NCBI GenBank assembly: GCA_902625945.1
Contig: CACODG010000001.1
Location: 1-64,000 of the forward strand
Direction of reading: 5' to 3'
DNA length: 64,000 nt
From: an uncultured Pelagibacteraceae bacterium
Lineage (GTDB): Bacteria > Pseudomonadota > Alphaproteobacteria > Pelagibacterales > Pelagibacteraceae
Part shown: positions 1 to 64,000 of the stretch, piece by piece
Layout of the letters: every line of letters starts with the position of its first letter
Numbering within the stretch: position 1 is the stretch's first letter
Made by a program: the position numbers and the translations under genes
The notes under the pieces: generated by a model
Databases searched by the model: none
Told to the model about the DNA's origin: nothing
Seen by the model: the letters and a program-made list of their open reading frames with translations, nothing else

Positions 1-759
1 AATTTAAATATTCCAAAAAAAAGTCAAAAATCTAATTTAAATGGCGACCTAAATGGCAAGATTTTAAAATCAAATTTTAAATTAAACTTCATACACAATA
101 AAGATAAAATAAAAGTGAATAACTTTTTTTTTAGAGATAAAGATTTATCTTTTGATAGCGAAGGGTTTTTTAAATTCAAACCTTTTTTTTCAATTAGTTT
201 AACATCAAAGATTAAAAATATAAATTCAGATTTGATTAAAAACTTAGATATAGAAAATTTATTTAAATTCAAAAATTTAATCAAAAAAATTAATAGCGAT
301 AATAAATTAATATTTGAGGATCAAAAATTTGGAAGAAACTTGATAAATTCTTTGAATATAAAAACAAATCTAGCTTATGGGAGATTAAATGTAACCAAAA
401 ATTTATTTATTTCTAAAAGTGAATTAACTTGCAATAGTAACATTAATTTATTAGATGATTTTCCTATTCTTTACCTTAATTGTTTTCTTAATTCTCCTAA
501 TAAAAAAGAATTTTTAAAAAATTTTAAAATTGACTATAAAAACAAAGATGAATATTTAAACTTAAATATTCAAGCTAATTTAAATATTCTTAACAATAAA
601 ATTAATTTTGATAAAATAGAGTTGAACAATAATTATAAGGCAACTATTGAAGATTTAAAATATTATAAACTTTCTTTCGAAAATATTTTATTTGATGAAA
701 ATTTTATTAAAATATTTGATTTATCTAAAATTAGAAATTTTATTTTGGAAATAATTTAA
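1..759 (+). CDS. AsmA/DUF3971-like protein, C-terminal part (5' truncated by window)
   Basis: The frame is open from base 1 with no stop before 757-759, so this is the C-terminal end of a longer protein that begins before the window. An internal GTG at 115 is probably not the real start. The translation is rich in Asn, Lys, Ile and Phe, with alternating hydrophobic and polar residues as in repeated beta strands, and no catalytic motif is visible. This style fits the C-terminal region of large AsmA-like or DUF3971 envelope proteins, thought to help lipid transport or outer-membrane assembly. The family call is inference from composition. It converges on fumC with 1 nt between the stops. Confidence 0.45.
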   Translation, partial: NLNIPKKSQKSNLNGDLNGKILKSNFKLNFIHNKDKIKVNNFFFRDKDLSFDSEGFFKFKPFFSISLTSKIKNINSDLIKNLDIENLFKFKNLIKKINSDNKLIFEDQKFGRNLINSLNIKTNLAYGRLNVTKNLFISKSELTCNSNINLLDDFPILYLNCFLNSPNKKEFLKNFKIDYKNKDEYLNLNIQANLNILNNKINFDKIELNNNYKATIEDLKYYKLSFENILFDENFIKIFDLSKIRNFILEII

Positions 760-760
760 T

Positions 761-2149
761 CTATTTTGGTTTTGTCATTTTAAGAGGATTCATAATTTTA
801 TCATACTCCCTCTCTTTAATTAACCCAGACTTTACAACTTCATGTTTTAATGTTGTTCCATTTTGGTAAGCATTTTTAGCGATGCTAGCTGCTTTGTCAT
901 AACCTATTTTAGGAGCCAAAGCAGTAACCAACATTAAAGAATTATCCAAAAGATGTTTAATTCTTTTTTTGTCAGCTTTAATTCCTTTTACGCAATAGAG
1001 TGCAAATGTTTTTGCAGAGTCACTCATTATTTCTATGGATTGCAAAATATTATGAATAATTAATGGTTTGAAAACATTGAGTTCAAAATGACCATGAGAT
1101 CCCGCCATTGTAATTCCATTATGATTTCCTATTACCTTTACACAAACCATAGTGACAGCTTCTGACTGAGTTGGATTTACTTTACCAGGCATTATGGATG
1201 AACCTGGCTCATTAGAAGGTAGTATTAGTTCACCGTAACCAGCTCTTGGGCCTGATCCCAAAAATCTTATATCGTTTGCAATTTTCATTAAACAAACAGC
1301 TGTAGTATTTAAAGTACCTGAAAAATTTACAATTTCGTCATGCGCAGCTAGAGCTGCAAATTTATTAGTAGATGGCTTGAATGGGAGTTTAGTTATCTTG
1401 CTTATTTCTCTAATAATTTTTTTGTCAAAGTTTTTTCTAGTATTTAATCCAGTACCAACAGCAGTTCCCCCTTGCGCTAAAAAATAAATTTCTTTTAAAG
1501 CAGCTTCTATCCTTATTATACACTTTTTTAATTGTGAGTGATAACCTGAAAATTCTTGGCCTAAAGTCAAAGGAGTAGCATCTTGTAAATGTGTTCTACC
1601 AACTTTGACTATCTTTTTAAATTGTTTAGATTTTTTATTTAATTCTTTTTCTAGAAGCTTTAATGATGGTAAGAGTTTTTCCTTTGCTTTTAAAGCAATA
1701 GCAATATGCATTGCTGTTGGAAAAACATCATTAGTTGATTGAGATTTATTTACATGGTCATTAGGATGAATAGGTTTTTTTGTTCCCATCTTACCCCCAA
1801 TCATTTGAATGGCTCTATTAGCTATTACTTCATTTACGTTCATATTTGTTTGAGTTCCCGAACCTGTTTGCCAAACTTTTAAGGGAAAGTGTTTATCGAG
1901 TTTCCCTTTAATTACTTCATCAGCTGCCTTAATTATATATTTGCTCAATCTTGGATCTAAATCTTTATTTTTTGCATTAACTATTGCTGCAGCTTTTTTA
2001 ATAATTGCAATAGAGTGGATAACTAGAGGTCTGACTAAAAAATCGCCAATATTAAAATATTTATTTGATCTTTCTGTAGAAGCTCCCCAATACTTATCAC
2101 CAGGGACTTTAATTTTACCAATACTGTCAAATTCTGTTCTGTATTTCAT
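761..2149 (-). CDS. fumC: Fumarate hydratase, class II
   Basis: Reversibly hydrates fumarate to L-malate in the TCA cycle in the cytoplasm, as an iron-independent homotetramer. The protein is about 462 aa, normal for the family. Visible family motifs include the GSGTQTNMN segment near residue 96, HPNDHVN near 128-134, and the signature loop [11 protein letters not shown] near 316-326, whose second Ser is the catalytic base in the fumarase/aspartase superfamily. The open frame extends 8 codons upstream to 2173. I prefer the ATG at 2149 because the protein then begins [13 protein letters not shown], like known FumC. It is divergent from the MazG-like gene at 2210. Confidence 0.95.
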
Positions 2150-2209
2150 CTTTGATTCTTTGATATAATACACCTTAATTAGTAAATTATAAAATATAAA
2201 GGATTAGAT

Positions 2210-2581
2210 ATGAGCAATTTTGATAGTGTAAAAAATTTTATGAAAACTTTCGGTCAAGAAGTTAGAGAAAAAGCTGGGTTTCCGAGTGAAAAAATTACAT
2301 CTTTAAGATACGAATTAATTAAAGAGGAGCTTACGGAATTTAAAGAAGCGATTGAAAAAAAAGATATCAAAGAAGTTGCTGATGCTCTTACTGACATTTT
2401 GTATGTGACTTATGGCGCTGGTCATGCTTTTGGAATAAATTTAGACAAATGTTTTGAAGAGGTACAAAATTCTAATATGAGTAAACTAGGCCAAGATGGC
2501 AAACCTATATATAATGAAAATGGTAAGGTTATGAAGGGGCCAAATTATTTTAAACCTAATTTAGATAAATTTGTAGCTTGA
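2210..2581 (+). CDS. MazG/PRA-PH-like all-alpha nucleotide pyrophosphohydrolase
   Basis: A 123-aa protein of the all-alpha NTP pyrophosphatase superfamily. The metal-binding pattern is visible as EELTEFKEA (about residues 43-51) followed by EVADALTDILYV (about 61-72), the EExxE...ExxD arrangement used to bind Mg2+ and nucleotide. Its likely role is hydrolysis of a nucleoside triphosphate or phosphoribosyl nucleotide, possibly house-cleaning; the exact substrate cannot be read from sequence. A purine-rich ribosome site (AAAGGA) precedes the ATG. Its stop TGA overlaps the ATG of the 26-aa membrane peptide at 2581, so the two are probably translationally coupled. Confidence 0.8.
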   Translation: MSNFDSVKNFMKTFGQEVREKAGFPSEKITSLRYELIKEELTEFKEAIEKKDIKEVADALTDILYVTYGAGHAFGINLDKCFEEVQNSNMSKLGQDGKPIYNENGKVMKGPNYFKPNLDKFVA

Positions 2582-2661
2582 TGAAAAAAAATTACCACTG
2601 GATGCTTTTAGGAGTAGCAGCAGGCATAGCTCTCTATATGTTAGATAAATATATATTTTAA
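2581..2661 (+). CDS. 26-aa single-span membrane peptide, coupled to upstream gene
   Basis: A short ORF encoding 26 residues: a basic N-terminus (MKKNYHW), one hydrophobic stretch (MLLGVAAGIALYML) and a short tail (DKYIF). The A of its ATG is the last base of the preceding TGA stop (TGATG overlap), which suggests re-initiation after the MazG-like gene. The topology suggests an inner-membrane peptide with the N-terminus in the cytoplasm. It is too short for homology calling by eye. The coupling and clean transmembrane pattern are the support; chance cannot be excluded. Confidence 0.5.
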   Translation: MKKNYHWMLLGVAAGIALYMLDKYIF

Positions 2662-2738
2662 ACTTTGCGTGTCATTAAAATTTAATAATATAAAACATTT
2701 AAAATAATCCTAAAATTTATCATGTGATTTTTGATTAA

Positions 2739-4178
2739 ATGGTAATGAAAAACGAAATGAGACAGATCAAAAGTAAAGACAGAGTGTCAAATTTTGGGGA
2801 AGTTTTTACGTCTAAAAAAGAAGTTTTTAATATGTTAAATTTAGTAAGAACTGAAACATCTAAAATAGATTCTAGATTTTTAGAGCCAGCTTGTGGCGAT
2901 GGAAATTTTCTTACTGAAATTTTGAAATTTAAACTTAAAAATCTTGAAAAAAATTACAGTGACAATCAATCGAAATTTGAAAAATTTTCAATTAAGGTAT
3001 TTAAATCATTATATGGAATTGACATTCTTAAAGACAATATTAATGCTGCTAGGAAAAGGTTATTCAATCAATATTTAGAACTATATAAAAAAAAATTTAA
3101 ATTTAATATTAATTTTAATTTATTAAAAAATATTAAAAATATTATTAAATTTAATTTAATCCATGCTGATGCATTAACAATAATTAAAAAAAAAAATTTT
3201 AAAAAAATTTTTAAAAAAGAATTTGATGTAATTATAGGAAATCCTCCTTATCAAATTAGCGATGGAGGTAGCGGGGGTAGTGCTTTACCTATTTATCATA
3301 AATTTATTAGTACTGCTAAAAAAATAAATCCAAAATATATTTGTATGATAATTCCTTCAAGGTGGTTTGCAGGAGGTCGAGGCTTAAATGATTTTAGGTA
3401 TGAAATGTTAAATGACAAAAGAATTTCTAAAATTTTTGACTTTCCAAATTCCTCTGATTGTTTTCCAGATGTAGAAATAAAAGGTGGAGTTTGTTATTTT
3501 TTATGGGAAAAAAATTTTTCAGGTAAATGCGAAATTACAAATATTAATAAGAATAAAAGAAATACTCGAAAAAGACCTTTAATTGAAAATAACTTAAATT
3601 TTTTTATAAGATATAATCAATCAATTTCAATTATAAGAAAAGTTTTAAAATTTGATGAAAAAAAAATTGATAACTTAATAAGTCCCATGAAACCTTTCGG
3701 ATTTAGAACTTTTTTTAAGGGCAAAAAAAATAAATTTAAGAATAGTATAAAAATATTTCATAACGGCGGTAAAGGTTTTGTTTTAGCTAACAAAATTAAA
3801 ACAAACAAAGAAAATATAAATAAACATAAAGTATTCATTAGTAGAAGTTATGGTGCTGGGGAAAATTTTCCACATCAAATACTTAATAAACCTTTTTATG
3901 GCAAACCAGGGAGTGTTTGTACAGAAACATATATATTTATAGGACCATTTAAATCAAAAAAAATCTGTGAAAATGTAATTTCCTATATCAAGACTAAATT
4001 TTTTAGATTTCTAGTTTTATTAATAAAAAATACTCAAGATGCTCCGAGATCTGTATACAGACTTGTTCCTGTCCAAGATTTTAATAAAAAAATTAATGAT
4101 AAAATTCTTTGCAAAAAATATGGTTTTACCCGAAATGAAACCAAATTTATGGAAGATAAGATTAAACTGATGAAATAA
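2739..4178 (+). CDS. Eco57I-type N6-adenine DNA methyltransferase, apparently orphan
   Basis: A 479-aa SAM-dependent DNA adenine methyltransferase. The N-terminal GEVFTSKKEVFNML resembles the motif X region of gamma-class enzymes. SAM-binding motif I is FLEPACGDGNFL (about residues 50-61), and catalytic motif IV is NPPYQ (about 168-172). The C-terminal part, ending in a DAPRSVYRLVPVQDF segment, looks like the target-recognition half of Eco57I-type proteins. No nuclease domain and no restriction or specificity gene is adjacent, so it is probably an orphan or part of a lost system. It is even richer in A/T and Lys than its neighbours (see 3180-3230). ATGs at 2739, 2745 and 2757 are all possible starts and none has a clear ribosome site. 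Confidence 0.8.
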   Translation: MVMKNEMRQIKSKDRVSNFGEVFTSKKEVFNMLNLVRTETSKIDSRFLEPACGDGNFLTEILKFKLKNLEKNYSDNQSKFEKFSIKVFKSLYGIDILKDNINAARKRLFNQYLELYKKKFKFNINFNLLKNIKNIIKFNLIHADALTIIKKKNFKKIFKKEFDVIIGNPPYQISDGGSGGSALPIYHKFISTAKKINPKYICMIIPSRWFAGGRGLNDFRYEMLNDKRISKIFDFPNSSDCFPDVEIKGGVCYFLWEKNFSGKCEITNINKNKRNTRKRPLIENNLNFFIRYNQSISIIRKVLKFDEKKIDNLISPMKPFGFRTFFKGKKNKFKNSIKIFHNGGKGFVLANKIKTNKENINKHKVFISRSYGAGENFPHQILNKPFYGKPGSVCTETYIFIGPFKSKKICENVISYIKTKFFRFLVLLIKNTQDAPRSVYRLVPVQDFNKKINDKILCKKYGFTRNETKFMEDKIKLMK

Positions 4179-4248
4179 GAAATATTTTTTAATATTATAG
4201 AAAGGGTGTTTTATTGACGGGCGCACATAGTGTTAATTAGTAAAATAA

Positions 4249-4611
4249 ATGTACGAATTATTTGCAAATCTTACTTTAGTTACACATTTAATTTTTATCT
4301 TCTTTGTTATTTTTGGAGGATTGCTCTTTTTTATTTTTTCAAAAATTATCTACATTCATCTTCCAGCATTATTATGGGGAATTTATATAGAGCTAACTAA
4401 TTCTGTTTGCCCGTTAACTTATTTAGAAAATTGGTTTTTATATAAAGGTGAGTTAACAACTTATTCTAATGATTTTATCAATAACTATCTTTTTCCAATA
4501 ATTTATCCTAAGGGCTTAACTGCTGAAATTCAAATATATCTAGGTATATTACTTATAGTTATTAATATTTTAATTTACGGATTAATTTATAAAAATTTGA
4601 AGTGTGATTAA
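4249..4611 (+). CDS. DUF2784 family membrane protein
   Basis: A 120-aa integral membrane protein. It has about three hydrophobic segments (residues 8-30, 34-50 and 95-115) and a central NSVCPLTYLENW stretch typical of DUF2784 proteins, whose function is unknown. It ends at 4611, one base before the 3' edge of the convergent tmRNA coding piece. A TTGACG at 4214 lies 17 nt from a poor -10, so its promoter is uncertain. Together with the methyltransferase it occupies the tmRNA-proximal strip that is often variable in bacterial genomes. Confidence 0.75.
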   Translation: MYELFANLTLVTHLIFIFFVIFGGLLFFIFSKIIYIHLPALLWGIYIELTNSVCPLTYLENWFLYKGELTTYSNDFINNYLFPIIYPKGLTAEIQIYLGILLIVINILIYGLIYKNLKCD

Positions 4612-4860
4612 GGGGCGTTCTGTTGCCAGGTGCCCCAAACCCCGTAACTTAATTAACTAAGTTAATTAAGCTGCAAGTGCAAATTTTTGATTTGCATTTG
4701 TAAATTAGCCCGTTACGTCGGAACCATCTCGAACGAAAGAACAGCCTTTAGACACCCGTCGATCCTGATTCACCCCCATAAGTTGTAAATGGTGGAGGTG
4801 GTGGGTACTGCCCCCACGTCCGTGATGTTTATTACGAAATTCGTTTATCGTCATAGTTGG
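4612..4860 (-). ncRNA. ssrA: tmRNA, circularly permuted two-piece form
   Basis: Read on the minus strand, the acceptor piece comes first. It ends at 4790 with an encoded CCA behind a T-arm (GTGGG-GGCAGTA-CCCAC) and the acceptor strand CACCTCC. A 12-nt spacer (4789-4778) follows. The coding piece then starts at 4777 with GGGGGTG, which pairs with CACCTCC over 7 bp including one G-U, followed by AATCAGGATCGACGGG. The tag frame ends GCA AAT CAA AAA TTT GCA CTT GCA GCT TAA (4695-4666), giving at least ANQKFALAA; the exact resume codon is uncertain. The 3' part folds into a GGGGC...GCCCC stem ending at 4612. The 5' edge of the acceptor piece near 4860 is approximate. tmRNA rescues stalled ribosomes and tags the unfinished protein. 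Confidence 0.9.
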
Positions 4861-4916
4861 AAAACCAACACTATTAATATAAAACTCTTTTAAAGAGATT
4901 CAATAATTAATTCAAA

Positions 4917-5864
4917 ATGAAACTTACAAAAGAACAAAAGCAAGAAATTGCAGATCAACAAGCTCAAAAAAATCAAACAAAAAGAGTTACTTCACCTGAA
5001 TTAGAAAAAATTCTTTATGAAGCTCTTCCAGTATTAGATCATGGATTTGTAAGAGTAGTAGATTATATGGGAGATGATAGTTCCATAGTTCAATCAGCCA
5101 GAGTTTCATATGGAAAAGGAACAAAAAAAGTTTCCACAGATGAAGGATTAATCAAATATTTAATGAGGCATTGGCATTCCACACCATTTGAGATGTGTGA
5201 GATCAAATATCATGTCAAACTTCCAATTTTTATTGCACGTCAGTGGATTAGACACAGAACAGCAAATGTTAATGAATATTCAGCAAGATATTCTATTTTA
5301 GATAAAGAATTTTACATTCCTGCAAAAGATCAATTATCCGCACAATCAACTTCTAATCGCCAAGGAAGAGGAGATTTAATTACTGGAGAACAAGCTGATG
5401 AGGTTTTAAAAATTTTAAAAGACGATGCAACAAGAACTTATGATAATTACGAAAAAATGCTTAACGAAAAATATGACGGTACTACGATAGATAAAACCAA
5501 GGCGGGTTTAGCTAGAGAACTTGCGAGAATGAATCTTACTTTAAATTCTTATACCCAATGGTATTGGAAAACCGATTTACTAAACCTTCTCAATTTTTTA
5601 TTTTTAAGAGCAGATAGCCACGCTCAGTATGAGATTAGAGTTTATGCTGAAACAATGCTAGACACAGTCAAAAAATGGGTTCCGATTACTCATGCTGCAT
5701 TTTTAGATTATAGAGTAGGAGCGGTTCATGTGTCTGCTAAAGGAAAAAAAATAATTCAACTAATGGCTAAGGGCGAAAAAGTTAATTATGAAAGCTCTGG
5801 TCTCTCTAAAAGAGAGTGGAATGAGCTAATGACGTCTTTTGGTTTTACTGAAAAGATTGTTTAA
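4917..5864 (+). CDS. thyX: Flavin-dependent thymidylate synthase
   Basis: Makes dTMP from dUMP with methylene-tetrahydrofolate, NADPH and FAD. The ThyX signature RHRxxxxxxxS is visible as [11 protein letters not shown] at residues 112-122, which binds dUMP and flavin. The protein is 315 aa, slightly longer than many ThyX because of a charged N-terminal extension ([11 protein letters not shown]...). No classical thyA is seen in the window. The ATG at 4917 lacks an obvious ribosome site. The 3' end overlaps the convergent mrp gene by 20 bp. Confidence 0.95.
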
Positions 5865-6639
5865 TTTTTTCTGCAATATTTTTAAAGAGTAAAGAGACTT
5901 CGTGATCAGGATTTGAATGAGTTAGAGGACGACCTTTGTCAGCAGAACTTCTTAAATCTTGATGTATTGGCAAGTGGCCTAAAAATTCTTTATTAAATTC
6001 TTTTGCAGTTTTTTCGACTCCACTTTCACCAAATATTTTATATTCTTTACCATCATCACCTTTGAAGTAGCTCATATTATCGATTAACCCTAATATTTTG
6101 ACTCCGGTTTTATCAAACATTTGAATACCTCTTTTAACATCTAACAAAGCTAAATCTTGTGGAGTTGAAACAATAATTGCTCCATCTACTTTAACTTCTT
6201 GAGCAAATGTCAATTGAGTATCACCAGTCCCTGGAGGCATATCTATTATAATAATGTCCCTATCCTTCCACAAAACTTTTTGTGTCATAGTTTTAATTGC
6301 ACTTATAACCATTGGTCCTCTCCATATCATTGGCGTTAGTTCATCAACCAATAAACCCATCGACATACACTGAGCATCATATTTTGTTATAGGCGTTATC
6401 GCTTTACCATCCTCACTCTTCGGTTTCTCATTAATGTCCATTAATTTTGGTAAAGATGGTCCATAAACATCGGCATCTAATATTCCAATTTTTAAACCTA
6501 AGTTTTGAAGCGCAAATGCTAAGTTTACAGCAACAGTTGATTTCCCCACTCCACCCTTAGCGCTAGATACTAGTAATGTATGCTTGGTTCCATTGATTGG
6601 AGTTTTAACAAATTGCTTAGGAGGTGGTTTTTGGCTCAT
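5845..6639 (-). CDS. mrp: Mrp/ApbC-family P-loop ATPase (Fe-S cluster carrier type)
   Basis: A 264-aa member of the Mrp/NBP35 deviant Walker-A ATPases, which carry Fe-S clusters to apo-proteins in the cytoplasm. The P-loop [11 protein letters not shown] lies at residues 25-35, and a switch segment [15 protein letters not shown] follows near 120. The N-terminal DUF59 domain found in longer homologs is absent. In the segment where many Mrp proteins carry a CxxC cluster-binding pair, this one reads [17 protein letters not shown], without cysteines. It is divergent from hflK across 76 bp. Confidence 0.9.
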
Positions 6640-6680
6640 AATTTAATATGTTAATGGTCATAATATCGCTCTTACTTAAC

Positions 6681-6710
6681 TTGTTTTTAGGATAAAAGTC
6701 ACTATATAAA
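6681..6710 (+). promoter_or_regulatory. Predicted hflK promoter, start site close to the ATG
   Basis: TTGTTT at 6681-6686 and TATAAA at 6705-6710 are separated by 18 nt. A start 6-7 nt after the -10 falls at or next to the A of the hflK ATG (6716), predicting a leaderless or nearly leaderless mRNA. No ribosome-binding sequence is visible before that ATG. Confidence 0.4.
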
Positions 6711-6715
6711 GTGTC

Positions 6716-7831
6716 ATGAGTTTTAAAGACAAGATTTTAAACAATCAATCTCCTTGGGGAGCACCTCCAGGTGGCGATGGAGGTCGTAATGCACCAGGAG
6801 GCAATGGCTCAGGTTCAAGACAAGACCCTCCCAGCATAGATGATCTTATTAAAAATTTTCAAAAAACAATAAATAAATTTTCTGGAGGTAAATCTGGAGG
6901 CTCAAGACCAATAATAATTGGATTATTAATTGTAGTAGTTCTATATGTTGCAAGCGGTCTTTACAGAGTTTTACCAGACGAACAAGGAGTGGTTTTAAGA
7001 TTTGGTAAATATGTGAACACAACACAACCTGGTTTACATTATCACTTCCCAACACCCTTTGAGAGAGTTTTAACTCCAAAGGTTACAAAAGTTAATCGAG
7101 TAGACGTTGGTTTTAGACCGGCAAGTGATAGCGGAAGATCTTCAGGTGTAGGAAACGTGCCTGAAGAAAGTTTAATGTTAACTGGAGATGAAAATATCGT
7201 GGATATAAACTATTCAGTGTTTTGGGTTATCAAAGATGCACAGAAGTTTTTATTTAATATCCAAAGTCCTGTAGAGACTGTTAAAGCCGCTTCAGAGACA
7301 GCAATGAGAGAGGTAATAGCAAAAAATAGAATTCAAAATATTTTAACAGAAGGAAGATCAAAAATAGAGATTGAAGTTCAAGAAATTGCTCAATTAATTT
7401 TAGATGAATATGGATCAGGAATTCAATTAACTCAGGTTCAAACACAACAAGCCGATCCGCCTGAGCAAGTAATTGACGCCTTTAGAGACGTACAAGCCGC
7501 TAGAGCAGATAGAGAAAGATCAAAAAATGAAGCTGAGGCTTACGCCAACGATGTGATACCAAGAGCTCGAGGTGAAGCTGAGCAGGTATTACAACAAGCA
7601 GAAGCTTACAAAAAAGAAGTTGTAGCAAAAGCTGAAGGTGAGGCTAGCAGGTTCTTGGCAATTTATAATGAATATAAAGATGCGAAACAAGTTACACAAG
7701 AAAGAATGTATCTGGAAACAATGGAAAAAGTTTTAGCTGACATTGATAAAGTGATCATAGATAAAGATTCAGGTTCAGGTGTTGTTCCTTATTTACCTCT
7801 TCCAGAACTTAAAAAAGGGAGCAACAATTAA
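6716..7831 (+). CDS. hflK: HflK, SPFH-domain modulator of FtsH
   Basis: A 371-aa inner-membrane protein that forms the HflK-HflC complex around the protease FtsH. The N-terminus is Gly/Pro/Asn-rich (residues 13-40), followed by one membrane span (about 65-84) and an SPFH/band-7 domain starting near YRVLPDEQGVVLRFGKY. A long Ala/Glu/Arg-rich coiled coil (about 250-320) completes it. The stop overlaps the hflC ATG by one base (TAATG), so the pair is coupled. The gene heads a five-gene run to miaA. Confidence 0.95.
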   Translation: MSFKDKILNNQSPWGAPPGGDGGRNAPGGNGSGSRQDPPSIDDLIKNFQKTINKFSGGKSGGSRPIIIGLLIVVVLYVASGLYRVLPDEQGVVLRFGKYVNTTQPGLHYHFPTPFERVLTPKVTKVNRVDVGFRPASDSGRSSGVGNVPEESLMLTGDENIVDINYSVFWVIKDAQKFLFNIQSPVETVKAASETAMREVIAKNRIQNILTEGRSKIEIEVQEIAQLILDEYGSGIQLTQVQTQQADPPEQVIDAFRDVQAARADRERSKNEAEAYANDVIPRARGEAEQVLQQAEAYKKEVVAKAEGEASRFLAIYNEYKDAKQVTQERMYLETMEKVLADIDKVIIDKDSGSGVVPYLPLPELKKGSNN

Positions 7832-8706
7832 TGAGAGGCGTTAAATTAATAATCCCAGCAATAGTACTGATTGGAGTTGTGGTTTTTCAAAGTTTATTTA
7901 TTGTACAAGAAATTAGTCAAGCAATAGTACTTCAATTTGGTGATCCAAAGAAAATTGTTACAAAAGCAGGTCTAAACTTTAAATTGCCTTTTATTCAAAA
8001 CGTAGTTTACTTAGACAAAAGAATTCTAAACTTGGATAACGATCCAGAGGAAGTGATAGCCGCTGACCAAAAAAGATTAATCGTTGATGCATTTGCAAGA
8101 TTTAAGATTGTAGATCCATTGAAATTTTATATCTCAGTTGGAAACGAGAGAGTTGCAAGATCAAGATTATCTACAATTATCAACTCCAGAATAAGGGGTG
8201 TATTGGGAACTCAAGAATTAGCAACTTTACTGTCAACTGATAGAGCGAGACAAATGCAAATTATACAATCACAAGTTAACGATGAGGCTAAAAATTTTGG
8301 AATAAATATCGTAGATGTTAGAATCAAAAGAGCTGACTTACCGCCAGCTAACAGTGAGGCGATTTATAAACGTATGCAGACAGAAAGAGAGAGGGAAGCA
8401 AAAGAATTTAGAGCGCAGGGCGCAGAGATAGCTCAAAAAATTAGATCAACTGCAGATAAAGACGTGACTGTTATCCTTGCTCAAGCAAACAAGAAATCTG
8501 AAATAATGAAGGGTGAGGGAGACGGGCAAAGAAACAAAATTTTTGCCGATGCTTTTGGAAAAGATCCACAATTTTTTGCATTCTATAGAGCTATGCAAGC
8601 TTATGAGAAAGCTTTAATAGGCGGAGAAACTTCATTAGTTTTATCACCAGACAGTGATTTCTTTAAATTTTTTGGTAAGTCGGTTAAGCCAAATATTAAA
8701 AGATAA
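7831..8706 (+). CDS. hflC: HflC, SPFH-domain modulator of FtsH
   Basis: Partner of HflK in the periplasm-facing complex that modulates FtsH proteolysis. The 291-aa protein has one N-terminal membrane span (residues 5-25), an SPFH/band-7 domain with QAIVLQFGDPKKIV, and a charged coiled-coil region (about 180-230: KRMQTEREREAKEFRAQG). It starts at the ATG overlapping the hflK stop. The length is normal for alphaproteobacterial HflC. Confidence 0.95.
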   Translation: MRGVKLIIPAIVLIGVVVFQSLFIVQEISQAIVLQFGDPKKIVTKAGLNFKLPFIQNVVYLDKRILNLDNDPEEVIAADQKRLIVDAFARFKIVDPLKFYISVGNERVARSRLSTIINSRIRGVLGTQELATLLSTDRARQMQIIQSQVNDEAKNFGINIVDVRIKRADLPPANSEAIYKRMQTEREREAKEFRAQGAEIAQKIRSTADKDVTVILAQANKKSEIMKGEGDGQRNKIFADAFGKDPQFFAFYRAMQAYEKALIGGETSLVLSPDSDFFKFFGKSVKPNIKR

Positions 8707-8723
8707 ATATAACTATATATATC

Positions 8724-8909
8724 GTGAGTGAATTTATTATTGCTATTGGCTTAGTTTTTTTTGTGGAAGGTCTGTTTTTAGCCATTTTCCCGTCAAGAAT
8801 TAAAAGCATACTACAATTAATCAAAAATATCCCTGAGAATAAACTTAGATTTTTGGGAATAGTCTTTTTGATTATCGGTTTTTTAATAATTTGGTATATA
8901 AAAAGTTAA
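8724..8909 (+). CDS. DUF2065 family small membrane protein
   Basis: A 61-aa protein with two hydrophobic segments (about residues 4-24 and 42-58) joined by a short basic loop with FPSRIKSIL. DUF2065 genes commonly sit beside hflC and degP in proteobacteria, and that context is present here. The start is GTG at 8724, and the stop directly abuts the ATG of the protease gene at 8910. Function unknown; location in the membrane-protein quality-control operon suggests a link to it. Confidence 0.8.
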   Translation: MSEFIIAIGLVFFVEGLFLAIFPSRIKSILQLIKNIPENKLRFLGIVFLIIGFLIIWYIKS

Positions 8910-10313
8910 ATGAAATTTGTTAATAAAATACTATTTTTAATTATTATTTTTAAGCTCCCAGTCGCTAATGCAAAACCTGTCCCAGAGTCTTTTGCAGATT
9001 TAGCAGAGAAATTGATGCCTTCTGTAGTTAATATTTCTACTACTCAAACTGTTAAAACAACTACAAATCAATTCCCCTTTCAGTTTCCTCCAGGATCACC
9101 ATTTGGAGAAATGTTTAAAGATTTTGAAAGACCAACAGAAAGAAAAGCTGCATCTCTTGGCTCTGGCTTTGTAATAGATGAAGAAGGGATAGTTATTACT
9201 AATAATCACGTTGTTGCCAATGCAGAAGATATTTTAGTTAGAGTTGGTGAAAAAGAATACGAGGCTAAAGTAATAGGAGCAGACCCATATATGGATATTG
9301 CAGTTATAAAAATGAAAACAAATGATAAATTTAAACCAGTATCTTTTGGTGATTCTAGCAAAGCTAGAGTTGGTGATTGGGTTGTCGCAATTGGAAACCC
9401 TTTTGGTTTGGGTGGCACTGTAACCTCCGGAATTATCTCTGCTCGAAATAGACAGATTGGATTAACAAGATACGAGGATTTTATACAAACTGATGCATCA
9501 ATTAACCAAGGTAACTCAGGTGGCCCTTTATTCAATTTAAAAGGTGAAGTAATTGGAATCAATACTGCGATTATAGCTCCAGGGCAGTCAGGTTCAATTG
9601 GCATAGGATTTGCTATTCCAGCTAATGCAGCAGCGAATGTTATTGATCAGCTTATCAAGTTTGGAGAAACAAAAAGAGGTTGGTTGGGTGTAAGAATACA
9701 AGAAGTAAGCAAAGAGATCGCAGAAGTGGAAAAACTAAAAAAACCTGAAGGGGCATTAGTAGCAAGTGTTGGAAAAAACAGCCCTGCAGAAAAAGCAGGA
9801 ATTAAAGCAGGAGATATAATTTTAGAATTTGATGGCAAAAAAATTAACACAATGAAAAAACTTCCAAATGTTGTAGCTAGTACCGAAGTGGGTAAAAGTG
9901 TAGAACTTAAAATTTGGAGAAATAAAAAGTTAATCTCTAAAAGATTAATTCTTGGTAGACTTGAAACTTCTGAAGAGTTTAAGGAAACAAAACCTCAAAA
10001 AGTAAAAAAAAATATTGATATTGAAAGTTTAAAAATAGCAGTAAGAGAAGTCACAAGTGAAGATATTTCCTCAAGAAATTTAAATAAAAAAACTACAGGA
10101 GTAATAATTACAGATATTTCAAATCGTAGCCCTTTGTATAATTTATTAAGCGTTAATGATATAATTATCGAAGTCCAAAAAACTTCTGTAAAAAATTCTT
10201 CTGATCTTAAAAGAAAGGTTGAAGACATTTTTAAAAAAGGTGAAAAGACCTTACTGCTAACAGTAATTAATAAAAACAATCAAAGACGTTACCTAGGTGT
10301 TAAAATAAATTAA
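8910..10313 (+). CDS. degP: DegP/HtrA-type periplasmic serine protease
   Basis: Degrades misfolded envelope proteins in the periplasm. Residues 1-21 form a signal peptide ending VANA. The trypsin-like domain carries the catalytic triad at His100 (ITNNHVV), Asp129 (DPYMDIAVI) and Ser203 (QGNSGGPLF). A first PDZ domain spans about 255-345 and a second, more divergent one about 370-460. The length of 467 aa fits the Do family. Its position after hflK-hflC-DUF2065 suggests shared expression for envelope quality control. Gene symbol is by family; degQ or mucD naming would also fit. Confidence 0.93.
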   Translation: MKFVNKILFLIIIFKLPVANAKPVPESFADLAEKLMPSVVNISTTQTVKTTTNQFPFQFPPGSPFGEMFKDFERPTERKAASLGSGFVIDEEGIVITNNHVVANAEDILVRVGEKEYEAKVIGADPYMDIAVIKMKTNDKFKPVSFGDSSKARVGDWVVAIGNPFGLGGTVTSGIISARNRQIGLTRYEDFIQTDASINQGNSGGPLFNLKGEVIGINTAIIAPGQSGSIGIGFAIPANAAANVIDQLIKFGETKRGWLGVRIQEVSKEIAEVEKLKKPEGALVASVGKNSPAEKAGIKAGDIILEFDGKKINTMKKLPNVVASTEVGKSVELKIWRNKKLISKRLILGRLETSEEFKETKPQKVKKNIDIESLKIAVREVTSEDISSRNLNKKTTGVIITDISNRSPLYNLLSVNDIIIEVQKTSVKNSSDLKRKVEDIFKKGEKTLLLTVINKNNQRRYLGVKIN

Positions 10314-10315
10314 TT

Positions 10316-11233
10316 TTGTCTAAAAAATTAATACTCATAGCAGGTCCGACAGCTTCAGGAAAATCAAAACTAGCAACTAGTTTAGCCAGAAAATTAAATG
10401 GAGAAATTATTAATGCAGACAGTATGCAAATTTTTAAAGAATTCAAAATTTTATCATCTCGTCCAAGTTCAAGTGACACTCAAAAGATTAAACACCACCT
10501 TTATGGAGTAATTTCAGTTAAAAGATATTTTTCTGCGGGGGATTGGCTTAAGCAAGCAAAAAAAAAAATTAATTTTTGTTTAAAAAATAAAAAAATTCCA
10601 ATAGTAGTAGGAGGAACTGGTCTTTATTTTAATACAATTATAAAAGGCATAAGTAAAATTCCAAGCATAGATTTAAAAACAAGAAATAAAGTTAGAAATT
10701 TGTACAAAAAACTTGGGACTAAAAAGTTTTACGATCGACTAATTAGGCTAGATCCAAAAATTAAAGGCAGAATACTTCCTACTGACTCACAAAGAATTCA
10801 AAGAGCTTATGAAGTAAAATTTAAAACTAGAAAATCATTATTTGATTGGTTTATATACACAAAATCTGATTTCTTAGATTTCGAAATAAAAAAAATATTC
10901 ATTGATATTCCAAGAGACGTATTATTAAAAAAAATTTCTCAAAGAACAGAGCTGATGATTAAAAAAAATTGTTTTAATGAAGTAAGAAAATTCAATAGAC
11001 TTAAAATTGAAAAAAGATTATCTGCAAATAAACTAATAGGTGTTCAAGAAATCAATGATTTTTTGAAGGGGTCGATCTCACTAGACCAATGCAAAGAGCT
11101 TATCAATATAAAGACAAGACAATACGCTAAGAGACAAAATACTTGGGCTAGAGGCCATATGAAGAATTGGAATAAGATTTATTCGAAAAATTTCTCAATT
11201 CTTTTAAAAAAATCATTAAAAGTTGTAAGCTAA
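10316..11233 (+). CDS. miaA: tRNA dimethylallyltransferase
   Basis: Adds a dimethylallyl group to A37 of tRNAs that read UNN codons. The P-loop GPTASGKSKLA is at residues 10-20, followed by the family segment INADSMQIFKEF (about 34-45) with the catalytic Asp, and VVGGTGLYF near 96. The length of 305 aa is usual. The start is TTG at 10316, 2 nt after the protease stop, and gives the canonical MSKKLILIAGP beginning. No other in-frame start is as well placed. Confidence 0.93.
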   Translation: MSKKLILIAGPTASGKSKLATSLARKLNGEIINADSMQIFKEFKILSSRPSSSDTQKIKHHLYGVISVKRYFSAGDWLKQAKKKINFCLKNKKIPIVVGGTGLYFNTIIKGISKIPSIDLKTRNKVRNLYKKLGTKKFYDRLIRLDPKIKGRILPTDSQRIQRAYEVKFKTRKSLFDWFIYTKSDFLDFEIKKIFIDIPRDVLLKKISQRTELMIKKNCFNEVRKFNRLKIEKRLSANKLIGVQEINDFLKGSISLDQCKELINIKTRQYAKRQNTWARGHMKNWNKIYSKNFSILLKKSLKVVS

Positions 11234-11236
11234 AAC

Positions 11237-11264
11237 TTGACGCAAATCATTTCTAGGCTAGATT
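11237..11264 (+). promoter_or_regulatory. Predicted ilvB promoter giving a leaderless transcript
   Basis: TTGACG (11237-11242) and TAGATT (11259-11264) are spaced by 16 nt. A start 7 nt after the -10 coincides with the A of the ilvB ATG at 11271. There is no ribosome-binding sequence between the -10 and the ATG, consistent with leaderless translation. Confidence 0.5.
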
Positions 11265-11270
11265 GTATGA

Positions 11271-13036
11271 ATGCCAAAATTATTGAGCGGAGCAGAAATT
11301 GTATTTAAAGCGTTAGAGGACCAAAAAGTTGAATACATTTTTGGTTACCCAGGCGGCGCAGTATTACCAATTTATGATGAACTTAAAAATCATAAATCAA
11401 TTAAACATATATTAGCAAGACACGAGCAAGGAGCTGGTCATTCAGCAGAAGGATATGCAAGATCAAGCGGCAAGCCGGGAGTTTTATTAGTTACATCTGG
11501 TCCAGGCGCAACTAATGCAGTGACCGCTTTGACAGATGCTTACATGGACTCAGTTCCTCTTGTTTGCATTTCCGGCCAAGTTCCAACACATCTAATCGGA
11601 ACAGACGCATTTCAAGAATGTGATACGACTGGAATTACACGACCGTGTACAAAACATAATTGGTTAGTAAAAGATGTAAATGATCTCTCAAGAGTTTTAC
11701 ATTTAGCTTTTGAGGTAGCAACTACAGGAAGACCCGGACCAGTTTTAGTTGATATTCCAAAAGATATTCAATTTAAAAAAGGTAAATATAAATTTTATAA
11801 GAACACTCTTAAAAAAAAACTTAATGGCAAAGCATCTCAAAAAATTTCTAATTCAGAATTAGATAAATTTATCGACTTAATGAAAAAATCTTCAAAGCCT
11901 ATTTTTTATACAGGTGGAGGAGTTATAAACTCAGGACCAGATGCTAGCAAATATTTGAGAGAATTAGTTTCTCTAACTGGCTTTCCCATTACTTCAACTT
12001 TACAAGGACTTGGAGCATATCCTGGAGATGACCCACAATTTCTAGGCATGCTTGGTATGCACGGTACTTATGAAGCAAATAATGCGATGCATGATTGTGA
12101 CTTAATGATAAACATCGGCGCAAGATTTGATGATAGAATTACAGGAAAAGTTGACGAATTTTCACCTGGTTCAAAAAAAATTCATGTCGATATTGATCCT
12201 TCTTCAATCGGAAAAAATATAAAAGTTGATCTTGCTATAGTAAGTGATGTAACAGAGCTTCTAAAATCTTTAATTAAAAGATTTAAGGAGAAAAATAAAA
12301 ACTTTGTTAGTTCTAACAAGCAAAAAACATCAAAATGGTGGGAACAGATTGAAAAATGGAGAGAAAAAAAATCTTTAAACTTTATAAACAGCGACAAAGT
12401 TATAAAACCTCAACATGCAGTGCAAAGGCTTTATGAGTTAACAAAAAATCAGGACACTTTTATCACAACAGAAGTAGGTCAACACCAAATGTGGGCAGCA
12501 CAGCACTATAAATTTAATAAACCCAATAGATGGATGACATCTGGCGGCCTTGGAACAATGGGGTACGGACTTCCAGCGGCAATCGGTGTTCAAATTGCAA
12601 ATCCCGAAAAACTTGTTGTTGATATAGCGGGAGAAGCATCTGTCTTAATGACAATGCAAGAAATGTCTACAGCTGTTCAATATAGATTACCAATAAAAAT
12701 ATTTATTTTAAATAATGAATACATGGGAATGGTAAGACAATGGCAAGAACTTTTACATGAAAAAAATTATTCTGAAAGTTATACTGCCGCGCTACCAGAT
12801 TTCGTTAAATTAGCAGAGTCTTATGGTTGTGTAGGTATTAGAGCAAAAACACCTAATGAGTTGGACGAAAAAATTAAAGAAATGATTAATGTTGATAAAC
12901 CAGTAATATTTGACTGTGTTGTCGACAAAGCAGAAAATTGTTTTCCAATGATACCTTCAGGTAAGCCTCATAACCAAATGATTTTAGGCCCCGAGGAAGA
13001 AGATGAAATATCTGATGAAGGGAAAATTTTAGTTTA

Positions 13037-13037
<1 letters not shown>
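11271..13037 (+). CDS. ilvB: Acetolactate synthase, large (catalytic) subunit
   Basis: ThDP enzyme that condenses two pyruvates (or pyruvate and 2-oxobutyrate), the first common step to valine, leucine and isoleucine. The 588-aa protein has the N-terminal ThDP domain with catalytic Glu52 (ARHEQGAGH), a central FAD-binding domain, and the C-terminal pyrophosphate domain ending in ILNNEYMGMVRQWQ. The metal-binding motif usually written GDG...N reads GEA here, with Glu455 in place of Asp. The stop overlaps the ilvH ATG by one base (TAATG). It probably has its own promoter at 11237. Confidence 0.95.
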
Positions 13038-14607
<1,570 letters not shown>

Positions 14608-14649
14608 CCCAATCTGAGTCTAAAACACTATCTTGAACTACATAATTAT

Positions 14650-14677
14650 TTGCAAATTCTAGCTTTGATTGTAATAT
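14650..14677 (+). promoter_or_regulatory. Possible leuA promoter
   Basis: TTGCAA (14650-14655) and TAATAT (14672-14677) with a 16-nt spacer sit in the only sizeable gap of this stretch. They would give a leader of about 27 nt for leuA, in which no strong ribosome site is seen. Sequence pattern only. Confidence 0.3.
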
Positions 14678-14710
14678 GAGAAGCTTTTAATTTTTTACAA
14701 TTATAAAGTT

Positions 14711-17318
<2,608 letters not shown>

Positions 17319-17336
17319 TTTGTCTTTACCGAAAAA

Positions 17337-18182
17337 ATGTCAGTTAGTAGAGATGATTTTAGCATAGCTTTTCGTTCAGCCCTTTTACAAAGAGGAGCAA
17401 CGCAAAAATTTTCAATTTTTTCTCTTATAATTGTAGCTTTAGTAATATTTTTTTTAGATGTATACGGATTCGCTGTAGTAAAAACAGCAAGAAGTTTCAT
17501 AAACGATGTTGTCTACAGAGTAACTTATTTAGCTTCTACTCCTACTAGACTATTCCCAGGTATAAATCAAGGTATCGCAAGTCACTTTAATTTAAAAAAA
17601 GAAAATGAAGAATTAAGAAAAGTTATAGAACGTTATAAATCTATAGACCTTAACCTAGAATATATATCTAATGAAAATAAAAACTTGAAAAAAGTTTTAG
17701 ACACAGAAGATGTAAAAAGTGTTTCGAATATAGTTTTAGCGAAAGTTTTAGTAGATAGAAATAGCCCATTTTTAAAATCAATAATTATCAATAAAGGAAG
17801 TAAAGAGGGAATCATTAAAGGAATGCCCGTCACACAAAATAAATATTTAGTTGGACGTATAGTTGAGACTAATTATTTATCATCAAGAGTGTTATTGCTA
17901 AATGATTTAAATAGCAGAATTCCAGTTACATTTGATGAAAAAAGCACTCAAGCAATTTTAACTGGCGGAGGAACACGTAAACCAACACTATCATATTTAC
18001 CAGAAGATTATGAATTTGAAGATGATATAACTGTTTTTGCCTCTGGAAAAGACGGAATTTTTAGCGCAGGAACTCCCATAGGAAAAACAAAACATACCGG
18101 TGAAGTCGAACTATTTGTAGATCCAAATCAACTGTCTTTTGTAACAGTAAATTTAATTAAACCAAGTAAGGAAATATTCTAA
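17337..18182 (+). CDS. mreC: Rod-shape-determining protein MreC
   Basis: Periplasmic scaffold that links MreB, MreD, PBP2 and RodA. The 281-aa protein has a cytoplasmic N-terminus, one membrane span (about residues 26-48), a coiled coil (about 80-115, LKKENEELRKVIERYKS) and a beta-rich MreC domain with VNKGSKEGI-like INKGSKEGI at about 146. The stop overlaps the mreD ATG by one base. Confidence 0.93.
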   Translation: MSVSRDDFSIAFRSALLQRGATQKFSIFSLIIVALVIFFLDVYGFAVVKTARSFINDVVYRVTYLASTPTRLFPGINQGIASHFNLKKENEELRKVIERYKSIDLNLEYISNENKNLKKVLDTEDVKSVSNIVLAKVLVDRNSPFLKSIIINKGSKEGIIKGMPVTQNKYLVGRIVETNYLSSRVLLLNDLNSRIPVTFDEKSTQAILTGGGTRKPTLSYLPEDYEFEDDITVFASGKDGIFSAGTPIGKTKHTGEVELFVDPNQLSFVTVNLIKPSKEIF

Positions 18183-18694
18183 TGGCTAAGGTAAATATAA
18201 TAAATAAATTATTTGCAGCCGGCCCTTTAATTTTACTATATTATTTATCAATCAGTGAAATTGATGCAAACCTTGAAAAGTTATTTGAAGTTTTTTCATT
18301 AAATTTACAAATCATAATAATTTATTTTTGGATAATCAAACGTCCAAGTCTTATGGGAACAGGTCATATTTTTTCTGCTGGTCTTATTAACGATGTTGTA
18401 ATGGGATTTCCTTTAGGCATAAGCTCACTATCTTATCTTGTAGTATGCTTTGTTGGCAATTACGTTAGAAACAAAAGTGTGAACACAACAATTGCATCTG
18501 ACTGGTTTACTTTTCTAATAGCTTTATTATTTGCTAATTTACTTTTTTTCTCATTGCTTAATAATTTTTCAGAAGTTGCGATCTCTTATTCAAAAATTGG
18601 TTATAATACTTTCTTCACTCTATTCCTATTCCCGGTTTTCTGGCTTCTATTTAACCTATATCAAATGAGCTTCATAGGATCTCAAGATGCTTAG
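18182..18694 (+). CDS. mreD: Rod-shape-determining protein MreD
   Basis: A 170-aa inner-membrane protein with about five hydrophobic segments and the conserved GLINDVVMGFPLGISSL stretch (about 68-84), typical of MreD. It is needed for rod elongation with MreB and MreC. It is coupled to mreC by a one-base overlap and overlaps the PBP2 start by 8 bp. Confidence 0.9.
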   Translation: MAKVNIINKLFAAGPLILLYYLSISEIDANLEKLFEVFSLNLQIIIIYFWIIKRPSLMGTGHIFSAGLINDVVMGFPLGISSLSYLVVCFVGNYVRNKSVNTTIASDWFTFLIALLFANLLFFSLLNNFSEVAISYSKIGYNTFFTLFLFPVFWLLFNLYQMSFIGSQDA

Positions 18695-20621
18695 TCCCGG
18701 TTCAGGAAATACTGTTATTAAGTCAAAACTTATAAGTAGAAGAATGTTTTTATTAACCGCAGCAAAAGCTGTAGTGATGGTCGGGTTAGTAGGGAGACTT
18801 ATATCTCTTCAAATTAATCAAGCTACTAAATATAAATCTTTGTCAGATAAAAATAGGTTTAGAGAGTGGAAGTTAGCCCCAGAGAGAGGAGCAATAAAAG
18901 ATTTCTTTGATACAAAAATAGCATCAAGTGAACCTCTTTACCAATTACATTTAGTTCCTGAAAACGCTAAGGATTTAGACAATTTATTTGTAAGATTAAA
19001 AGCAATTTTAAACATTACAGATCGAAAAGTTTCCTATTTAAAAAGAGTTATAAAAAAACAAAAACCTTGGGAACCAGTGATTGTTTCTGAAAATTTAGAT
19101 TGGTCAGATTTTTCAAGAATAAATTTATTTTTACATGAGTTGGAAGGAGTAGAGCCCATCGTCTCTGTTGCAAGAACTTATCCTGATAATTCGTCAGCTC
19201 ATATTTTAGGTTATGTATCTCAAATAAGTGCTAAAGATTTACAAACAAAAAAATATCTCCAAGAATTAGCTGTGCCAGGTATGGCGATAGGAAAAACTGG
19301 TTTAGAGAGAAAACTAGATGAAAAGATAATTGGTAAAGTTGGTTATCAACGTTATGAAGTTAATGCTTTTGGAAAAAGAATAAGAGAAATTAAAATTGAT
19401 GAGGGCCAAGCAGGTAAAAGTTTCAAAACAACTCTAGACTACGAAATTCAAAAATACACTAATAAACTCTTAAAAGATAAAGCAGCCGCAGTGTGCGTGA
19501 TGGATGTTTATAATGGAGATATTGTATCTTTAGTCTCCTCTCCAACATTTGAGCCCAATGAATTTGTTCATGGATTAGATAAGGCTTATTGGAATAGTTT
19601 AATTAAAAACGAAAAGAAACCTCTAGCGAATAAAGCGTTATCAGGATTATATCCGCCTGGATCTACTATTAAAACTTTGGTTGCTTTAAGTGCTTTAGAA
19701 AATAAAATTATTAGGCCTTTAGATACTTTTAGATGCAAAGGAAAAATAGAGCTTTACGGAGAGAAATTTCACTGCTGGGAGAAAGATGGACACGGTATCG
19801 TTAATCTTAGAAGAGGAATTCAAAGATCTTGTGATGTTTATTTTTATGAAGTTGCTAGAAAACTTGGTGTAGATAGATTGTCAGAAACTGCAAAAAGATT
19901 CGGTTTAGGAAAAAAAGTTTTAGATGATTTTATTGAAGAAAGATCTGGAGTGGTACCAAATACAAAATGGAAGAAAAAATTTATAGGACAAAATTGGTAT
20001 TTAGGTGAAACTCTTCACTCAGGAATAGGTCAAGGATACTTCCAAAGCACACCTTTGCAATTATGTTTAATGACAGCACAAATAGCAAATGGAGGTTTTG
20101 AAATAAAGCCGAGAATAATAGTTGATGGAAAAAACGACAACTTAAGAAATTATTTAAAACATAAAAATGAAAATCCTAATGAACCTCTTCCTACTGATTT
20201 ATTAGTATCAAATTTTGATTTAAAACCTTTATTTAAAAACCAAGAACATATTAACCTTATTAAAGATGCTATGTTTTCTTCATCAAATGAGCCTGGAGGA
20301 ACTTCTTATAGACATAGGTTAGAAAATCCAAAATATACATTTGCTGGTAAAACTGGCTCATCACAGATAAAAAGATTTACAGAGGCTCAGCGTGAAGCAG
20401 AGGTTAAACAAGAAAGTTTACCTTACAAAGATAGAGACCATGCATTGTTTGTAGCATTTGCTCCTTATAAAAATCCACAATATGCAATAAGTGTTTTAGT
20501 TGAGCATGGAGGTTCAGGGGGTAAAACTGCTGCACCAATAGCAAAGAAAGTAATCAAAAAAGTTCTTGAAAGACATGAATTAAGAAGAAGTGTAAATAAT
20601 AAAATTGGGGAGTCTGTCTAA
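18687..20621 (+). CDS. mrdA: Penicillin-binding protein 2 (elongation transpeptidase)
   Basis: Class B transpeptidase that cross-links peptidoglycan during elongation, paired with RodA. After a short cytoplasmic segment and one membrane anchor (about residues 20-40) comes the dimerization domain, then the transpeptidase domain with nucleophile Ser326 in STIK, the SCD motif at 381-383 and KTG at 555-557. The length of 644 aa is normal. It ends with a one-base overlap with rodA (TAATG), so the enzyme pair is coupled. Confidence 0.96.
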   Translation: MLSPGSGNTVIKSKLISRRMFLLTAAKAVVMVGLVGRLISLQINQATKYKSLSDKNRFREWKLAPERGAIKDFFDTKIASSEPLYQLHLVPENAKDLDNLFVRLKAILNITDRKVSYLKRVIKKQKPWEPVIVSENLDWSDFSRINLFLHELEGVEPIVSVARTYPDNSSAHILGYVSQISAKDLQTKKYLQELAVPGMAIGKTGLERKLDEKIIGKVGYQRYEVNAFGKRIREIKIDEGQAGKSFKTTLDYEIQKYTNKLLKDKAAAVCVMDVYNGDIVSLVSSPTFEPNEFVHGLDKAYWNSLIKNEKKPLANKALSGLYPPGSTIKTLVALSALENKIIRPLDTFRCKGKIELYGEKFHCWEKDGHGIVNLRRGIQRSCDVYFYEVARKLGVDRLSETAKRFGLGKKVLDDFIEERSGVVPNTKWKKKFIGQNWYLGETLHSGIGQGYFQSTPLQLCLMTAQIANGGFEIKPRIIVDGKNDNLRNYLKHKNENPNEPLPTDLLVSNFDLKPLFKNQEHINLIKDAMFSSSNEPGGTSYRHRLENPKYTFAGKTGSSQIKRFTEAQREAEVKQESLPYKDRDHALFVAFAPYKNPQYAISVLVEHGGSGGKTAAPIAKKVIKKVLERHELRRSVNNKIGESV

Positions 20622-21745
20622 TGTTGCAACCAAGATCTATTCATTCATCATTAAGTTTTAAAGATAAACTTTTTTCAATTGATTATGTTTTAGTTTTTTC
20701 AATTTTTATTTTAGGACTTGTAAGTATTTTGGCAATGTATTCAACTGATGGAGGAGAGTTTAAATACCATACTAATAGTCACATACTTAGATTTTTTGTT
20801 TTCTTTGGAATGTTTCTATTTATTTCCTTTGTTCAAATTAGATTTTGGCACAGTACGAGTTATTTAATTTATATTCTATTTTTTTTATTACTTCTCGGCG
20901 TCAAATATTTTGGTCTTACCTCTTCAGGATCTAAAAGATGGTTAGATTTATATTTCATGAATCTACAACCATCGGAATTAATGAAAATTGGTCTAATAAT
21001 GTTTTTGGCAAAATATTATCACCGGATCTCGATTGAAAATATAAATCATTTAAGATTTTTATTTTTACCTATCGTAGTTCTAATAGCTCCAATAATATTA
21101 GTAGCTACTCAACCAGATCTTGGTACTGCTTTATTGATTGCAGCTGGTGGATTGACTGTTACGTGGTTAGCAGGGGTAAGAATAAAGTTTTTTGCTTTTT
21201 CAGGTTTAGCATTTCTGGCGTTGCTTCCAATAGCGATCTCTTTTTTAAAACCTTACCAAAAATCTAGGATATTAACTTTTTTAAATCCAGAGAGAGACCC
21301 ACTTGGAGCAGGATACCAAATTATACAATCAAAAATAGCTATTGGATCAGGGGGATTATTTGGCAAAGGTTTCTTGCAAGGTTCTCAGAGCTATTTAGAT
21401 TATTTACCAGAGAAACATACTGACTTTATATTCACCCTTTTCTCTGAGGAGTTTGGATTTTTTGGATCTTTATTTATTCTACTTTTATATGCAGTAATAG
21501 TTTGGAGAATAGTTAAAATAGGAAATCTGACTAGGAGTAATTTTGGAAAACTCTATTGTTATAGTTTTGCTACAGCTTTTTTTATTTATGTTGTTGTAAA
21601 TATGATGATGGTTCTGGGATTACTACCTATTGTAGGGTCTCCTCTTCCTATTATGTCCTATGGAGGGTCATCAATGATGGCAATAATGCTTGGATTAGGA
21701 ATAGTAATGTCATGCAAAGTTTACAAAGACACTCCTGTAAATTAA
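20621..21745 (+). CDS. rodA: SEDS peptidoglycan glycosyltransferase RodA
   Basis: A 374-aa polytopic membrane protein that polymerizes glycan strands for lateral wall growth with PBP2. About ten hydrophobic segments are visible, with the SEDS landmarks GSKRWLDL near residue 105, QPDLGTALL near 163 and GLLPIVGSPLPIMSYGGSS near 334. Also called mrdB. An 83-bp gap separates it from the bactofilin gene. Confidence 0.96.
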   Translation: MLQPRSIHSSLSFKDKLFSIDYVLVFSIFILGLVSILAMYSTDGGEFKYHTNSHILRFFVFFGMFLFISFVQIRFWHSTSYLIYILFFLLLLGVKYFGLTSSGSKRWLDLYFMNLQPSELMKIGLIMFLAKYYHRISIENINHLRFLFLPIVVLIAPIILVATQPDLGTALLIAAGGLTVTWLAGVRIKFFAFSGLAFLALLPIAISFLKPYQKSRILTFLNPERDPLGAGYQIIQSKIAIGSGGLFGKGFLQGSQSYLDYLPEKHTDFIFTLFSEEFGFFGSLFILLLYAVIVWRIVKIGNLTRSNFGKLYCYSFATAFFIYVVVNMMMVLGLLPIVGSPLPIMSYGGSSMMAIMLGLGIVMSCKVYKDTPVN

Positions 21746-21828
21746 CAATTTAAACCTATTTTGGTCAAATTTTATTTTATTAAATACTTGTAAATTCAGC
21801 TAATAGGTGATTAGTTTAGAACTATAAT

Positions 21829-22284
21829 ATGTTTGGAGATAAGAAAAATAAACTTAAAGACTCAGAAAGATCTCTAATAAGTGAGACGGTAAGTATCGAA
21901 GGAACAATAAATAGCTCCGGTGCAATCGACGTTGCTGGCTTAATAAAAGGACCAGTTTACTCCAAAGAGATCATCATTAGAGAAACAGGTTCAATTACTG
22001 GTTCAATTGAAGGTGATCATATCGAAATTCACGGTCATTTAGACGGTAAAGTTTCAGGTTCAGATATTGTGATAGGTTCAACTGGTACAGTTAAAGGGGA
22101 CATAGAGTTTGGAAATAATTTAAGAACTGAAAATGGCGCTGATATTGACGGATATATCAAAAAGACTAACAAATCGAAATCTACGTTGACTGGCGACTTC
22201 TTATTTAAGAAAAAAGAGAAAAAAGACTCTTCCGAGACTTCAGACGAAAGACCAGAAGTAGTAAACAAAGAAGCTTTGGCATAA
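21829..22284 (+). CDS. bacA: Bactofilin
   Basis: A 151-aa polymer-forming cytoskeletal protein. The core (about residues 20-105) is a right-handed beta helix seen as repeated GTINSSGAIDVAG, GSITGSIEGDHIEI and GTVKGDIEF units. The tails are charged and likely disordered, with Lys/Glu/Ser-rich ends. Bactofilins help set curvature and local wall growth, and the link to rodA fits a small curved cell. TATAAT directly abuts the ATG and is probably coincidental as a -10. The symbol is by family; ccmA is also used. Confidence 0.88.
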   Translation: MFGDKKNKLKDSERSLISETVSIEGTINSSGAIDVAGLIKGPVYSKEIIIRETGSITGSIEGDHIEIHGHLDGKVSGSDIVIGSTGTVKGDIEFGNNLRTENGADIDGYIKKTNKSKSTLTGDFLFKKKEKKDSSETSDERPEVVNKEALA

Positions 22285-22328
22285 TTTACCACACTATAAT
22301 TATTTATACATTAGAATATAATTTTCTA

Positions 22329-23588
22329 ATGGAAAAATATAAATGTAAGTCTGTAGGTATAATTGGATCTGGTATTCAAGGAGTTTGTACAGGTTTACAA
22401 CTTATAAAAAAAGGTATCCCAGTTACTCTTTTTGACAGACACGATCCTCTATCAACGGAATATAAACCAGCCTCTTACGGAAATGCCGGTCATTTCTCAC
22501 CTTATGCAGTTTTGCAATTTAATCGTCCTGACATTTTAAATGATGTTCCAAAAATGCTGTTAAGCTCTCAAGGTCCACTAGCATTAAAATGGAATTATAT
22601 TCCTAAAATGTTTAATTGGTTTTTGCATTATTTTAAAAATTGTAATCATAAATCAATGATACACACTGCAAAAAACATGCATCAAATTTTAAGTTTATCC
22701 AACGATGCGTATGAAGAAATTTTTCAAGAAATAGACACGACTGGTTTGGTTGAAAAAAAAGGGATTATTTACATTTGGACTAATAAAAATTTAAAAAGTA
22801 GGAGATTAGAAATTAAAGTTAGAGAAGATTTAGGTATTAAACAAAAACTTTTAAATCAAAAGGAGGTTTTAGAATTAGAACCAAACTTACAACCGGTATT
22901 TGACGCTGGTGTAATTTATGAAGATGCTATGCATGCACGAGATCCACATGGAATACTTAAACAAATTTTTAAATTATTTATAAAAAAAGGCGGTAAATTC
23001 ATTCAAACTAATATAAAAAGCATCCAACAATCAACTATAAATCAAACAATTATCAGATCAGAGAATCAAGAATACAAGTTTGAAAAGTCTGTGATCGCAT
23101 CAGGAGCATATTCAAAAGAACTAACCGATCAACTTGGTGAAAATATTCCTTTAGATACTGAACGAGGTTATCATGTTCATTTTAAAGATAAAGAGAGTCT
23201 TATCTCAAGACCAGTGATATTTTTAGATCGTGGATTTGGGATGACTCCGATGAACCAAGGGTTGCGAGCAGTAGGCACTGTTGAGTTAGGTGGGTTAAAA
23301 AATCCTCCTTCAAAAAAAAGAATCGACTATATAGTAAAATGTGCAAAAGAACTTCTACCGCAATTAGGAAAACATGAAGATGAATGGCTAGGTTTTAGGC
23401 CTACATTGCCAGATTTTTTACCCATATTAGGTCCATCTTTAAAAAATAAAAATATTATTTACGCTTTTGGTCATCAACATTTAGGGTGGACTTTAGGAGC
23501 TATTACAGGCAAAATTATTTCTGGAATTGTATCTGGAGAAAAAACTAATTTAGATTTAACTCCCTATAGTTCTAAAAGATTTAATTAG
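22329..23588 (+). CDS. DadA-like FAD-dependent amino acid oxidoreductase
   Basis: A 419-aa member of the D-amino acid oxidase/DadA fold. The N-terminal dinucleotide motif VGIIGSGIQGVCTGLQL starts at residue 8. The segment DRHDPLSTEYKPASYGNAGH (31-50) matches the conserved early part of D-amino acid dehydrogenases, and a C-terminal FAD contact GHQHLGWTLG is near 385. It likely oxidizes an amino or imino acid and passes electrons to the respiratory chain. It is followed 7 nt later by a permease and then a D-2-hydroxyacid dehydrogenase, suggesting one pathway. The substrate is unknown. Confidence 0.8.
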   Translation: MEKYKCKSVGIIGSGIQGVCTGLQLIKKGIPVTLFDRHDPLSTEYKPASYGNAGHFSPYAVLQFNRPDILNDVPKMLLSSQGPLALKWNYIPKMFNWFLHYFKNCNHKSMIHTAKNMHQILSLSNDAYEEIFQEIDTTGLVEKKGIIYIWTNKNLKSRRLEIKVREDLGIKQKLLNQKEVLELEPNLQPVFDAGVIYEDAMHARDPHGILKQIFKLFIKKGGKFIQTNIKSIQQSTINQTIIRSENQEYKFEKSVIASGAYSKELTDQLGENIPLDTERGYHVHFKDKESLISRPVIFLDRGFGMTPMNQGLRAVGTVELGGLKNPPSKKRIDYIVKCAKELLPQLGKHEDEWLGFRPTLPDFLPILGPSLKNKNIIYAFGHQHLGWTLGAITGKIISGIVSGEKTNLDLTPYSSKRFN

Positions 23589-23595
23589 GAACCTT

Positions 23596-24486
23596 TTGTC
23601 AAAAAACTACACAGCTTATACATTCTTAGTGCTTGCAACTATGTTCTGGTCTGGAAACTTTATAGTTGGAAAATTTGCTACTCTATTCGAAATTCCACCT
23701 TTAACATTAAATTTTTATAGATGGGTTGTGGTTTGGTTGATCTTAATTCCATTCACTTTCAAAGAAATTTTAAACAAAAAACATTATATTAAAGAAAATT
23801 TGTTATTGATAAGTTTTATGGGCATTATAACAATCAGTACTTTTAACTCAGTTGTTTATTTTGCGCTTAATTATACTCAAGTAATAAATGCAGTATTAAT
23901 GTTAGCTGGTATACCAGCTGCTGTTATGATTTTGTCTTCAATTATGAATATAGAAAAAGCAAACATGTTTCAATTTACGGGATTGATTTTATCGATACTG
24001 GGTGTTGGAACAATTATTTCAAATGCAGACATCCAAAAAATTATTTCATTAAATTTTAATAAAGGAGATTTATGGATGTTAGTTTGTGTCTTGAGTTGGT
24101 CACTTTATTCAACTTTATTAAAAAAAAAAAAATTTGAACTATCTCAATTTTCATTTATTCAACTCATGGTCACAGTCGGTTTGATATTTCTCGTCCCGCA
24201 ATATTTCTATGAACGATCTATTGGACTAGAAATTCCAATTAATAAATTTTCAATAGCTATCCTACTTTACGTAGTAATTTTTCCTGCAATAGCTGCATAT
24301 TATTGTTGGCAGAAAGCTATTGAATTGATTGGGCCTAATAGATCAGCGATTTTTGTACAACTAATGCCATTGTTTAGCGCCTTAATGGCAATATTAATAT
24401 TTAAGGAGAAGTTTCAATTGTACCATTTTATCGGTGGAATTTTTATAGTATCAGGTATTTATTTATCGAATAGGAAAACTCAATGA
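23596..24486 (+). CDS. EamA/DMT-superfamily permease
   Basis: A 296-aa membrane protein with about ten hydrophobic segments in two repeated halves, each an EamA domain (about residues 8-145 and 160-290). Landmarks are MFWSGNFIVGKFA at the start and LMPLFSALMAILIFKE near the end. DMT permeases export or import metabolites; the substrate cannot be read. The start is TTG at 23596 behind AGGAA, and the stop overlaps the next ATG (ATGA). Confidence 0.85.
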   Translation: MSKNYTAYTFLVLATMFWSGNFIVGKFATLFEIPPLTLNFYRWVVVWLILIPFTFKEILNKKHYIKENLLLISFMGIITISTFNSVVYFALNYTQVINAVLMLAGIPAAVMILSSIMNIEKANMFQFTGLILSILGVGTIISNADIQKIISLNFNKGDLWMLVCVLSWSLYSTLLKKKKFELSQFSFIQLMVTVGLIFLVPQYFYERSIGLEIPINKFSIAILLYVVIFPAIAAYYCWQKAIELIGPNRSAIFVQLMPLFSALMAILIFKEKFQLYHFIGGIFIVSGIYLSNRKTQ

Positions 24487-25433
24487 TTAAAGTTGCAGTG
24501 CTCGATGATTACCAAGACGCTTTTAGTCAAATAATTGATTTGAAAAAATATAAAGATAAATATGATTTTAAAATCTTTAATGAGCCTTTTGTCAATGAAG
24601 AAGAGGCCAAAATAGAATTAGAGGAGTTTGAGGCTTTATTTGTTATGAGAGAAAGAACTCCTATAACAAGGTCGTTAATCGAAAATTTGCCTAATCTTAA
24701 GTACATAATGACCTCAGGTATGCGAAATAATTCTATTAATTTAGAAATTACAAAAAAGAAAGGTATTGTGGTTTGTGGAACTGAAATAAATTCAAATCCT
24801 GCTGCTGAGATCACTTGGGCCTTAATCTTAGGTCTTTTAAGAAATGTTAAACAAGAAATTGACAATATGTTTCAAGGGTATTGGCAGACCACAATCGGCT
24901 CAGAATTAAAAGGTAAAATGTTGGGAGTTATAGGATTAGGAAAAATTGGAACTCAAGTTGCAAAAGTAGGAAAAGCTTTTGGAATGGAAGTTTGTGCTTG
25001 GAGTGAAAATCTAAATTTATCCCATGCAAATCAACTTGACGTATTGCCAATGAGCAAGGAAGATTTAATTAAGAATTCAGATATCATTTCTATTCATTTA
25101 GTTTTGGGAGACAGATATAAAAATTTAATTACAAAAAAAGAGATTGATATGATGAAAAAAACAAGTTTTCTAATTAATACTTCTAGAGGACCAATTGTGA
25201 ATGAAAATGATTTAGTCGAAGCTTTAAAAGAAGAAAAAATAGCTGGAGCTGGTTTAGATGTTTACGATAAAGAACCTCTTCCACAAGATCATAAATTAAG
25301 ATTTCTTCCTAACGCATTGTTATTGCCCCATATTGGTTACGTTACAGCTGAAAATTACTCAAAATTTTATCTGCAAATGATGGAAAATCTTGAAAGTTGT
25401 TTAAATAACAAGCCTTTAAGATTAATCTCATAG
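24483..25433 (+). CDS. D-isomer-specific 2-hydroxyacid dehydrogenase
   Basis: A 316-aa NAD-dependent dehydrogenase of the SerA/LdhA fold, oxidizing or reducing a 2-hydroxy/2-oxo acid pair. The NAD motif GVIGLGKIGTQVAKVG is near residues 143-158. Catalytic residues are visible as Arg in NTSRGPIVNE (about 233-242), Glu in YDKEPLP and His in LPHIGY (about 292-297). It overlaps the EamA gene by 4 bp. With the DadA-like oxidase it could process an imino or keto acid product, which is inference. Confidence 0.85.
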   Translation: MIKVAVLDDYQDAFSQIIDLKKYKDKYDFKIFNEPFVNEEEAKIELEEFEALFVMRERTPITRSLIENLPNLKYIMTSGMRNNSINLEITKKKGIVVCGTEINSNPAAEITWALILGLLRNVKQEIDNMFQGYWQTTIGSELKGKMLGVIGLGKIGTQVAKVGKAFGMEVCAWSENLNLSHANQLDVLPMSKEDLIKNSDIISIHLVLGDRYKNLITKKEIDMMKKTSFLINTSRGPIVNENDLVEALKEEKIAGAGLDVYDKEPLPQDHKLRFLPNALLLPHIGYVTAENYSKFYLQMMENLESCLNNKPLRLIS

Positions 25434-25543
25434 TTAACTCTTCCATTATAGGTTGTATTAGATATAAACTCAATATGAGTGATTCGTTTGTTTTATAACG
25501 AACAAATCTCTGCTTAAAATAGTGAGAAATATAAAAAGGGAGT

Positions 25544-25945
25544 ATGAAAAAAATTTTAGGCTTATTGTTCACACTCATTTTGCTAACTGGATGTGCAGAG
25601 TCTTTAGCTCTACTAGGACCCTCCTCTACCGCAGTAACAGGTGGAAATATCGCTCAGTCAGCTTTTTCTTCAGCAGTTAATTACGGTGTAAAAAAACAAA
25701 CTGGAAAAAGCCCAATGGAACATGCAATTGCTTATGCTGAAGAAATGAATCCGCAGAAAAAAAATGAACCTTGTTTATCATTTGCTCAAAAAACAAACTC
25801 AGAAATATGCGCTATTGTAAAAAAACAATTAAAAATAACTAAATCTAAGATCTTAAAGAAATTAAACGAAAAGTCTATAAAAGACCTTACTTCATCTCTT
25901 CAGCCTAGTATAAATAAAAAATCAAAAATTAAGTATTTAGATTAA
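25544..25945 (+). CDS. Small lipoprotein, paralog 1 of a tandem pair
   Basis: A 133-aa predicted lipoprotein: signal peptide with lipobox LTGC (Cys17). After the Cys come AESLALLGP, a small-residue stretch, then NYGVKKQTGKSPMEHAIAYAEE (given here up to about residue 65), and two later cysteines spaced 13 apart. The tail is basic. The gene at 26086 shares all these elements, so the two are duplicates. A good ribosome site (AAAAAGGGAG) precedes the ATG. No function is known to me. Confidence 0.75.
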   Translation: MKKILGLLFTLILLTGCAESLALLGPSSTAVTGGNIAQSAFSSAVNYGVKKQTGKSPMEHAIAYAEEMNPQKKNEPCLSFAQKTNSEICAIVKKQLKITKSKILKKLNEKSIKDLTSSLQPSINKKSKIKYLD

Positions 25946-26085
25946 TTTTCTTTAAAACAAATCAGCACTTTAAATTTAAGATTTTAACCACCTTGGGTTG
26001 TGTGAATAAAAATTAATACTCTAATAATTAACTTTTATTTAAAGTTGAAGCAGATATATGGGATCAATCAAAACAAGTTTTAATC

Positions 26086-26493
26086 ATGAAAAAGATATTG
26101 CTTTTACTATCTACTATTTTCTTGCTAAACGGTTGCGCTGAATCTTTAGCATTACTCGGCCCAGGTGCCTCGAACGGAAGATTTGTTCAATCCAGTTTAA
26201 ATTCAGCAATAGGTTATGGGGTTAAAAAACAAACAGGAAAAACTCCTTTGGAACACGCTATTGCTTTCGCAGAAGAAAAAAATCCAGAGAGAAAAAAAGA
26301 AACCTGTATTTCTTCTTTTGAAATAACAAGGTCTGAATTTTGCACAATTGTTAAAAAACAAATTAAGTCTAAAACCACCGCTATGGTAGAAAAGACTACA
26401 GACTTTGTGAAAGAATTTCCAAAAAATAAAATTAAAGAAATATCTAAAATTGAAAAGATAGCAAAGAAATCAATTATTTATAATAGAAGGTAG
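26086..26493 (+). CDS. Small lipoprotein, paralog 2 of a tandem pair
   Basis: A 135-aa predicted lipoprotein with lipobox LNGC (Cys17), again followed by AESLALLGP, a GYGVKKQTGKTPLEHAIAF block, two conserved cysteines (about residues 80 and 91) and a Lys-rich C-terminus. It is the paralog of the gene at 25544. The 140-bp gap between them holds no ORF and no clear terminator, and no strong ribosome site precedes this ATG. The surviving C-terminal cysteines suggest a disulfide in the periplasm, which is inference. Confidence 0.75.
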   Translation: MKKILLLLSTIFLLNGCAESLALLGPGASNGRFVQSSLNSAIGYGVKKQTGKTPLEHAIAFAEEKNPERKKETCISSFEITRSEFCTIVKKQIKSKTTAMVEKTTDFVKEFPKNKIKEISKIEKIAKKSIIYNRR

Positions 26494-26505
26494 TTTTTTA
26501 ATGAT

Positions 26506-26526
26506 GGCCCCAATAAAATTGGGACC
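26506..26526. terminator. Hairpin between convergent genes
   Basis: An imperfect stem GGCCCCAAT / ATTGGGACC (one C-A mismatch) with a 3-nt loop lies between the lipoprotein stop (26493) and the metY stop (26540). It lacks a long U run on either side, so a terminator role is likely by position but unproven. Confidence 0.45.
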
Positions 26527-26539
26527 ACCTATAAAATTT

Positions 26540-27832
26540 TTAAGCAGCTAAAGCTTGTTTAATATCTGCAATAATATCGTCAGGATGCTCGATACCAATT
26601 GATAATCTTACATATCCTGGTGTCACACCTGCCGCTGCTAATGCTGCATCATCCAATTGACTGTGTGTAGTAGTTGCTGGATGAATGGCTAAACTTCTAG
26701 CATCACCGATATTAGCAACATGATAAAGCATCTTTAAGTTATCAATAAACTTAGCTCCAGCTTCTTTGGTGCCTAAGTCCATTCCAACTAAAGAACCATA
26801 TCCACCTTGCATATATTTCTTAGCCCTTTCTTTAATTTCACCTTGGTGATTAGTAGGGTAGATTACATTCTTAACTTTCTTTTGAGTTTCTAAGAAAGAA
26901 ACAACTTTTTCAGCATTGCTACAGTGTTGTTTCATTCTAAGAGCAACTGTTTCCAACCCTTGAATGATTTGGAAAGCGTTAAATGGACTTAATGGAGCAC
27001 CTAAGTCTCTCAATAAAACCACTCTTGCTCTGATTACAAAAGGAATGTTAGCCCCAGTTAATTGAGGAACTGCATCTGCCCAAACTGCACCACCATAACT
27101 TTGATCAGGTTCATTTATTAATGGTTGTCTTTTTCTGTCTTTAATCCAGTCAAAGTTTCCACCATCAACAATAATCCCTCCAATTGATGTTCCATGACCT
27201 CCAATATATTTAGTCAATGAGTGCATTACGATAGCAGCTCCGTGAGCCAGAGGTTTACAAATCACCGGCGAAGCAGTGTTATCGATAATCAAAGGAATAC
27301 CTTTTTTTCTACCGATATCTGCAACCTCTTTAATTGGGAATACACGAAGGTAAGGATTAGGACAAGACTCACCGTAGTAAGCTCTTGTTTTATCATCAGT
27401 CACTTTTTCAAAGTTTTTAGGATCTGCAGGATCTGCAAATCTAACTTCAATACCTTGTTGTCTTAAAGTATTTTTGAATAAGTTTACTGTACCTCCATAT
27501 AAATCAGTTGAAGCAACAACGTTATCTCCAGCTTGTGCTAAATTTTGTATACACATTGCTGAAGCTGCTTGACCTGAACCTACCGCTAATGCTGCTACAC
27601 CACCTTCTAGTGCTGCAACTCTTTTTTCTAACACATCACATGTTGGGTTCATTATTCTTGTGTAAATATTACCAAACTCTTTTAAACCAAATAAATTTGC
27701 AGCGGTTTCTGCATTTTTAAATTGGTAAGAAGTTGTTTGGTAAATTGGAACTGCTACTGCTGTAGTTGCAGGATCACTTCTGTAATCACTACCATGCAAG
27801 CCAATAGTTTCCGGATGTTTAAAATCAGCCAT
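26540..27832 (-). CDS. metY: O-acetylhomoserine (thiol)-lyase
   Basis: PLP enzyme that makes homocysteine from O-acetylhomoserine and sulfide (or methionine from methanethiol). The 430-aa protein has the Cys/Met metabolism PLP fold; the PLP lysine is Lys208 in HSLTKYIGGHG, with GSGQAA at 85-90 contacting the phosphate. The ribosome site AAGGGGG (27846-27840) sits 7 nt before the ATG. The stop of a short upstream ORF overlaps the start. Upstream lie a SAM-V aptamer, an intrinsic terminator and a SAM-II aptamer, so expression should fall when SAM is plentiful. Confidence 0.95.
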   Translation of the reverse strand: MADFKHPETIGLHGSDYRSDPATTAVAVPIYQTTSYQFKNAETAANLFGLKEFGNIYTRIMNPTCDVLEKRVAALEGGVAALAVGSGQAASAMCIQNLAQAGDNVVASTDLYGGTVNLFKNTLRQQGIEVRFADPADPKNFEKVTDDKTRAYYGESCPNPYLRVFPIKEVADIGRKKGIPLIIDNTASPVICKPLAHGAAIVMHSLTKYIGGHGTSIGGIIVDGGNFDWIKDRKRQPLINEPDQSYGGAVWADAVPQLTGANIPFVIRARVVLLRDLGAPLSPFNAFQIIQGLETVALRMKQHCSNAEKVVSFLETQKKVKNVIYPTNHQGEIKERAKKYMQGGYGSLVGMDLGTKEAGAKFIDNLKMLYHVANIGDARSLAIHPATTTHSQLDDAALAAAGVTPGYVRLSIGIEHPDDIIADIKQALAA

Positions 27833-27920
27833 TGATTTTCCCCCTTACTGTTTCTCTTATTGTCTCGTTCATTTTTTCTCCATTCTTGGAGAAGAATGAA
27901 CGAATTTTAATTCTGTTCAT
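27825..27920 (-). CDS. Upstream ORF in the metY leader (31 aa), start inside a hairpin
   Basis: An ORF of 31 codons starts at the ATG 3 nt after AAGGAG (27929-27924), the sequence that ends the SAM-V aptamer. It begins MNRIKIRSFFSKNG and stops at a TGA that overlaps the metY ATG (ATGGCTGA). A second in-frame ATG at 27872 has its own GGAG and would give 15 residues. The peptide is basic and not recognised. It may be a coupling device or merely the visible remnant of an older start; translation is not proven. Confidence 0.45.
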   Translation of the reverse strand: MNRIKIRSFFSKNGEKMNETIRETVRGKING

Positions 27921-27927
27921 CTTCTCC
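27888..27927 (-). promoter_or_regulatory. Hairpin that hides the upstream-ORF ribosome site and ATG
   Basis: On the minus strand GGAGAAG-ATGAAC pairs with GTTCAT-T-CTTCTCC (13 bp, one bulged U), extended by GAATT/AATTC near the loop. The stem covers most of the Shine-Dalgarno (27924-27929) and the whole ATG (27918-27920). It lacks a U tract, so it is not a terminator. It may compete with the SAM-V fold. Confidence 0.6.
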
Positions 27928-27979
27928 TTTTTAGTACTTCGGCAAATGCCGGGTGTACAATATGGTTCAAATACCCGGT
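27924..27979 (-). promoter_or_regulatory. SAM-V riboswitch aptamer
   Basis: On the minus strand CCGGGT and ACCCGG form the main stem around TTTGAACC, and GTAC in the loop can pair with GTAC just before CTAAAAAGGAG to make the pseudoknot. The aptamer therefore contains the ribosome-binding sequence AAGGAG, so SAM binding should block translation. This matches the SAM-V class known from marine bacteria, related to SAM-II. Confidence 0.8.
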
Positions 27980-27997
27980 TTAATTTTAGATTTTTCC

Positions 27998-28027
27998 AAA
28001 AAAAAACCACCGACTAAAGCGGTGGTC
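27998..28027 (-). terminator. Intrinsic terminator between the SAM-II and SAM-V aptamers
   Basis: On the minus strand ACCACCG / CGGTGGT (7 bp) closes a 7-nt loop and is followed by eight U (28005-27998). The stem's second arm and loop include CGCTTTAG (28021-28014), complementary to CTAAAGCG of the SAM-II aptamer (28048-28041), so an antiterminator can form when SAM is absent. Confidence 0.9.
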
Positions 28028-28038
28028 TGAAAGACTTA

Positions 28039-28091
28039 GGCGCTTTAGCAGGATTTATAAAGCGCCCGCAAGTTGCTTTAACTCAGCGCTT
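28039..28091 (-). promoter_or_regulatory. SAM-II riboswitch aptamer
   Basis: On the minus strand the element has AAGCGC...GCGCTT as stem 1, a U/A-rich loop with TTAAAGCAAC, ATAAAT, and the conserved 3' GCTAAAG that forms the pseudoknot (GCGGG with CCTGC). This is the SAM-II (metA) layout. It begins at or just after the predicted transcription start and is followed by an intrinsic terminator. Confidence 0.88.
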
Positions 28092-28096
28092 AATTA

Positions 28097-28126
28097 AATA
28101 TAGCAAGAAAATTAGGATACTGTCAA
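28097..28126 (-). promoter_or_regulatory. Promoter of the metY riboswitch leader
   Basis: On the minus strand TTGACA (28126-28121) and TATATT (28102-28097) are separated by 18 nt. Transcription would begin near 28090, exactly at the first base of the SAM-II aptamer. This is one of the best sigma-70 matches in the window. Confidence 0.75.
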
Positions 28127-28133
28127 CTATCAA

Positions 28134-29051
28134 TTAAATATTATTCCAGAACAATTTTGCAAGGTTTATTCCAGACAAATCTTTATATGTAGTTAGTCCT
28201 GTAGGGCTAGTAACATTGATATCGCCAATTAATTTCTCTTGTACAAAATCAACACCTGCAAAATATATATTATTTTTAACTAACAATTTACCGATTGCTC
28301 TGCTTGCATTAACTTCCTTATTTGTGAGCTTTGTTAATTTTGCTCTAGCTCCTTTACTCATATTTGATAAAATACTACCTTTTTTAGGTACTCTAGAAAT
28401 AGCACCTACAATCTTTCCTTTAATTATAAAAACTCTTTTATCACCTTTAGAAATCCCAGGTAAAAACTTTTGAAAAAATAAATGATTGTGAGTTCTCAAT
28501 AATTTTCTAATTTTGCTTGCGTTAAAGTTTTTTAGTAAAATTACGTTATTACCACTAAAACCATTGATAGGTTTAACCACAACAGCTTTGTATCTTTTAC
28601 AAAAACTTCTTATTTCTGAAAGGTTTTCACTAACTAAAGTTGGAGGCATGTACCTCATTAAATTAATAGAAAATAACTTTTCAGATATGTTTCTTATAGC
28701 AAAAGGGTGATTTATAATCTTAACCTTCTTAGAGATATGGTTAAGTAAGAATGTTGTATATAAATAACGATTATCAAAAGGCGGATCATTTCTGATTAAA
28801 ATAACTCTAGATTTTTCTAAATTAAAAGTAATGGTTTTTAGTAGTGAGTAGAATTTCTTTTTGTTCTCATTAATTTTTATATGCTTACAAGAAGCTAAAA
28901 CTTTACCATTTAAAAAACTCAAATTTTCAGGTTCAAAATAATATATCTTATAACCTCTTTTTTGTGCTTCAGCTGCTAGCAGTAAAGTTGTATCAGTTCT
29001 GATATTTACTTTTTTAAGATCAGAACCCTGAATAGCTAAAATTTTCGTCAT
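28134..29051 (-). CDS. gshB: Glutathione synthetase
   Basis: ATP-grasp ligase that joins gamma-glutamylcysteine and glycine. The 305-aa protein shows the GshB-type N-terminus with TDTTLLLAAEAQKRG, the RNDPPFD segment (about residues 87-93, equivalent to RKDPPFD in known GshB), an ATP-binding VVKPINGFSGNNV (about 157-169) and a C-terminal DINVTSPTGL that binds metal. It is third in the operon and overlaps gshA by 32 bp. The family assignment is firm. Confidence 0.92.
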   Translation of the reverse strand: MTKILAIQGSDLKKVNIRTDTTLLLAAEAQKRGYKIYYFEPENLSFLNGKVLASCKHIKINENKKKFYSLLKTITFNLEKSRVILIRNDPPFDNRYLYTTFLLNHISKKVKIINHPFAIRNISEKLFSINLMRYMPPTLVSENLSEIRSFCKRYKAVVVKPINGFSGNNVILLKNFNASKIRKLLRTHNHLFFQKFLPGISKGDKRVFIIKGKIVGAISRVPKKGSILSNMSKGARAKLTKLTNKEVNASRAIGKLLVKNNIYFAGVDFVQEKLIGDINVTSPTGLTTYKDLSGINLAKLFWNNI

Positions 29052-30363
29052 GATTTATTAAGAAATCTAATTTTTTCATTTTATTATATTGCTCAATCAG
29101 CATTTCTGCTCTAGTTTTTTTATTACTAATTATTTCCTCTACATGTTTTAGATAAATTGTTTCATTTTTTCCGCTTTTATTTAGTTCATTCCTTTTTGCT
29201 AAGCCTTTTCTTGTCAAATCTAAAAATATTTTAGCCCAGTCAATTAATTTTTTATTTTGAAATGAAGTATTAAGCCCTAGCTTAGGAGAGTTAAAATAAG
29301 CATCTAGCACTTCGTCTTTTTTCCAATATTTAATAATTTCATATGTTTCATCTAATGATCCATAAATTAAACCAGTAAAGAAAGATGGTCCATTACAGAT
29401 ACAACCAAAATTACATGTATCTAAAGATCTGAACTCTAAAACTTGCTTTAATCTAACTTCAGTAAAAATAGTTCCTAAGTGATTTTCAAAATCCTTAACA
29501 GTGGGCTTCTCTCCTTTTAAATACTTTAAATTACCACTCAAGTAATCTTTAAAAGTTTGACCATTTGGAGAGTAATATTTGTCATTTTTTTTAAGAAATA
29601 AAATTGGATAATCAATAACATGATCAATATATTTTTCAAAACTCATACTCTCAAAAGTAATTGGCATAATTCCCCCTCTATTGGTTCCTTGCCAAACCTT
29701 ACCTCTGTAAGATAAAAAACCTGATAATTTATTTTCATTGAAAGGTGAATTAGCAAACAAAGCAATAGTTAATGGTGTTAAATAATTTCCAATCTTAAAT
29801 TTTTTTTCAAAATCTTCCTCAGACGTATAATCATAGTTTATCTGAATGCCCGCAGTTTTATACATCATATCTAAACTTAGTTTTCCTTTCTTGGGCATTT
29901 CGTTTGTCATAATTTTGTAACGTTCTTTTGGATTTTTGGGTATTTCTAGTAATTTATTAAAAGGATCATATGCTATTGACGAAGTTGTAATTTTAGCTGT
30001 TTCAAAAATTTCTTTTAGTTCACTAAAATGTGAACTATTTTCTGAACAGACTAGATGAATGTTTTTAAGTGGAGCACCTGAAAGTTCATATTGAAATCCT
30101 GGCTCAGTTGTAATTTTCTGGTTATTTCTTTTTAGACCTACTACTTTATCTTTTTCAAATTGAAGCTGCCAACCCCTTACTGTAAGTATTTCAAATAATT
30201 TTTTTATTTGAGAATAGTCAATTCTTTTGAGATTATTTTTATTAAAAAGAAATTTCTCGTGCTCTACACCAATTCTAAGTTGATTTTTATTTTTAATTCC
30301 ATCTTTAAAATATTGAATTAATTGATCTTTATTTTGAACTACTTCGTTTAAAGAATTATACAA
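29020..30363 (-). CDS. gshA: Glutamate-cysteine ligase, plant/alphaproteobacterial type
   Basis: Forms gamma-glutamylcysteine, the first step of glutathione synthesis. At 447 aa it belongs to the GCS2/plant-like class. Landmarks are RIGVEHEKFLF (about residues 31-41), AGIQINYDYTSEEDF (about 170-184) and EVRLKQVLEFRSLD near 305-318. It overlaps the upstream ATP-grasp gene by 8 bp and gshB by 32 bp, so all three are translated as one unit. Confidence 0.92.
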   Translation of the reverse strand: MYNSLNEVVQNKDQLIQYFKDGIKNKNQLRIGVEHEKFLFNKNNLKRIDYSQIKKLFEILTVRGWQLQFEKDKVVGLKRNNQKITTEPGFQYELSGAPLKNIHLVCSENSSHFSELKEIFETAKITTSSIAYDPFNKLLEIPKNPKERYKIMTNEMPKKGKLSLDMMYKTAGIQINYDYTSEEDFEKKFKIGNYLTPLTIALFANSPFNENKLSGFLSYRGKVWQGTNRGGIMPITFESMSFEKYIDHVIDYPILFLKKNDKYYSPNGQTFKDYLSGNLKYLKGEKPTVKDFENHLGTIFTEVRLKQVLEFRSLDTCNFGCICNGPSFFTGLIYGSLDETYEIIKYWKKDEVLDAYFNSPKLGLNTSFQNKKLIDWAKIFLDLTRKGLAKRNELNKSGKNETIYLKHVEEIISNKKTRAEMLIEQYNKMKKLDFLINHDENFSYSGF

Positions 30364-31279
30364 GGTTATTTAATTCTGTTTTTAAGAATTTAGCTATCTC
30401 TAACATTCCATCTTTATTAACTTTTTTCTCTGCAACCGTATTATAATTAGTGTTAGTGTTCACATCATATGTATATCTCTGACCGGATTTATCTGTGATG
30501 TACTCAATACCAGCTATCTCAATATTATTTTTTTTTAAAAAATTCTCATATTTTTCAATATCTGGATTAGTATAATTTTTTAGAATCATAAATTTATTAC
30601 CATCAGGATTATTTGACTTATTTTCAGACATATTATTTTTACTATCACAAGGGCATAATTCAAATGAATTTCCAGCGTCAACCTGAACAGCATATAAAAA
30701 TTTAGAATTAACAAACTCAAGGCGATGAATTACTTTAGGATTAGCATCTATGTAATCTTGTAAAATTGTGATTCCATCAATTGAATTCTCAAAAAGTGGA
30801 CCATTAACATACTCTTCTAATTCCTCTTTGTTGTTAAATAGTTTTACGCCCAATCCTCTGCCAGCTCTATTATGTTTAGTAATAAAGGGTATACTAAAAT
30901 TTTTTGCCGCTTGAATAATTTGCGATTTGCTAGAACAAAAAATTGAATTTGGTGTTTTAATACCAACCTCATTTAATTTTAAGTATTGTAAAGACTTACT
31001 TACTTCTAAAGCTAATGCGTTATTATCATTGATCACTCTTTTTTTGTGATTTTGTAGCCAATTTAAAATTACCGACGTATATTCTGGAGCAAACCTATGT
31101 CCTCTAACGTGAGAACTTGCACTCATCCGATTATAAAAAACTCCTTTGGGAGGATTTTTACTTAAATCAATTTTAGCATTTTCTACATGCCAATCCTCAT
31201 AATCAACTTTTAAATCCTTTAAATGAGATTCAAGAGGTTTTGTCCAAGCTTCATTTTCGTGAATAATATATGCTTTCAT
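30356..31279 (-). CDS. RimK-like ATP-grasp ligase, first gene of the glutathione operon
   Basis: A 307-aa protein with ATP-grasp features: [14 protein letters not shown] (about residues 139-152) as the glycine-rich ATP loop, [10 protein letters not shown] (about 173-182) and a C-terminal [11 protein letters not shown] (metal-binding Asn/Asp). It most resembles RimK/alpha-L-glutamate ligase-type enzymes. It is the first gene of the gshA-gshB operon and overlaps gshA by 8 bp. It may add an amino acid or other amine to a carboxylate linked to glutathione metabolism; the substrate is unknown. It is divergent from cysE across 58 bp. Confidence 0.75.
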
Positions 31280-31337
31280 TAAACAAGGCGTTATATATTC
31301 TCCTTTAAATTTTTCAAGTAGTCATTATATAAGAATA

Positions 31338-31913
31338 ATGAATGATTTTTTAGAAACTATAAAAAAAAGAGATCCGGCGGCAAAATCAATATTGAGTATT
31401 GTTCTCACATACCCTGGTGTTAAAGCAGTTTTTTTTCATCAAATATCTAATTTTTTTTACAAAGCTGGATTTGAATTAATAGCTAGAATTATATCTCAAA
31501 CAATTCGGTTTTTTACAGGTATTGAAATTCATCCAGGTGCTAAAATTGGAAAAAATTTATTTATTGATCATGGGATGGGAGTAGTTATAGGTGAAACCTC
31601 TGAAATAGGAGATAACGTTACAATCTATCATGCTGTTACCTTAGGCGGCAGTTCGCCGAGTATAGATAGCGAAAGACAACGTCATGAAAAAAGACACCCA
31701 ACTATTGGCGATGATGTTGTGATCGGTTCTGGTGCTCAAATAATTGGTCCAATTAAAGTCGGCAACAATGCAAGAATAGCTGCTAACGCAGTAGTCGTTA
31801 AAGATGTGCCAGAAAACGCAACTATGGTCGGTATTCCTGCTAAAGCAGTAAAATTAGAAAACAAAGGTAACTTTAAACCTTATGGCGTTGATGATAAAGT
31901 TAAAGATGAGTAA
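31338..31913 (+). CDS. cysE: Serine O-acetyltransferase
   Basis: Makes O-acetylserine, the carbon skeleton for cysteine. The 191-aa protein is the short CysE type, with a helical N-terminus and a left-handed beta helix of hexapeptide repeats (about residues 70-165) including [17 protein letters not shown] and [22 protein letters not shown] (the last quoted only to show its ends at about 83-104). The catalytic His lies in DHGMG. Its 3' end overlaps msrB by 8 bp. Confidence 0.93.
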
Positions 31914-32283
31914 AGATTGGGATCCTAATTTAACTCCAGAACAAAATTATGTTTTAAGGCAAGAGGGAACAGAGTCTCCTGGAAGTAGCCCGTTAAATAA
32001 TGAAAAAAGAGAGGGCTCTTATCATTGTGTAGGATGTGGAACTAAACTTTTTGATTCTAATACAAAATATGAAAGTGGATCTGGCTGGCCTTCCTTTTTT
32101 AAATCTTTGCCTGATGTTTTTGAGGAAAAAACAGATATGCACATAGGATATCCAAGAACAGAGTATCATTGTAAAAAATGCGGCGGACATCACGGCCACG
32201 TATTTGATGATGGTCCAAAACCTACGGGAAAACGATATTGTAACAACGGGATATGTTTATTCTTTAAACCAAAAGGCGAGTAG
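31906..32283 (+). CDS. msrB: Peptide-methionine (R)-S-oxide reductase
   Basis: Repairs oxidized methionine (R isomer) in proteins. Zinc ligands are visible as CVGCG and CKKCGG; the GSGWPSFF motif and the catalytic Cys in RYCNNGICL complete the SelR domain. I chose ATG 31906 ([13 protein letters not shown]), which gives about 125 aa and overlaps cysE by 8 bp; the frame is open 8 codons further upstream to 31882, but that beginning does not match the family. Confidence 0.93.
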
Positions 32284-32398
32284 TTATACACAAACCAATT
32301 AAGTGTTTTAATACAACTTATCAAAAAATTATAATTTTGATTGCCATGTCCTCTAGACCAAGGCAACATAAGTTTGTTAGATTATCATTTCATCCACC

Positions 32399-32956
32399 AT
32401 GAAGAAGCAAATTATTTCCCTATTCATAATAATATTTTTACTCATTTCTTTTCACGCGCATTCATCAGAAAAAAATTGGAAACCTGCACAAGATGGAGAT
32501 AAAATTATTTTAATAAGACATGCCAAAGCGCCTGGTGGAGGTGACCCAGAGGGATTTAATATTGAGGATTGTAAAACCCAAAGAAATCTAGACATGATGG
32601 GAATTAATCAATCAAAAAAAATTGGTAAACTTTTTAGAGAAAAAAAGATTAAAATTGACAAAGTTTTATCAAGCCAGTGGTGTAGATGTAAAGATACTGC
32701 AAAATACGCTTTTGGAGATTTCAAAGAATTTTCTGCGTTGAATTCTACTTATACTCCGCCATATGACCAAAATGAAAAACAGCAAATTAAGGAATTAAAA
32801 AAATATGTAAGTAGCTGGAAAGGTAATGGTGGAAATTTAGTTTTAGTTACGCATTATGTGATTATATTGGCTATAACTGGAGAAACAACAAGATCTGGTG
32901 AACTAGTTATCACTGACAAAAACTTTAAAATTCTTTCTACAATTAAAACTCTTTAA
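32399..32956 (+). CDS. Periplasmic histidine phosphatase-family protein
   Basis: A 185-aa protein with a signal peptide (residues 1-22, ending HAHS) and the histidine phosphatase motif LIRHAKAPGGG (about 38-48). A second catalytic His appears in VTHYVIIL (about 150). Cys in QWCRCKDTA may form a disulfide. The family removes phosphate from small molecules or proteins; the substrate is unknown. It follows a 115-bp gap (32284-32398) with no ORF, in which TTGCC/GGCAA can form a short stem. It overlaps the convergent gene by 4 bp. Confidence 0.8.
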   Translation: MKKQIISLFIIIFLLISFHAHSSEKNWKPAQDGDKIILIRHAKAPGGGDPEGFNIEDCKTQRNLDMMGINQSKKIGKLFREKKIKIDKVLSSQWCRCKDTAKYAFGDFKEFSALNSTYTPPYDQNEKQQIKELKKYVSSWKGNGGNLVLVTHYVIILAITGETTRSGELVITDKNFKILSTIKTL

Positions 32957-33297
32957 AAAAATATGAAATATATAACAGCAACTAAAATTAAGTATTCGAT
33001 AAATGTTTTAATCTTTAAGAGAGAGTCTTTATTCTTAAATTTGTTATTAATAAATAAAGATAATCGAGAAAAAGCTAATTGAACTAAAATGATACTTAAA
33101 GCTATACCCAGTAAAGCATGGTAAAAGCTAAAATTTTTAAGACCATAAAAGCAAGCTGCGATAAATGTGAACCAGGAAATATTTGTTACAAATAAAGTAA
33201 TTAAAATACCTGACCCTTTTTTAAAAATACTTTGAGATTTTATGAAAGTATATGACCACAAAAGAGTGAATAAAAAACCTGCGTATTTAATTATCAT
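32953..33297 (-). CDS. Unrecognised 114-aa membrane protein
   Basis: Four hydrophobic segments (about residues 4-20, 28-50, 56-80 and 93-112) separated by short basic loops, so an integral membrane protein. No family motif is recognised. The ORF is clean, with ATG start and codon use like its neighbours, and it is divergent from ccdA across 50 bp. It overlaps the phosphatase gene by 4 bp at the 3' ends. Confidence 0.6.
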   Translation of the reverse strand: MIIKYAGFLFTLLWSYTFIKSQSIFKKGSGILITLFVTNISWFTFIAACFYGLKNFSFYHALLGIALSIILVQLAFSRLSLFINNKFKNKDSLLKIKTFIEYLILVAVIYFIFF

Positions 33298-33347
33298 GAG
33301 CCAATATTGTAATTGCGGTAAAGTTCAAAGGCAAATATAAAGTTAAT

Positions 33348-34064
33348 ATGATCATTAAATTAGCGTTTGCTTTTGGGGCTGGATTTATAAGTTTTCTTAC
33401 CCCTTGCGTACTTCCAATTATCCCAGGTTATATCTCTTATATTACTGGAAAAGATTTAGGAGAAATAGATAAAAATAAATCAATAGTACTAACTAAAACT
33501 ATTCTTTTTTCACTAGGCTTCTCTTCTGTTTTTATAACATTAGGAGCTGCAGCCTCAGCAATTGGAAATGTACTTCTTTTTTTTTCGAATGAATTAAGAA
33601 TAGTTGCAGGATTAATTATTATTGTCTTTTCATTACAAATGTTAGGATTGCTAAATTTTTCTTTTTTGAATACTGAAAAAAGAGTCCAGACTGCCTCAAA
33701 TTATAATAATAATTATGCATTTCCTTTTATAGTTGGCGCAGCTTTTGCGTTCGGTTGGACACCTTGTATTGGCCCGGTTTTAGGTTCGATAATTGCTTTA
33801 TCTGCCACTGAAGCCACAATTAGCAGAGGAATTTTATTATTATCATTTTATTCTTTAGGATTAGCTATTCCATTTATATTATCCGGATACTACATGAATA
33901 GATTTTTAAATACTAAAAAAGGTTTTGGGAAATATTATGGAACTATTACAAAATCTGGCGGAGCTATTCTTTTAATTACTGGCATCTTGATTACCACAAA
34001 TTACATTCAAGTTATAAGTTATTATATTTTGACGACCTTCCCAATTCTCGCTAAGCTTGGTTAA
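33348..34064 (+). CDS. ccdA: Cytochrome c biogenesis protein CcdA
   Basis: A 238-aa six-span membrane protein that carries electrons from cytoplasmic thioredoxin to periplasmic thiol partners for cytochrome c maturation and disulfide repair. The conserved cysteine-proline motifs are SFLTPCVLPIIPGY (about residues 15-28) and WTPCIGPVLG (about 137-146). The stop overlaps the ribokinase ATG by one base (TAATG). Confidence 0.93.
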   Translation: MIIKLAFAFGAGFISFLTPCVLPIIPGYISYITGKDLGEIDKNKSIVLTKTILFSLGFSSVFITLGAAASAIGNVLLFFSNELRIVAGLIIIVFSLQMLGLLNFSFLNTEKRVQTASNYNNNYAFPFIVGAAFAFGWTPCIGPVLGSIIALSATEATISRGILLLSFYSLGLAIPFILSGYYMNRFLNTKKGFGKYYGTITKSGGAILLITGILITTNYIQVISYYILTTFPILAKLG

Positions 34065-34966
34065 TGAGCGAAATAACAGTCTTAGGAATATTTGTTGCAG
34101 ACATAAGTTTTTCTGGGCCTAAAATCCCATCAATAGGTGAAACTATTTTGGGAAAAAAATATAATGTAGGTCCAGGAGGAAAAGGTTGTAATCAAGCTAT
34201 AGCAATTGCCAGACTCGGTGGAAAAATAAACTTTATCAGTAAAATTGGTAAAGATGAATACGGGGAGTTAGCTCTTAAAACTCTTGAAAAAAATAAAATT
34301 TCTACAGAAAATATAATTCAAGACGGTAGTCAACAAACTGGCGTAGCAGGAATTTTAGTTGATCAAAATACGGGTAAAAATGCAATTAATGTAATTGTAG
34401 GTGCTCCTAGTTCTTTAAAGGTTAGTGAAATTGAAAAACAAATTAACTTAATAAAAAGTTCTAAAATTTTTTTAACTCAACTAGAAGTTCCGAAAGATGT
34501 TACTTTACATTGTTTAAAAACTGCTAAAAAACATGGATGCATTACTATTTTAAACCCAGCACCTGCATCAGAAATCTCAAAAGAGTTTTATAATAACATC
34601 GATTTTTTCACGCCCAATGAAACAGAGGCTGAATTTTATACTGGAATAAAAATTTCAAATGAAAAAGAAGCTAAGCAAGCTGCAGACAAACTAATCAACT
34701 CAGGAATTAAAAAAGTAATAATTACACTTGGAGAAAAAGGATTATTTTATACTGATGGAAAAGAGGAAATTCACTTAAAAGCTAGTGCTGTTAAAGCCGT
34801 TGATACTACCGGAGCAGGAGATGCCTTTAATGGAGGTTTAGCTTACGGGCTATCTAAAGAAAAACCAATAAAAGAGTGTTTAGAATTAGCAAACAAAGTC
34901 GCGGGAGTTTCTACCACAAAACTTGGAGCAGGCGATGCAATGCCATTTTTAAAAAATATTAACTAG
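34064..34966 (+). CDS. rbsK: PfkB-family ribokinase-like sugar kinase
   Basis: Phosphorylates ribose or a related sugar with ATP. The 300-aa protein shows both PfkB signatures: GPGGKGCNQAIAIARLGG (about residues 38-55) and DTTGAGDAFNGGLAYGL (about 247-263), with catalytic Asp in GAGDAF. It is coupled to ccdA by a one-base overlap. No ribose transporter is next to it, so the substrate remains a guess. It overlaps the convergent glutaredoxin gene by 8 bp. Confidence 0.85.
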   Translation: MSEITVLGIFVADISFSGPKIPSIGETILGKKYNVGPGGKGCNQAIAIARLGGKINFISKIGKDEYGELALKTLEKNKISTENIIQDGSQQTGVAGILVDQNTGKNAINVIVGAPSSLKVSEIEKQINLIKSSKIFLTQLEVPKDVTLHCLKTAKKHGCITILNPAPASEISKEFYNNIDFFTPNETEAEFYTGIKISNEKEAKQAADKLINSGIKKVIITLGEKGLFYTDGKEEIHLKASAVKAVDTTGAGDAFNGGLAYGLSKEKPIKECLELANKVAGVSTTKLGAGDAMPFLKNIN

Positions 34967-35216
34967 ATAACAATTTATCTAATTCCCCACTCCTATTCGC
35001 ATTTTGCAGTTGCTCGTTTCCACCAACATAATGATCTCCCACGAATATTTGTGGAATAGTTCTAGCTCCATTAGTTCTTTGTAGCATTTCTTTAGCTTTA
35101 GAAGGATCTTTCCAAATATCAAATTCTTCAATCTCAACATTTTTACTTTTTAACAAAGCTTTTGCTGCGCTGCAGTATGGACAAGGATCTCCGGAGTACA
35201 TTGTAACTTTTTTCAT
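34959..35216 (-). CDS. grxC: Glutaredoxin 3 (dithiol)
   Basis: An 85-aa glutaredoxin that uses glutathione to reduce disulfides. The active site CPYC is at residues 12-15, with the cis-Pro segment RTIPQIFVGDHYVGG near 54-68. It follows the TIGR03643 gene by 2 nt on the same strand, so the two are cotranscribed. It lies near the gshAB operon that supplies its reductant. Confidence 0.95.
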   Translation of the reverse strand: MKKVTMYSGDPCPYCSAAKALLKSKNVEIEEFDIWKDPSKAKEMLQRTNGARTIPQIFVGDHYVGGNEQLQNANRSGELDKLLSS

Positions 35217-35218
35217 AT

Positions 35219-35515
35219 TTAATATATATCAGATATTTTTATCTTTTCTCTGAGCTTTTTTCGCTCAAGTTGGAATTTTTTTCTATGCTTAATACTTGTA
35301 TTATGAGCCCTTTTTCTCCACAAACGAAACGAGCTTGGCTTTAAATTTTTTCTCATTATCTTAATTACTTCTGACTCGTTTTTCCCAGTTTTCTCTTTGA
35401 TTTCCTCAAAAGTAATTCTATCTGCCCACGCAGCCCAAATAATCCAATTATCATCCTTTTCCTTTGGCTCAGAGTTTTTAACTCGTGTTTGAGGGATAAA
35501 ACTTTTTTTCTTCAT
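35219..35515 (-). CDS. TIGR03643 family protein
   Basis: A 98-aa basic cytoplasmic protein. The core IIWAAWADRITFEEIKEKTG with SEVIKIMRKNLKPSSFRLWR (two adjacent stretches, about residues 26-72) is characteristic of the TIGR03643 family, whose helix-turn-helix-like layout hints at nucleic-acid binding. Function unknown. It is transcribed with grxC and divergent from a LysE-type exporter by 13 bp. Confidence 0.8.
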   Translation of the reverse strand: MKKKSFIPQTRVKNSEPKEKDDNWIIWAAWADRITFEEIKEKTGKNESEVIKIMRKNLKPSSFRLWRKRAHNTSIKHRKKFQLERKKLREKIKISDIY

Positions 35516-35528
35516 AAATTTATATATA

Positions 35529-36155
35529 GTGATTAATCAAATGTTTCCAACAGACTATATAATATTTTTACAAATCATTTTATTTTTATTTATTTCTCCA
35601 GGTCCGCCCAGAGTGGTAATTGTTTCTCACACATTAAATTATGGACTAAATAGATCTGTTTGGACTGCATTAGGAGATATATCTGCAAATATTATCCAAG
35701 CTATCTTAGTAGTTTTTTTAATTGGTTCTTTTTTAAGTGACAATCCTCAAGTTCTTTATTATTTAAAGTGGGCAGGGATATTCTATATAGTTTATTTAGC
35801 TTATGATACTTTTACTTCTAAAATTAAAAGTTTTAATTCCAAAGATCAAAATTTAAAATCACCACTATCATTTTATAAAGATGGATTATTAGTTGCTGGA
35901 TTAAGCCCAAAAGCAATTATATTCTTTGGAACAATTTTTCCAACATTTATTAATTTTGGTTCAAATATCATTTCACAGTTTTTAATATTATTAATTACAT
36001 ACTTAGTTTTAGATTTTTTAACGTTAATGATTTACGGATTAGCAGCTGAGAAAATTTCAGTATGGTTAAGAGGCAAACCAAAGCTATTAAATACAATTTC
36101 TGCGTGTGTTCTTCTCATTTTAGCAGTTTACATTGCTGCGACACAGAATTTTTAA
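35529..36155 (+). CDS. LysE-family amino acid exporter
   Basis: A 208-aa membrane protein with six hydrophobic segments. The family hallmark near the N-terminus reads SPGPPRVVIV rather than the usual SPGPN. It probably exports an amino acid or a small metabolite. The frame begins at a GTG (35529); an in-frame ATG at 35541 is also possible. It is divergent from the TIGR03643 gene. Confidence 0.8.
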   Translation: MINQMFPTDYIIFLQIILFLFISPGPPRVVIVSHTLNYGLNRSVWTALGDISANIIQAILVVFLIGSFLSDNPQVLYYLKWAGIFYIVYLAYDTFTSKIKSFNSKDQNLKSPLSFYKDGLLVAGLSPKAIIFFGTIFPTFINFGSNIISQFLILLITYLVLDFLTLMIYGLAAEKISVWLRGKPKLLNTISACVLLILAVYIAATQNF

Positions 36156-36168
36156 TCACTTCTAACTG

Positions 36169-36197
36169 TTGTCAAAATCTCAATTTCTTGTTTTAAT
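36169..36197 (+). promoter_or_regulatory. Promoter of the first Liv binding protein
   Basis: TTGTCA (36169-36174) and TTTAAT (36192-36197) with a 17-nt spacer, directly upstream of the shared leader. The same geometry occurs at 43048 and 52930. Confidence 0.6.
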
Positions 36198-36210
36198 TAT
36201 TTAATTTTAA

Positions 36211-36239
36211 TTAATTAATTAACAACAAGAAGGGAAATA
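36211..36239 (+). promoter_or_regulatory. Shared binding-protein leader, copy 1
   Basis: TTAATTAATTAAC (36211-36223) followed by AACAAGAAGGGAAATA and the ATG. Nearly the same sequence precedes the binding-protein genes at 43111 and 52987. The purine run is the ribosome site; the palindromic AT block could be an RNA stability element or a protein site. Confidence 0.6.
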
Positions 36240-37481
36240 ATGAATAAAATAGCAAAACTATTTGTTACATTTATTTCAGCTATAACTTTAACGCTTGTAT
36301 CTTTCACTTCTTCTTTTGCAAAAGTAGAGGGAGAATACATTGTGTTAGGTTCTGCAATATCTCTTACAGGTAAGTACTCTTCAAATGGAGTTCATACTCA
36401 AAATGGTTATAACATGGCCGTTGACAGAATAAACAAAATGGGTGGAGTAGAAGTACAAGGTAAGAAATATAAGTTTGAGATCATTTACTATGATGATGAG
36501 TCAAACCCAAAAAGAGCCGCTCAGTTAGCTGAAAGACTAATTAAACAAGATGGCGTTCATTACATGCTTGGACCATACAGTTCAGGTTTAACGAAAGCCA
36601 TTGCACCAGTAACCGAGAAATATAAAATTCCTATGGTTGAAGCAAATGGTGCATCTAGATCTTTATTTACTAAAGGATATAAATATTTGTTCGCGGTGTT
36701 ATCGCCAGCTAACCAATACCTTGAAGTAGCTATTGATTTAGCGGTAGAAAAAAACGGTGGTAAAGGAGTAAAAATTGCTCAAGCATTTGAACAAGATGCT
36801 TTCTCTCAAGACGTGAGACTTGGTATTTTAGATGCAGCAAAAAGAACTGGATCTGAGATCATCATCGATGACAAACTACCAAAAGAACTTAACGATATGG
36901 CAGCTACATTGGCTAAAGTAAAAGCTGTTAAGCCAGATGTACTTGTTGTATCAGGTCACACAAAAGGTGCATTAACTGCAATCAGACAAATTTCTGAGAT
37001 GAAAGTTGATGTTCCTATGTTAGCGATGACACACTGTGATGCTGCTAAACTTTCTAAACAACACGGAAAGAAATCAGAATTCGCATTGTGTGCTTCTCAG
37101 TGGCACAAAAATTTATCTTATAAAGATAAATTCTTTGGCTCTGGTAAAAAATACGCTAAAGACTTCCAAAAAGAATTTGGATATGACCCGCCATATCAAT
37201 CAGCAGAGTCTTCTGCAGCATTGTTAGTATTTAAAGATGCGTTCGAAAGAGCAAATTCTTTTGATAGAGATGCAGTTAGAGATGCGCTAGTTGATACAGA
37301 AATGCAAACTTTCTATGGAAACATAAAATTTGGACCTGGTGGCCAAAACGTTGCTAAGCCAATGATCTTGTTCCAAGTAAGATGTAAAGGCGATGATTGT
37401 GAGAATAGAGTAGTTGCTCCGACAAAATGGGCTTCTGATAAGTTCTATCATCCAATCCCGAAATGGTCTGACAGAAGTTAA
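36240..37481 (+). CDS. Liv-type ABC transporter substrate-binding protein
   Basis: A 413-aa periplasmic binding protein of the branched-chain amino acid (HAAT) family. The signal peptide is residues 1-27 (ending SSFA). The mature part begins with VLGSAISLTGKYSSNG and has DGVHYMLGPYSSGLTKAIAPV near 99-120 (ends shown), typical of type I binding folds. It feeds livH-M-G-F downstream, beyond a strong terminator at 37501 that would keep the binding protein more abundant than the permease. The family also binds amides, urea and dicarboxylates, so leucine is not certain. Confidence 0.88.
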   Translation: MNKIAKLFVTFISAITLTLVSFTSSFAKVEGEYIVLGSAISLTGKYSSNGVHTQNGYNMAVDRINKMGGVEVQGKKYKFEIIYYDDESNPKRAAQLAERLIKQDGVHYMLGPYSSGLTKAIAPVTEKYKIPMVEANGASRSLFTKGYKYLFAVLSPANQYLEVAIDLAVEKNGGKGVKIAQAFEQDAFSQDVRLGILDAAKRTGSEIIIDDKLPKELNDMAATLAKVKAVKPDVLVVSGHTKGALTAIRQISEMKVDVPMLAMTHCDAAKLSKQHGKKSEFALCASQWHKNLSYKDKFFGSGKKYAKDFQKEFGYDPPYQSAESSAALLVFKDAFERANSFDRDAVRDALVDTEMQTFYGNIKFGPGGQNVAKPMILFQVRCKGDDCENRVVAPTKWASDKFYHPIPKWSDRS

Positions 37482-37500
37482 TAACTTCTAGATAATTTGA

Positions 37501-37532
37501 AAAGCCCCTAGTTTTCTAGGGGCTTTTCTTTT
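37501..37532 (+). terminator. Intrinsic terminator between the binding protein and permease genes
   Basis: AAAGCCCCTAG / CTAGGGGCTTT (11 bp) closes a TTTT loop and is followed by CTTTT. Partial read-through would give the usual excess of binding protein over permease. Confidence 0.9.
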
Positions 37533-37548
37533 ATAAGATTAAAATTTT

Positions 37549-38442
37549 ATGGACTTTCTAATTTTTAAAGCTCCAATGTTAATGGTCCAGGCATCACTGG
37601 ACGGAATTCTTTTAGGTATACTATTTGCTTTGATTGCATATGGAATGGCTCTCCAGTGGGGAGTGATGAATATAATTAATATTGCACAAGGTGATTTAGT
37701 AATTCTTGGTGGCTATATTGCATACACTATTTATCTTTGGGGAATCCATCCTGCTTGGGGAGTTATTATTTCTCCAATTATAATGTTTTTTGTTGGATGG
37801 GGACTTTACAAACTTGTGATTAACAAAGTTGTAGATCGAGATTTATTTATTTCAATATTAGCAACTTTTGGTATTGCAATTGTATTCCAACAGTTAATGA
37901 ATTTTATTTTTGGTGCTGACGTAGTTGTTGCACAGTCTGAATATGGAACAACAATGTTATTTGATAATTCAGTAACCTTACCTAATTCAAAAATATTCTC
38001 AGCTTTTATAAGTGTTTTATATGCAGTAGCTTTGGTTATTTATATGAAAAAATCCAGACTTGGACGAGCTATAAGAGCCACAGCACAAAATGCGAGAGCT
38101 GCAAAAATTCTAGGTGTAGATACAGAAAAAGTTTATGCTGCAACTTTTGGAATTAACGCTGCATTATGTGGGATTGCTGGAGCTTTAATCTCAATTACTC
38201 TTACTCTTCACCCTTATGTAGGACTTCCTTATACAGTCAGATCTTTTATGATAGTGATCGTAGCAGGTCTTGGAAATTTACCAGCAGTAGCAGTTTCAGG
38301 AATGGGATTAGGATTATTTGAAGAGTTTGCAGATTACATTTTAGGAACAGAGTTTAGAATTGGAGCAGTTTTTATGTTGCTAGTTTTCATATTAGTATAC
38401 AGAAGATTTAAACTTTCAAAAAAAAGGGAATATTTAAAATAA
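37549..38442 (+). CDS. livH: Liv-type ABC permease LivH (cluster 1)
   Basis: A 297-aa inner-membrane permease of the HAAT family, with about eight hydrophobic segments. Landmarks are GILFALIAYGMALQWGVMNIIN near residues 21-42 (ends shown) and ATAQNARAAKILGVDTEKVY (about 182-201), the coupling loop that contacts the ATPase. It forms the channel with LivM (38443). Its stop directly abuts the livM ATG. Confidence 0.9.
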   Translation: MDFLIFKAPMLMVQASLDGILLGILFALIAYGMALQWGVMNIINIAQGDLVILGGYIAYTIYLWGIHPAWGVIISPIIMFFVGWGLYKLVINKVVDRDLFISILATFGIAIVFQQLMNFIFGADVVVAQSEYGTTMLFDNSVTLPNSKIFSAFISVLYAVALVIYMKKSRLGRAIRATAQNARAAKILGVDTEKVYAATFGINAALCGIAGALISITLTLHPYVGLPYTVRSFMIVIVAGLGNLPAVAVSGMGLGLFEEFADYILGTEFRIGAVFMLLVFILVYRRFKLSKKREYLK

Positions 38443-39507
38443 ATGAATAAAGTAAAACAAAAAGATTTAATATTATATTCTGGTCTAATTATTTTAGGTT
38501 TAGCAGCACCTTACTTATTCTCAGCTTTTAAAGTTCAACTTACATACCTTTGTGTATTGATTGTTCTAGCAATGACTTGGAACTTACAAGGCGGAGAGAT
38601 GGGCTATAATACCTTCGGAAATATTCTTTTCTATGGTTTAGGAATGTATTTAACTGCCTCGGTTCAAGTTGGAATGTTTTTTCCGTTAGCTGAGTGGACA
38701 GAAAGTGGCGGAGAAAAAACGTTTGTACATACCACAGCACAATATTTTCAAGGAATAGGCGTCGGATTATTAATATCAGCAATTGTCCCAGCTATTATTG
38801 CCGGTGCTATAGGTTATGCTATTTTAGGTTTAAGAGGTCACTACTTTGCTATTTGTACTTTAGGACTTGGAATTGCAGCAGGTGAAATTGCTGGTGGAAT
38901 AGAAATTATAGGAGCTGGCCAAGGATTTACAACACCACCTTTTCCTGCAGAAATAGCTGATACTGAAGCTAGAGGAAAGTTTTTCTACTTTTTAAGTTTT
39001 GCATTATTAGTCGGAACATTTGTTTTTGTTAAATATATTTACGGTTCTAGATTTAGATTAATCTTAAATGCAATTAGAGATAATGAGGATAAAGCGGAAG
39101 CTATGGGCATTCAAACTATGAAATATAAAATTGTAGGATGGATGTGTTCAGCTTTCTTCTGCGGTCTTGCTGGTGGAATAATGGGTGGATTAATTGGATA
39201 CATAGACTCTACCGACGTAGCATTTGACGGAAGAGAGATGGGAGTTTTTATGGTTCTTATGGCAATTCTTGGTGGTAAAGGAACTTTGTGGGGACCAGTA
39301 ATTGGTGCAACATTGTTCCATTTTTTCAAAGAAGGTCTTTGGACATTAATATTAGGCTGGCAGTATGTTGCGTTAGGAGTTTTAATCGTAGTAATCGTAG
39401 TTTATTTCCCAGAAGGATTAATGGGTTGGTTGAGAGAAAAATATCCTGAGAGATTTGGTGAAGTAATTGATGAAAAAGATCGGAAAGCACAGGTAGAACT
39501 TAAATGA
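38443..39507 (+). CDS. livM: Liv-type ABC permease LivM (cluster 1)
   Basis: A 354-aa permease subunit of the branched-chain amino acid family with about ten hydrophobic segments. The coupling segment ILNAIRDNEDKAEAMGIQTMKYK starts near residue 206 (ends shown). It follows livH without a gap and overlaps livG by 4 bp (ATGA). Confidence 0.9.
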   Translation: MNKVKQKDLILYSGLIILGLAAPYLFSAFKVQLTYLCVLIVLAMTWNLQGGEMGYNTFGNILFYGLGMYLTASVQVGMFFPLAEWTESGGEKTFVHTTAQYFQGIGVGLLISAIVPAIIAGAIGYAILGLRGHYFAICTLGLGIAAGEIAGGIEIIGAGQGFTTPPFPAEIADTEARGKFFYFLSFALLVGTFVFVKYIYGSRFRLILNAIRDNEDKAEAMGIQTMKYKIVGWMCSAFFCGLAGGIMGGLIGYIDSTDVAFDGREMGVFMVLMAILGGKGTLWGPVIGATLFHFFKEGLWTLILGWQYVALGVLIVVIVVYFPEGLMGWLREKYPERFGEVIDEKDRKAQVELK

Positions 39508-40238
39508 GTATTTTACAAGTTAAAAATGTAAGTAAATCCTTTGGCGGTGTGCAAGCAAACGTAGATATATCAGTTTCAGTAGAGCAGGGATCAATTGTTG
39601 GTTTAATAGGACCTAATGGTTCCGGAAAAACTACTTTATTCAATTCTATTGTTGGAACTCATCCAATAGATAAAGGATCTATTGTTTTCAATAACACAGA
39701 GGTATCAGAGATGCCCGTCCCGGCAGTTGCTAAACTTGGCTTGTTGAGAACCTTTCAACAAACAAGAATTTATTCGAAACTTAATTGTGTAGAGAATATG
39801 CTAATTAGTCATAAGGCTAGTGACTCCGGATTTATTTTTGCAAAAGTACCTGCTGAGCTTACCGAGAAAGCAGAAAATATTTTAAACTTTGTTGGTCTTT
39901 ACCAAAAAAGAAATTTAAGAGCAGGGGATTTATCATTTGGGCAGCAAAAATTACTAGAATTAGCAATGGCTTTAATGAATGAACCTAAAATGCTTTTACT
40001 TGACGAGCCGACAGCCGGAATTAATCCAACTTTAATTAATGGAATTATAGATAGACTGATTAAAATTAATAAAGATTATGGAATTACTTTATTAGTTATA
40101 GAGCACAATATGAAAGTAATTATGAGTCTAGCACAAAGGATTTTCTGTTTAGCGCACGGTAAAATGTTAGCGGAAGGATCACCAGATCAAATTAAAAACG
40201 ATAAGCGTGTTGTTGATGCTTATTTAGGAGCTCAATAA
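39504..40238 (+). CDS. livG: Liv-type ABC ATPase LivG (cluster 1)
   Basis: A 244-aa ATP-binding subunit. Walker A GPNGSGKTT (about residues 36-44), signature LSFGQQKLLELA (about 143-154) and Walker B LLLDEPTAGINP (about 164-175) are present. It lies between LivM and LivF with overlaps at both ends, as usual for HAAT systems. Confidence 0.93.
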   Translation: MSILQVKNVSKSFGGVQANVDISVSVEQGSIVGLIGPNGSGKTTLFNSIVGTHPIDKGSIVFNNTEVSEMPVPAVAKLGLLRTFQQTRIYSKLNCVENMLISHKASDSGFIFAKVPAELTEKAENILNFVGLYQKRNLRAGDLSFGQQKLLELAMALMNEPKMLLLDEPTAGINPTLINGIIDRLIKINKDYGITLLVIEHNMKVIMSLAQRIFCLAHGKMLAEGSPDQIKNDKRVVDAYLGAQ

Positions 40239-41023
40239 TGGCAAATCAATATGACGTTCTTGGTAAAGCACCTGGTTTAGAAGACTTAAATAAACTATCT
40301 CCTAATGATGTTCATTTAACCATCAGAGGTTTAAACGCAGGCTACGGGAAGATGGAGATTCTTCATAATTTTGATTTAACAATTAGTAAGGCGCAATCAT
40401 TGTGTTTAATAGGGCCTAATGGTGCAGGAAAATCAACAATACTTCATTCGATTTATGGTTTCACTAATATATTTGATGGAAAAATTGAATTAGAAGGAAA
40501 TGAAATTACAAAATTAACCCCAGCACAAAAATTAAGCAAAGTTGGTATAGCATATATCTTGCAAGATAATTCAGTGTTTCCAGACATGACAGTCGAGGAA
40601 AATCTGCTAATGGGAGGATATATAAAAGATAAACAGGACGAAGCTTATGAAGAGGCTGAGAGAATATTTCAAAAATACGAAAGATTGAGAAATAGGAGAA
40701 ATCAACCTGCAAAAGTTTTATCTGGTGGTGAAAGAAGATTGTTAGAAATCTCTAGGGCATTAGTAATGAAACCTTCAATATTATTAGTAGACGAGCCTTC
40801 AATTGGCTTAGAACCAAAATATATAAATATGGTTTTTGAAATTTTAGAGGATCTTCAAAAAAATGAAAAGAAAACAATAATACTTGTAGAGCAAAATGCA
40901 AAAAAAGGATTAGAATTTGCTGACATTGGTTATGTTTTAGTTTCTGGACAAACTGCAATCGCTGGCAAAGGTGACGATCTTTTAAAAAATTCAGACGTAG
41001 GAAGATTATTCCTAGGTGGATGA
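40238..41023 (+). CDS. livF: Liv-type ABC ATPase LivF (cluster 1)
   Basis: A 261-aa ATPase with Walker A GPNGAGKST (about residues 58-66), signature LSGGERRLLEISRAL (about 161-175) and Walker B LLVDEPSIGLEP (about 181-192). About 25 N-terminal residues (MANQYDVLGKAPGLEDL...) extend beyond the usual LivF start. The stop overlaps the azlC ATG by 4 bp, tying the amino-acid importer to AzlCD. Confidence 0.93.
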   Translation: MANQYDVLGKAPGLEDLNKLSPNDVHLTIRGLNAGYGKMEILHNFDLTISKAQSLCLIGPNGAGKSTILHSIYGFTNIFDGKIELEGNEITKLTPAQKLSKVGIAYILQDNSVFPDMTVEENLLMGGYIKDKQDEAYEEAERIFQKYERLRNRRNQPAKVLSGGERRLLEISRALVMKPSILLVDEPSIGLEPKYINMVFEILEDLQKNEKKTIILVEQNAKKGLEFADIGYVLVSGQTAIAGKGDDLLKNSDVGRLFLGG

Positions 41024-41724
41024 TTAATTCAAAAGTCTTTTTTACAGGTTTAAAATCTTTAAAAGGTTCTAGAAGTCCAGCTATTCCTTTAGCCGCTTGC
41101 TTCATCGCTCTTGGAGCTTTATTAAAAGATGCTGGATTTAATATTCAACAAAGCGCTGCCTCAAGTTTATTTACTTATGCTTTGCCTGGTCAATTAGTTA
41201 TGGCAGAGTCGCTTTTAGTTGGAGCTTCAATTATAAATATTTTTATAGCTGTATGGTTAGTCAATTTTAGACTTTATCCTATGACAGTTTCTTTATTTCC
41301 ATTACTTGATCATAAGTCACAACCAAAATGGAAATATTATTTGTCTTGTCATTTCTTAGCAGTAACGTCTTGGTTAATTGCTAAAGATGGTTACAAAAAA
41401 ATAGATAAAAAACACCGAATAGATTTTTGGATTGGAATTGGAATTGGAACCTGGTCTACAGCAATTTTGATGACAGTAATTGGATATTTGTCTGCAGACT
41501 ATCTTAATAAAGAAATGTTAATTGGTCTTGCTATAGTCAATCCAGTTTATTTCTTTTGCATGATGATAGGTGCAATGAAAAATTTAAGTATATCTACCGC
41601 AGTTATTGGAGGAACTATATTAGGTCCTGTAATTTATTTAATTTCTACAGAGTGGTCCTTGTTATTTGCCGGTCTTATTGCTGGAACTATTGCTTTTTTA
41701 TTTGGAGGAAATAATGGCCAGTAG
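41020..41724 (+). CDS. azlC: AzlC-family branched-chain amino acid exporter subunit
   Basis: A 234-aa membrane protein with about six hydrophobic segments. PLAACFIALGALLKDAGFN and QSAASSLFTYALPGQLVMAE (adjacent stretches, about residues 26-65) match AzlC, the large subunit of the AzlCD exporter for branched-chain amino acids and analogs. It overlaps livF by 4 bp and is followed by azlD. Confidence 0.85.
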   Translation: MINSKVFFTGLKSLKGSRSPAIPLAACFIALGALLKDAGFNIQQSAASSLFTYALPGQLVMAESLLVGASIINIFIAVWLVNFRLYPMTVSLFPLLDHKSQPKWKYYLSCHFLAVTSWLIAKDGYKKIDKKHRIDFWIGIGIGTWSTAILMTVIGYLSADYLNKEMLIGLAIVNPVYFFCMMIGAMKNLSISTAVIGGTILGPVIYLISTEWSLLFAGLIAGTIAFLFGGNNGQ

Positions 41725-42040
41725 TCAAATTATAATTCTTGCGATTATAGCTACATCAGTTGCAACTTTTATTTCTCGTTTTATGGGCGCACTTACTTCT
41801 GAGAAAGTAAGTGTTAAGTCAAAAGTTTTTCAATGGTTTAATTGTGTAGCTTATTCTACTTTAGCAGCACTGCTAGGAAGAATGATAGTATTTCCAGCAG
41901 GAGTTCTTGCAGATTCCGATTTAATCATTAGATTGGTAGTTTTAGTAACTTGTGTTGCATTATTTGTTGTGACAAAGAAAAATTTAGTAATACCAACAAT
42001 TATCTCAGCAATTCTTTTAGGATTTTTGACTAACTTTTAA
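41714..42040 (+). CDS. azlD: AzlD-family exporter subunit
   Basis: A 108-aa membrane protein with three to four hydrophobic segments (ATSVATFISRFMGALTS near the N-terminus), the small partner of AzlC. The frame is open upstream to 41666, but ATG 41714 behind GGAGGAAATA gives a normal AzlD start and overlaps azlC by 11 bp. Confidence 0.83.
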   Translation: MASSQIIILAIIATSVATFISRFMGALTSEKVSVKSKVFQWFNCVAYSTLAALLGRMIVFPAGVLADSDLIIRLVVLVTCVALFVVTKKNLVIPTIISAILLGFLTNF

Positions 42041-42043
42041 ATT

Positions 42044-42127
42044 ATGTTAAAATTTCTAAATGGAACCGATTATGCTTATATTCATTGCATTGTGGATATT
42101 TGGAAATATAGAATAGTTTTATTATGA
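42044..42127 (+). CDS. Possible 27-aa ORF between azlD and glaH
   Basis: A frame of 27 codons starts 3 nt after the azlD stop and ends with a TGA that overlaps the glaH ATG (ATGA). There is no ribosome site and no recognisable motif; the overlap with the next start is the only support. It may be chance in the 83-bp gap. Confidence 0.2.
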   Translation: MLKFLNGTDYAYIHCIVDIWKYRIVLL

Positions 42128-43020
42128 GTTTTTCAATATCAGGTCATCAAAACTCTAGTAGAGTACGTGTAATTAAATTTAAGGAAAGTGACTTAGATAG
42201 ATTAGTTTTTCCTTTTAAAAAACATTCTATTTTATCTCTAGAATACAAACCTTTCTCAAGATTTAGTTTGGCTAAAAGTTTGGACGAGGTATTTGATAAT
42301 AAATTGAGCAAAACCTTAAATGAAATACTCAACGATCGTAAAACAGGAACTGCGATCATAGAGCCTGAAATTAATAATAAAAAATTTGATAAAGATTTTT
42401 TAGTAAAGCTTTCCACAGGCCTTGCTTATTTAGTTGGAAACCCAAATTTTGACTCAATGACAGGTAAATACTATGCAAGATTTCATGTAAAGCATCAGGA
42501 TAGCAGCGACTCTTATCTCAGAAAAGCTTACACAAATTTAGATCTTCATACTGACGGTACTTACGTTAAAGAAAAAACGGACTGGTTAATAATGACAAAA
42601 ATGGAGGAAAATAATGTAAGTGGAGGAGAAAGCGTTATTCTTCATTTAGACGATTGGGAGCATCTTGAAGATTTAAGTAAAGATCCTATAGGCCAACAAA
42701 ATTTCACATGGGGATCTCCAAAAAGTAAAAATGTTGAATATAAAGTAGAGCATCCGGTATTTTCGAAAGATAAAAATGGAGAACCAATAATTTCTTATAT
42801 TGATCAGTTTCCAGAGCCAAAAAATATGGATCAAGGACTTTTTCTTCAAAAACTCTCAGATGCATTAGAAGAAAGCAAAAATAAAATTAGTTTTCCATTA
42901 CCAGTGGGGTCTACAATTTTTTCTAATAATTATTTTTGGTTACATGGCAGAAAAGCATTTAAAGAGCATTCTGGGTTATCTAGAGAATTATTAAGAATAA
43001 GAGGAACTTTTTTTCATTAA
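42124..43020 (+). CDS. glaH: CsiD/GlaH-family glutarate 2-hydroxylase
   Basis: A Fe(II)/2-oxoglutarate oxygenase that hydroxylates glutarate to L-2-hydroxyglutarate in lysine/5-aminovalerate breakdown. The metal triad is His142 and Asp144 (NLDLHTDGTY) with His274 (FWLHGRKAF), and Arg293 (LRIRG) is placed to bind 2-oxoglutarate. The HLDDWEHL segment is typical of CsiD. At 298 aa it is a little shorter at the N-terminus than the E. coli protein. No lhgO or gab genes are next to it; it sits behind the Liv-AzlCD genes and before a TctC-type binding protein. Confidence 0.88.
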   Translation: MSFSISGHQNSSRVRVIKFKESDLDRLVFPFKKHSILSLEYKPFSRFSLAKSLDEVFDNKLSKTLNEILNDRKTGTAIIEPEINNKKFDKDFLVKLSTGLAYLVGNPNFDSMTGKYYARFHVKHQDSSDSYLRKAYTNLDLHTDGTYVKEKTDWLIMTKMEENNVSGGESVILHLDDWEHLEDLSKDPIGQQNFTWGSPKSKNVEYKVEHPVFSKDKNGEPIISYIDQFPEPKNMDQGLFLQKLSDALEESKNKISFPLPVGSTIFSNNYFWLHGRKAFKEHSGLSRELLRIRGTFFH

Positions 43021-43047
43021 TTACACTTAATCTAAAAATATATCCTG

Positions 43048-43076
43048 TTGACTCTCAATTATATTTTTATTTTAAT
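43048..43076 (+). promoter_or_regulatory. Promoter of the tctC gene
   Basis: TTGACT (43048-43053) and TTTAAT (43071-43076) with a 17-nt spacer. It has the same -10 as the promoter at 36192 and directly precedes the shared leader. Confidence 0.7.
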
Positions 43077-43084
43077 AACTTAAT

Positions 43085-43110
43085 TTAATTAATTAACAGA
43101 GGAAAATAAT
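43085..43110 (+). promoter_or_regulatory. Shared binding-protein leader, copy 2
   Basis: TTAATTAATTAAC (43085-43097) followed by AGAGGAAAATAAT and ATG. The pattern repeats that before the Liv binding proteins although TctC is an unrelated protein family. Confidence 0.6.
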
Positions 43111-44091
43111 ATGTTTAATAATTTGAAAAAATTGATTAGCTTAGTTTTCGCAACTGTTCTTTTAACTTCAATCTCATCAACTAGTTTTGCAGTCGATAAG
43201 TTACACTTTATAATCGGCGGTGGTGCTGGCGGTGGTTGGGATGGAACTGCTAGAGGAACTGGTGAAGCTTTAACAAAAGCTGGTTTTCTAAAAAAAGCAT
43301 CATATGAGAATATGTCAGGCGGTGGTGGAGGAAAAGCTCTATCATATATAATTAATACTAAGCCAGAAGGTACAGTATTAGTTCAATCAACACCTTTAGT
43401 ATTAAGATCAATCACTAGACACAAAGGTTATGTAAAAGGTTCCGGTGTATTATCTTATAAAGATGTTAAACCAATAGCTGGTGTAATAGGCGATTATGGT
43501 GCAATCGCGGTTGCTAAAAACTCACCGTACAAAAACTTTAAAGATGTAGTGGATGCTTACAAAAAAGATCCTAAGTCAATTAAAATGGCTGGTGGATCTG
43601 TAAGAGGAAGCATGGACCATTTAATTGGTGCATTAGCATTTCAAGAAGCAGGAGCAAACCCTAACAACGTAGTTTATGTGCCTTACGATGCTGGCGGTAA
43701 AGCTTTAGCTGGACTTTTATCTGGAGAAACTCAAATTCTTTCAACTGGTTTGGGAGAAGTAATGGGTGCTAGAGACCAAGTGAGAATAATTGGTATTACA
43801 GCTCCTAAAAGAGTAGGTGATGCTCCAGAAGTCCCGACTCTAAAAGAACAAGGATACGATGTTCAGTTTGTTAACTGGAGAGGTTTCTTTGCTCCTAAGA
43901 GTATGCCGAGCGGAGATGTTAAGAAAATTGCTAAAATGTTAGGCGATGTTCAAAAAACTCCAGAGTGGGAAACAGTTAGAAAAAGAAATGCATGGGTTAA
44001 TATTTATAATCCAGGTAGTAAATTCGACAGTTTCTTAAAGAAACAAACAAAAGAAATGACAAAGTTAATGAAAAAACTAGGCGTTATCTAG
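43111..44091 (+). CDS. tctC: Tripartite tricarboxylate transporter substrate-binding protein
   Basis: A 326-aa periplasmic binding protein of the Bug/TctC family, which usually binds carboxylates such as citrate. The signal peptide spans residues 1-27 (ending TSFA). Family features include YENMSGGGGGKALSYI near 65-80, a PYDAGGKALAGLLSGE stretch near 195-210 and a C-terminal helical cap. It starts a tctC-tctB-tctA operon. Confidence 0.88.
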   Translation: MFNNLKKLISLVFATVLLTSISSTSFAVDKLHFIIGGGAGGGWDGTARGTGEALTKAGFLKKASYENMSGGGGGKALSYIINTKPEGTVLVQSTPLVLRSITRHKGYVKGSGVLSYKDVKPIAGVIGDYGAIAVAKNSPYKNFKDVVDAYKKDPKSIKMAGGSVRGSMDHLIGALAFQEAGANPNNVVYVPYDAGGKALAGLLSGETQILSTGLGEVMGARDQVRIIGITAPKRVGDAPEVPTLKEQGYDVQFVNWRGFFAPKSMPSGDVKKIAKMLGDVQKTPEWETVRKRNAWVNIYNPGSKFDSFLKKQTKEMTKLMKKLGVI

Positions 44092-44111
44092 TTTGATAAC
44101 TTAAAGGAAGA

Positions 44112-44585
44112 GTGGTGAAAATAAATTCAGTAAAAATTATTTCACTGCTCTTCTTTGTTTTATCAGCATTTTATTTATATACAGCTCATCAGATACAAGT
44201 TTTCGCTTTTGACGAGGGAGCACCCTTTAATGCCAAAACTTTTCCTATTTATTTAGGTTATGCGGGAATGTTTTTTTCAGGTCTAAAAATTATTTTACCA
44301 GATCAAAAACCAATAGAGGTAGACCCCACTTATTTAGAATTTAAAAAAACAATTTTATTAGTAATTACTATGATTGTTTATGGATCAACGATACTTAAAG
44401 TCGGTTTCTTTTTATCAACCTCACTTTTTTTAGTTTTCTCTTATTATTTTCTTGGAGAAAGAAGATGGAAATATATCATAATATTTTCTTTCCCTTTCGT
44501 GGCAATTTTTATGTATCTCTTACACGGAGTTTTGGCCGTTTATCTTAGAGATCCATTATTGAAATATATAGGAATAATGGGATGA
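44112..44585 (+). CDS. tctB: Tripartite tricarboxylate transporter small membrane subunit
   Basis: A 157-aa membrane protein with four hydrophobic segments, the usual TctB topology. It sits between tctC and tctA and overlaps tctA by 4 bp. There are two adjacent GTG codons (44112 and 44115); AGGAAG at 44105-44110 gives a better spacing to 44115. Sequence conservation in this family is low, so the call rests mainly on topology and position. Confidence 0.75.
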   Translation: MVKINSVKIISLLFFVLSAFYLYTAHQIQVFAFDEGAPFNAKTFPIYLGYAGMFFSGLKIILPDQKPIEVDPTYLEFKKTILLVITMIVYGSTILKVGFFLSTSLFLVFSYYFLGERRWKYIIIFSFPFVAIFMYLLHGVLAVYLRDPLLKYIGIMG

Positions 44586-46084
44586 TAGAAGGAATCTTAA
44601 TTGGATTAAAAACTGCTTTATCTTTTCAAAACTTAATGATGGTGATGATTGGATGTTTTGCAGGAACTATTATTGGAATGCTTCCTGGCCTAGGGCCAAT
44701 GACAGCAATCGCTTTAATGATACCAATCACTTATGGATTTGATCCTGCAACAGGGCTAATTTTGATGGCTGGAGTTTATTATGGAGCTGTATTTGGCGGT
44801 TCAACATCCTCTATTTTGATAAACGCGCCAGGTGTTCCAGGAACAGTTGCAACCTCATTTGATGGATATCCTATGGCCCAACAAGGTAAAGCTGGTAAAG
44901 CTTTAGCAATTGCAGCTTATAGCTCTTTTGCAGGGGGAACAATTTCAGCAATTTTTTTATTAATTGCTGCACCAAGTTTATCAAAAGTAAGTTTGTCATT
45001 TAGATCGCCGGATTATTTTGGTTTAATGATCTTAGGTTTAACAGCTGTTGCTGCCTTTTCCTCAAAAGGAAATTTTTTAAAAGCTATGATGATGTGTGTA
45101 TTAGGTTTGATGTTGGCATCAGTAGGACAAGATACTTTATCTGATATTCCAAGATTTACGTTTAATACTATGAATTTATCAGATGGCATAAGTTTTGTTT
45201 TAGTTGTAATGGCAACATTTGCGATGAGTGAGGCATTAACTATTATTATTAAAGGTAATGATCCATCCAAAGCTGCTAAACAAATCTCATTAACAGATTT
45301 AGGATCCATAAAGGTTAATAAAGAAGAGACAAAACAGATGGCTGTAACTATACCTCGTTCCTCCATTTTAGGATTTATTGTTGGAGTTCTGCCTGGAGCG
45401 GGAGCAACAATTGCTTCATTTTTAGCTTATGGAATGGAAAGAAACTTTGTAAAAAGTGAGGAAAAAGAAAAATTTGGCAAAGGAAGCGTACAAGGTTTAT
45501 CTGCACCAGAGACTGCTAATAATGCAGCGTGTTCCGGATCATTTGTGCCTTTACTCACATTAGGTATTCCTGGAAGTGGAACTACAGCAGTAATGCTTGG
45601 AGCCCTGCTAGGTTTTGGCATACAGCCAGGACCAAGATTGTATGAAACAAACCCAGAAATTTTTTGGTCTGTTATTATGTCTATGTACATAGGTATGGTA
45701 GTTTTATTAATTCTTAATCTTCCGTTAATTCCATATATTGCTAGAATTCTTGCAGTTCCAAGAACGTTTTTGATACCAATGATTTTATTTTTTTCAGTTA
45801 CTGGAATTTACTTAATGTCTTTCAATAACTTTGATATTTTTTTAATGATAGGGATCGCAGTTTTAGCAACAGTTTTAAGACTTTATGATTTTCCTATGCC
45901 GCCTTTAATTTTAGCTTTTGTATTAGGAGGCTTAATGGAAGAAAATTTAAGAAGATCTTTACTAATAAGTGATGGGTCATGGTCTTTTTTGTGGAATAGG
46001 CCTTTAACAGCTTGCATAATGATAACGATTCTTTTAATCGTATTTTGGCAGATTTTTAGTAGTTATAGATCTTTAAAAAGATAA
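44582..46084 (+). CDS. tctA: Tripartite tricarboxylate transporter large membrane subunit
   Basis: A 500-aa polytopic permease with about eleven hydrophobic segments. TctA hallmarks are IIGMLPGLGPMTAIALMIP (about residues 30-48), GVYYGAVFGGSTSSILIN (about 64-81) and a second VGVLPGAGATIASFLAYG half-repeat near 264. It imports a carboxylate using an ion gradient with TctB and TctC. Confidence 0.93.
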   Translation: MIEGILIGLKTALSFQNLMMVMIGCFAGTIIGMLPGLGPMTAIALMIPITYGFDPATGLILMAGVYYGAVFGGSTSSILINAPGVPGTVATSFDGYPMAQQGKAGKALAIAAYSSFAGGTISAIFLLIAAPSLSKVSLSFRSPDYFGLMILGLTAVAAFSSKGNFLKAMMMCVLGLMLASVGQDTLSDIPRFTFNTMNLSDGISFVLVVMATFAMSEALTIIIKGNDPSKAAKQISLTDLGSIKVNKEETKQMAVTIPRSSILGFIVGVLPGAGATIASFLAYGMERNFVKSEEKEKFGKGSVQGLSAPETANNAACSGSFVPLLTLGIPGSGTTAVMLGALLGFGIQPGPRLYETNPEIFWSVIMSMYIGMVVLLILNLPLIPYIARILAVPRTFLIPMILFFSVTGIYLMSFNNFDIFLMIGIAVLATVLRLYDFPMPPLILAFVLGGLMEENLRRSLLISDGSWSFLWNRPLTACIMITILLIVFWQIFSSYRSLKR

Positions 46085-46121
46085 AGATGTTGCAAAAATA
46101 TCACTTAAAAAAGCAGCAAAC

Positions 46122-46152
46122 GCCTTATTTTCTATATTTTAAAGGCTTTTTT
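46122..46152 (+). terminator. Possible terminator after tctA
   Basis: GCCTT (46122-46126) and AAGGC (46142-46146) can pair across a 15-nt A/T loop and are followed by six T. The stem is short, so support is modest. Confidence 0.4.
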
Positions 46153-46222
46153 AGCATTGACCGAAGGAAACTATATGATAGTTGTGAAGTAACGTTAATT
46201 TATAAATTAAGGAACTAGTACA

Positions 46223-46873
46223 ATGAAAAAAATTATAACAATTTTGTTATCATTTTTATTTATATCTTTCCAATCAGCTAAAGCTGAATTTGGAATTGGT
46301 GTCACCGGCGCGTTTCATATGATTGAAGCTGATGGTACTGAAACAACTAGACAAAGCGGTCAGAGAAATAATGGAAGTCACTCAGAAGATGTTGTTGTTC
46401 CAGAATTGTTTGTTGAAACATTTTTGGACGGCGGATTTACGTTAGGTCTATCTTACATTCCTACAAGAGAAATGGGCAGTAAGTCTAGATCAGATACGTC
46501 TACATCTGGTGACGGCCAAGATACAGGAACTTACACAGCTAAAGCTGAGTTAGATAATGTTATTCAAATTTACACTGATTTCCCGTTAACTGAATATGCA
46601 GGATATGCAATACACGGAAAACTTGGAATTCAACATGCTACAGTTGTAACTTTGGAGTCATTAAACTCTGGATCTACTTATCCTGACGAAGATGTTCTCG
46701 GTTTGACAATTGGGTTTGGAACTAAAGGTGATATAGGATCAAATACTTATTACAAAGCAGAAGCTTCTTACACAAAATTTGAGGACTATGAAGCAAGTTC
46801 TTCAGCACAAAACAAAGTTGAAGCTGAACTTGAAGATATAGCGTTCAAACTTTCTCTAGGATATAAATTTTAA
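46223..46873 (+). CDS. Outer-membrane beta-barrel protein
   Basis: A 216-aa secreted protein: signal peptide 1-21 (ending AKA), then alternating polar and hydrophobic stretches typical of beta strands (LFVETFLDGGFTLGLSYIP, VIQIYTDFPLTEYAGYAI), low Cys content, and a C-terminal Phe after SLGYKF, the outer-membrane targeting signature. It probably forms a small barrel (8-10 strands). Substrate or role is unknown. It is a single gene between two terminators. Confidence 0.75.
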   Translation: MKKIITILLSFLFISFQSAKAEFGIGVTGAFHMIEADGTETTRQSGQRNNGSHSEDVVVPELFVETFLDGGFTLGLSYIPTREMGSKSRSDTSTSGDGQDTGTYTAKAELDNVIQIYTDFPLTEYAGYAIHGKLGIQHATVVTLESLNSGSTYPDEDVLGLTIGFGTKGDIGSNTYYKAEASYTKFEDYEASSSAQNKVEAELEDIAFKLSLGYKF

Positions 46874-46895
46874 TATAATCAATATCTTTGAATTT

Positions 46896-46929
46896 AAAAA
46901 ACCCGCGAACTAATTTCGCGGGTTTTTTT
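46896..46929. terminator. Bidirectional terminator
   Basis: A near-perfect stem, AACCCGCGAA / TTCGCGGGTT, with A and T runs on its two sides lies between the outer-membrane gene (+) and doxX (-), so it can stop transcription from both. Confidence 0.92.
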
Positions 46930-46936
46930 ATTTAAA

Positions 46937-47323
46937 CTACAATCGAACGTATTTTTTTTCTTTGTCGACCGCCCAATCTTTTGTACCATTAACTACAATA
47001 AATAAAAATCCTCCAGCTAGACCTATATTTTTAAGAAATGAAATAAATTGTGACTGGTTTGAAAAATCTAAATGAAAAAGAAAAGCAGTCATTAAGCAAA
47101 AAATAGCAAGAATGCCTGCCGCCATTCTAGCATGATAACCTACAATAACAAGAACGGGTAAAATTATTTCAATAGCGATAGCAGGAAAAATTAAAAAACC
47201 AGGCACTCCAAAACCTTCCATCCAGTTCATTGAGTCTTCCAAATTAATTATTTTATTGAAGGCTGAGATTAAAAATAAAGCCGAAATAAGAATTCTCCCT
47301 AAAAAATCTAAAATATTTACCAT
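46937..47323 (-). CDS. DoxX-family membrane protein
   Basis: A 128-aa protein with four hydrophobic segments. LGRILISALFLISAFNKIIN at the N-terminus (residues 6-25) and a central IFPAIAIEIILPVLVIVGYH stretch match the DoxX family, linked in some bacteria to thiol or redox homeostasis. It ends the minus-strand run; abrB-like gene lies upstream at 47375 with 51 bp between. Confidence 0.78.
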   Translation of the reverse strand: MVNILDFLGRILISALFLISAFNKIINLEDSMNWMEGFGVPGFLIFPAIAIEIILPVLVIVGYHARMAAGILAIFCLMTAFLFHLDFSNQSQFISFLKNIGLAGGFLFIVVNGTKDWAVDKEKKYVRL

Positions 47324-47374
47324 TAAAAAAAATTAGAATGAATTATTATTAATGTCAAAAACTGATTGTTTAAT

Positions 47375-48451
47375 CTAGGTTTTTTTCAAAAACCTCAATA
47401 TTATCGGCACTATGAACAATATCATTAATAACCGAATGATATGATGAAAAGAGACAAACTCAGGATCCAGATCAAAGAAAATTGCAATAACAGCAACTTC
47501 ATAAATTCCTCCAGGGCAATACGATAACAATAAAGTAAAGAAGTTTTTATCAATTACTAATCCTGCAACAACCGCTGCTGTGATGCCCAATATTACTAGT
47601 AAGAAAGTTGCTACAAAACTATGTAATGCATTTCTTCCTATTTCATTGAACGTTTTATCAGCGAATCTACACCCCACAGAAGAACCTAAAATTAATAAAC
47701 AATAATCGATAATGTCAGGAGATATTTGATAATTTGCAATTTCTGTGATTTGCAGTAAACCACTTGCTACTAAAGTTCCTGTCAATAAAGCAGCTGGAAC
47801 TTTTATTTTTTCAAAAAACAAAATTAAAATTATTGATACTATAATTAAAAACATTAAGTGATATAAATTTTGATTTTCAACTACTCTTTCAGAAATATTT
47901 ACGCTTTCTACATCATAAAAACTATTTACGATAAATGGAAAAACTGTAATTATAATAATTAACCTTATTAAATGAGATGTAGCTACTTGGCTTAGATCTG
48001 TTTTTGCATCTTCAGCTAGTATCATTAGTGGGCCTAATGCACCCGGTGCAGCTGAAAAAATAGAAGTTTTTTTTTCATATTTAGAAAACTTTTCTAAATA
48101 TTTTGAAACAATTAAAACACTTAAAATTATGTATATTAACATAATTAAAGAGGTCCAAACCCAATCTTGTATTTGACTAAATAAATCTTTGTCTATGTAG
48201 TTACCAATATAAAGACCAAGAATTATTAATATTGAGGATAATACCAACCTCGGCATTTTAGTTTTAAGACCCATCAATGATGCTAAAGAAGTTATTAGCA
48301 TTGGGCCCAAGAACCAGGCTAAAGGAATATTAAAATATTCAGCTATTATAGCACTTGGTATTGATATTATGATGACAGATATAAACGGTATTGAAAATAT
48401 CTGCTTAAAATTTTCTTTATTAAAAGGAATAGCTTGGTTATTCTGCATCAT
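47375..48451 (-). CDS. AbrB-family (putative ammonia monooxygenase-type) membrane protein
   Basis: A 358-aa polytopic membrane protein with about ten hydrophobic segments. PLAWFLGPMLITSLASLMG near the N-terminus and GCRFADKTFNEIGRNALHSF (about residues 257-276) match the AbrB duplicated family, often annotated as ammonia monooxygenase without evidence. Its role may be transport or regulation. The ATG is only 2 bp from the divergent proC ATG. Confidence 0.75.
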   Translation of the reverse strand: MMQNNQAIPFNKENFKQIFSIPFISVIIISIPSAIIAEYFNIPLAWFLGPMLITSLASLMGLKTKMPRLVLSSILIILGLYIGNYIDKDLFSQIQDWVWTSLIMLIYIILSVLIVSKYLEKFSKYEKKTSIFSAAPGALGPLMILAEDAKTDLSQVATSHLIRLIIIITVFPFIVNSFYDVESVNISERVVENQNLYHLMFLIIVSIILILFFEKIKVPAALLTGTLVASGLLQITEIANYQISPDIIDYCLLILGSSVGCRFADKTFNEIGRNALHSFVATFLLVILGITAAVVAGLVIDKNFFTLLLSYCPGGIYEVAVIAIFFDLDPEFVSFHHIIRLLMILFIVPIILRFLKKT

Positions 48452-48453
48452 TC

Positions 48454-49218
48454 ATGATTTTAGGATTTATAGGAACTGGTAAAATTTCATCATCAATTAT
48501 TTTTGGTATTTTTAAATCAAAGCTAAAAATTAAAAGAATTTATATATCTTCAAGAAATAGAAACATAGCTAAAAAACTATCGAAAAATTACAGAAAAATA
48601 AAAGTATTAAACAATAATCAAGAAATAATAGATAAATCCTCTGTAGTATTGTTGGGTGTTACACCTAAGGTTGGTAATAAAATATTACCTAAATTGAAAT
48701 TTTCAAAGAATAAAAAAATAATAAGTCTTATTTCGACTATCAACTTGAATAAACTTAAAAAAATTACAAAGAATAAAAATATTGTAAGAGCTATACCTTT
48801 GCCTCCAATTGAAATTAAAAAAGGGCCAGTCATTATTTGTCCGCCAAGTAAATTTGCTAAGAGTATTTTTAAACATTTAGGGCAAGTTCTAGAAGTAAGA
48901 AATGAAAAACTAAGTTATAAGTTTTGGTCTACCGCTTCTTTAATGGCAACATACTATGAAATACTTAATACGAGTTCCAAATGGTTATGTAAAAAAGGTA
49001 TTAATAAAAAACTAGCTGATACGTATATAGCTGAATTATTTTTAGCTTTAAGTCAGGATGCCTTAAATAAATCATCTCAAGGATTTAAAAAACTCGTAGC
49101 GGACTCACAGACACCAAAAGGCCTAAATATGCAGGTTCTTAAAGAATTGAAAAAAGGAAAATTCTTTACTAAATTCACCAAAGCTCTTGAAAATGTAAAT
49201 AAAAGAGTAAGCAAGTAA
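48454..49218 (+). CDS. proC: Pyrroline-5-carboxylate reductase-like protein
   Basis: A 254-aa NAD(P)-dependent reductase of the ProC family. The Rossmann motif GFIGTGKISSSI starts at residue 4, so the ATG cannot be much later. IVRAIPLPPIEIKKGPVIICP (ends shown, about residues 110-130) replaces the usual MPN(T)P segment, so the substrate may differ from standard P5C. The sequence is unusually Lys-rich. It precedes livH (49222) by 3 bp and may be part of that operon. Confidence 0.7.
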   Translation: MILGFIGTGKISSSIIFGIFKSKLKIKRIYISSRNRNIAKKLSKNYRKIKVLNNNQEIIDKSSVVLLGVTPKVGNKILPKLKFSKNKKIISLISTINLNKLKKITKNKNIVRAIPLPPIEIKKGPVIICPPSKFAKSIFKHLGQVLEVRNEKLSYKFWSTASLMATYYEILNTSSKWLCKKGINKKLADTYIAELFLALSQDALNKSSQGFKKLVADSQTPKGLNMQVLKELKKGKFFTKFTKALENVNKRVSK

Positions 49219-49221
49219 ATC

Positions 49222-50133
49222 ATGGAATATTTTATACAACAATTAGTTAACGGGATTACTTTAGGCTCGATCTATGGGCTTATCGCAATTGGTTACACGA
49301 TGGTATATGGAATTATTGGGATGATTAACTTTGCTCATGGTGATATCTTTATGATAGGAGCTTTTGTAGCTTTAATTTCATTTATTATTTTTGGTTTAAC
49401 TGGAGTGGCATTACCAGTTATTTTACTTTTAGTTTTACTAATAGCCATGCTTTTCACAGCTTGTTATGGATGGACAGTTGAAAAACTTGCTTATAAACCA
49501 TTGAGAGGATCTTTCAGATTAGCTCCACTTATTTCCGCATTAGGTATGTCAATTGTTTTACAAAATTACGTTCAAGTAGCTCAAGGGGCTAGAGTAAAGC
49601 CTATGCAGCCTTTGATTTCTGGTGGTTTAGAATTTTTTAAGAACTCTGAATTTATTGTGACAGTAAGTTACCTTCAAATTTTTATCGTCATCTTAACAAT
49701 AATTTTAATGGGTATTTTTACTTATCTTATTACTAAAACAGATTTAGGTAGAGCTCAAAGAGCCTGTGAGCAAGACAGAACAATGACAGCATTACTAGGA
49801 ATAAATGTAGATAGAACAATTTCAATTACATTTATAATTGGTTCTTCATTAGCATCAGTAGCTGGAATGATGTTTGTTCTTTATTACGGTGTAATTGATT
49901 TTTACATTGGGTTCTTAGCAGGCATTAAAGCTTTTACTGCGGCAGTATTAGGAGGAATCGGATCATTGCCCGGAGCAATGTTAGGCGGCTTGTTAATCGG
50001 ACTTATAGAAACCTTCTGGGCTGGATATGTTTCACTTGAATATAAAGATGTTGCAGCTTTTAGTGTATTAATTGTAGTTTTAATTTTCTTTCCAACTGGA
50101 TTTCTTGGAAAACCTGATATCGAGAAAGTTTAA
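49222..50133 (+). CDS. livH: Liv-type ABC permease LivH (cluster 2)
   Basis: A 303-aa permease with about eight hydrophobic segments; LINFAHGDIFMIGAFVAL-like MINFAHGDIFMIGAFVAL (about residues 34-51) and RACEQDRTMTALLGINVDR (about 179-197) are typical of LivH. The stop overlaps the livM ATG by one base. Cluster 2 is more like standard branched-chain amino acid systems than cluster 1. Confidence 0.93.
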   Translation: MEYFIQQLVNGITLGSIYGLIAIGYTMVYGIIGMINFAHGDIFMIGAFVALISFIIFGLTGVALPVILLLVLLIAMLFTACYGWTVEKLAYKPLRGSFRLAPLISALGMSIVLQNYVQVAQGARVKPMQPLISGGLEFFKNSEFIVTVSYLQIFIVILTIILMGIFTYLITKTDLGRAQRACEQDRTMTALLGINVDRTISITFIIGSSLASVAGMMFVLYYGVIDFYIGFLAGIKAFTAAVLGGIGSLPGAMLGGLLIGLIETFWAGYVSLEYKDVAAFSVLIVVLIFFPTGFLGKPDIEKV

Positions 50134-51401
50134 TGGAAAAGAAAGATATCATTCAATCATTTAAAGATAGTTTATTTACAGGCTTAATTGCTTTAGCTTT
50201 ATTCGGCCCGATAGTAGGTCTTAGAACTGCATCTAAAGGAGAGGGTTTATTTATAACTCCTCAATGGGGAGTAGTTTTTTTATTAGTTGGACTTTGTATT
50301 TTAGGACGATTTTTAATTAATTTGAATTCTGCCAGAAAAACTGAAATTACTTTTTTTTCAAAGTTCTCATCTAAGTTTTCAGCGATAACCGAAGATAAAG
50401 CAAAACACTTTGCAATTACCGCAATTTTATTTGCTGTTGTGTTTCCTTTTTTACCTTTTACCGACAGATACTTTATGGACGTAGCGATTATGATTTTAAC
50501 TTACATCATGCTTGGTTGGGGTTTAAATATTGTTGTAGGATTAGCAGGTCTTCTTGATTTAGGATATGTAGCCTTCTATGCAGTTGGTGCATATTCATAT
50601 GCATTGATCGCAACTACTTTTGGTTGGTCTTTTTGGATTTGTTTACCTTTAGCAGGAGTGTTTGCAGCTTTTTTTGGAATTTTACTTGGCTTTCCTGTTT
50701 TAAGATTAAGAGGAGATTATCTTGCGATTGTAACTTTAGGATTTGGAGAAATTATAAGAATTATTTTAATTAATTGGTATGAAGTAACTAATGGACCTGA
50801 TGGTATCACTGGAATACCACGACCATCTTTTTTTGGATTGCCTTTTAAAAGATCTCCAGATGAAGGGGAAACAAGTTTTCATTTGTTTTTCAATCTTGAG
50901 TATTCAACAATGCATCGAATAATATTTTTATATTATTTAATTTTAGTATTAGCCTTAATTACAAATTACTTTACGCTGAAGATAAGAAAACTTCCTGTTG
51001 GTAGGGCCTGGGAGGCTTTAAGAGAAGACGAAATCGCTTGCAAATCTTTAGGGGTAAATCCTACAAATACAAAACTTACTGCTTTCGCAATTGGCGCTAT
51101 GTTTGGTGGATTTGCTGGGTCATTTTTTGCTACACGACAAGCATTCATAAGTCCAGAAAGTTTTACATTCATTGAGTCCGCAATCATTGTAGCTATTGTT
51201 GTATTAGGCGGTATGGGCTCGCAGACTGGAGTAGTTCTTGCATCAATTTTTTTAATTGGAATAACAGAAATGTTTAGAGATTTAGAGCAATATAGGATGA
51301 TCGCTTTTGGTGGAGCGATGGTTTTAATTATGGTGTTTAAACCAAAAGGAATTTTAGCGAATAGGAAACCAACAATTCTTATGCATGGGGACAAGAAATG
51401 A
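50133..51401 (+). CDS. livM: Liv-type ABC permease LivM (cluster 2)
   Basis: A 422-aa permease subunit with an N-terminal extension of about 80 residues before the conserved core, as in many LivM. Hallmarks are GLAGLLDLGYVAFYAVGAYSY (ends shown, near residues 136-156), RLRGDYLAIVTLGFGEI (about 190-206) and the coupling loop REDEIACKSLGVN. It overlaps livG by 4 bp. Confidence 0.93.
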   Translation: MEKKDIIQSFKDSLFTGLIALALFGPIVGLRTASKGEGLFITPQWGVVFLLVGLCILGRFLINLNSARKTEITFFSKFSSKFSAITEDKAKHFAITAILFAVVFPFLPFTDRYFMDVAIMILTYIMLGWGLNIVVGLAGLLDLGYVAFYAVGAYSYALIATTFGWSFWICLPLAGVFAAFFGILLGFPVLRLRGDYLAIVTLGFGEIIRIILINWYEVTNGPDGITGIPRPSFFGLPFKRSPDEGETSFHLFFNLEYSTMHRIIFLYYLILVLALITNYFTLKIRKLPVGRAWEALREDEIACKSLGVNPTNTKLTAFAIGAMFGGFAGSFFATRQAFISPESFTFIESAIIVAIVVLGGMGSQTGVVLASIFLIGITEMFRDLEQYRMIAFGGAMVLIMVFKPKGILANRKPTILMHGDKK

Positions 51402-52189
51402 GTAACTTATTATCAGTAGAAAATTTAACAATGAAGTTTGGTGGTTTAATCGCAATTGATGACTTAAGTTTTGATGCAAAAAATAATCAAATTACATCTA
51501 TTATTGGACCTAATGGTGCAGGAAAAACAACTGTATTTAATTGCCTAACAGGATTTTATAAACCTACCAATGGTCAAATGTTCTTACACAAGGAAGATAG
51601 CAAAATTTCATTAAGAAAATATACTGACTTTAAAATAGCTTATGTTGCTAAAGTAGCTAGAACTTTTCAAAATATAAGATTGTTTCCTGCAATGTCAGTT
51701 TTAGAGAATTTATTAGTTGCCCAACACAATGAATTAATGGTTGCTTCGGGTTACTCTTTATTTGGTTTACTCAATCTTAAAACCTATAGAGATAAAGAAC
51801 AGCTAGCAGTCGATAAAGCAAAATACTGGTTAGATATTATTGGTCTAACCCATAGAGCGGATGATAATGCAGGAGATCTACCTTATGGCGATCAAAGAAA
51901 ATTAGAAATAGTTCGTGCAATGTGTATTGAACCAAGATTATTGTGCTTGGATGAACCGGCTGCAGGATTAAATCCAAAAGAGTCTGCTGAACTAAATAAA
52001 TTATTAAAATTCATTAAAACAGAAAAACAAACAGGAATTTTATTAATTGAACATGACATGAGTGTAGTGATGGGAATTTCTGATCATGTTGTCGTTTTAA
52101 ATTATGGTAAGAAAATATTTGAAGGAACAGCTGATCAAACTAAAAATAGCAAAGAGGTTATCGAAGCCTACCTAGGAGTAGATGAATAA
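51398..52189 (+). CDS. livG: Liv-type ABC ATPase LivG (cluster 2)
   Basis: A 263-aa ATPase with Walker A GPNGAGKTT (about residues 37-45), a signature that reads LPYGDQRKLEIVRAM (about 160-174) and Walker B LLCLDEPAAGLNP (about 178-190). The C-terminal LivG extension is present. It overlaps livM by 4 bp and livF by one base. Confidence 0.95.
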   Translation: MSNLLSVENLTMKFGGLIAIDDLSFDAKNNQITSIIGPNGAGKTTVFNCLTGFYKPTNGQMFLHKEDSKISLRKYTDFKIAYVAKVARTFQNIRLFPAMSVLENLLVAQHNELMVASGYSLFGLLNLKTYRDKEQLAVDKAKYWLDIIGLTHRADDNAGDLPYGDQRKLEIVRAMCIEPRLLCLDEPAAGLNPKESAELNKLLKFIKTEKQTGILLIEHDMSVVMGISDHVVVLNYGKKIFEGTADQTKNSKEVIEAYLGVDE

Positions 52190-52908
52190 TGCTTAAAATT
52201 TCTAATGTTGAAACTTTTTACGGAAAAATCCAAGCTCTTAGAGGTGTAGATCTTGATGTGAATGATGGTGAAATTGTTTCTTTAATTGGCTCTAACGGAG
52301 CAGGTAAATCAACTTTACTTATGACTATTAGCGGTGTGAATAAAGCTAAAAAAGGAAATATAGTTTTTAATGGTGAGAATATTGAAAATAAACAGCCTCA
52401 CAAAATTGTTGATATGGGTATTTGCCAAGTTCCCGAAGGAAGAAGAATTTTTTCAAGATTAACTGTAGAAGAGAATTTAAGATTAGGAGCTCATGCCAAC
52501 GAAAAAGGGAAGTATTTTGAAAATGATATTAAGGAAGTTTATGATTTATTTCCTGTTTTGAGTGATAGAAAAACGCAAAGAGGGGGAACTCTTTCAGGCG
52601 GAGAACAACAAATGTTAGCCATTGGAAGAGCATTAATGAGTAAGCCTAAAGTTCTTTTATTAGATGAACCTTCACTTGGAATAGCTCCTAAATTGGTAAA
52701 TCAAATATTTCTTTCAATAAAAAATATTAATAAAGAAAAAAATGTAACTATTTTTTTAGTTGAACAAAATGCTAAAAAAGCTTTAGAGCTTGCTGATAGA
52801 GCTTATGTTTTAGTTAATGGCAAAGTAACCATTAAGGGTTCTGGTCAAGAGTTGCTCAAAAATAAAGACATACAAGCCGCTTATCTCGAAGGTGGGGCAA
52901 AAAATTAA
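52189..52908 (+). CDS. livF: Liv-type ABC ATPase LivF (cluster 2)
   Basis: A 239-aa ATPase with Walker A GSNGAGKST (about residues 35-43), signature LSGGEQQMLAIGRAL (about 136-150) and Walker B VLLLDEPSLGIAP (about 155-167). It is the last gene before the separate binding-protein gene at 52987. Confidence 0.95.
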   Translation: MLKISNVETFYGKIQALRGVDLDVNDGEIVSLIGSNGAGKSTLLMTISGVNKAKKGNIVFNGENIENKQPHKIVDMGICQVPEGRRIFSRLTVEENLRLGAHANEKGKYFENDIKEVYDLFPVLSDRKTQRGGTLSGGEQQMLAIGRALMSKPKVLLLDEPSLGIAPKLVNQIFLSIKNINKEKNVTIFLVEQNAKKALELADRAYVLVNGKVTIKGSGQELLKNKDIQAAYLEGGAKN

Positions 52909-52929
52909 CTTTTTTTCATATTTACAAGA

Positions 52930-52958
52930 TTGTAATTAAGGTGTTCAATATCGATAAT
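52930..52958 (+). promoter_or_regulatory. Promoter of the second Liv binding protein
   Basis: TTGTAA (52930-52935) and GATAAT (52953-52958) with a 17-nt spacer. The -10 runs directly into the shared AT leader. Confidence 0.6.
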
Positions 52959-52986
52959 TAATTAATTAACAACAAAGGGAAATAAT
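52958..52986 (+). promoter_or_regulatory. Shared binding-protein leader, copy 3
   Basis: TTAATTAATTAAC (52958-52970) followed by AACAAAGGGAAATAAT and ATG, nearly identical to copy 1 at 36211 and similar to copy 2 at 43085. Confidence 0.6.
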
Positions 52987-54090
52987 ATGTTAAGAACGTT
53001 CAATAAACTTCTTTCATTAATTGCCGGAACATTAATGCTTGCAACAGTATCAGCTAAAGCTGACGTTGTTGTTGCTTCTGCTGGACCTATGTCAGGTCAG
53101 TACGCTTCATTTGGTGCTCAGTTAAAAGCTGGTGCTGAAATGTGGTTAAAGCACGTTAATAAAAAAGGTGGAATTAATGGTGAGAAAGTTAAATTAGAAA
53201 TCGGAGACGATGCTTGCGATCCTAAACAAGCTGTTGCTGTAGCCAACAAATTTGCTGGTCAAGGTGTAGCTTACGTTGCAGGTCACTTCTGCTCTGGTTC
53301 TTCAATTCCAGCTTCTGCGGTTTACAATGAAGAGGGAATCATTCAAGTTTCACCAGCTTCAACAAATCCAGCGTTAACGGATAAAGGTGGTAAATATACT
53401 TTTAGAGTTTGTGGTCGAGATGATCAGCAAGGTGAAGTTGCTGGTAAATTCTTAGCTGATAACTACAAAGGTAAAAAAGTAGCTATCCTTCATGACAAAA
53501 CTGCTTACGGAAAAGGTTTAGCAGACGCGACTAGAAAAAATATGAAGAAAGCTGGACTTAAAGACGCTATGTATGAAGCTTATACAGCAGGTGAAAAAGA
53601 CTATTCTGCTTTAGTTTCAAAACTTAAATCAAATAACATTGATGCAGTATATCTTGGTGGTTACCACACAGAGGGTGGTTTGATCGTAAGACAAATGAGA
53701 GATCAAGGTATGAAAACTAAATTAATCAGCGGTGACGCATTAGTTACAGCTGAGTATTGGGATATCACAGGAAATGCAGGTGAAGGTACGTTAATGACTT
53801 TCTCTCCAGATCCAAGAAATAATCCTGCTGCTGCAAGTGTTGTAAAAGAATTCAAAGCTGCTGGTATTGAGCCAGAAGGTTATGTTCTTTATTCATACGC
53901 TGCATTACAAGTATTCGAACAAGCTGCTAACCAAGCTGGAACAAATGATCCTGCTAAAGTTCTTAAAGTAATGAGAAAAGGTAAGTTTGATACTGTAATC
54001 GGTTCACTAAGCTTTGACAGAAAAGGCGACGTGAGCTTACCAGGTTATGTATTTTATGAGTGGAGCAAAGGTAAATACAAAGAACTGTAA
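52987..54090 (+). CDS. livK: Branched-chain amino acid-type ABC substrate-binding protein
   Basis: A 367-aa periplasmic binding protein. The signal peptide is residues 1-25 (ending SAKA); the mature part begins DVVVASAGPMSGQYASFG, and DDACDPKQAVAVANKF (about 76-91) plus GHFCSGSSIPASAVY (about 101-115) are hallmarks of LivJ/LivK. It follows livF but has its own promoter, and a strong terminator closes it, so it can be expressed far above the permease. Confidence 0.93.
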   Translation: MLRTFNKLLSLIAGTLMLATVSAKADVVVASAGPMSGQYASFGAQLKAGAEMWLKHVNKKGGINGEKVKLEIGDDACDPKQAVAVANKFAGQGVAYVAGHFCSGSSIPASAVYNEEGIIQVSPASTNPALTDKGGKYTFRVCGRDDQQGEVAGKFLADNYKGKKVAILHDKTAYGKGLADATRKNMKKAGLKDAMYEAYTAGEKDYSALVSKLKSNNIDAVYLGGYHTEGGLIVRQMRDQGMKTKLISGDALVTAEYWDITGNAGEGTLMTFSPDPRNNPAAASVVKEFKAAGIEPEGYVLYSYAALQVFEQAANQAGTNDPAKVLKVMRKGKFDTVIGSLSFDRKGDVSLPGYVFYEWSKGKYKEL

Positions 54091-54110
54091 ACCAATTGCT
54101 TAACCAATTT

Positions 54111-54136
54111 AAAAGGGGGCTTAGGCCCCCTTTTTT
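54111..54136 (+). terminator. Intrinsic terminator after livK
   Basis: AAAAGGGGGC / GCCCCCTTTT stem with a TTAG loop and a run of T (54131-54136). Confidence 0.93.
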
Positions 54137-54154
54137 ATTTATAGAAAGGAAATT

Positions 54155-54490
54155 ATGGAAATAACTTATGATGATTTTAAGAAAGTGCAGATTAAGGTTG
54201 GCACAGTTCTAGAGGTAAAAAAAAATGAGAAAGCTAGGAAGCCCTCTTTAGTTGTGAAGGTTGATTTTGGAAAAGAAATTGGAATTAAACAATCTTCAGC
54301 TCAAATAACTCACTATTATAACGCTGAAAGTTTAGTGGGCAAACAAGTAATAGGAGTTTGTAACTTTCCAACAAAGAATATAGCTGGTGTTGTATCTGAA
54401 GTTTTAGTGCTTGGAGCTATTGAAAAAGATGGAAAAGTTGTCTTAGTGCACCCATCTCAGAAAACTGATAATGGTTTAGATATTGCATAA
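54155..54490 (+). CDS. CsaA-like tRNA-binding (OB-fold) protein
   Basis: A 111-aa protein consisting of one EMAP/tRNA-binding OB domain, as in CsaA and the C-terminus of MetG. VQIKVGTVLEVKKNEKARKP (about residues 11-30) and QVIGVCNFPTKNIAGVVSEV (about 64-83) are diagnostic. CsaA proteins bind tRNA and have chaperone-like activity. It has a good ribosome site (GAAAGGA) and overlaps the next gene by one base. Confidence 0.85.
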   Translation: MEITYDDFKKVQIKVGTVLEVKKNEKARKPSLVVKVDFGKEIGIKQSSAQITHYYNAESLVGKQVIGVCNFPTKNIAGVVSEVLVLGAIEKDGKVVLVHPSQKTDNGLDIA

Positions 54491-54927
54491 TGAGTTCTGA
54501 AACATTTAATTGGAGTTGTAAACACACTTGGTCAAGAAGTGCAAAGAATACATTTTGGTGCTTGCTTGGATGTTCGATAGGTGACTTTGGGACTATTTTA
54601 TTTTTTCAATTAACCAAAATTCCTTTTCCAGTTCTAGCAATTATGGTTTTAGCTATTATCAATGGTATTATTACAAGTATTATTTTAGAAACGATTATTT
54701 TATTAAGACAGAATTTTTCTCTAAAGTTAGCCTTTAAAACAGCTGTTGGAATGAGTTTAATCTCAATGGTAAGTATGGAAATTGCAATGAACGCCACTGA
54801 TTATTTTTTAACTGGAGGAGCTATTTTAACTTGGTGGGTTGTTCCAATAATGCTTGCCGTAGGATTTGTTACTCCTTGGCCATATAATTATTGGAGATTA
54901 AAAAAGTTTAATGAGGCATGCCATTAA
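54490..54927 (+). CDS. DUF4396 family membrane protein
   Basis: A 145-aa membrane protein with about four hydrophobic segments. GCSIGDFGTILFFQ (about residues 28-41) and ISMVSMEIAMNATDYFLTGG (about 95-114), with VTPWPYNYWRLKKF at the end, match DUF4396. Met- and Cys-containing segments may bind a metal, which is inference. Its stop abuts that of the convergent CBS gene. Confidence 0.75.
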   Translation: MSSETFNWSCKHTWSRSAKNTFWCLLGCSIGDFGTILFFQLTKIPFPVLAIMVLAIINGIITSIILETIILLRQNFSLKLAFKTAVGMSLISMVSMEIAMNATDYFLTGGAILTWWVVPIMLAVGFVTPWPYNYWRLKKFNEACH

Positions 54928-55356
54928 CTAATAACTATTGATATAATCCTTTAAATTTTTATTTTCCTCTTCAATTTTATTGATTAAATGTTTGACCACA
55001 TCACCAATAGAGACTATGCCAAGAAGTTTTTTATCTTCCATAATTAAAATATGTCTGATTTTTTTTTCCGTCATTTCATCCATTAATTCAGTGACAGAAG
55101 TATTTAAATCACAGGTTACTAATGATTTTGACATTAGTTCTGAAACTGGAAGAGTTAAGTTAAATTTTTCAGCATAAATAAATCTTGATAGATCTCTTTC
55201 TGATAGTATACCTATAACTTTCTTGCTTTCATCAACTACAGGCATACAACCAATTTTTTTTTCGTGAAATTTTTGGCTGGCAGATTTAACGGTATCTTTT
55301 TCACTGAGTGTGAAACATTCTCTTTTTGACATCCTGCTAACAAGTTTACCAGGCAT
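54928..55356 (-). CDS. CBS-domain protein
   Basis: A 142-aa protein made of two CBS motifs (about residues 8-60 and 68-125) and a short charged tail; IGCMPVVDESKKVIGILSERD and IRHILIMEDKKLLGIVSIGD (each near the end of one motif) show the typical adenosyl-nucleotide-binding fold. Such stand-alone proteins often sense AMP, ATP or NADH. The target is unknown. Confidence 0.88.
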   Translation of the reverse strand: MPGKLVSRMSKRECFTLSEKDTVKSASQKFHEKKIGCMPVVDESKKVIGILSERDLSRFIYAEKFNLTLPVSELMSKSLVTCDLNTSVTELMDEMTEKKIRHILIMEDKKLLGIVSIGDVVKHLINKIEEENKNLKDYINSY

Positions 55357-55407
55357 AGTTTCATTTAATTAAAATAACAAACGTTAGTCAAATCAATTAA
55401 TAAAACA

Positions 55408-55938
55408 TTAAGTAATTTTATCTAGGATTTTATCCTTAAAAACGAAGTGATGAACAATTACTGCTAGAATATGTAGTGCTACTAAAACAATAAGCAAATA
55501 ATTAGCATAGATATGAACTTCATAATATAAATCAGCTAATTGGAAATTATCTTTATCAAACCCATACCTAAAAAATAAAAAATTAAGTTCTTCACCCATA
55601 TAAAGTTTCTTTAATACTCCTGAAATAGTTATAGTAAAAATACTCAGGTAAAGTAAAAAATGATTTACTTTTGCTATAATCACTTGACCTTTAAAAAAAC
55701 TCTTCCCATCAGTAGGGCTTGAATTGAAAAATTTCCAAATCAATCTAAACAACGTGATATAAAAAATTATAATACCAACTAGAATATGTATATTTTCTAG
55801 ATCTATTCTTAGGTCAGAAAATTCTAAGCCTACTAAGTAAAAACCGAAGGGTATTTGAAGAATTAAGATAACAAAAGTAATCCAATGAAACAATTTAGCT
55901 AGTAGACCGTATTTGCTAAAACTATTAAAAACTTGCAT
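55408..55938 (-). CDS. Cytochrome b561-family protein
   Basis: A 176-aa four-helix membrane cytochrome b. Likely heme ligands are His17 (LLAKLFHWITF), His51 (NIHILVGI), His137 or nearby (YYEVHIYANYLL) and His151 (LVALHILAVIVHHF). It moves electrons between quinol and a periplasmic partner. It is divergent from the cytochrome c' gene with 19 bp between the start codons. Confidence 0.87.
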   Translation of the reverse strand: MQVFNSFSKYGLLAKLFHWITFVILILQIPFGFYLVGLEFSDLRIDLENIHILVGIIIFYITLFRLIWKFFNSSPTDGKSFFKGQVIIAKVNHFLLYLSIFTITISGVLKKLYMGEELNFLFFRYGFDKDNFQLADLYYEVHIYANYLLIVLVALHILAVIVHHFVFKDKILDKIT

Positions 55939-55957
55939 ACTATCATTCTAACAATTT

Positions 55958-56398
55958 ATGAAAAAATTCAAATTAAATATTATCGTATTAATTTTTGTTC
56001 TTGGTTCAACGTTTGTTTATGCCCAAAGTGTTGAAGAAATTATCAAAGGAAGAAAAGCAATGTTCAGTGAAAATTATCAAAATGGTAAAAAAATTTCTAT
56101 TTTATTAAAGTCGGGAAAAAAAGAAGAAGCTAAACCTATAATGAAAAAAATGTCTGAAAATTATAAAAAACTTTTAGACTACTTTCCGGAAAATACTAAA
56201 GAGGGCTTCAAAACAGAGGCACTACCCAGTATTTGGGAAAATAAAGATGAGTTTAATGCTTTAATGCAAAAAGCATCAGATGATATGCTTAAACTCGCAA
56301 AAGCAATTGATACAGCTGATGACCTCAGAGCAATTCAAAAAGAATTGATGTGGAACAACTGCTCAGCTTGTCATAATAGATTTAGAGCACCTCACTAA
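55958..56398 (+). CDS. Cytochrome c'-type (class II) cytochrome
   Basis: A 146-aa periplasmic cytochrome: signal peptide 1-22 (ending VYA), four predicted helices and a C-terminal heme site CSACHNRFR with Cys135, Cys138 and His139. A C-terminal CxxCHxxFR is typical of class II cytochromes. Some members bind NO or CO; others carry electrons. The divergent cytochrome b561 may be its partner. The stop abuts the ATG of the LysE gene. Confidence 0.88.
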   Translation: MKKFKLNIIVLIFVLGSTFVYAQSVEEIIKGRKAMFSENYQNGKKISILLKSGKKEEAKPIMKKMSENYKKLLDYFPENTKEGFKTEALPSIWENKDEFNALMQKASDDMLKLAKAIDTADDLRAIQKELMWNNCSACHNRFRAPH

Positions 56399-56992
56399 AT
56401 GACATCTCAATTATTTCCTATGATCCTATTCGGGATTGCAACAGCTTTTTCCCCTGGGCCAAATAACATAATGACGTCTTACACAGCTTTTAATTTTGGA
56501 GTAAAAAAAGCTGTTCCAACAATGCTAGGTGTTATTATCGGGTGGACACTTTTGATAATATTATTGCAACTAGGATCTGCTTCAATTTTTCAGAAATATC
56601 AGTTTATTCAAACCATTATTAAAGTTTTAGGATCAATTTACCTTTTATATATGGCGTACAAGTTATCATTTGGAGGTCAAACTCAAGATAAGAAACTTGA
56701 TCCAAAACCAGTAACTTTTATAAATACTTTCCTTTTTCAATTCGTAAATCCAAAAAGCATAATCGTTGGCCTTACTTCAATATCTTTATTTGTTGATACG
56801 GAAAACAATTATTTAAGAGACTCAATTGTTTTAACTATCCTTTGGTTCTTAATGGCTGTAGGAAGTCAAACGGGTTGGTGTTTGATGGGAAAATACATGA
56901 GAAAATTCGCCACAAGTGATAAATTTATAAAGAATTTTAATTATACAATGTCTTTTTTACTTATCGTTTGCGTAATTTTGTTCTATGTATAG
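56399..56992 (+). CDS. LysE-family exporter
   Basis: A 197-aa membrane protein with six hydrophobic segments and the canonical SPGPNNIMTSYTAFNFG near the N-terminus (about residues 18-34). It probably exports an amino acid or related compound. The ATG directly follows the cytochrome stop, and a 3-bp gap separates it from acnA. Confidence 0.85.
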   Translation: MTSQLFPMILFGIATAFSPGPNNIMTSYTAFNFGVKKAVPTMLGVIIGWTLLIILLQLGSASIFQKYQFIQTIIKVLGSIYLLYMAYKLSFGGQTQDKKLDPKPVTFINTFLFQFVNPKSIIVGLTSISLFVDTENNYLRDSIVLTILWFLMAVGSQTGWCLMGKYMRKFATSDKFIKNFNYTMSFLLIVCVILFYV

Positions 56993-56995
56993 CGC

Positions 56996-59671
56996 ATGAA
57001 ATTTAATAGTAAAGATTCCTTTAAATCATTAGATACTCTTAATTCATCAGGCAAAGATTATAAATATTTCAATTTAAAAATTGCAGAAAAAAATGGTTTA
57101 GAGGGCATATCTAAATTACCAAAATCACTAAAAGTTTTATTAGAAAATCTTCTAAGATATGAAGATGAGACAACTGTTGATAAAAAACAAATTTTAGCTT
57201 TAAAAGATTGGCTTAAAAATAAAAAATCAAACACTGAAATAGCTTACAGACCAGCACGTACTCTATTACAAGATTATACAGGAATTCCTGCTATAGCAGA
57301 TCTAGCAGCTATGAGAGATGCTGTAAAAAATAAAAACAAAAATCCAGATAAGATTAATCCATTATCTACTGTTGATTTAGTTATAGATCATTCTGTAATG
57401 GTCGATGAATATGCATCAGGAAAATCATTTAATCAAAATGTTGAAAGAGAATTCTCAAGAAATGGTGAAAGATATTCTTTTTTAAAGTGGGGACAGAAAG
57501 CATTTGACAATTTTAGAGTTGTACCTCCTGGAACAGGAATTTGTCATCAGGTGAATTTAGAATACTTATCTAAAGTTGTTTGGTCATCAAAAAGTGGAAA
57601 TGATTTATATGCTTACCCAGATACTTTGGTTGGAACTGATAGTCATACAACTATGGTAAATGGTTTATCTGTTTTAGGTTGGGGTGTTGGCGGAATAGAA
57701 GCAGAGGCTGCAATGTTAGGTCAACCTATTTCAATGTTAATTCCAGAGGTCGTCGGTGTTGAACTTAAAGGAAAATTAAAAGAAGGAACAACTGCAACAG
57801 ACTTAGTTTTAATCATTGTTGAAATGCTAAGAAAAAAAGGTGTGGTTGGAAAATTTGTAGAATTTTATGGTGAAGGTTTAAAAAATTTAACTTTAGCTGA
57901 TAGAGCAACAATAGCAAACATGGCTCCTGAATATGGAGCAACGTGTGGTTTCTTCCCAGTTGATGAAGAAACTCTTAAATATTTAAAATTATCTGGAAGA
58001 GATACAGCGACAATTGACTTAGTGGAGAAATACTCTAAAGAACAAGGGCTTTGGGCAAGTAATGATGTTATATTTACAGATACTCTTTCTTTAGATGTAA
58101 GTAGTGTAGTAACAAGCATTTCTGGACCTAAACGACCACAGGATAAAGTTTTACTTACAGAGGCTTCAACTGCTTTTGCAAAAGTCTATAAAGAAAATGC
58201 AAAAAGAGACAAGGCTATCGAAGCCAAAGTTGAAGGTACTGACTTTAATGTTAAAGATGGCGATATAGTAATTGCAGCAATAACATCTTGCACAAATACT
58301 TCTAACCCAAGCGTAATGATTGGCGCTGGTCTTTTAGCAAAGAAAGCTCATGAAAAAGGACTAAAAGTTAAACCATGGGTAAAAACTTCCTTAGCTCCTG
58401 GTTCGCAAGTTGTTACTGATTATTTAGAAAAAGCAGATTTAAATAAATATCTAGATGAACTTGGTTTTAATCTAGTGGGCTATGGCTGTACTACTTGTAT
58501 TGGTAATTCTGGTCCTTTAAATCAAAATATATCAGACGCAATAAATAAAAATGATCTTTACGCTGTTGCAGTTTTATCTGGGAATAGAAATTTTGAAGGA
58601 AGAATTAATCCAGATGTAAAAGCTAATTATTTAGCTTCACCTCCACTTGTTGTTGCTTATGCTTTAGCAGGTAACATGAATTTTGATATGTATAAGTCTG
58701 CTCTTGGAAAAGATAAAGACGGCAAAGAAGTTTTCTTAAAAGACATTTGGCCAAGCAATAAAGAAATTGAAGATTTAATGTTAAGTTCTTTGAATGCAGA
58801 TATGTTTAAACAAAGATATTCAAATGTTTCAGAAGGACCTAAAGAATGGCAAGCTATTAACACAACAGATAGTGATATCTACAACTGGGAAGCTAATTCT
58901 ACATACGTAAAAAGACCACCATTCTTTGATGATTTACCTGATAAACCAGAGGGATTTAAACCAATTAATGATGCTAGGATTCTTTTATTATTAGCTGACT
59001 CGGTAACAACGGATCATATTTCACCAGCAGGAAGTATTAAAAAAGAAAGCCCAACGGGTGATTATTTTATGAAGCATCAAATACAACAAAAAGATTTTAA
59101 CTCTTATGGTGCAAGAAGAGGAAACCATGAAGTAATGATGAGAGGAACTTTTGGAAATATTAAAATAAGAAATGAAATGGCACCTGGTACTGAAGGTGGA
59201 TATACAACGCTACAGCCAGATGGAAAAGTGATGAGCGTTTATGAAGCTGCAATGGAATACAAAAAAAGAAACAATGATTTAGTTGTAATAGCCGGTAAAG
59301 AATACGGAACAGGTTCTTCAAGGGATTGGGCAGCTAAAGGAACTAAGCTCTTAGGAATAAAAGCTGTTTTAGCAGAAAGTTTTGAGAGAATTCATAGATC
59401 AAATTTAATTGGAATGGGAGTTTTACCACTTCAATTTAAAGAGGGTTTTGACCGCAAAAAACTAAATATTACAGGAGCAGAATTAGTTTCAGTTATCGAT
59501 ATCGATAAAGGTGTGAAACCAAGACAAGAAGTTACTTGTGAAATCAAATATCAGGATGGAACTAGTAAAAAAATTCAAATGCTTTGTAGAATTGATACTG
59601 CAAATGAAGTTGAGTACTACAAAAATGGGGGAATTTTGCAGTATGTTTTAAGAAATATGCTTGCCAACTAA
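56996..59671 (+). CDS. acnA: Aconitate hydratase
   Basis: Isomerizes citrate to isocitrate through cis-aconitate in the TCA cycle. The 891-aa protein is the AcnA/IRP type. The three [4Fe-4S] ligands are Cys432 (TSCTNTSNP), Cys498 and Cys501 (YGCTTCIGNSG). The swivel domain with GKEYGTGSSRDWAAKG starts near residue 762. It is followed without a gap by a PrpD-family gene. The frame is intact and codon use is like that of its neighbours. Confidence 0.96.
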   Translation: MKFNSKDSFKSLDTLNSSGKDYKYFNLKIAEKNGLEGISKLPKSLKVLLENLLRYEDETTVDKKQILALKDWLKNKKSNTEIAYRPARTLLQDYTGIPAIADLAAMRDAVKNKNKNPDKINPLSTVDLVIDHSVMVDEYASGKSFNQNVEREFSRNGERYSFLKWGQKAFDNFRVVPPGTGICHQVNLEYLSKVVWSSKSGNDLYAYPDTLVGTDSHTTMVNGLSVLGWGVGGIEAEAAMLGQPISMLIPEVVGVELKGKLKEGTTATDLVLIIVEMLRKKGVVGKFVEFYGEGLKNLTLADRATIANMAPEYGATCGFFPVDEETLKYLKLSGRDTATIDLVEKYSKEQGLWASNDVIFTDTLSLDVSSVVTSISGPKRPQDKVLLTEASTAFAKVYKENAKRDKAIEAKVEGTDFNVKDGDIVIAAITSCTNTSNPSVMIGAGLLAKKAHEKGLKVKPWVKTSLAPGSQVVTDYLEKADLNKYLDELGFNLVGYGCTTCIGNSGPLNQNISDAINKNDLYAVAVLSGNRNFEGRINPDVKANYLASPPLVVAYALAGNMNFDMYKSALGKDKDGKEVFLKDIWPSNKEIEDLMLSSLNADMFKQRYSNVSEGPKEWQAINTTDSDIYNWEANSTYVKRPPFFDDLPDKPEGFKPINDARILLLLADSVTTDHISPAGSIKKESPTGDYFMKHQIQQKDFNSYGARRGNHEVMMRGTFGNIKIRNEMAPGTEGGYTTLQPDGKVMSVYEAAMEYKKRNNDLVVIAGKEYGTGSSRDWAAKGTKLLGIKAVLAESFERIHRSNLIGMGVLPLQFKEGFDRKKLNITGAELVSVIDIDKGVKPRQEVTCEIKYQDGTSKKIQMLCRIDTANEVEYYKNGGILQYVLRNMLAN

Positions 59672-61177
59672 ATGAGAGATATAAAAGTAAAAGTTCATCC
59701 TTCTAAATCAAATCTTAAAAAAGAAGATCAATTAGCATGGAAAATTGCAGAGATAGCATCAGATAAAGCAAAAATAAATAAAGATGCAGTTGATATGGTT
59801 ATCAATAGAATTATAGATAATGCTTCAGTTGCTATCGCTTCTTTTAATAGAAGACCTGTTGTTTCAGCAAGAGCAATGGCTTTAGCTCACTCAAGAAAAA
59901 CAGGAGCTACTGTGTTTGGTTTAAATCCAAAAATTAAAGTGGATTGTGAATGGGCTGCATGGGCAAATGGAACTGCTGTGAGAGAGCTAGACTATCACGA
60001 TACTTTTTTAGCAGCAGACTATAGTCACCCAGGCGATAATATTCCCGCAATTTTAGCAGTTGCACAACAAAAAGGATGTAATGGAAAAGATTTAATCAAA
60101 GGAATACTCACAGGTTACGAGATACAAGTTAATTTGGTAAAGGGCATTTGCTTACATGAACATAAAATCGATCATATAGCTCACTTAGGTCCTAGCGTAG
60201 CCGCGGGTTTAGGAAGTTTATTAAATTTAAAAACAGATCTAATTTATCAATCTGTTCAGCAAGCATTACATATAACTGTTTCAACAAGACAATCTAGAAA
60301 AGGAGAAATTTCTAGCTGGAAAGCCTTTGCACCAGCACATGCTGGAAAGCTTGCGGTGGAGGCTGTTGATAGATGTATGAGGGGTGAGGGTGCGCCTTCA
60401 CCGATTTACGAGGGAGAAGATAGTGTTATTGCTTATGTTTTATCAGGACCAGACAAAGAATATACAGTTCCATTACCAAATGTTAATGAGCCTAAAAAAG
60501 CAATTCTTGAAACTTACACAAAAGAACATTCAGCGGAATATCAATCTCAAGCTTTAATTGATTTAGCCAGAAGCTTAAATAAAAAAATTCCTAATGTTAG
60601 TGATATAGATAGTATAGTAATAGAAACAAGTCATCACACTCATTACGTTATCGGTACCGGCGCAAATGATCCTCAAAAAATGGATCCTAAAGCTAGTAGG
60701 GAGACCTTAGATCATTCAATAATGTATATTTTTGCTGTAGCACTCGAAGATGGAGCGTGGCATCATGTTAAATCCTACACTCCGCAAAGAGCACAAAGAA
60801 AAAGCACAGTTGAACTTTGGCAAAAAATTTCAACTAAAGAAGATCAAAAATGGACCGAAAAATACCATGATCCAAACCCTAAAAATAAATGCTTCGGCGG
60901 CAAAGTGATAATTACAATGAAAGATGGATCAACAATATCAGAAGAAATTAACGTTGCTGATGCCCATCCAGCAGGTAAAAGACCCTTTTCACGAAAAGAA
61001 TATATTAATAAATTTAGAAGTTTAACTGATGGAATTATTTCTAAAAAAGAGTCAGATAGATTTCTAAAATGTGTTCAAAATCTTCCTAAATTAAAAGCCA
61101 AAGATTTAGCAGGATTAAACGTTGAGGTTAAATCATCAATTAAAGATAAATCTAAAAGTAGTAAAGGTATTTTTTAA
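59672..61177 (+). CDS. prpD: MmgE/PrpD-family dehydratase
   Basis: A 501-aa protein of the MmgE/PrpD family, which dehydrates 2-methylcitrate to 2-methyl-cis-aconitate. Landmarks are [13 protein letters not shown] (about residues 50-62), [19 protein letters not shown] (about 107-125) and [20 protein letters not shown] (about 218-237). The ATG follows the aconitase stop directly, so the two are probably cotranslated. No prpB, prpC or prpF is nearby, so the true substrate could also be citrate or an analog. Confidence 0.88.
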
Positions 61178-62140
61178 TTACTTTATTTTTTTTGCTAAAT
61201 CATTAGCGCTTAGCCAGGCACTTTCTACTTTAGGTCCAATTAACCAATCCGCACAAACGCCTATTCTTAACTTTTTATTCCAATAACTTTTATATGGAGA
61301 GCTTTGAAAATTATAAGAATATTTCCAACCATGCGTTTTCTTAAAAATAATTTTATTTTTTTTATAACCTGTAAAATCTAAAAATTTTGAAATTAATATA
61401 TTTTCTACTTTTTTATTTTTTTTATAAATATTAATAGTCTTTTTTGCCCACTTCACAGAAGATTGCAATGTCCAAAGAGAATTAGAGGAACTAAACCTTT
61501 TCTTACTATTTTCATTTGCAGCCCATGTAAGAATTTTATCGTTAAATTTAATACTACTAATCGGAACTTCTTTTTGATTTTTAAATGCAATCATCGTAGT
61601 TATATTAGGTTCCATATTAATTTTTAATTTTAAAAATTTTTTTTCAAGGTATTTTCCTGCAATTCTTTTTAATTGCGGGTACGGACATGTAAAAATAACT
61701 GATTTAGATTTAATTATCTTTCCGCTATCAAATTTAATTTCCCAAAAATATTTGTTGAACAAAATCGATTTTACAGGCGATTGAAAATTTTTTTTTATAT
61801 TTTTAGTATAATATTTAGAGATTACATTATTACCCTTACTACCAATAAATTTATTATTGTTTTCTTTTTTTTTAAATGTGAAATCTAAATGATTACCATC
61901 CCAGATTTTTAATTCTTTTTTTTTATAAAGAATTTGAATAAATCTTTTAAATTTTTTTGATATGGGAGAAATATATTGAACCCCGTGATCAAAACTTTGT
62001 TTTTTGATAAATCTTTTATTAGAAGCCCTTCCTCCAAGTCCTCTAGCTTTATCGAAAATTTCAACTTCATATTTTTTTGATAAAATATATGCTATTGTAG
62101 AGCCAGAAATACCTGACCCTATAATACAGAAATCTAACAT
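61178..62140 (-). CDS. Renalase-like FAD-dependent oxidoreductase
   Basis: A 320-aa flavoprotein. The N-terminal FAD motif CIIGSGISGSTIAYIL (residues 5-20) is followed by KARGLGGRASNKRF (about 33-46), typical of NAD(P)/FAD amine-oxidase-like (renalase-type) proteins. A C-terminal VCADWLIGPKVESAWLSAND (about 292-311) is the second FAD contact. The substrate is unknown. It converges on prpD with adjacent stops and overlaps the TerC stop by one base. Confidence 0.8.
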   Translation of the reverse strand: MLDFCIIGSGISGSTIAYILSKKYEVEIFDKARGLGGRASNKRFIKKQSFDHGVQYISPISKKFKRFIQILYKKKELKIWDGNHLDFTFKKKENNNKFIGSKGNNVISKYYTKNIKKNFQSPVKSILFNKYFWEIKFDSGKIIKSKSVIFTCPYPQLKRIAGKYLEKKFLKLKINMEPNITTMIAFKNQKEVPISSIKFNDKILTWAANENSKKRFSSSNSLWTLQSSVKWAKKTINIYKKNKKVENILISKFLDFTGYKKNKIIFKKTHGWKYSYNFQSSPYKSYWNKKLRIGVCADWLIGPKVESAWLSANDLAKKIK

Positions 62141-62757
62141 TATAAGAATAAAAACTTATATTTTTCATTTATTGAAAGAACTTCGTAATTTACAAGTCCG
62201 CCAATAATTAATTGAATTGATATTATTAAAATTACAAATAAGCCAAGGTAACCAAGCCATATATGTTTTTTGATATATTCAGCAAAATAGCTTGCAAGAG
62301 TCGCTATTAAAAATACTGATAACAATAAACCAATAACCATTAAATGAAAATTACCTTTTGAAGCCGCTACGACTGCAATTGTATTGTCGAAACTTAATGT
62401 AAGATCAGCAATTAAAACTTGATAAACTCCAACACTAAAGCTTTTAGTTTCACCTGATTTAAGTTGTGGTGTTTTTATCTTATTTTTACCAAAAAAGTCC
62501 TGTCTTAAATTGTTAATTACCCACAAAAGCAAAACTCCTCCTAAGATTTTAATCCAGGCAAATTCAAATAAATAATTAGCTCCAGATGCAAAAACAATTC
62601 TAAATAAAAAGGCTGCTGCTACACCCCATGCTATAATTTTTCTTCTATTATCTGTCGCAAATCCTGCAGCGATTAAACCTATTATGATCGCGTTATCCGC
62701 AGCCATAACGATATCTATGAGGATAATTTGAATTGAGATAATTACTTGCTCTAACAT
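62140..62757 (-). CDS. TerC/YjbE-family membrane protein
   Basis: A 205-aa protein with about seven hydrophobic segments; IDIVMAADNAIIIGLIAAG (about residues 14-32) and DLTLSFDNTIAVVAASKG (about 116-133) carry the membrane Asp-Asn pairs that define TerC, a family tied to metal (Mn2+) handling at secretion sites. It is first in a two-gene minus-strand unit with the FAD enzyme. It is divergent from the MATE gene across 47 bp. Confidence 0.88.
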   Translation of the reverse strand: MLEQVIISIQIILIDIVMAADNAIIIGLIAAGFATDNRRKIIAWGVAAAFLFRIVFASGANYLFEFAWIKILGGVLLLWVINNLRQDFFGKNKIKTPQLKSGETKSFSVGVYQVLIADLTLSFDNTIAVVAASKGNFHLMVIGLLLSVFLIATLASYFAEYIKKHIWLGYLGLFVILIISIQLIIGGLVNYEVLSINEKYKFLFL

Positions 62758-62804
62758 TCGAGAATCAATGTATATAAGGTTATTGAATTATATTAAAGAA
62801 TAAA

Positions 62805-64000
62805 ATGGAATTGTTAAAAAGCTCTTCAAAATTTTCAAAAAAACAAATAATTTTGTTGTCCATACCGGTTTTTTTTTCAAACATAGCCATACCGCTTGTG
62901 GGAATGGTTGATACTGGTTTAATGGGGAATCTAGGTGAAACAAAGTACTTAGCCGCAACCAGTATTGCAACATCGGTGATGACAATGATCATTTGGAGTT
63001 TTGGTTTTTTACGAATGGGAACGGTAGGTATTGTAGCACAAGCATACGGAAAAAGTGATTATAGAGAGATCATTAAAACTTTATTAAGAAACTTTCTTTT
63101 AGCTTTAATAGTTGCTTTTATAATTATTATCTCTACACCTTTAATTAAATTAACAATAAGTCATTTTTTTTCACCTTCAGTGGAAACGGAGATATTAATA
63201 AATAGTTACTTGAATATAAGAGTTTTTTCAGTCCCAGCAGAGTTAATAATATATATTATGATTGGATTTTATCTCGGAATACAAAAAACTAAAATCTCTA
63301 GTCTATTAGTAATAATTTTGTCAATACTTAATATAGTTTTAAGTTCTATTTTTGTTTTAACTTACGATCTAAAAGTAGTTGGAGTAGCATTAGGCACATT
63401 ACTGGCAAGTTTCATTACAATGGCCATATTCTTATTTTATACTTATAATTATTTGGTAAAAAAATTTAAGATTATACCTAAATTTGAAAATTTAATGGTT
63501 AAATCAAAACTTTTAAAATTGCTAAATATAAACATCGATATTTTTGTACGGACTTTATTTGTAACATTTGCTTTTTTATGGGTAACATATTTAGGCTCAA
63601 AAATTGGTGAAGATTATCTAGCTGTAAATACTATTCTAATGCAATTTGTAATATTAGCTGCTTTTTTTTTAGACGCATATGCTTTTTCCACTGAAGGAGT
63701 AGTAGGATTTGCTATTGGCAGAAGAAGTTTAAAATCTTTTGAAATGGTTGTAAAAAACTCAATTCAAATTAGTTTTATAACAGCATGTATTATTTCTTTT
63801 CTGTATTTATTTTTTTTTAAACAATTAATTTATATATTTACAGATATTGAAATTTTAAGATTTATTTCATTTCAATATTTTTTATGGGTAATATTGATCC
63901 CACCTATTGCATGTTTTTGTTATCAATTAGATGGAATTTTTATAGGAGCTTCTCAGACTAGAGAAATGAGAAATGCAATGGTAATGTCAGTTTTAAGTTA
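62805..64000 (+). CDS. MATE-family efflux transporter (3' truncated by window)
   Basis: The frame opens at ATG 62805 (MELLKSSSKFSKKQIILLS) and stays open to the window end, about 398 residues. It is polytopic, with many hydrophobic segments. NIAIPLVGMVDTGLMGNLGE (about residues 26-45) and a later FLWVTYLGSKIGEDYLAVN repeat fit MATE/DinF drug-sodium antiporters. The last spans and the stop lie beyond 64000. Confidence 0.88.
   Translation, partial: MELLKSSSKFSKKQIILLSIPVFFSNIAIPLVGMVDTGLMGNLGETKYLAATSIATSVMTMIIWSFGFLRMGTVGIVAQAYGKSDYREIIKTLLRNFLLALIVAFIIIISTPLIKLTISHFFSPSVETEILINSYLNIRVFSVPAELIIYIMIGFYLGIQKTKISSLLVIILSILNIVLSSIFVLTYDLKVVGVALGTLLASFITMAIFLFYTYNYLVKKFKIIPKFENLMVKSKLLKLLNINIDIFVRTLFVTFAFLWVTYLGSKIGEDYLAVNTILMQFVILAAFFLDAYAFSTEGVVGFAIGRRSLKSFEMVVKNSIQISFITACIISFLYLFFFKQLIYIFTDIEILRFISFQYFLWVILIPPIACFCYQLDGIFIGASQTREMRNAMVMSVLS

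Follow-up and report, generated by a model that had tools for sequence, protein, structure and literature searches.

SAR11 bacteria rank among the most abundant cells on the planet, and to our knowledge little is known about what holds their minimal envelope together and how it divides. Braun's lipoprotein, Lpp, is small and helical with a basic C terminus, and its C-terminal lysine is used for covalent linkage to the wall. Among Alphaproteobacteria, according to the excerpts available of the respective papers, the lipoprotein PapS of Rhodospirillum rubrum bridges the outer membrane and the wall (PMC11369160), homologs of DalA occur in 93% of Rhodobacterales genomes and in a variable, lower share of other Alphaproteobacteria (PMC10470522), and the SPOR domain binds peptidoglycan devoid of stem peptides (PMC7901474). 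In SAR11 itself, the available part of a further paper presents SAR11_1163/SAR11_1164 as a sulfur-limitation pair of unknown function (PMC5069961). The open-licence literature on SAR11/Pelagibacter lipoproteins and on alphaproteobacterial SPOR lipoproteins, as far as its available excerpts go, does not describe the family reported below among the matches listed.

We set beside these systems a tandem gene pair in a 64,000-nt stretch of Pelagibacteraceae DNA (the window), here called genes A and B:

25544..25945, + strand: gene A, a predicted 133-residue lipoprotein with signal peptide 1-16, Cys17 predicted to be lipid-modified, a module at 18-89 with C77 and C89, and then a basic tail ending in KIKYLD
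26086..26493, + strand: gene B, a predicted 135-residue lipoprotein with signal peptide 1-16, Cys17 predicted to be lipid-modified, a module at 18-86 with C74 and C86, and then a basic tail

An earlier sequence-only reading had proposed both genes with a lipobox at Cys17, a common segment after it, a shared central block, and two conserved later cysteines, and all of these were recovered from the open reading frames (ORFs). Cys17 is preceded by LLTG/LLNG and followed by AESLALLGP, and the block VKKQTGK(S/T)P(M/L)EHAIA occurs in both proteins (as TGKSPMEH and TGKTPLEH). A and B share 53% identity over 125 residues (E = 6.7e-35), so their likeness is not due to chance and, judged by it, they are paralogous lipoproteins. 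The envelope location suggested by the same reading was borne out as a prediction by the lipoprotein signal. The mature proteins are basic (pI 9.6 for A and 9.7 for B; net charge, +10 and +11), with a net charge of +1 to +13 for A and +8 to +19 for B over the ortholog set. AlphaFold2 (50 sequences) did not predict a fold with confidence (mean pLDDT, 59; pTM, 0.25); the low-confidence model was mostly helical (residues 32-50, 54-65, 84-110, and 116-128).

The surroundings of the pair in the window are as follows:

24483..25433, + strand: D-isomer 2-hydroxyacid dehydrogenase (Pfam PF02826/PF00389), upstream neighbor
26540..27832, - strand: MetY-like enzyme (by reading of the ORF), convergent downstream neighbor
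27921-27985, - strand: SAM-V riboswitch ahead of the MetY-like gene (71 bits against a cut-off of 41)
Further upstream: mreB, mreC/D, mrdA, and rodA (by reading of the ORFs), a bactofilin gene, and a FAD oxidoreductase gene
Between the FAD oxidoreductase and the D-2-hydroxyacid dehydrogenase: an EamA-type transporter gene (by reading of the ORF)

A SAM-V riboswitch before a MetY-like gene is known in Pelagibacter, and neither the dehydrogenase nor the MetY-like neighbor with its riboswitch is thought to be part of the function of A and B. Elsewhere, at 4575-4907 (- strand), the window carries a permuted alphaproteobacterial tmRNA with the tag ANQKFALAA.

With the A/B profile at E values of up to 10, the window's genome (786 kb, 71% complete) showed no family members besides A and B. 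Within the sampled genus (53 genomes, many of them incomplete), 31 genomes had two matches, 16 had one, and 6 had none; the pair is thus common there but not universal. We inspected 81 loci, namely, the window and the best 80 of 115 matches, a sample that favors genomes like that of the window. The two genes lie side by side in 77 of them. The exceptions are a locus with A in two pieces (L117), one at a contig end (L133), and two with a single gene (L134 and L144). Homologs of the dehydrogenase and of the MetY-like enzyme were each found at 78 of the 81 loci, and both together at 75.

The sequence-only reading had also suggested that the tandem duplicate is kept by selection, and here it gained support. 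The dN/dS ratio was 0.179 for gene A (1,819 pairs) and 0.199 for gene B (2,231 pairs; NG86, ratio of means, pairs with dS of 0.1 to 1.5), a level at which both genes are, by this estimate, under purifying selection. Six residues, C17, T50, G51, H57, C74, and C86 (B numbering), are invariant across 50 selected members of the genus. A spacing of 11 residues between the later cysteines is seen in 152 of the 153 readable A/B proteins (154 in total), and the two may form a disulfide. AES after the lipobox is not universal, being replaced by other letters in 7 of the 154. The C termini are conserved as well (KYLD in 46/77 A proteins and IYNRR in 62/77 B proteins).

Alike N-terminal halves in L130, L135, L136, and other loci raised gene conversion between A and B as a candidate, which we rejected. 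In each of three segments, none of 140 genes had its nearest neighbor in the other paralog (70 of the 77 loci; the lipobox pattern missed the A protein of the 7 that were dropped). In trees of 80 rows, from 40 hand-chosen loci among the 70, the C-terminal part placed A and B on opposite sides of one branch with a support of 100, and the N-terminal part did not reject a single clade (p-AU = 0.863). By these comparisons, A and B form two ortholog groups.

Each gene is preceded by a conserved noncoding leader:

25434..25543, + strand: leader of gene A, with RGTTGT at about -92, the palindrome ACTCAnnnTGAGT, and then a second inverted repeat, GTTTGTTTTATAACGAAC
25946..26085, + strand: A-B spacer, the leader of gene B, with RGTTGT at about -90 and an AT-rich inverted repeat, AATAAAAATTAA..TTAACTTTTATT

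The A leader (110 nt) shows a mean column identity of 75% over 14 aligned sequences, with 42 invariant columns, of which 4 fall in the gene start, and the B leader (140 nt) shows 76% over 16 aligned spacers. An RGTTGT element occurs no more than 170 nt upstream of A at 76/76 loci (median, -92) and of B at 76/76 (median, -90) versus 4/66 other ORFs of the window; the loci are related and hence not independent, and the control ORFs were called mechanically and may include nongenes. A further RGTTGT match precedes the window's A at -149, within the dehydrogenase gene, and in the two g2 genomes that were read, the element occurs at one place, ahead of the first gene of L161. Of 31 genomes, 6 had a hit to a fixed-spacing pattern of the A element, once each and in front of A. 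The misses probably arise because the spacer in the A leader is 2 nt shorter in 9 of the 14 aligned leaders. This conservation suggests separate regulatory regions for A and B. Folding of the leaders as RNA is not convincing: the A-leader consensus is weak (-5.74 kcal/mol; two-sided change in 3 of 16 pairs), and the B leader gave no significant fold (z = 0.78; consensus, -1.54 kcal/mol). Upstream of B, at 26028-26042, the window also has TTAA-N7-TTAA, which resembles a CtrA box. It is broken in five of the 16 aligned spacers (L128, L130, L131, L136, and L137) and may be due to chance in an AT-rich genome.

The sequence-only reading had placed A and B in no known family. As regards names, this stands: in Pfam, NCBIfam, PHROG, and PDB, no family fitted, and we obtained LPAM_1 and weak, scattered matches only, part of these searches covering the best 25 of 27, 40, and 48 families. 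A clear match to a characterized lipoprotein family, the outcome which that reading had named as contrary evidence, was not found there. SPOR (PF05036) gave no match in A or B at E values of up to 10, and Lpp gave none in Pfam. What did not stand is the impression of an isolated novelty, as A and B were traced to a SAR11-wide family whose block also occurs in lipoproteins of many other Alphaproteobacteria.

Some of the weak matches bear on a different idea, that A and B are Cor-like phage-exclusion or surface lipoproteins forming a variable defense pair. NCBIfam/PHROG Cor entries appeared for 10 of 32 members among the matches listed (best E values, 0.012 and 0.0058), and small lipoproteins arranged in tandem would suit such a role. 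However, the match of B to Cor (NF047972) reached 15.6 bits, half of the curated cut-off of 31, and in the five members searched by their mature parts, no Cor match remained once the signal peptide had been removed; on this ground we rejected Cor-like phage exclusion. The locus is moreover fixed between the same two genes and under purifying selection, and viral contigs searched with B yielded no close relative. We regard a defense role as very improbable.

The family extends across SAR11. Protein B, searched in a family-rank draw, matched 132 of 197 genomes at E values of ≤0.01, in 13 of 14 genera, and profile A1, built from A and B, matched 101 of 197 genomes at order rank. Tandem family genes are also present in genera g2 (L161 and L162) and g5 (L165), and a dehydrogenase homolog also lies near family members in g2 and g4; in general, the neighbors of family members vary between SAR11 genera. 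A family-like lipoprotein at L155:5037-5327 (G026:C1 65036-65326, - strand), in the genome taken for HTCC1062, immediately follows two pilin-like ORFs and has pilC/pilB-like ORFs nearby, and pilin-like ORFs also lie a few kilobases from the member in L157 and L160 (all names by reading). Six members (L053, L057, L058, L155, L163, and L166) have a different C-terminal block in common, an HS/FF-containing stretch (e.g., HSSxLxEIFFxT) with an aspartate-cysteine near the end; in L053 and L057, the cysteines are 20 apart.

At class rank, A1 matched 5 of 289 genomes: the window's own, two of the same family, G426 (weakly), and G342. The match in G342 is a SAR11-like lipoprotein (L063, G342:C154) on a 3.1-kb stretch of 26% GC within a 3-Mb genome of another family, and the stretch may be a misplaced SAR11 contig. 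By itself, this search would have suggested a SAR11-only family; the wider link came via genera g5 and g9. Their members carry the block as TGKKMSEHALSKITDKDC-x13-C, TGKKISEHALSFATGQDC-x9-C, and TGKNKVEHLSSKLLNKDC-x9-C (pattern TGKKMSEHALS..DC..C), which resembles a motif of other Alphaproteobacteria, and this likeness led to a class-wide profile test. Profile A5, made of the three g5/g9 sequences, matched 37 of 190 class genomes at E values of ≤0.05 (own genome and G009 included), and a TGK-[DE]H-type motif was present in a protein at 19 of the 28 loci L181 to L208.

From these loci we built profile A6, with 17 rows and none from SAR11 (L199 was left out for its long spacer and L202 for its closeness to L201). 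In the window's genome, A6 hit gene A (2.4e-5) and gene B (4.9e-5) and nothing else at E values of ≤0.5. Within the genus, it matched 47 of 55 genomes at E values of ≤0.5 and 44 at ≤0.01. The class draw gave 88 of 289 genomes at E values of ≤0.001, two SAR11 and 86 non-SAR11, and the phylum draw gave 7 of 200, two of them outside the class. As signal peptides help such matches, we cut them off in a module-only profile, also leaving out the AT-rich row L181. The 147 A/B proteins covered (of 154; the same 7 missed by the lipobox pattern are not included) had a median score of 13.2 bits (13.2 for A and 12.0 for B), and 95.9% of A/B proteins lay above the maximum of 6.2 bits reached by shuffles (2,940 shuffles, of which 1,563 were scored). 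Profile-profile comparison by hhalign (SAR11 versus alphaproteobacterial) returned E values of 9.5e-8 without the SAR11-side signal peptide, 1.8e-9, and 2.9e-13.

We collected 42 distinct proteins as relatives, one of which (L243) comes from outside the class. After the lipobox, their module reads TGK-x3-DHA-x-S-x5-DC-x~11-C, compared with YGVKKQTGK-x-P-x-EHA...C-x11-C in A and B. [TSG]GK-x(2-4)-[DE]H is present in 28 of the 42, and the cysteines are 11 apart in 26 of the 38 that are readable and 10 to 16 apart in the others. The first cysteine directly follows an aspartate in the relatives, whereas it follows proline in A and threonine in B; in nearly all A/B proteins it comes 24 positions after the T of TGK, which is some 7 positions later than in the relatives read.

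The likeness could in principle reflect convergence on a short motif, with A and B being SAR11 only and unrelated in function. The common block is indeed short (about 45 residues), and the A6 rows came from a SAR11-seeded search (g5/g9 likeness and then a motif filter, 17 of 28 loci), a choice that biases the profile toward SAR11 likeness in general, though g1 contributed no row to it. A trimmed SAR11 profile, A4, matched 19 of 240 class genomes at E values of ≤0.5, and outside SAR11 these matches were at chance level except for G342 (E = 0.0014). The two later cysteines are missing from several members in other SAR11 genera, and with the module-only profile such members mostly scored below 5 bits, some near zero; scores were also low for L053 (5.0 bits) and for L057 and L058 (<1 bit), which have later cysteines. 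For these members the family link therefore comes from A1 alone. Convergence would nevertheless have to produce the lipobox, TGK, (D/E)H, and two cysteines mostly 11 apart, all in the same order, with the g5/g9 members intermediate, A and B as the sole A6 hits in their genome, and shuffles scoring below A and B. We consider it quite improbable. That A and B belong to a SAR11-wide family and, with it, to an alphaproteobacterial TGK-DH-DC-C lipoprotein family is well supported by these profile comparisons. The reality of the latter family is argued from the 86 non-SAR11 class genomes and the common motif order, and it seems to be without a model in the libraries searched.

The sulfur-limitation pair was also considered as kin and rejected, as by eye neither ORF (1119467-1119844 and 1119848-1120411 of the genome taken for HTCC1062, both - strand) has a lipobox or the module. 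The best A1 or A6 match in the 5-kb stretch around the two genes was 2.7 bits (genome position from the available part of PMC2704228).

The relatives give the main clue to function. Thirteen of the 42 contain a SPOR domain (Pfam, E ≤ 0.001), a type of domain that binds septal peptidoglycan, and no other Pfam family matched; in a smaller set, SPOR was present in 6 of 10 relatives, there near the C terminus. Among 13 genomes of the window's genus, of which several are incomplete, none had SPOR over the Pfam cut-off; in another family of the order, 4 of 8 genomes had it. The window's own genome has one subthreshold SPOR match, in an RlpA-like lipoprotein ORF (L252; G000:C3, around position 36881) located between mltB-like and dacA-like ORFs (names by reading).

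By reading, 15 of 27 relative loci adjoin aspS-like, mdh-like, or TPR genes, and none of these neighbors was recognized at the other 12. The gene is aspS at six loci (L184, L188, L193, L195, L196, and L207), some with an EipB-like gene, and malate dehydrogenase at seven (L185, L187, L191, L192, L194, L198, and L204), four of which also have an AFG1-like ATPase. Pfam confirmed one example per neighbor type, and the EipB-like gene in L184 and L196. The AFG1-like protein ZapE acts in cell division, according to the available parts of two papers (PMC7314023 and PMC8503651).

At the remaining two loci the neighbor is a TPR gene (L183 and L203), and in L183 a BamB-like gene lies next to it. This adjacency is what one might expect if the module bound an outer membrane protein (a porin, BAM, or a transporter), in which case A and B would be accessory subunits and not wall linkers. 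Rhodospirillum has a porin-binding lipoprotein, PapS (excerpts of PMC11369160), and A and B have no recognized wall-binding domain in Pfam. On the other hand, the BamB-like neighbor occurs at only 1 of 27 loci, and an OmpA-like domain of the PapS type had no Pfam match in A, in B, or in the 42 relatives. An accessory-subunit role is in our estimation unlikely, although less so than convergence.

Our preferred reading is that A and B link the outer membrane to the wall, and at the least they probably help to hold or shape the cell envelope. Signal peptidase II would cleave both proteins before Cys17, and the alanine at +2, by a sorting rule established for E. coli lipoproteins, would probably direct them to the outer membrane and into its inner leaflet. 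The conserved module after the anchor would dock onto a partner in the envelope close to the outer membrane, and, SPOR being absent, the basic, predicted-helical tail in its place would touch the anionic peptidoglycan. A and B would then act in growth or division as linkers or adaptors between the outer membrane and the wall, and each gene would have a regulatory region to itself. We favor the wall-linker reading also because of the mre/mrd/rodA and bactofilin genes upstream, the basic mature proteins, and the neighbors of the relatives. The tie between module and wall is one of association, as SPOR, for which alone among the parts of the relatives a ligand is known, is absent from A and B. 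We assign the full linker/adaptor explanation a probability of roughly 0.45.

A broader and more speculative version, which we hold to be rather unlikely as a whole, is that the approximately 45-residue TGK-[DE]H-C-C envelope module is a lineage-wide scaffold for growth or division, tethered to the septal wall by SPOR in many bacteria and carried in this SAR11 genus by a lipoprotein pair with basic tails that contact the wall and with separate conserved leaders. If the family assignment is true, "hypothetical" SAR11 lipoproteins would be tied to an undescribed alphaproteobacterial family with genetically tractable members (SPOR-bearing ones, next to aspS-like/EipB-like or mdh-like/AFG1-like genes) in which it can be studied, one that is lacking in the libraries searched and would be new to Pfam-type databases.

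Compared with the known systems, A and B recall Lpp in some respects, yet A ends in LD and B in RR where Lpp has the C-terminal lysine for linkage. PapS offers an analogy only, since it works through an OmpA-like domain (available part of PMC11369160), for which A, B, and their relatives gave no match. DalA (RSP_1200) of Rhodobacter sphaeroides is likewise a small alphaproteobacterial outer membrane lipoprotein, likened here by description only (available part of PMC10470522). Dshi_0924 of Dinoroseobacter shibae, a "sporulation domain protein," was set beside A and B by description only and could be a relative. The SPOR lipoproteins of Alphaproteobacteria (e.g., L184, L188, L193, and L201) share the lipobox and the module with A and B; they continue into a longer linker and SPOR, whereas A and B continue into a basic tail.
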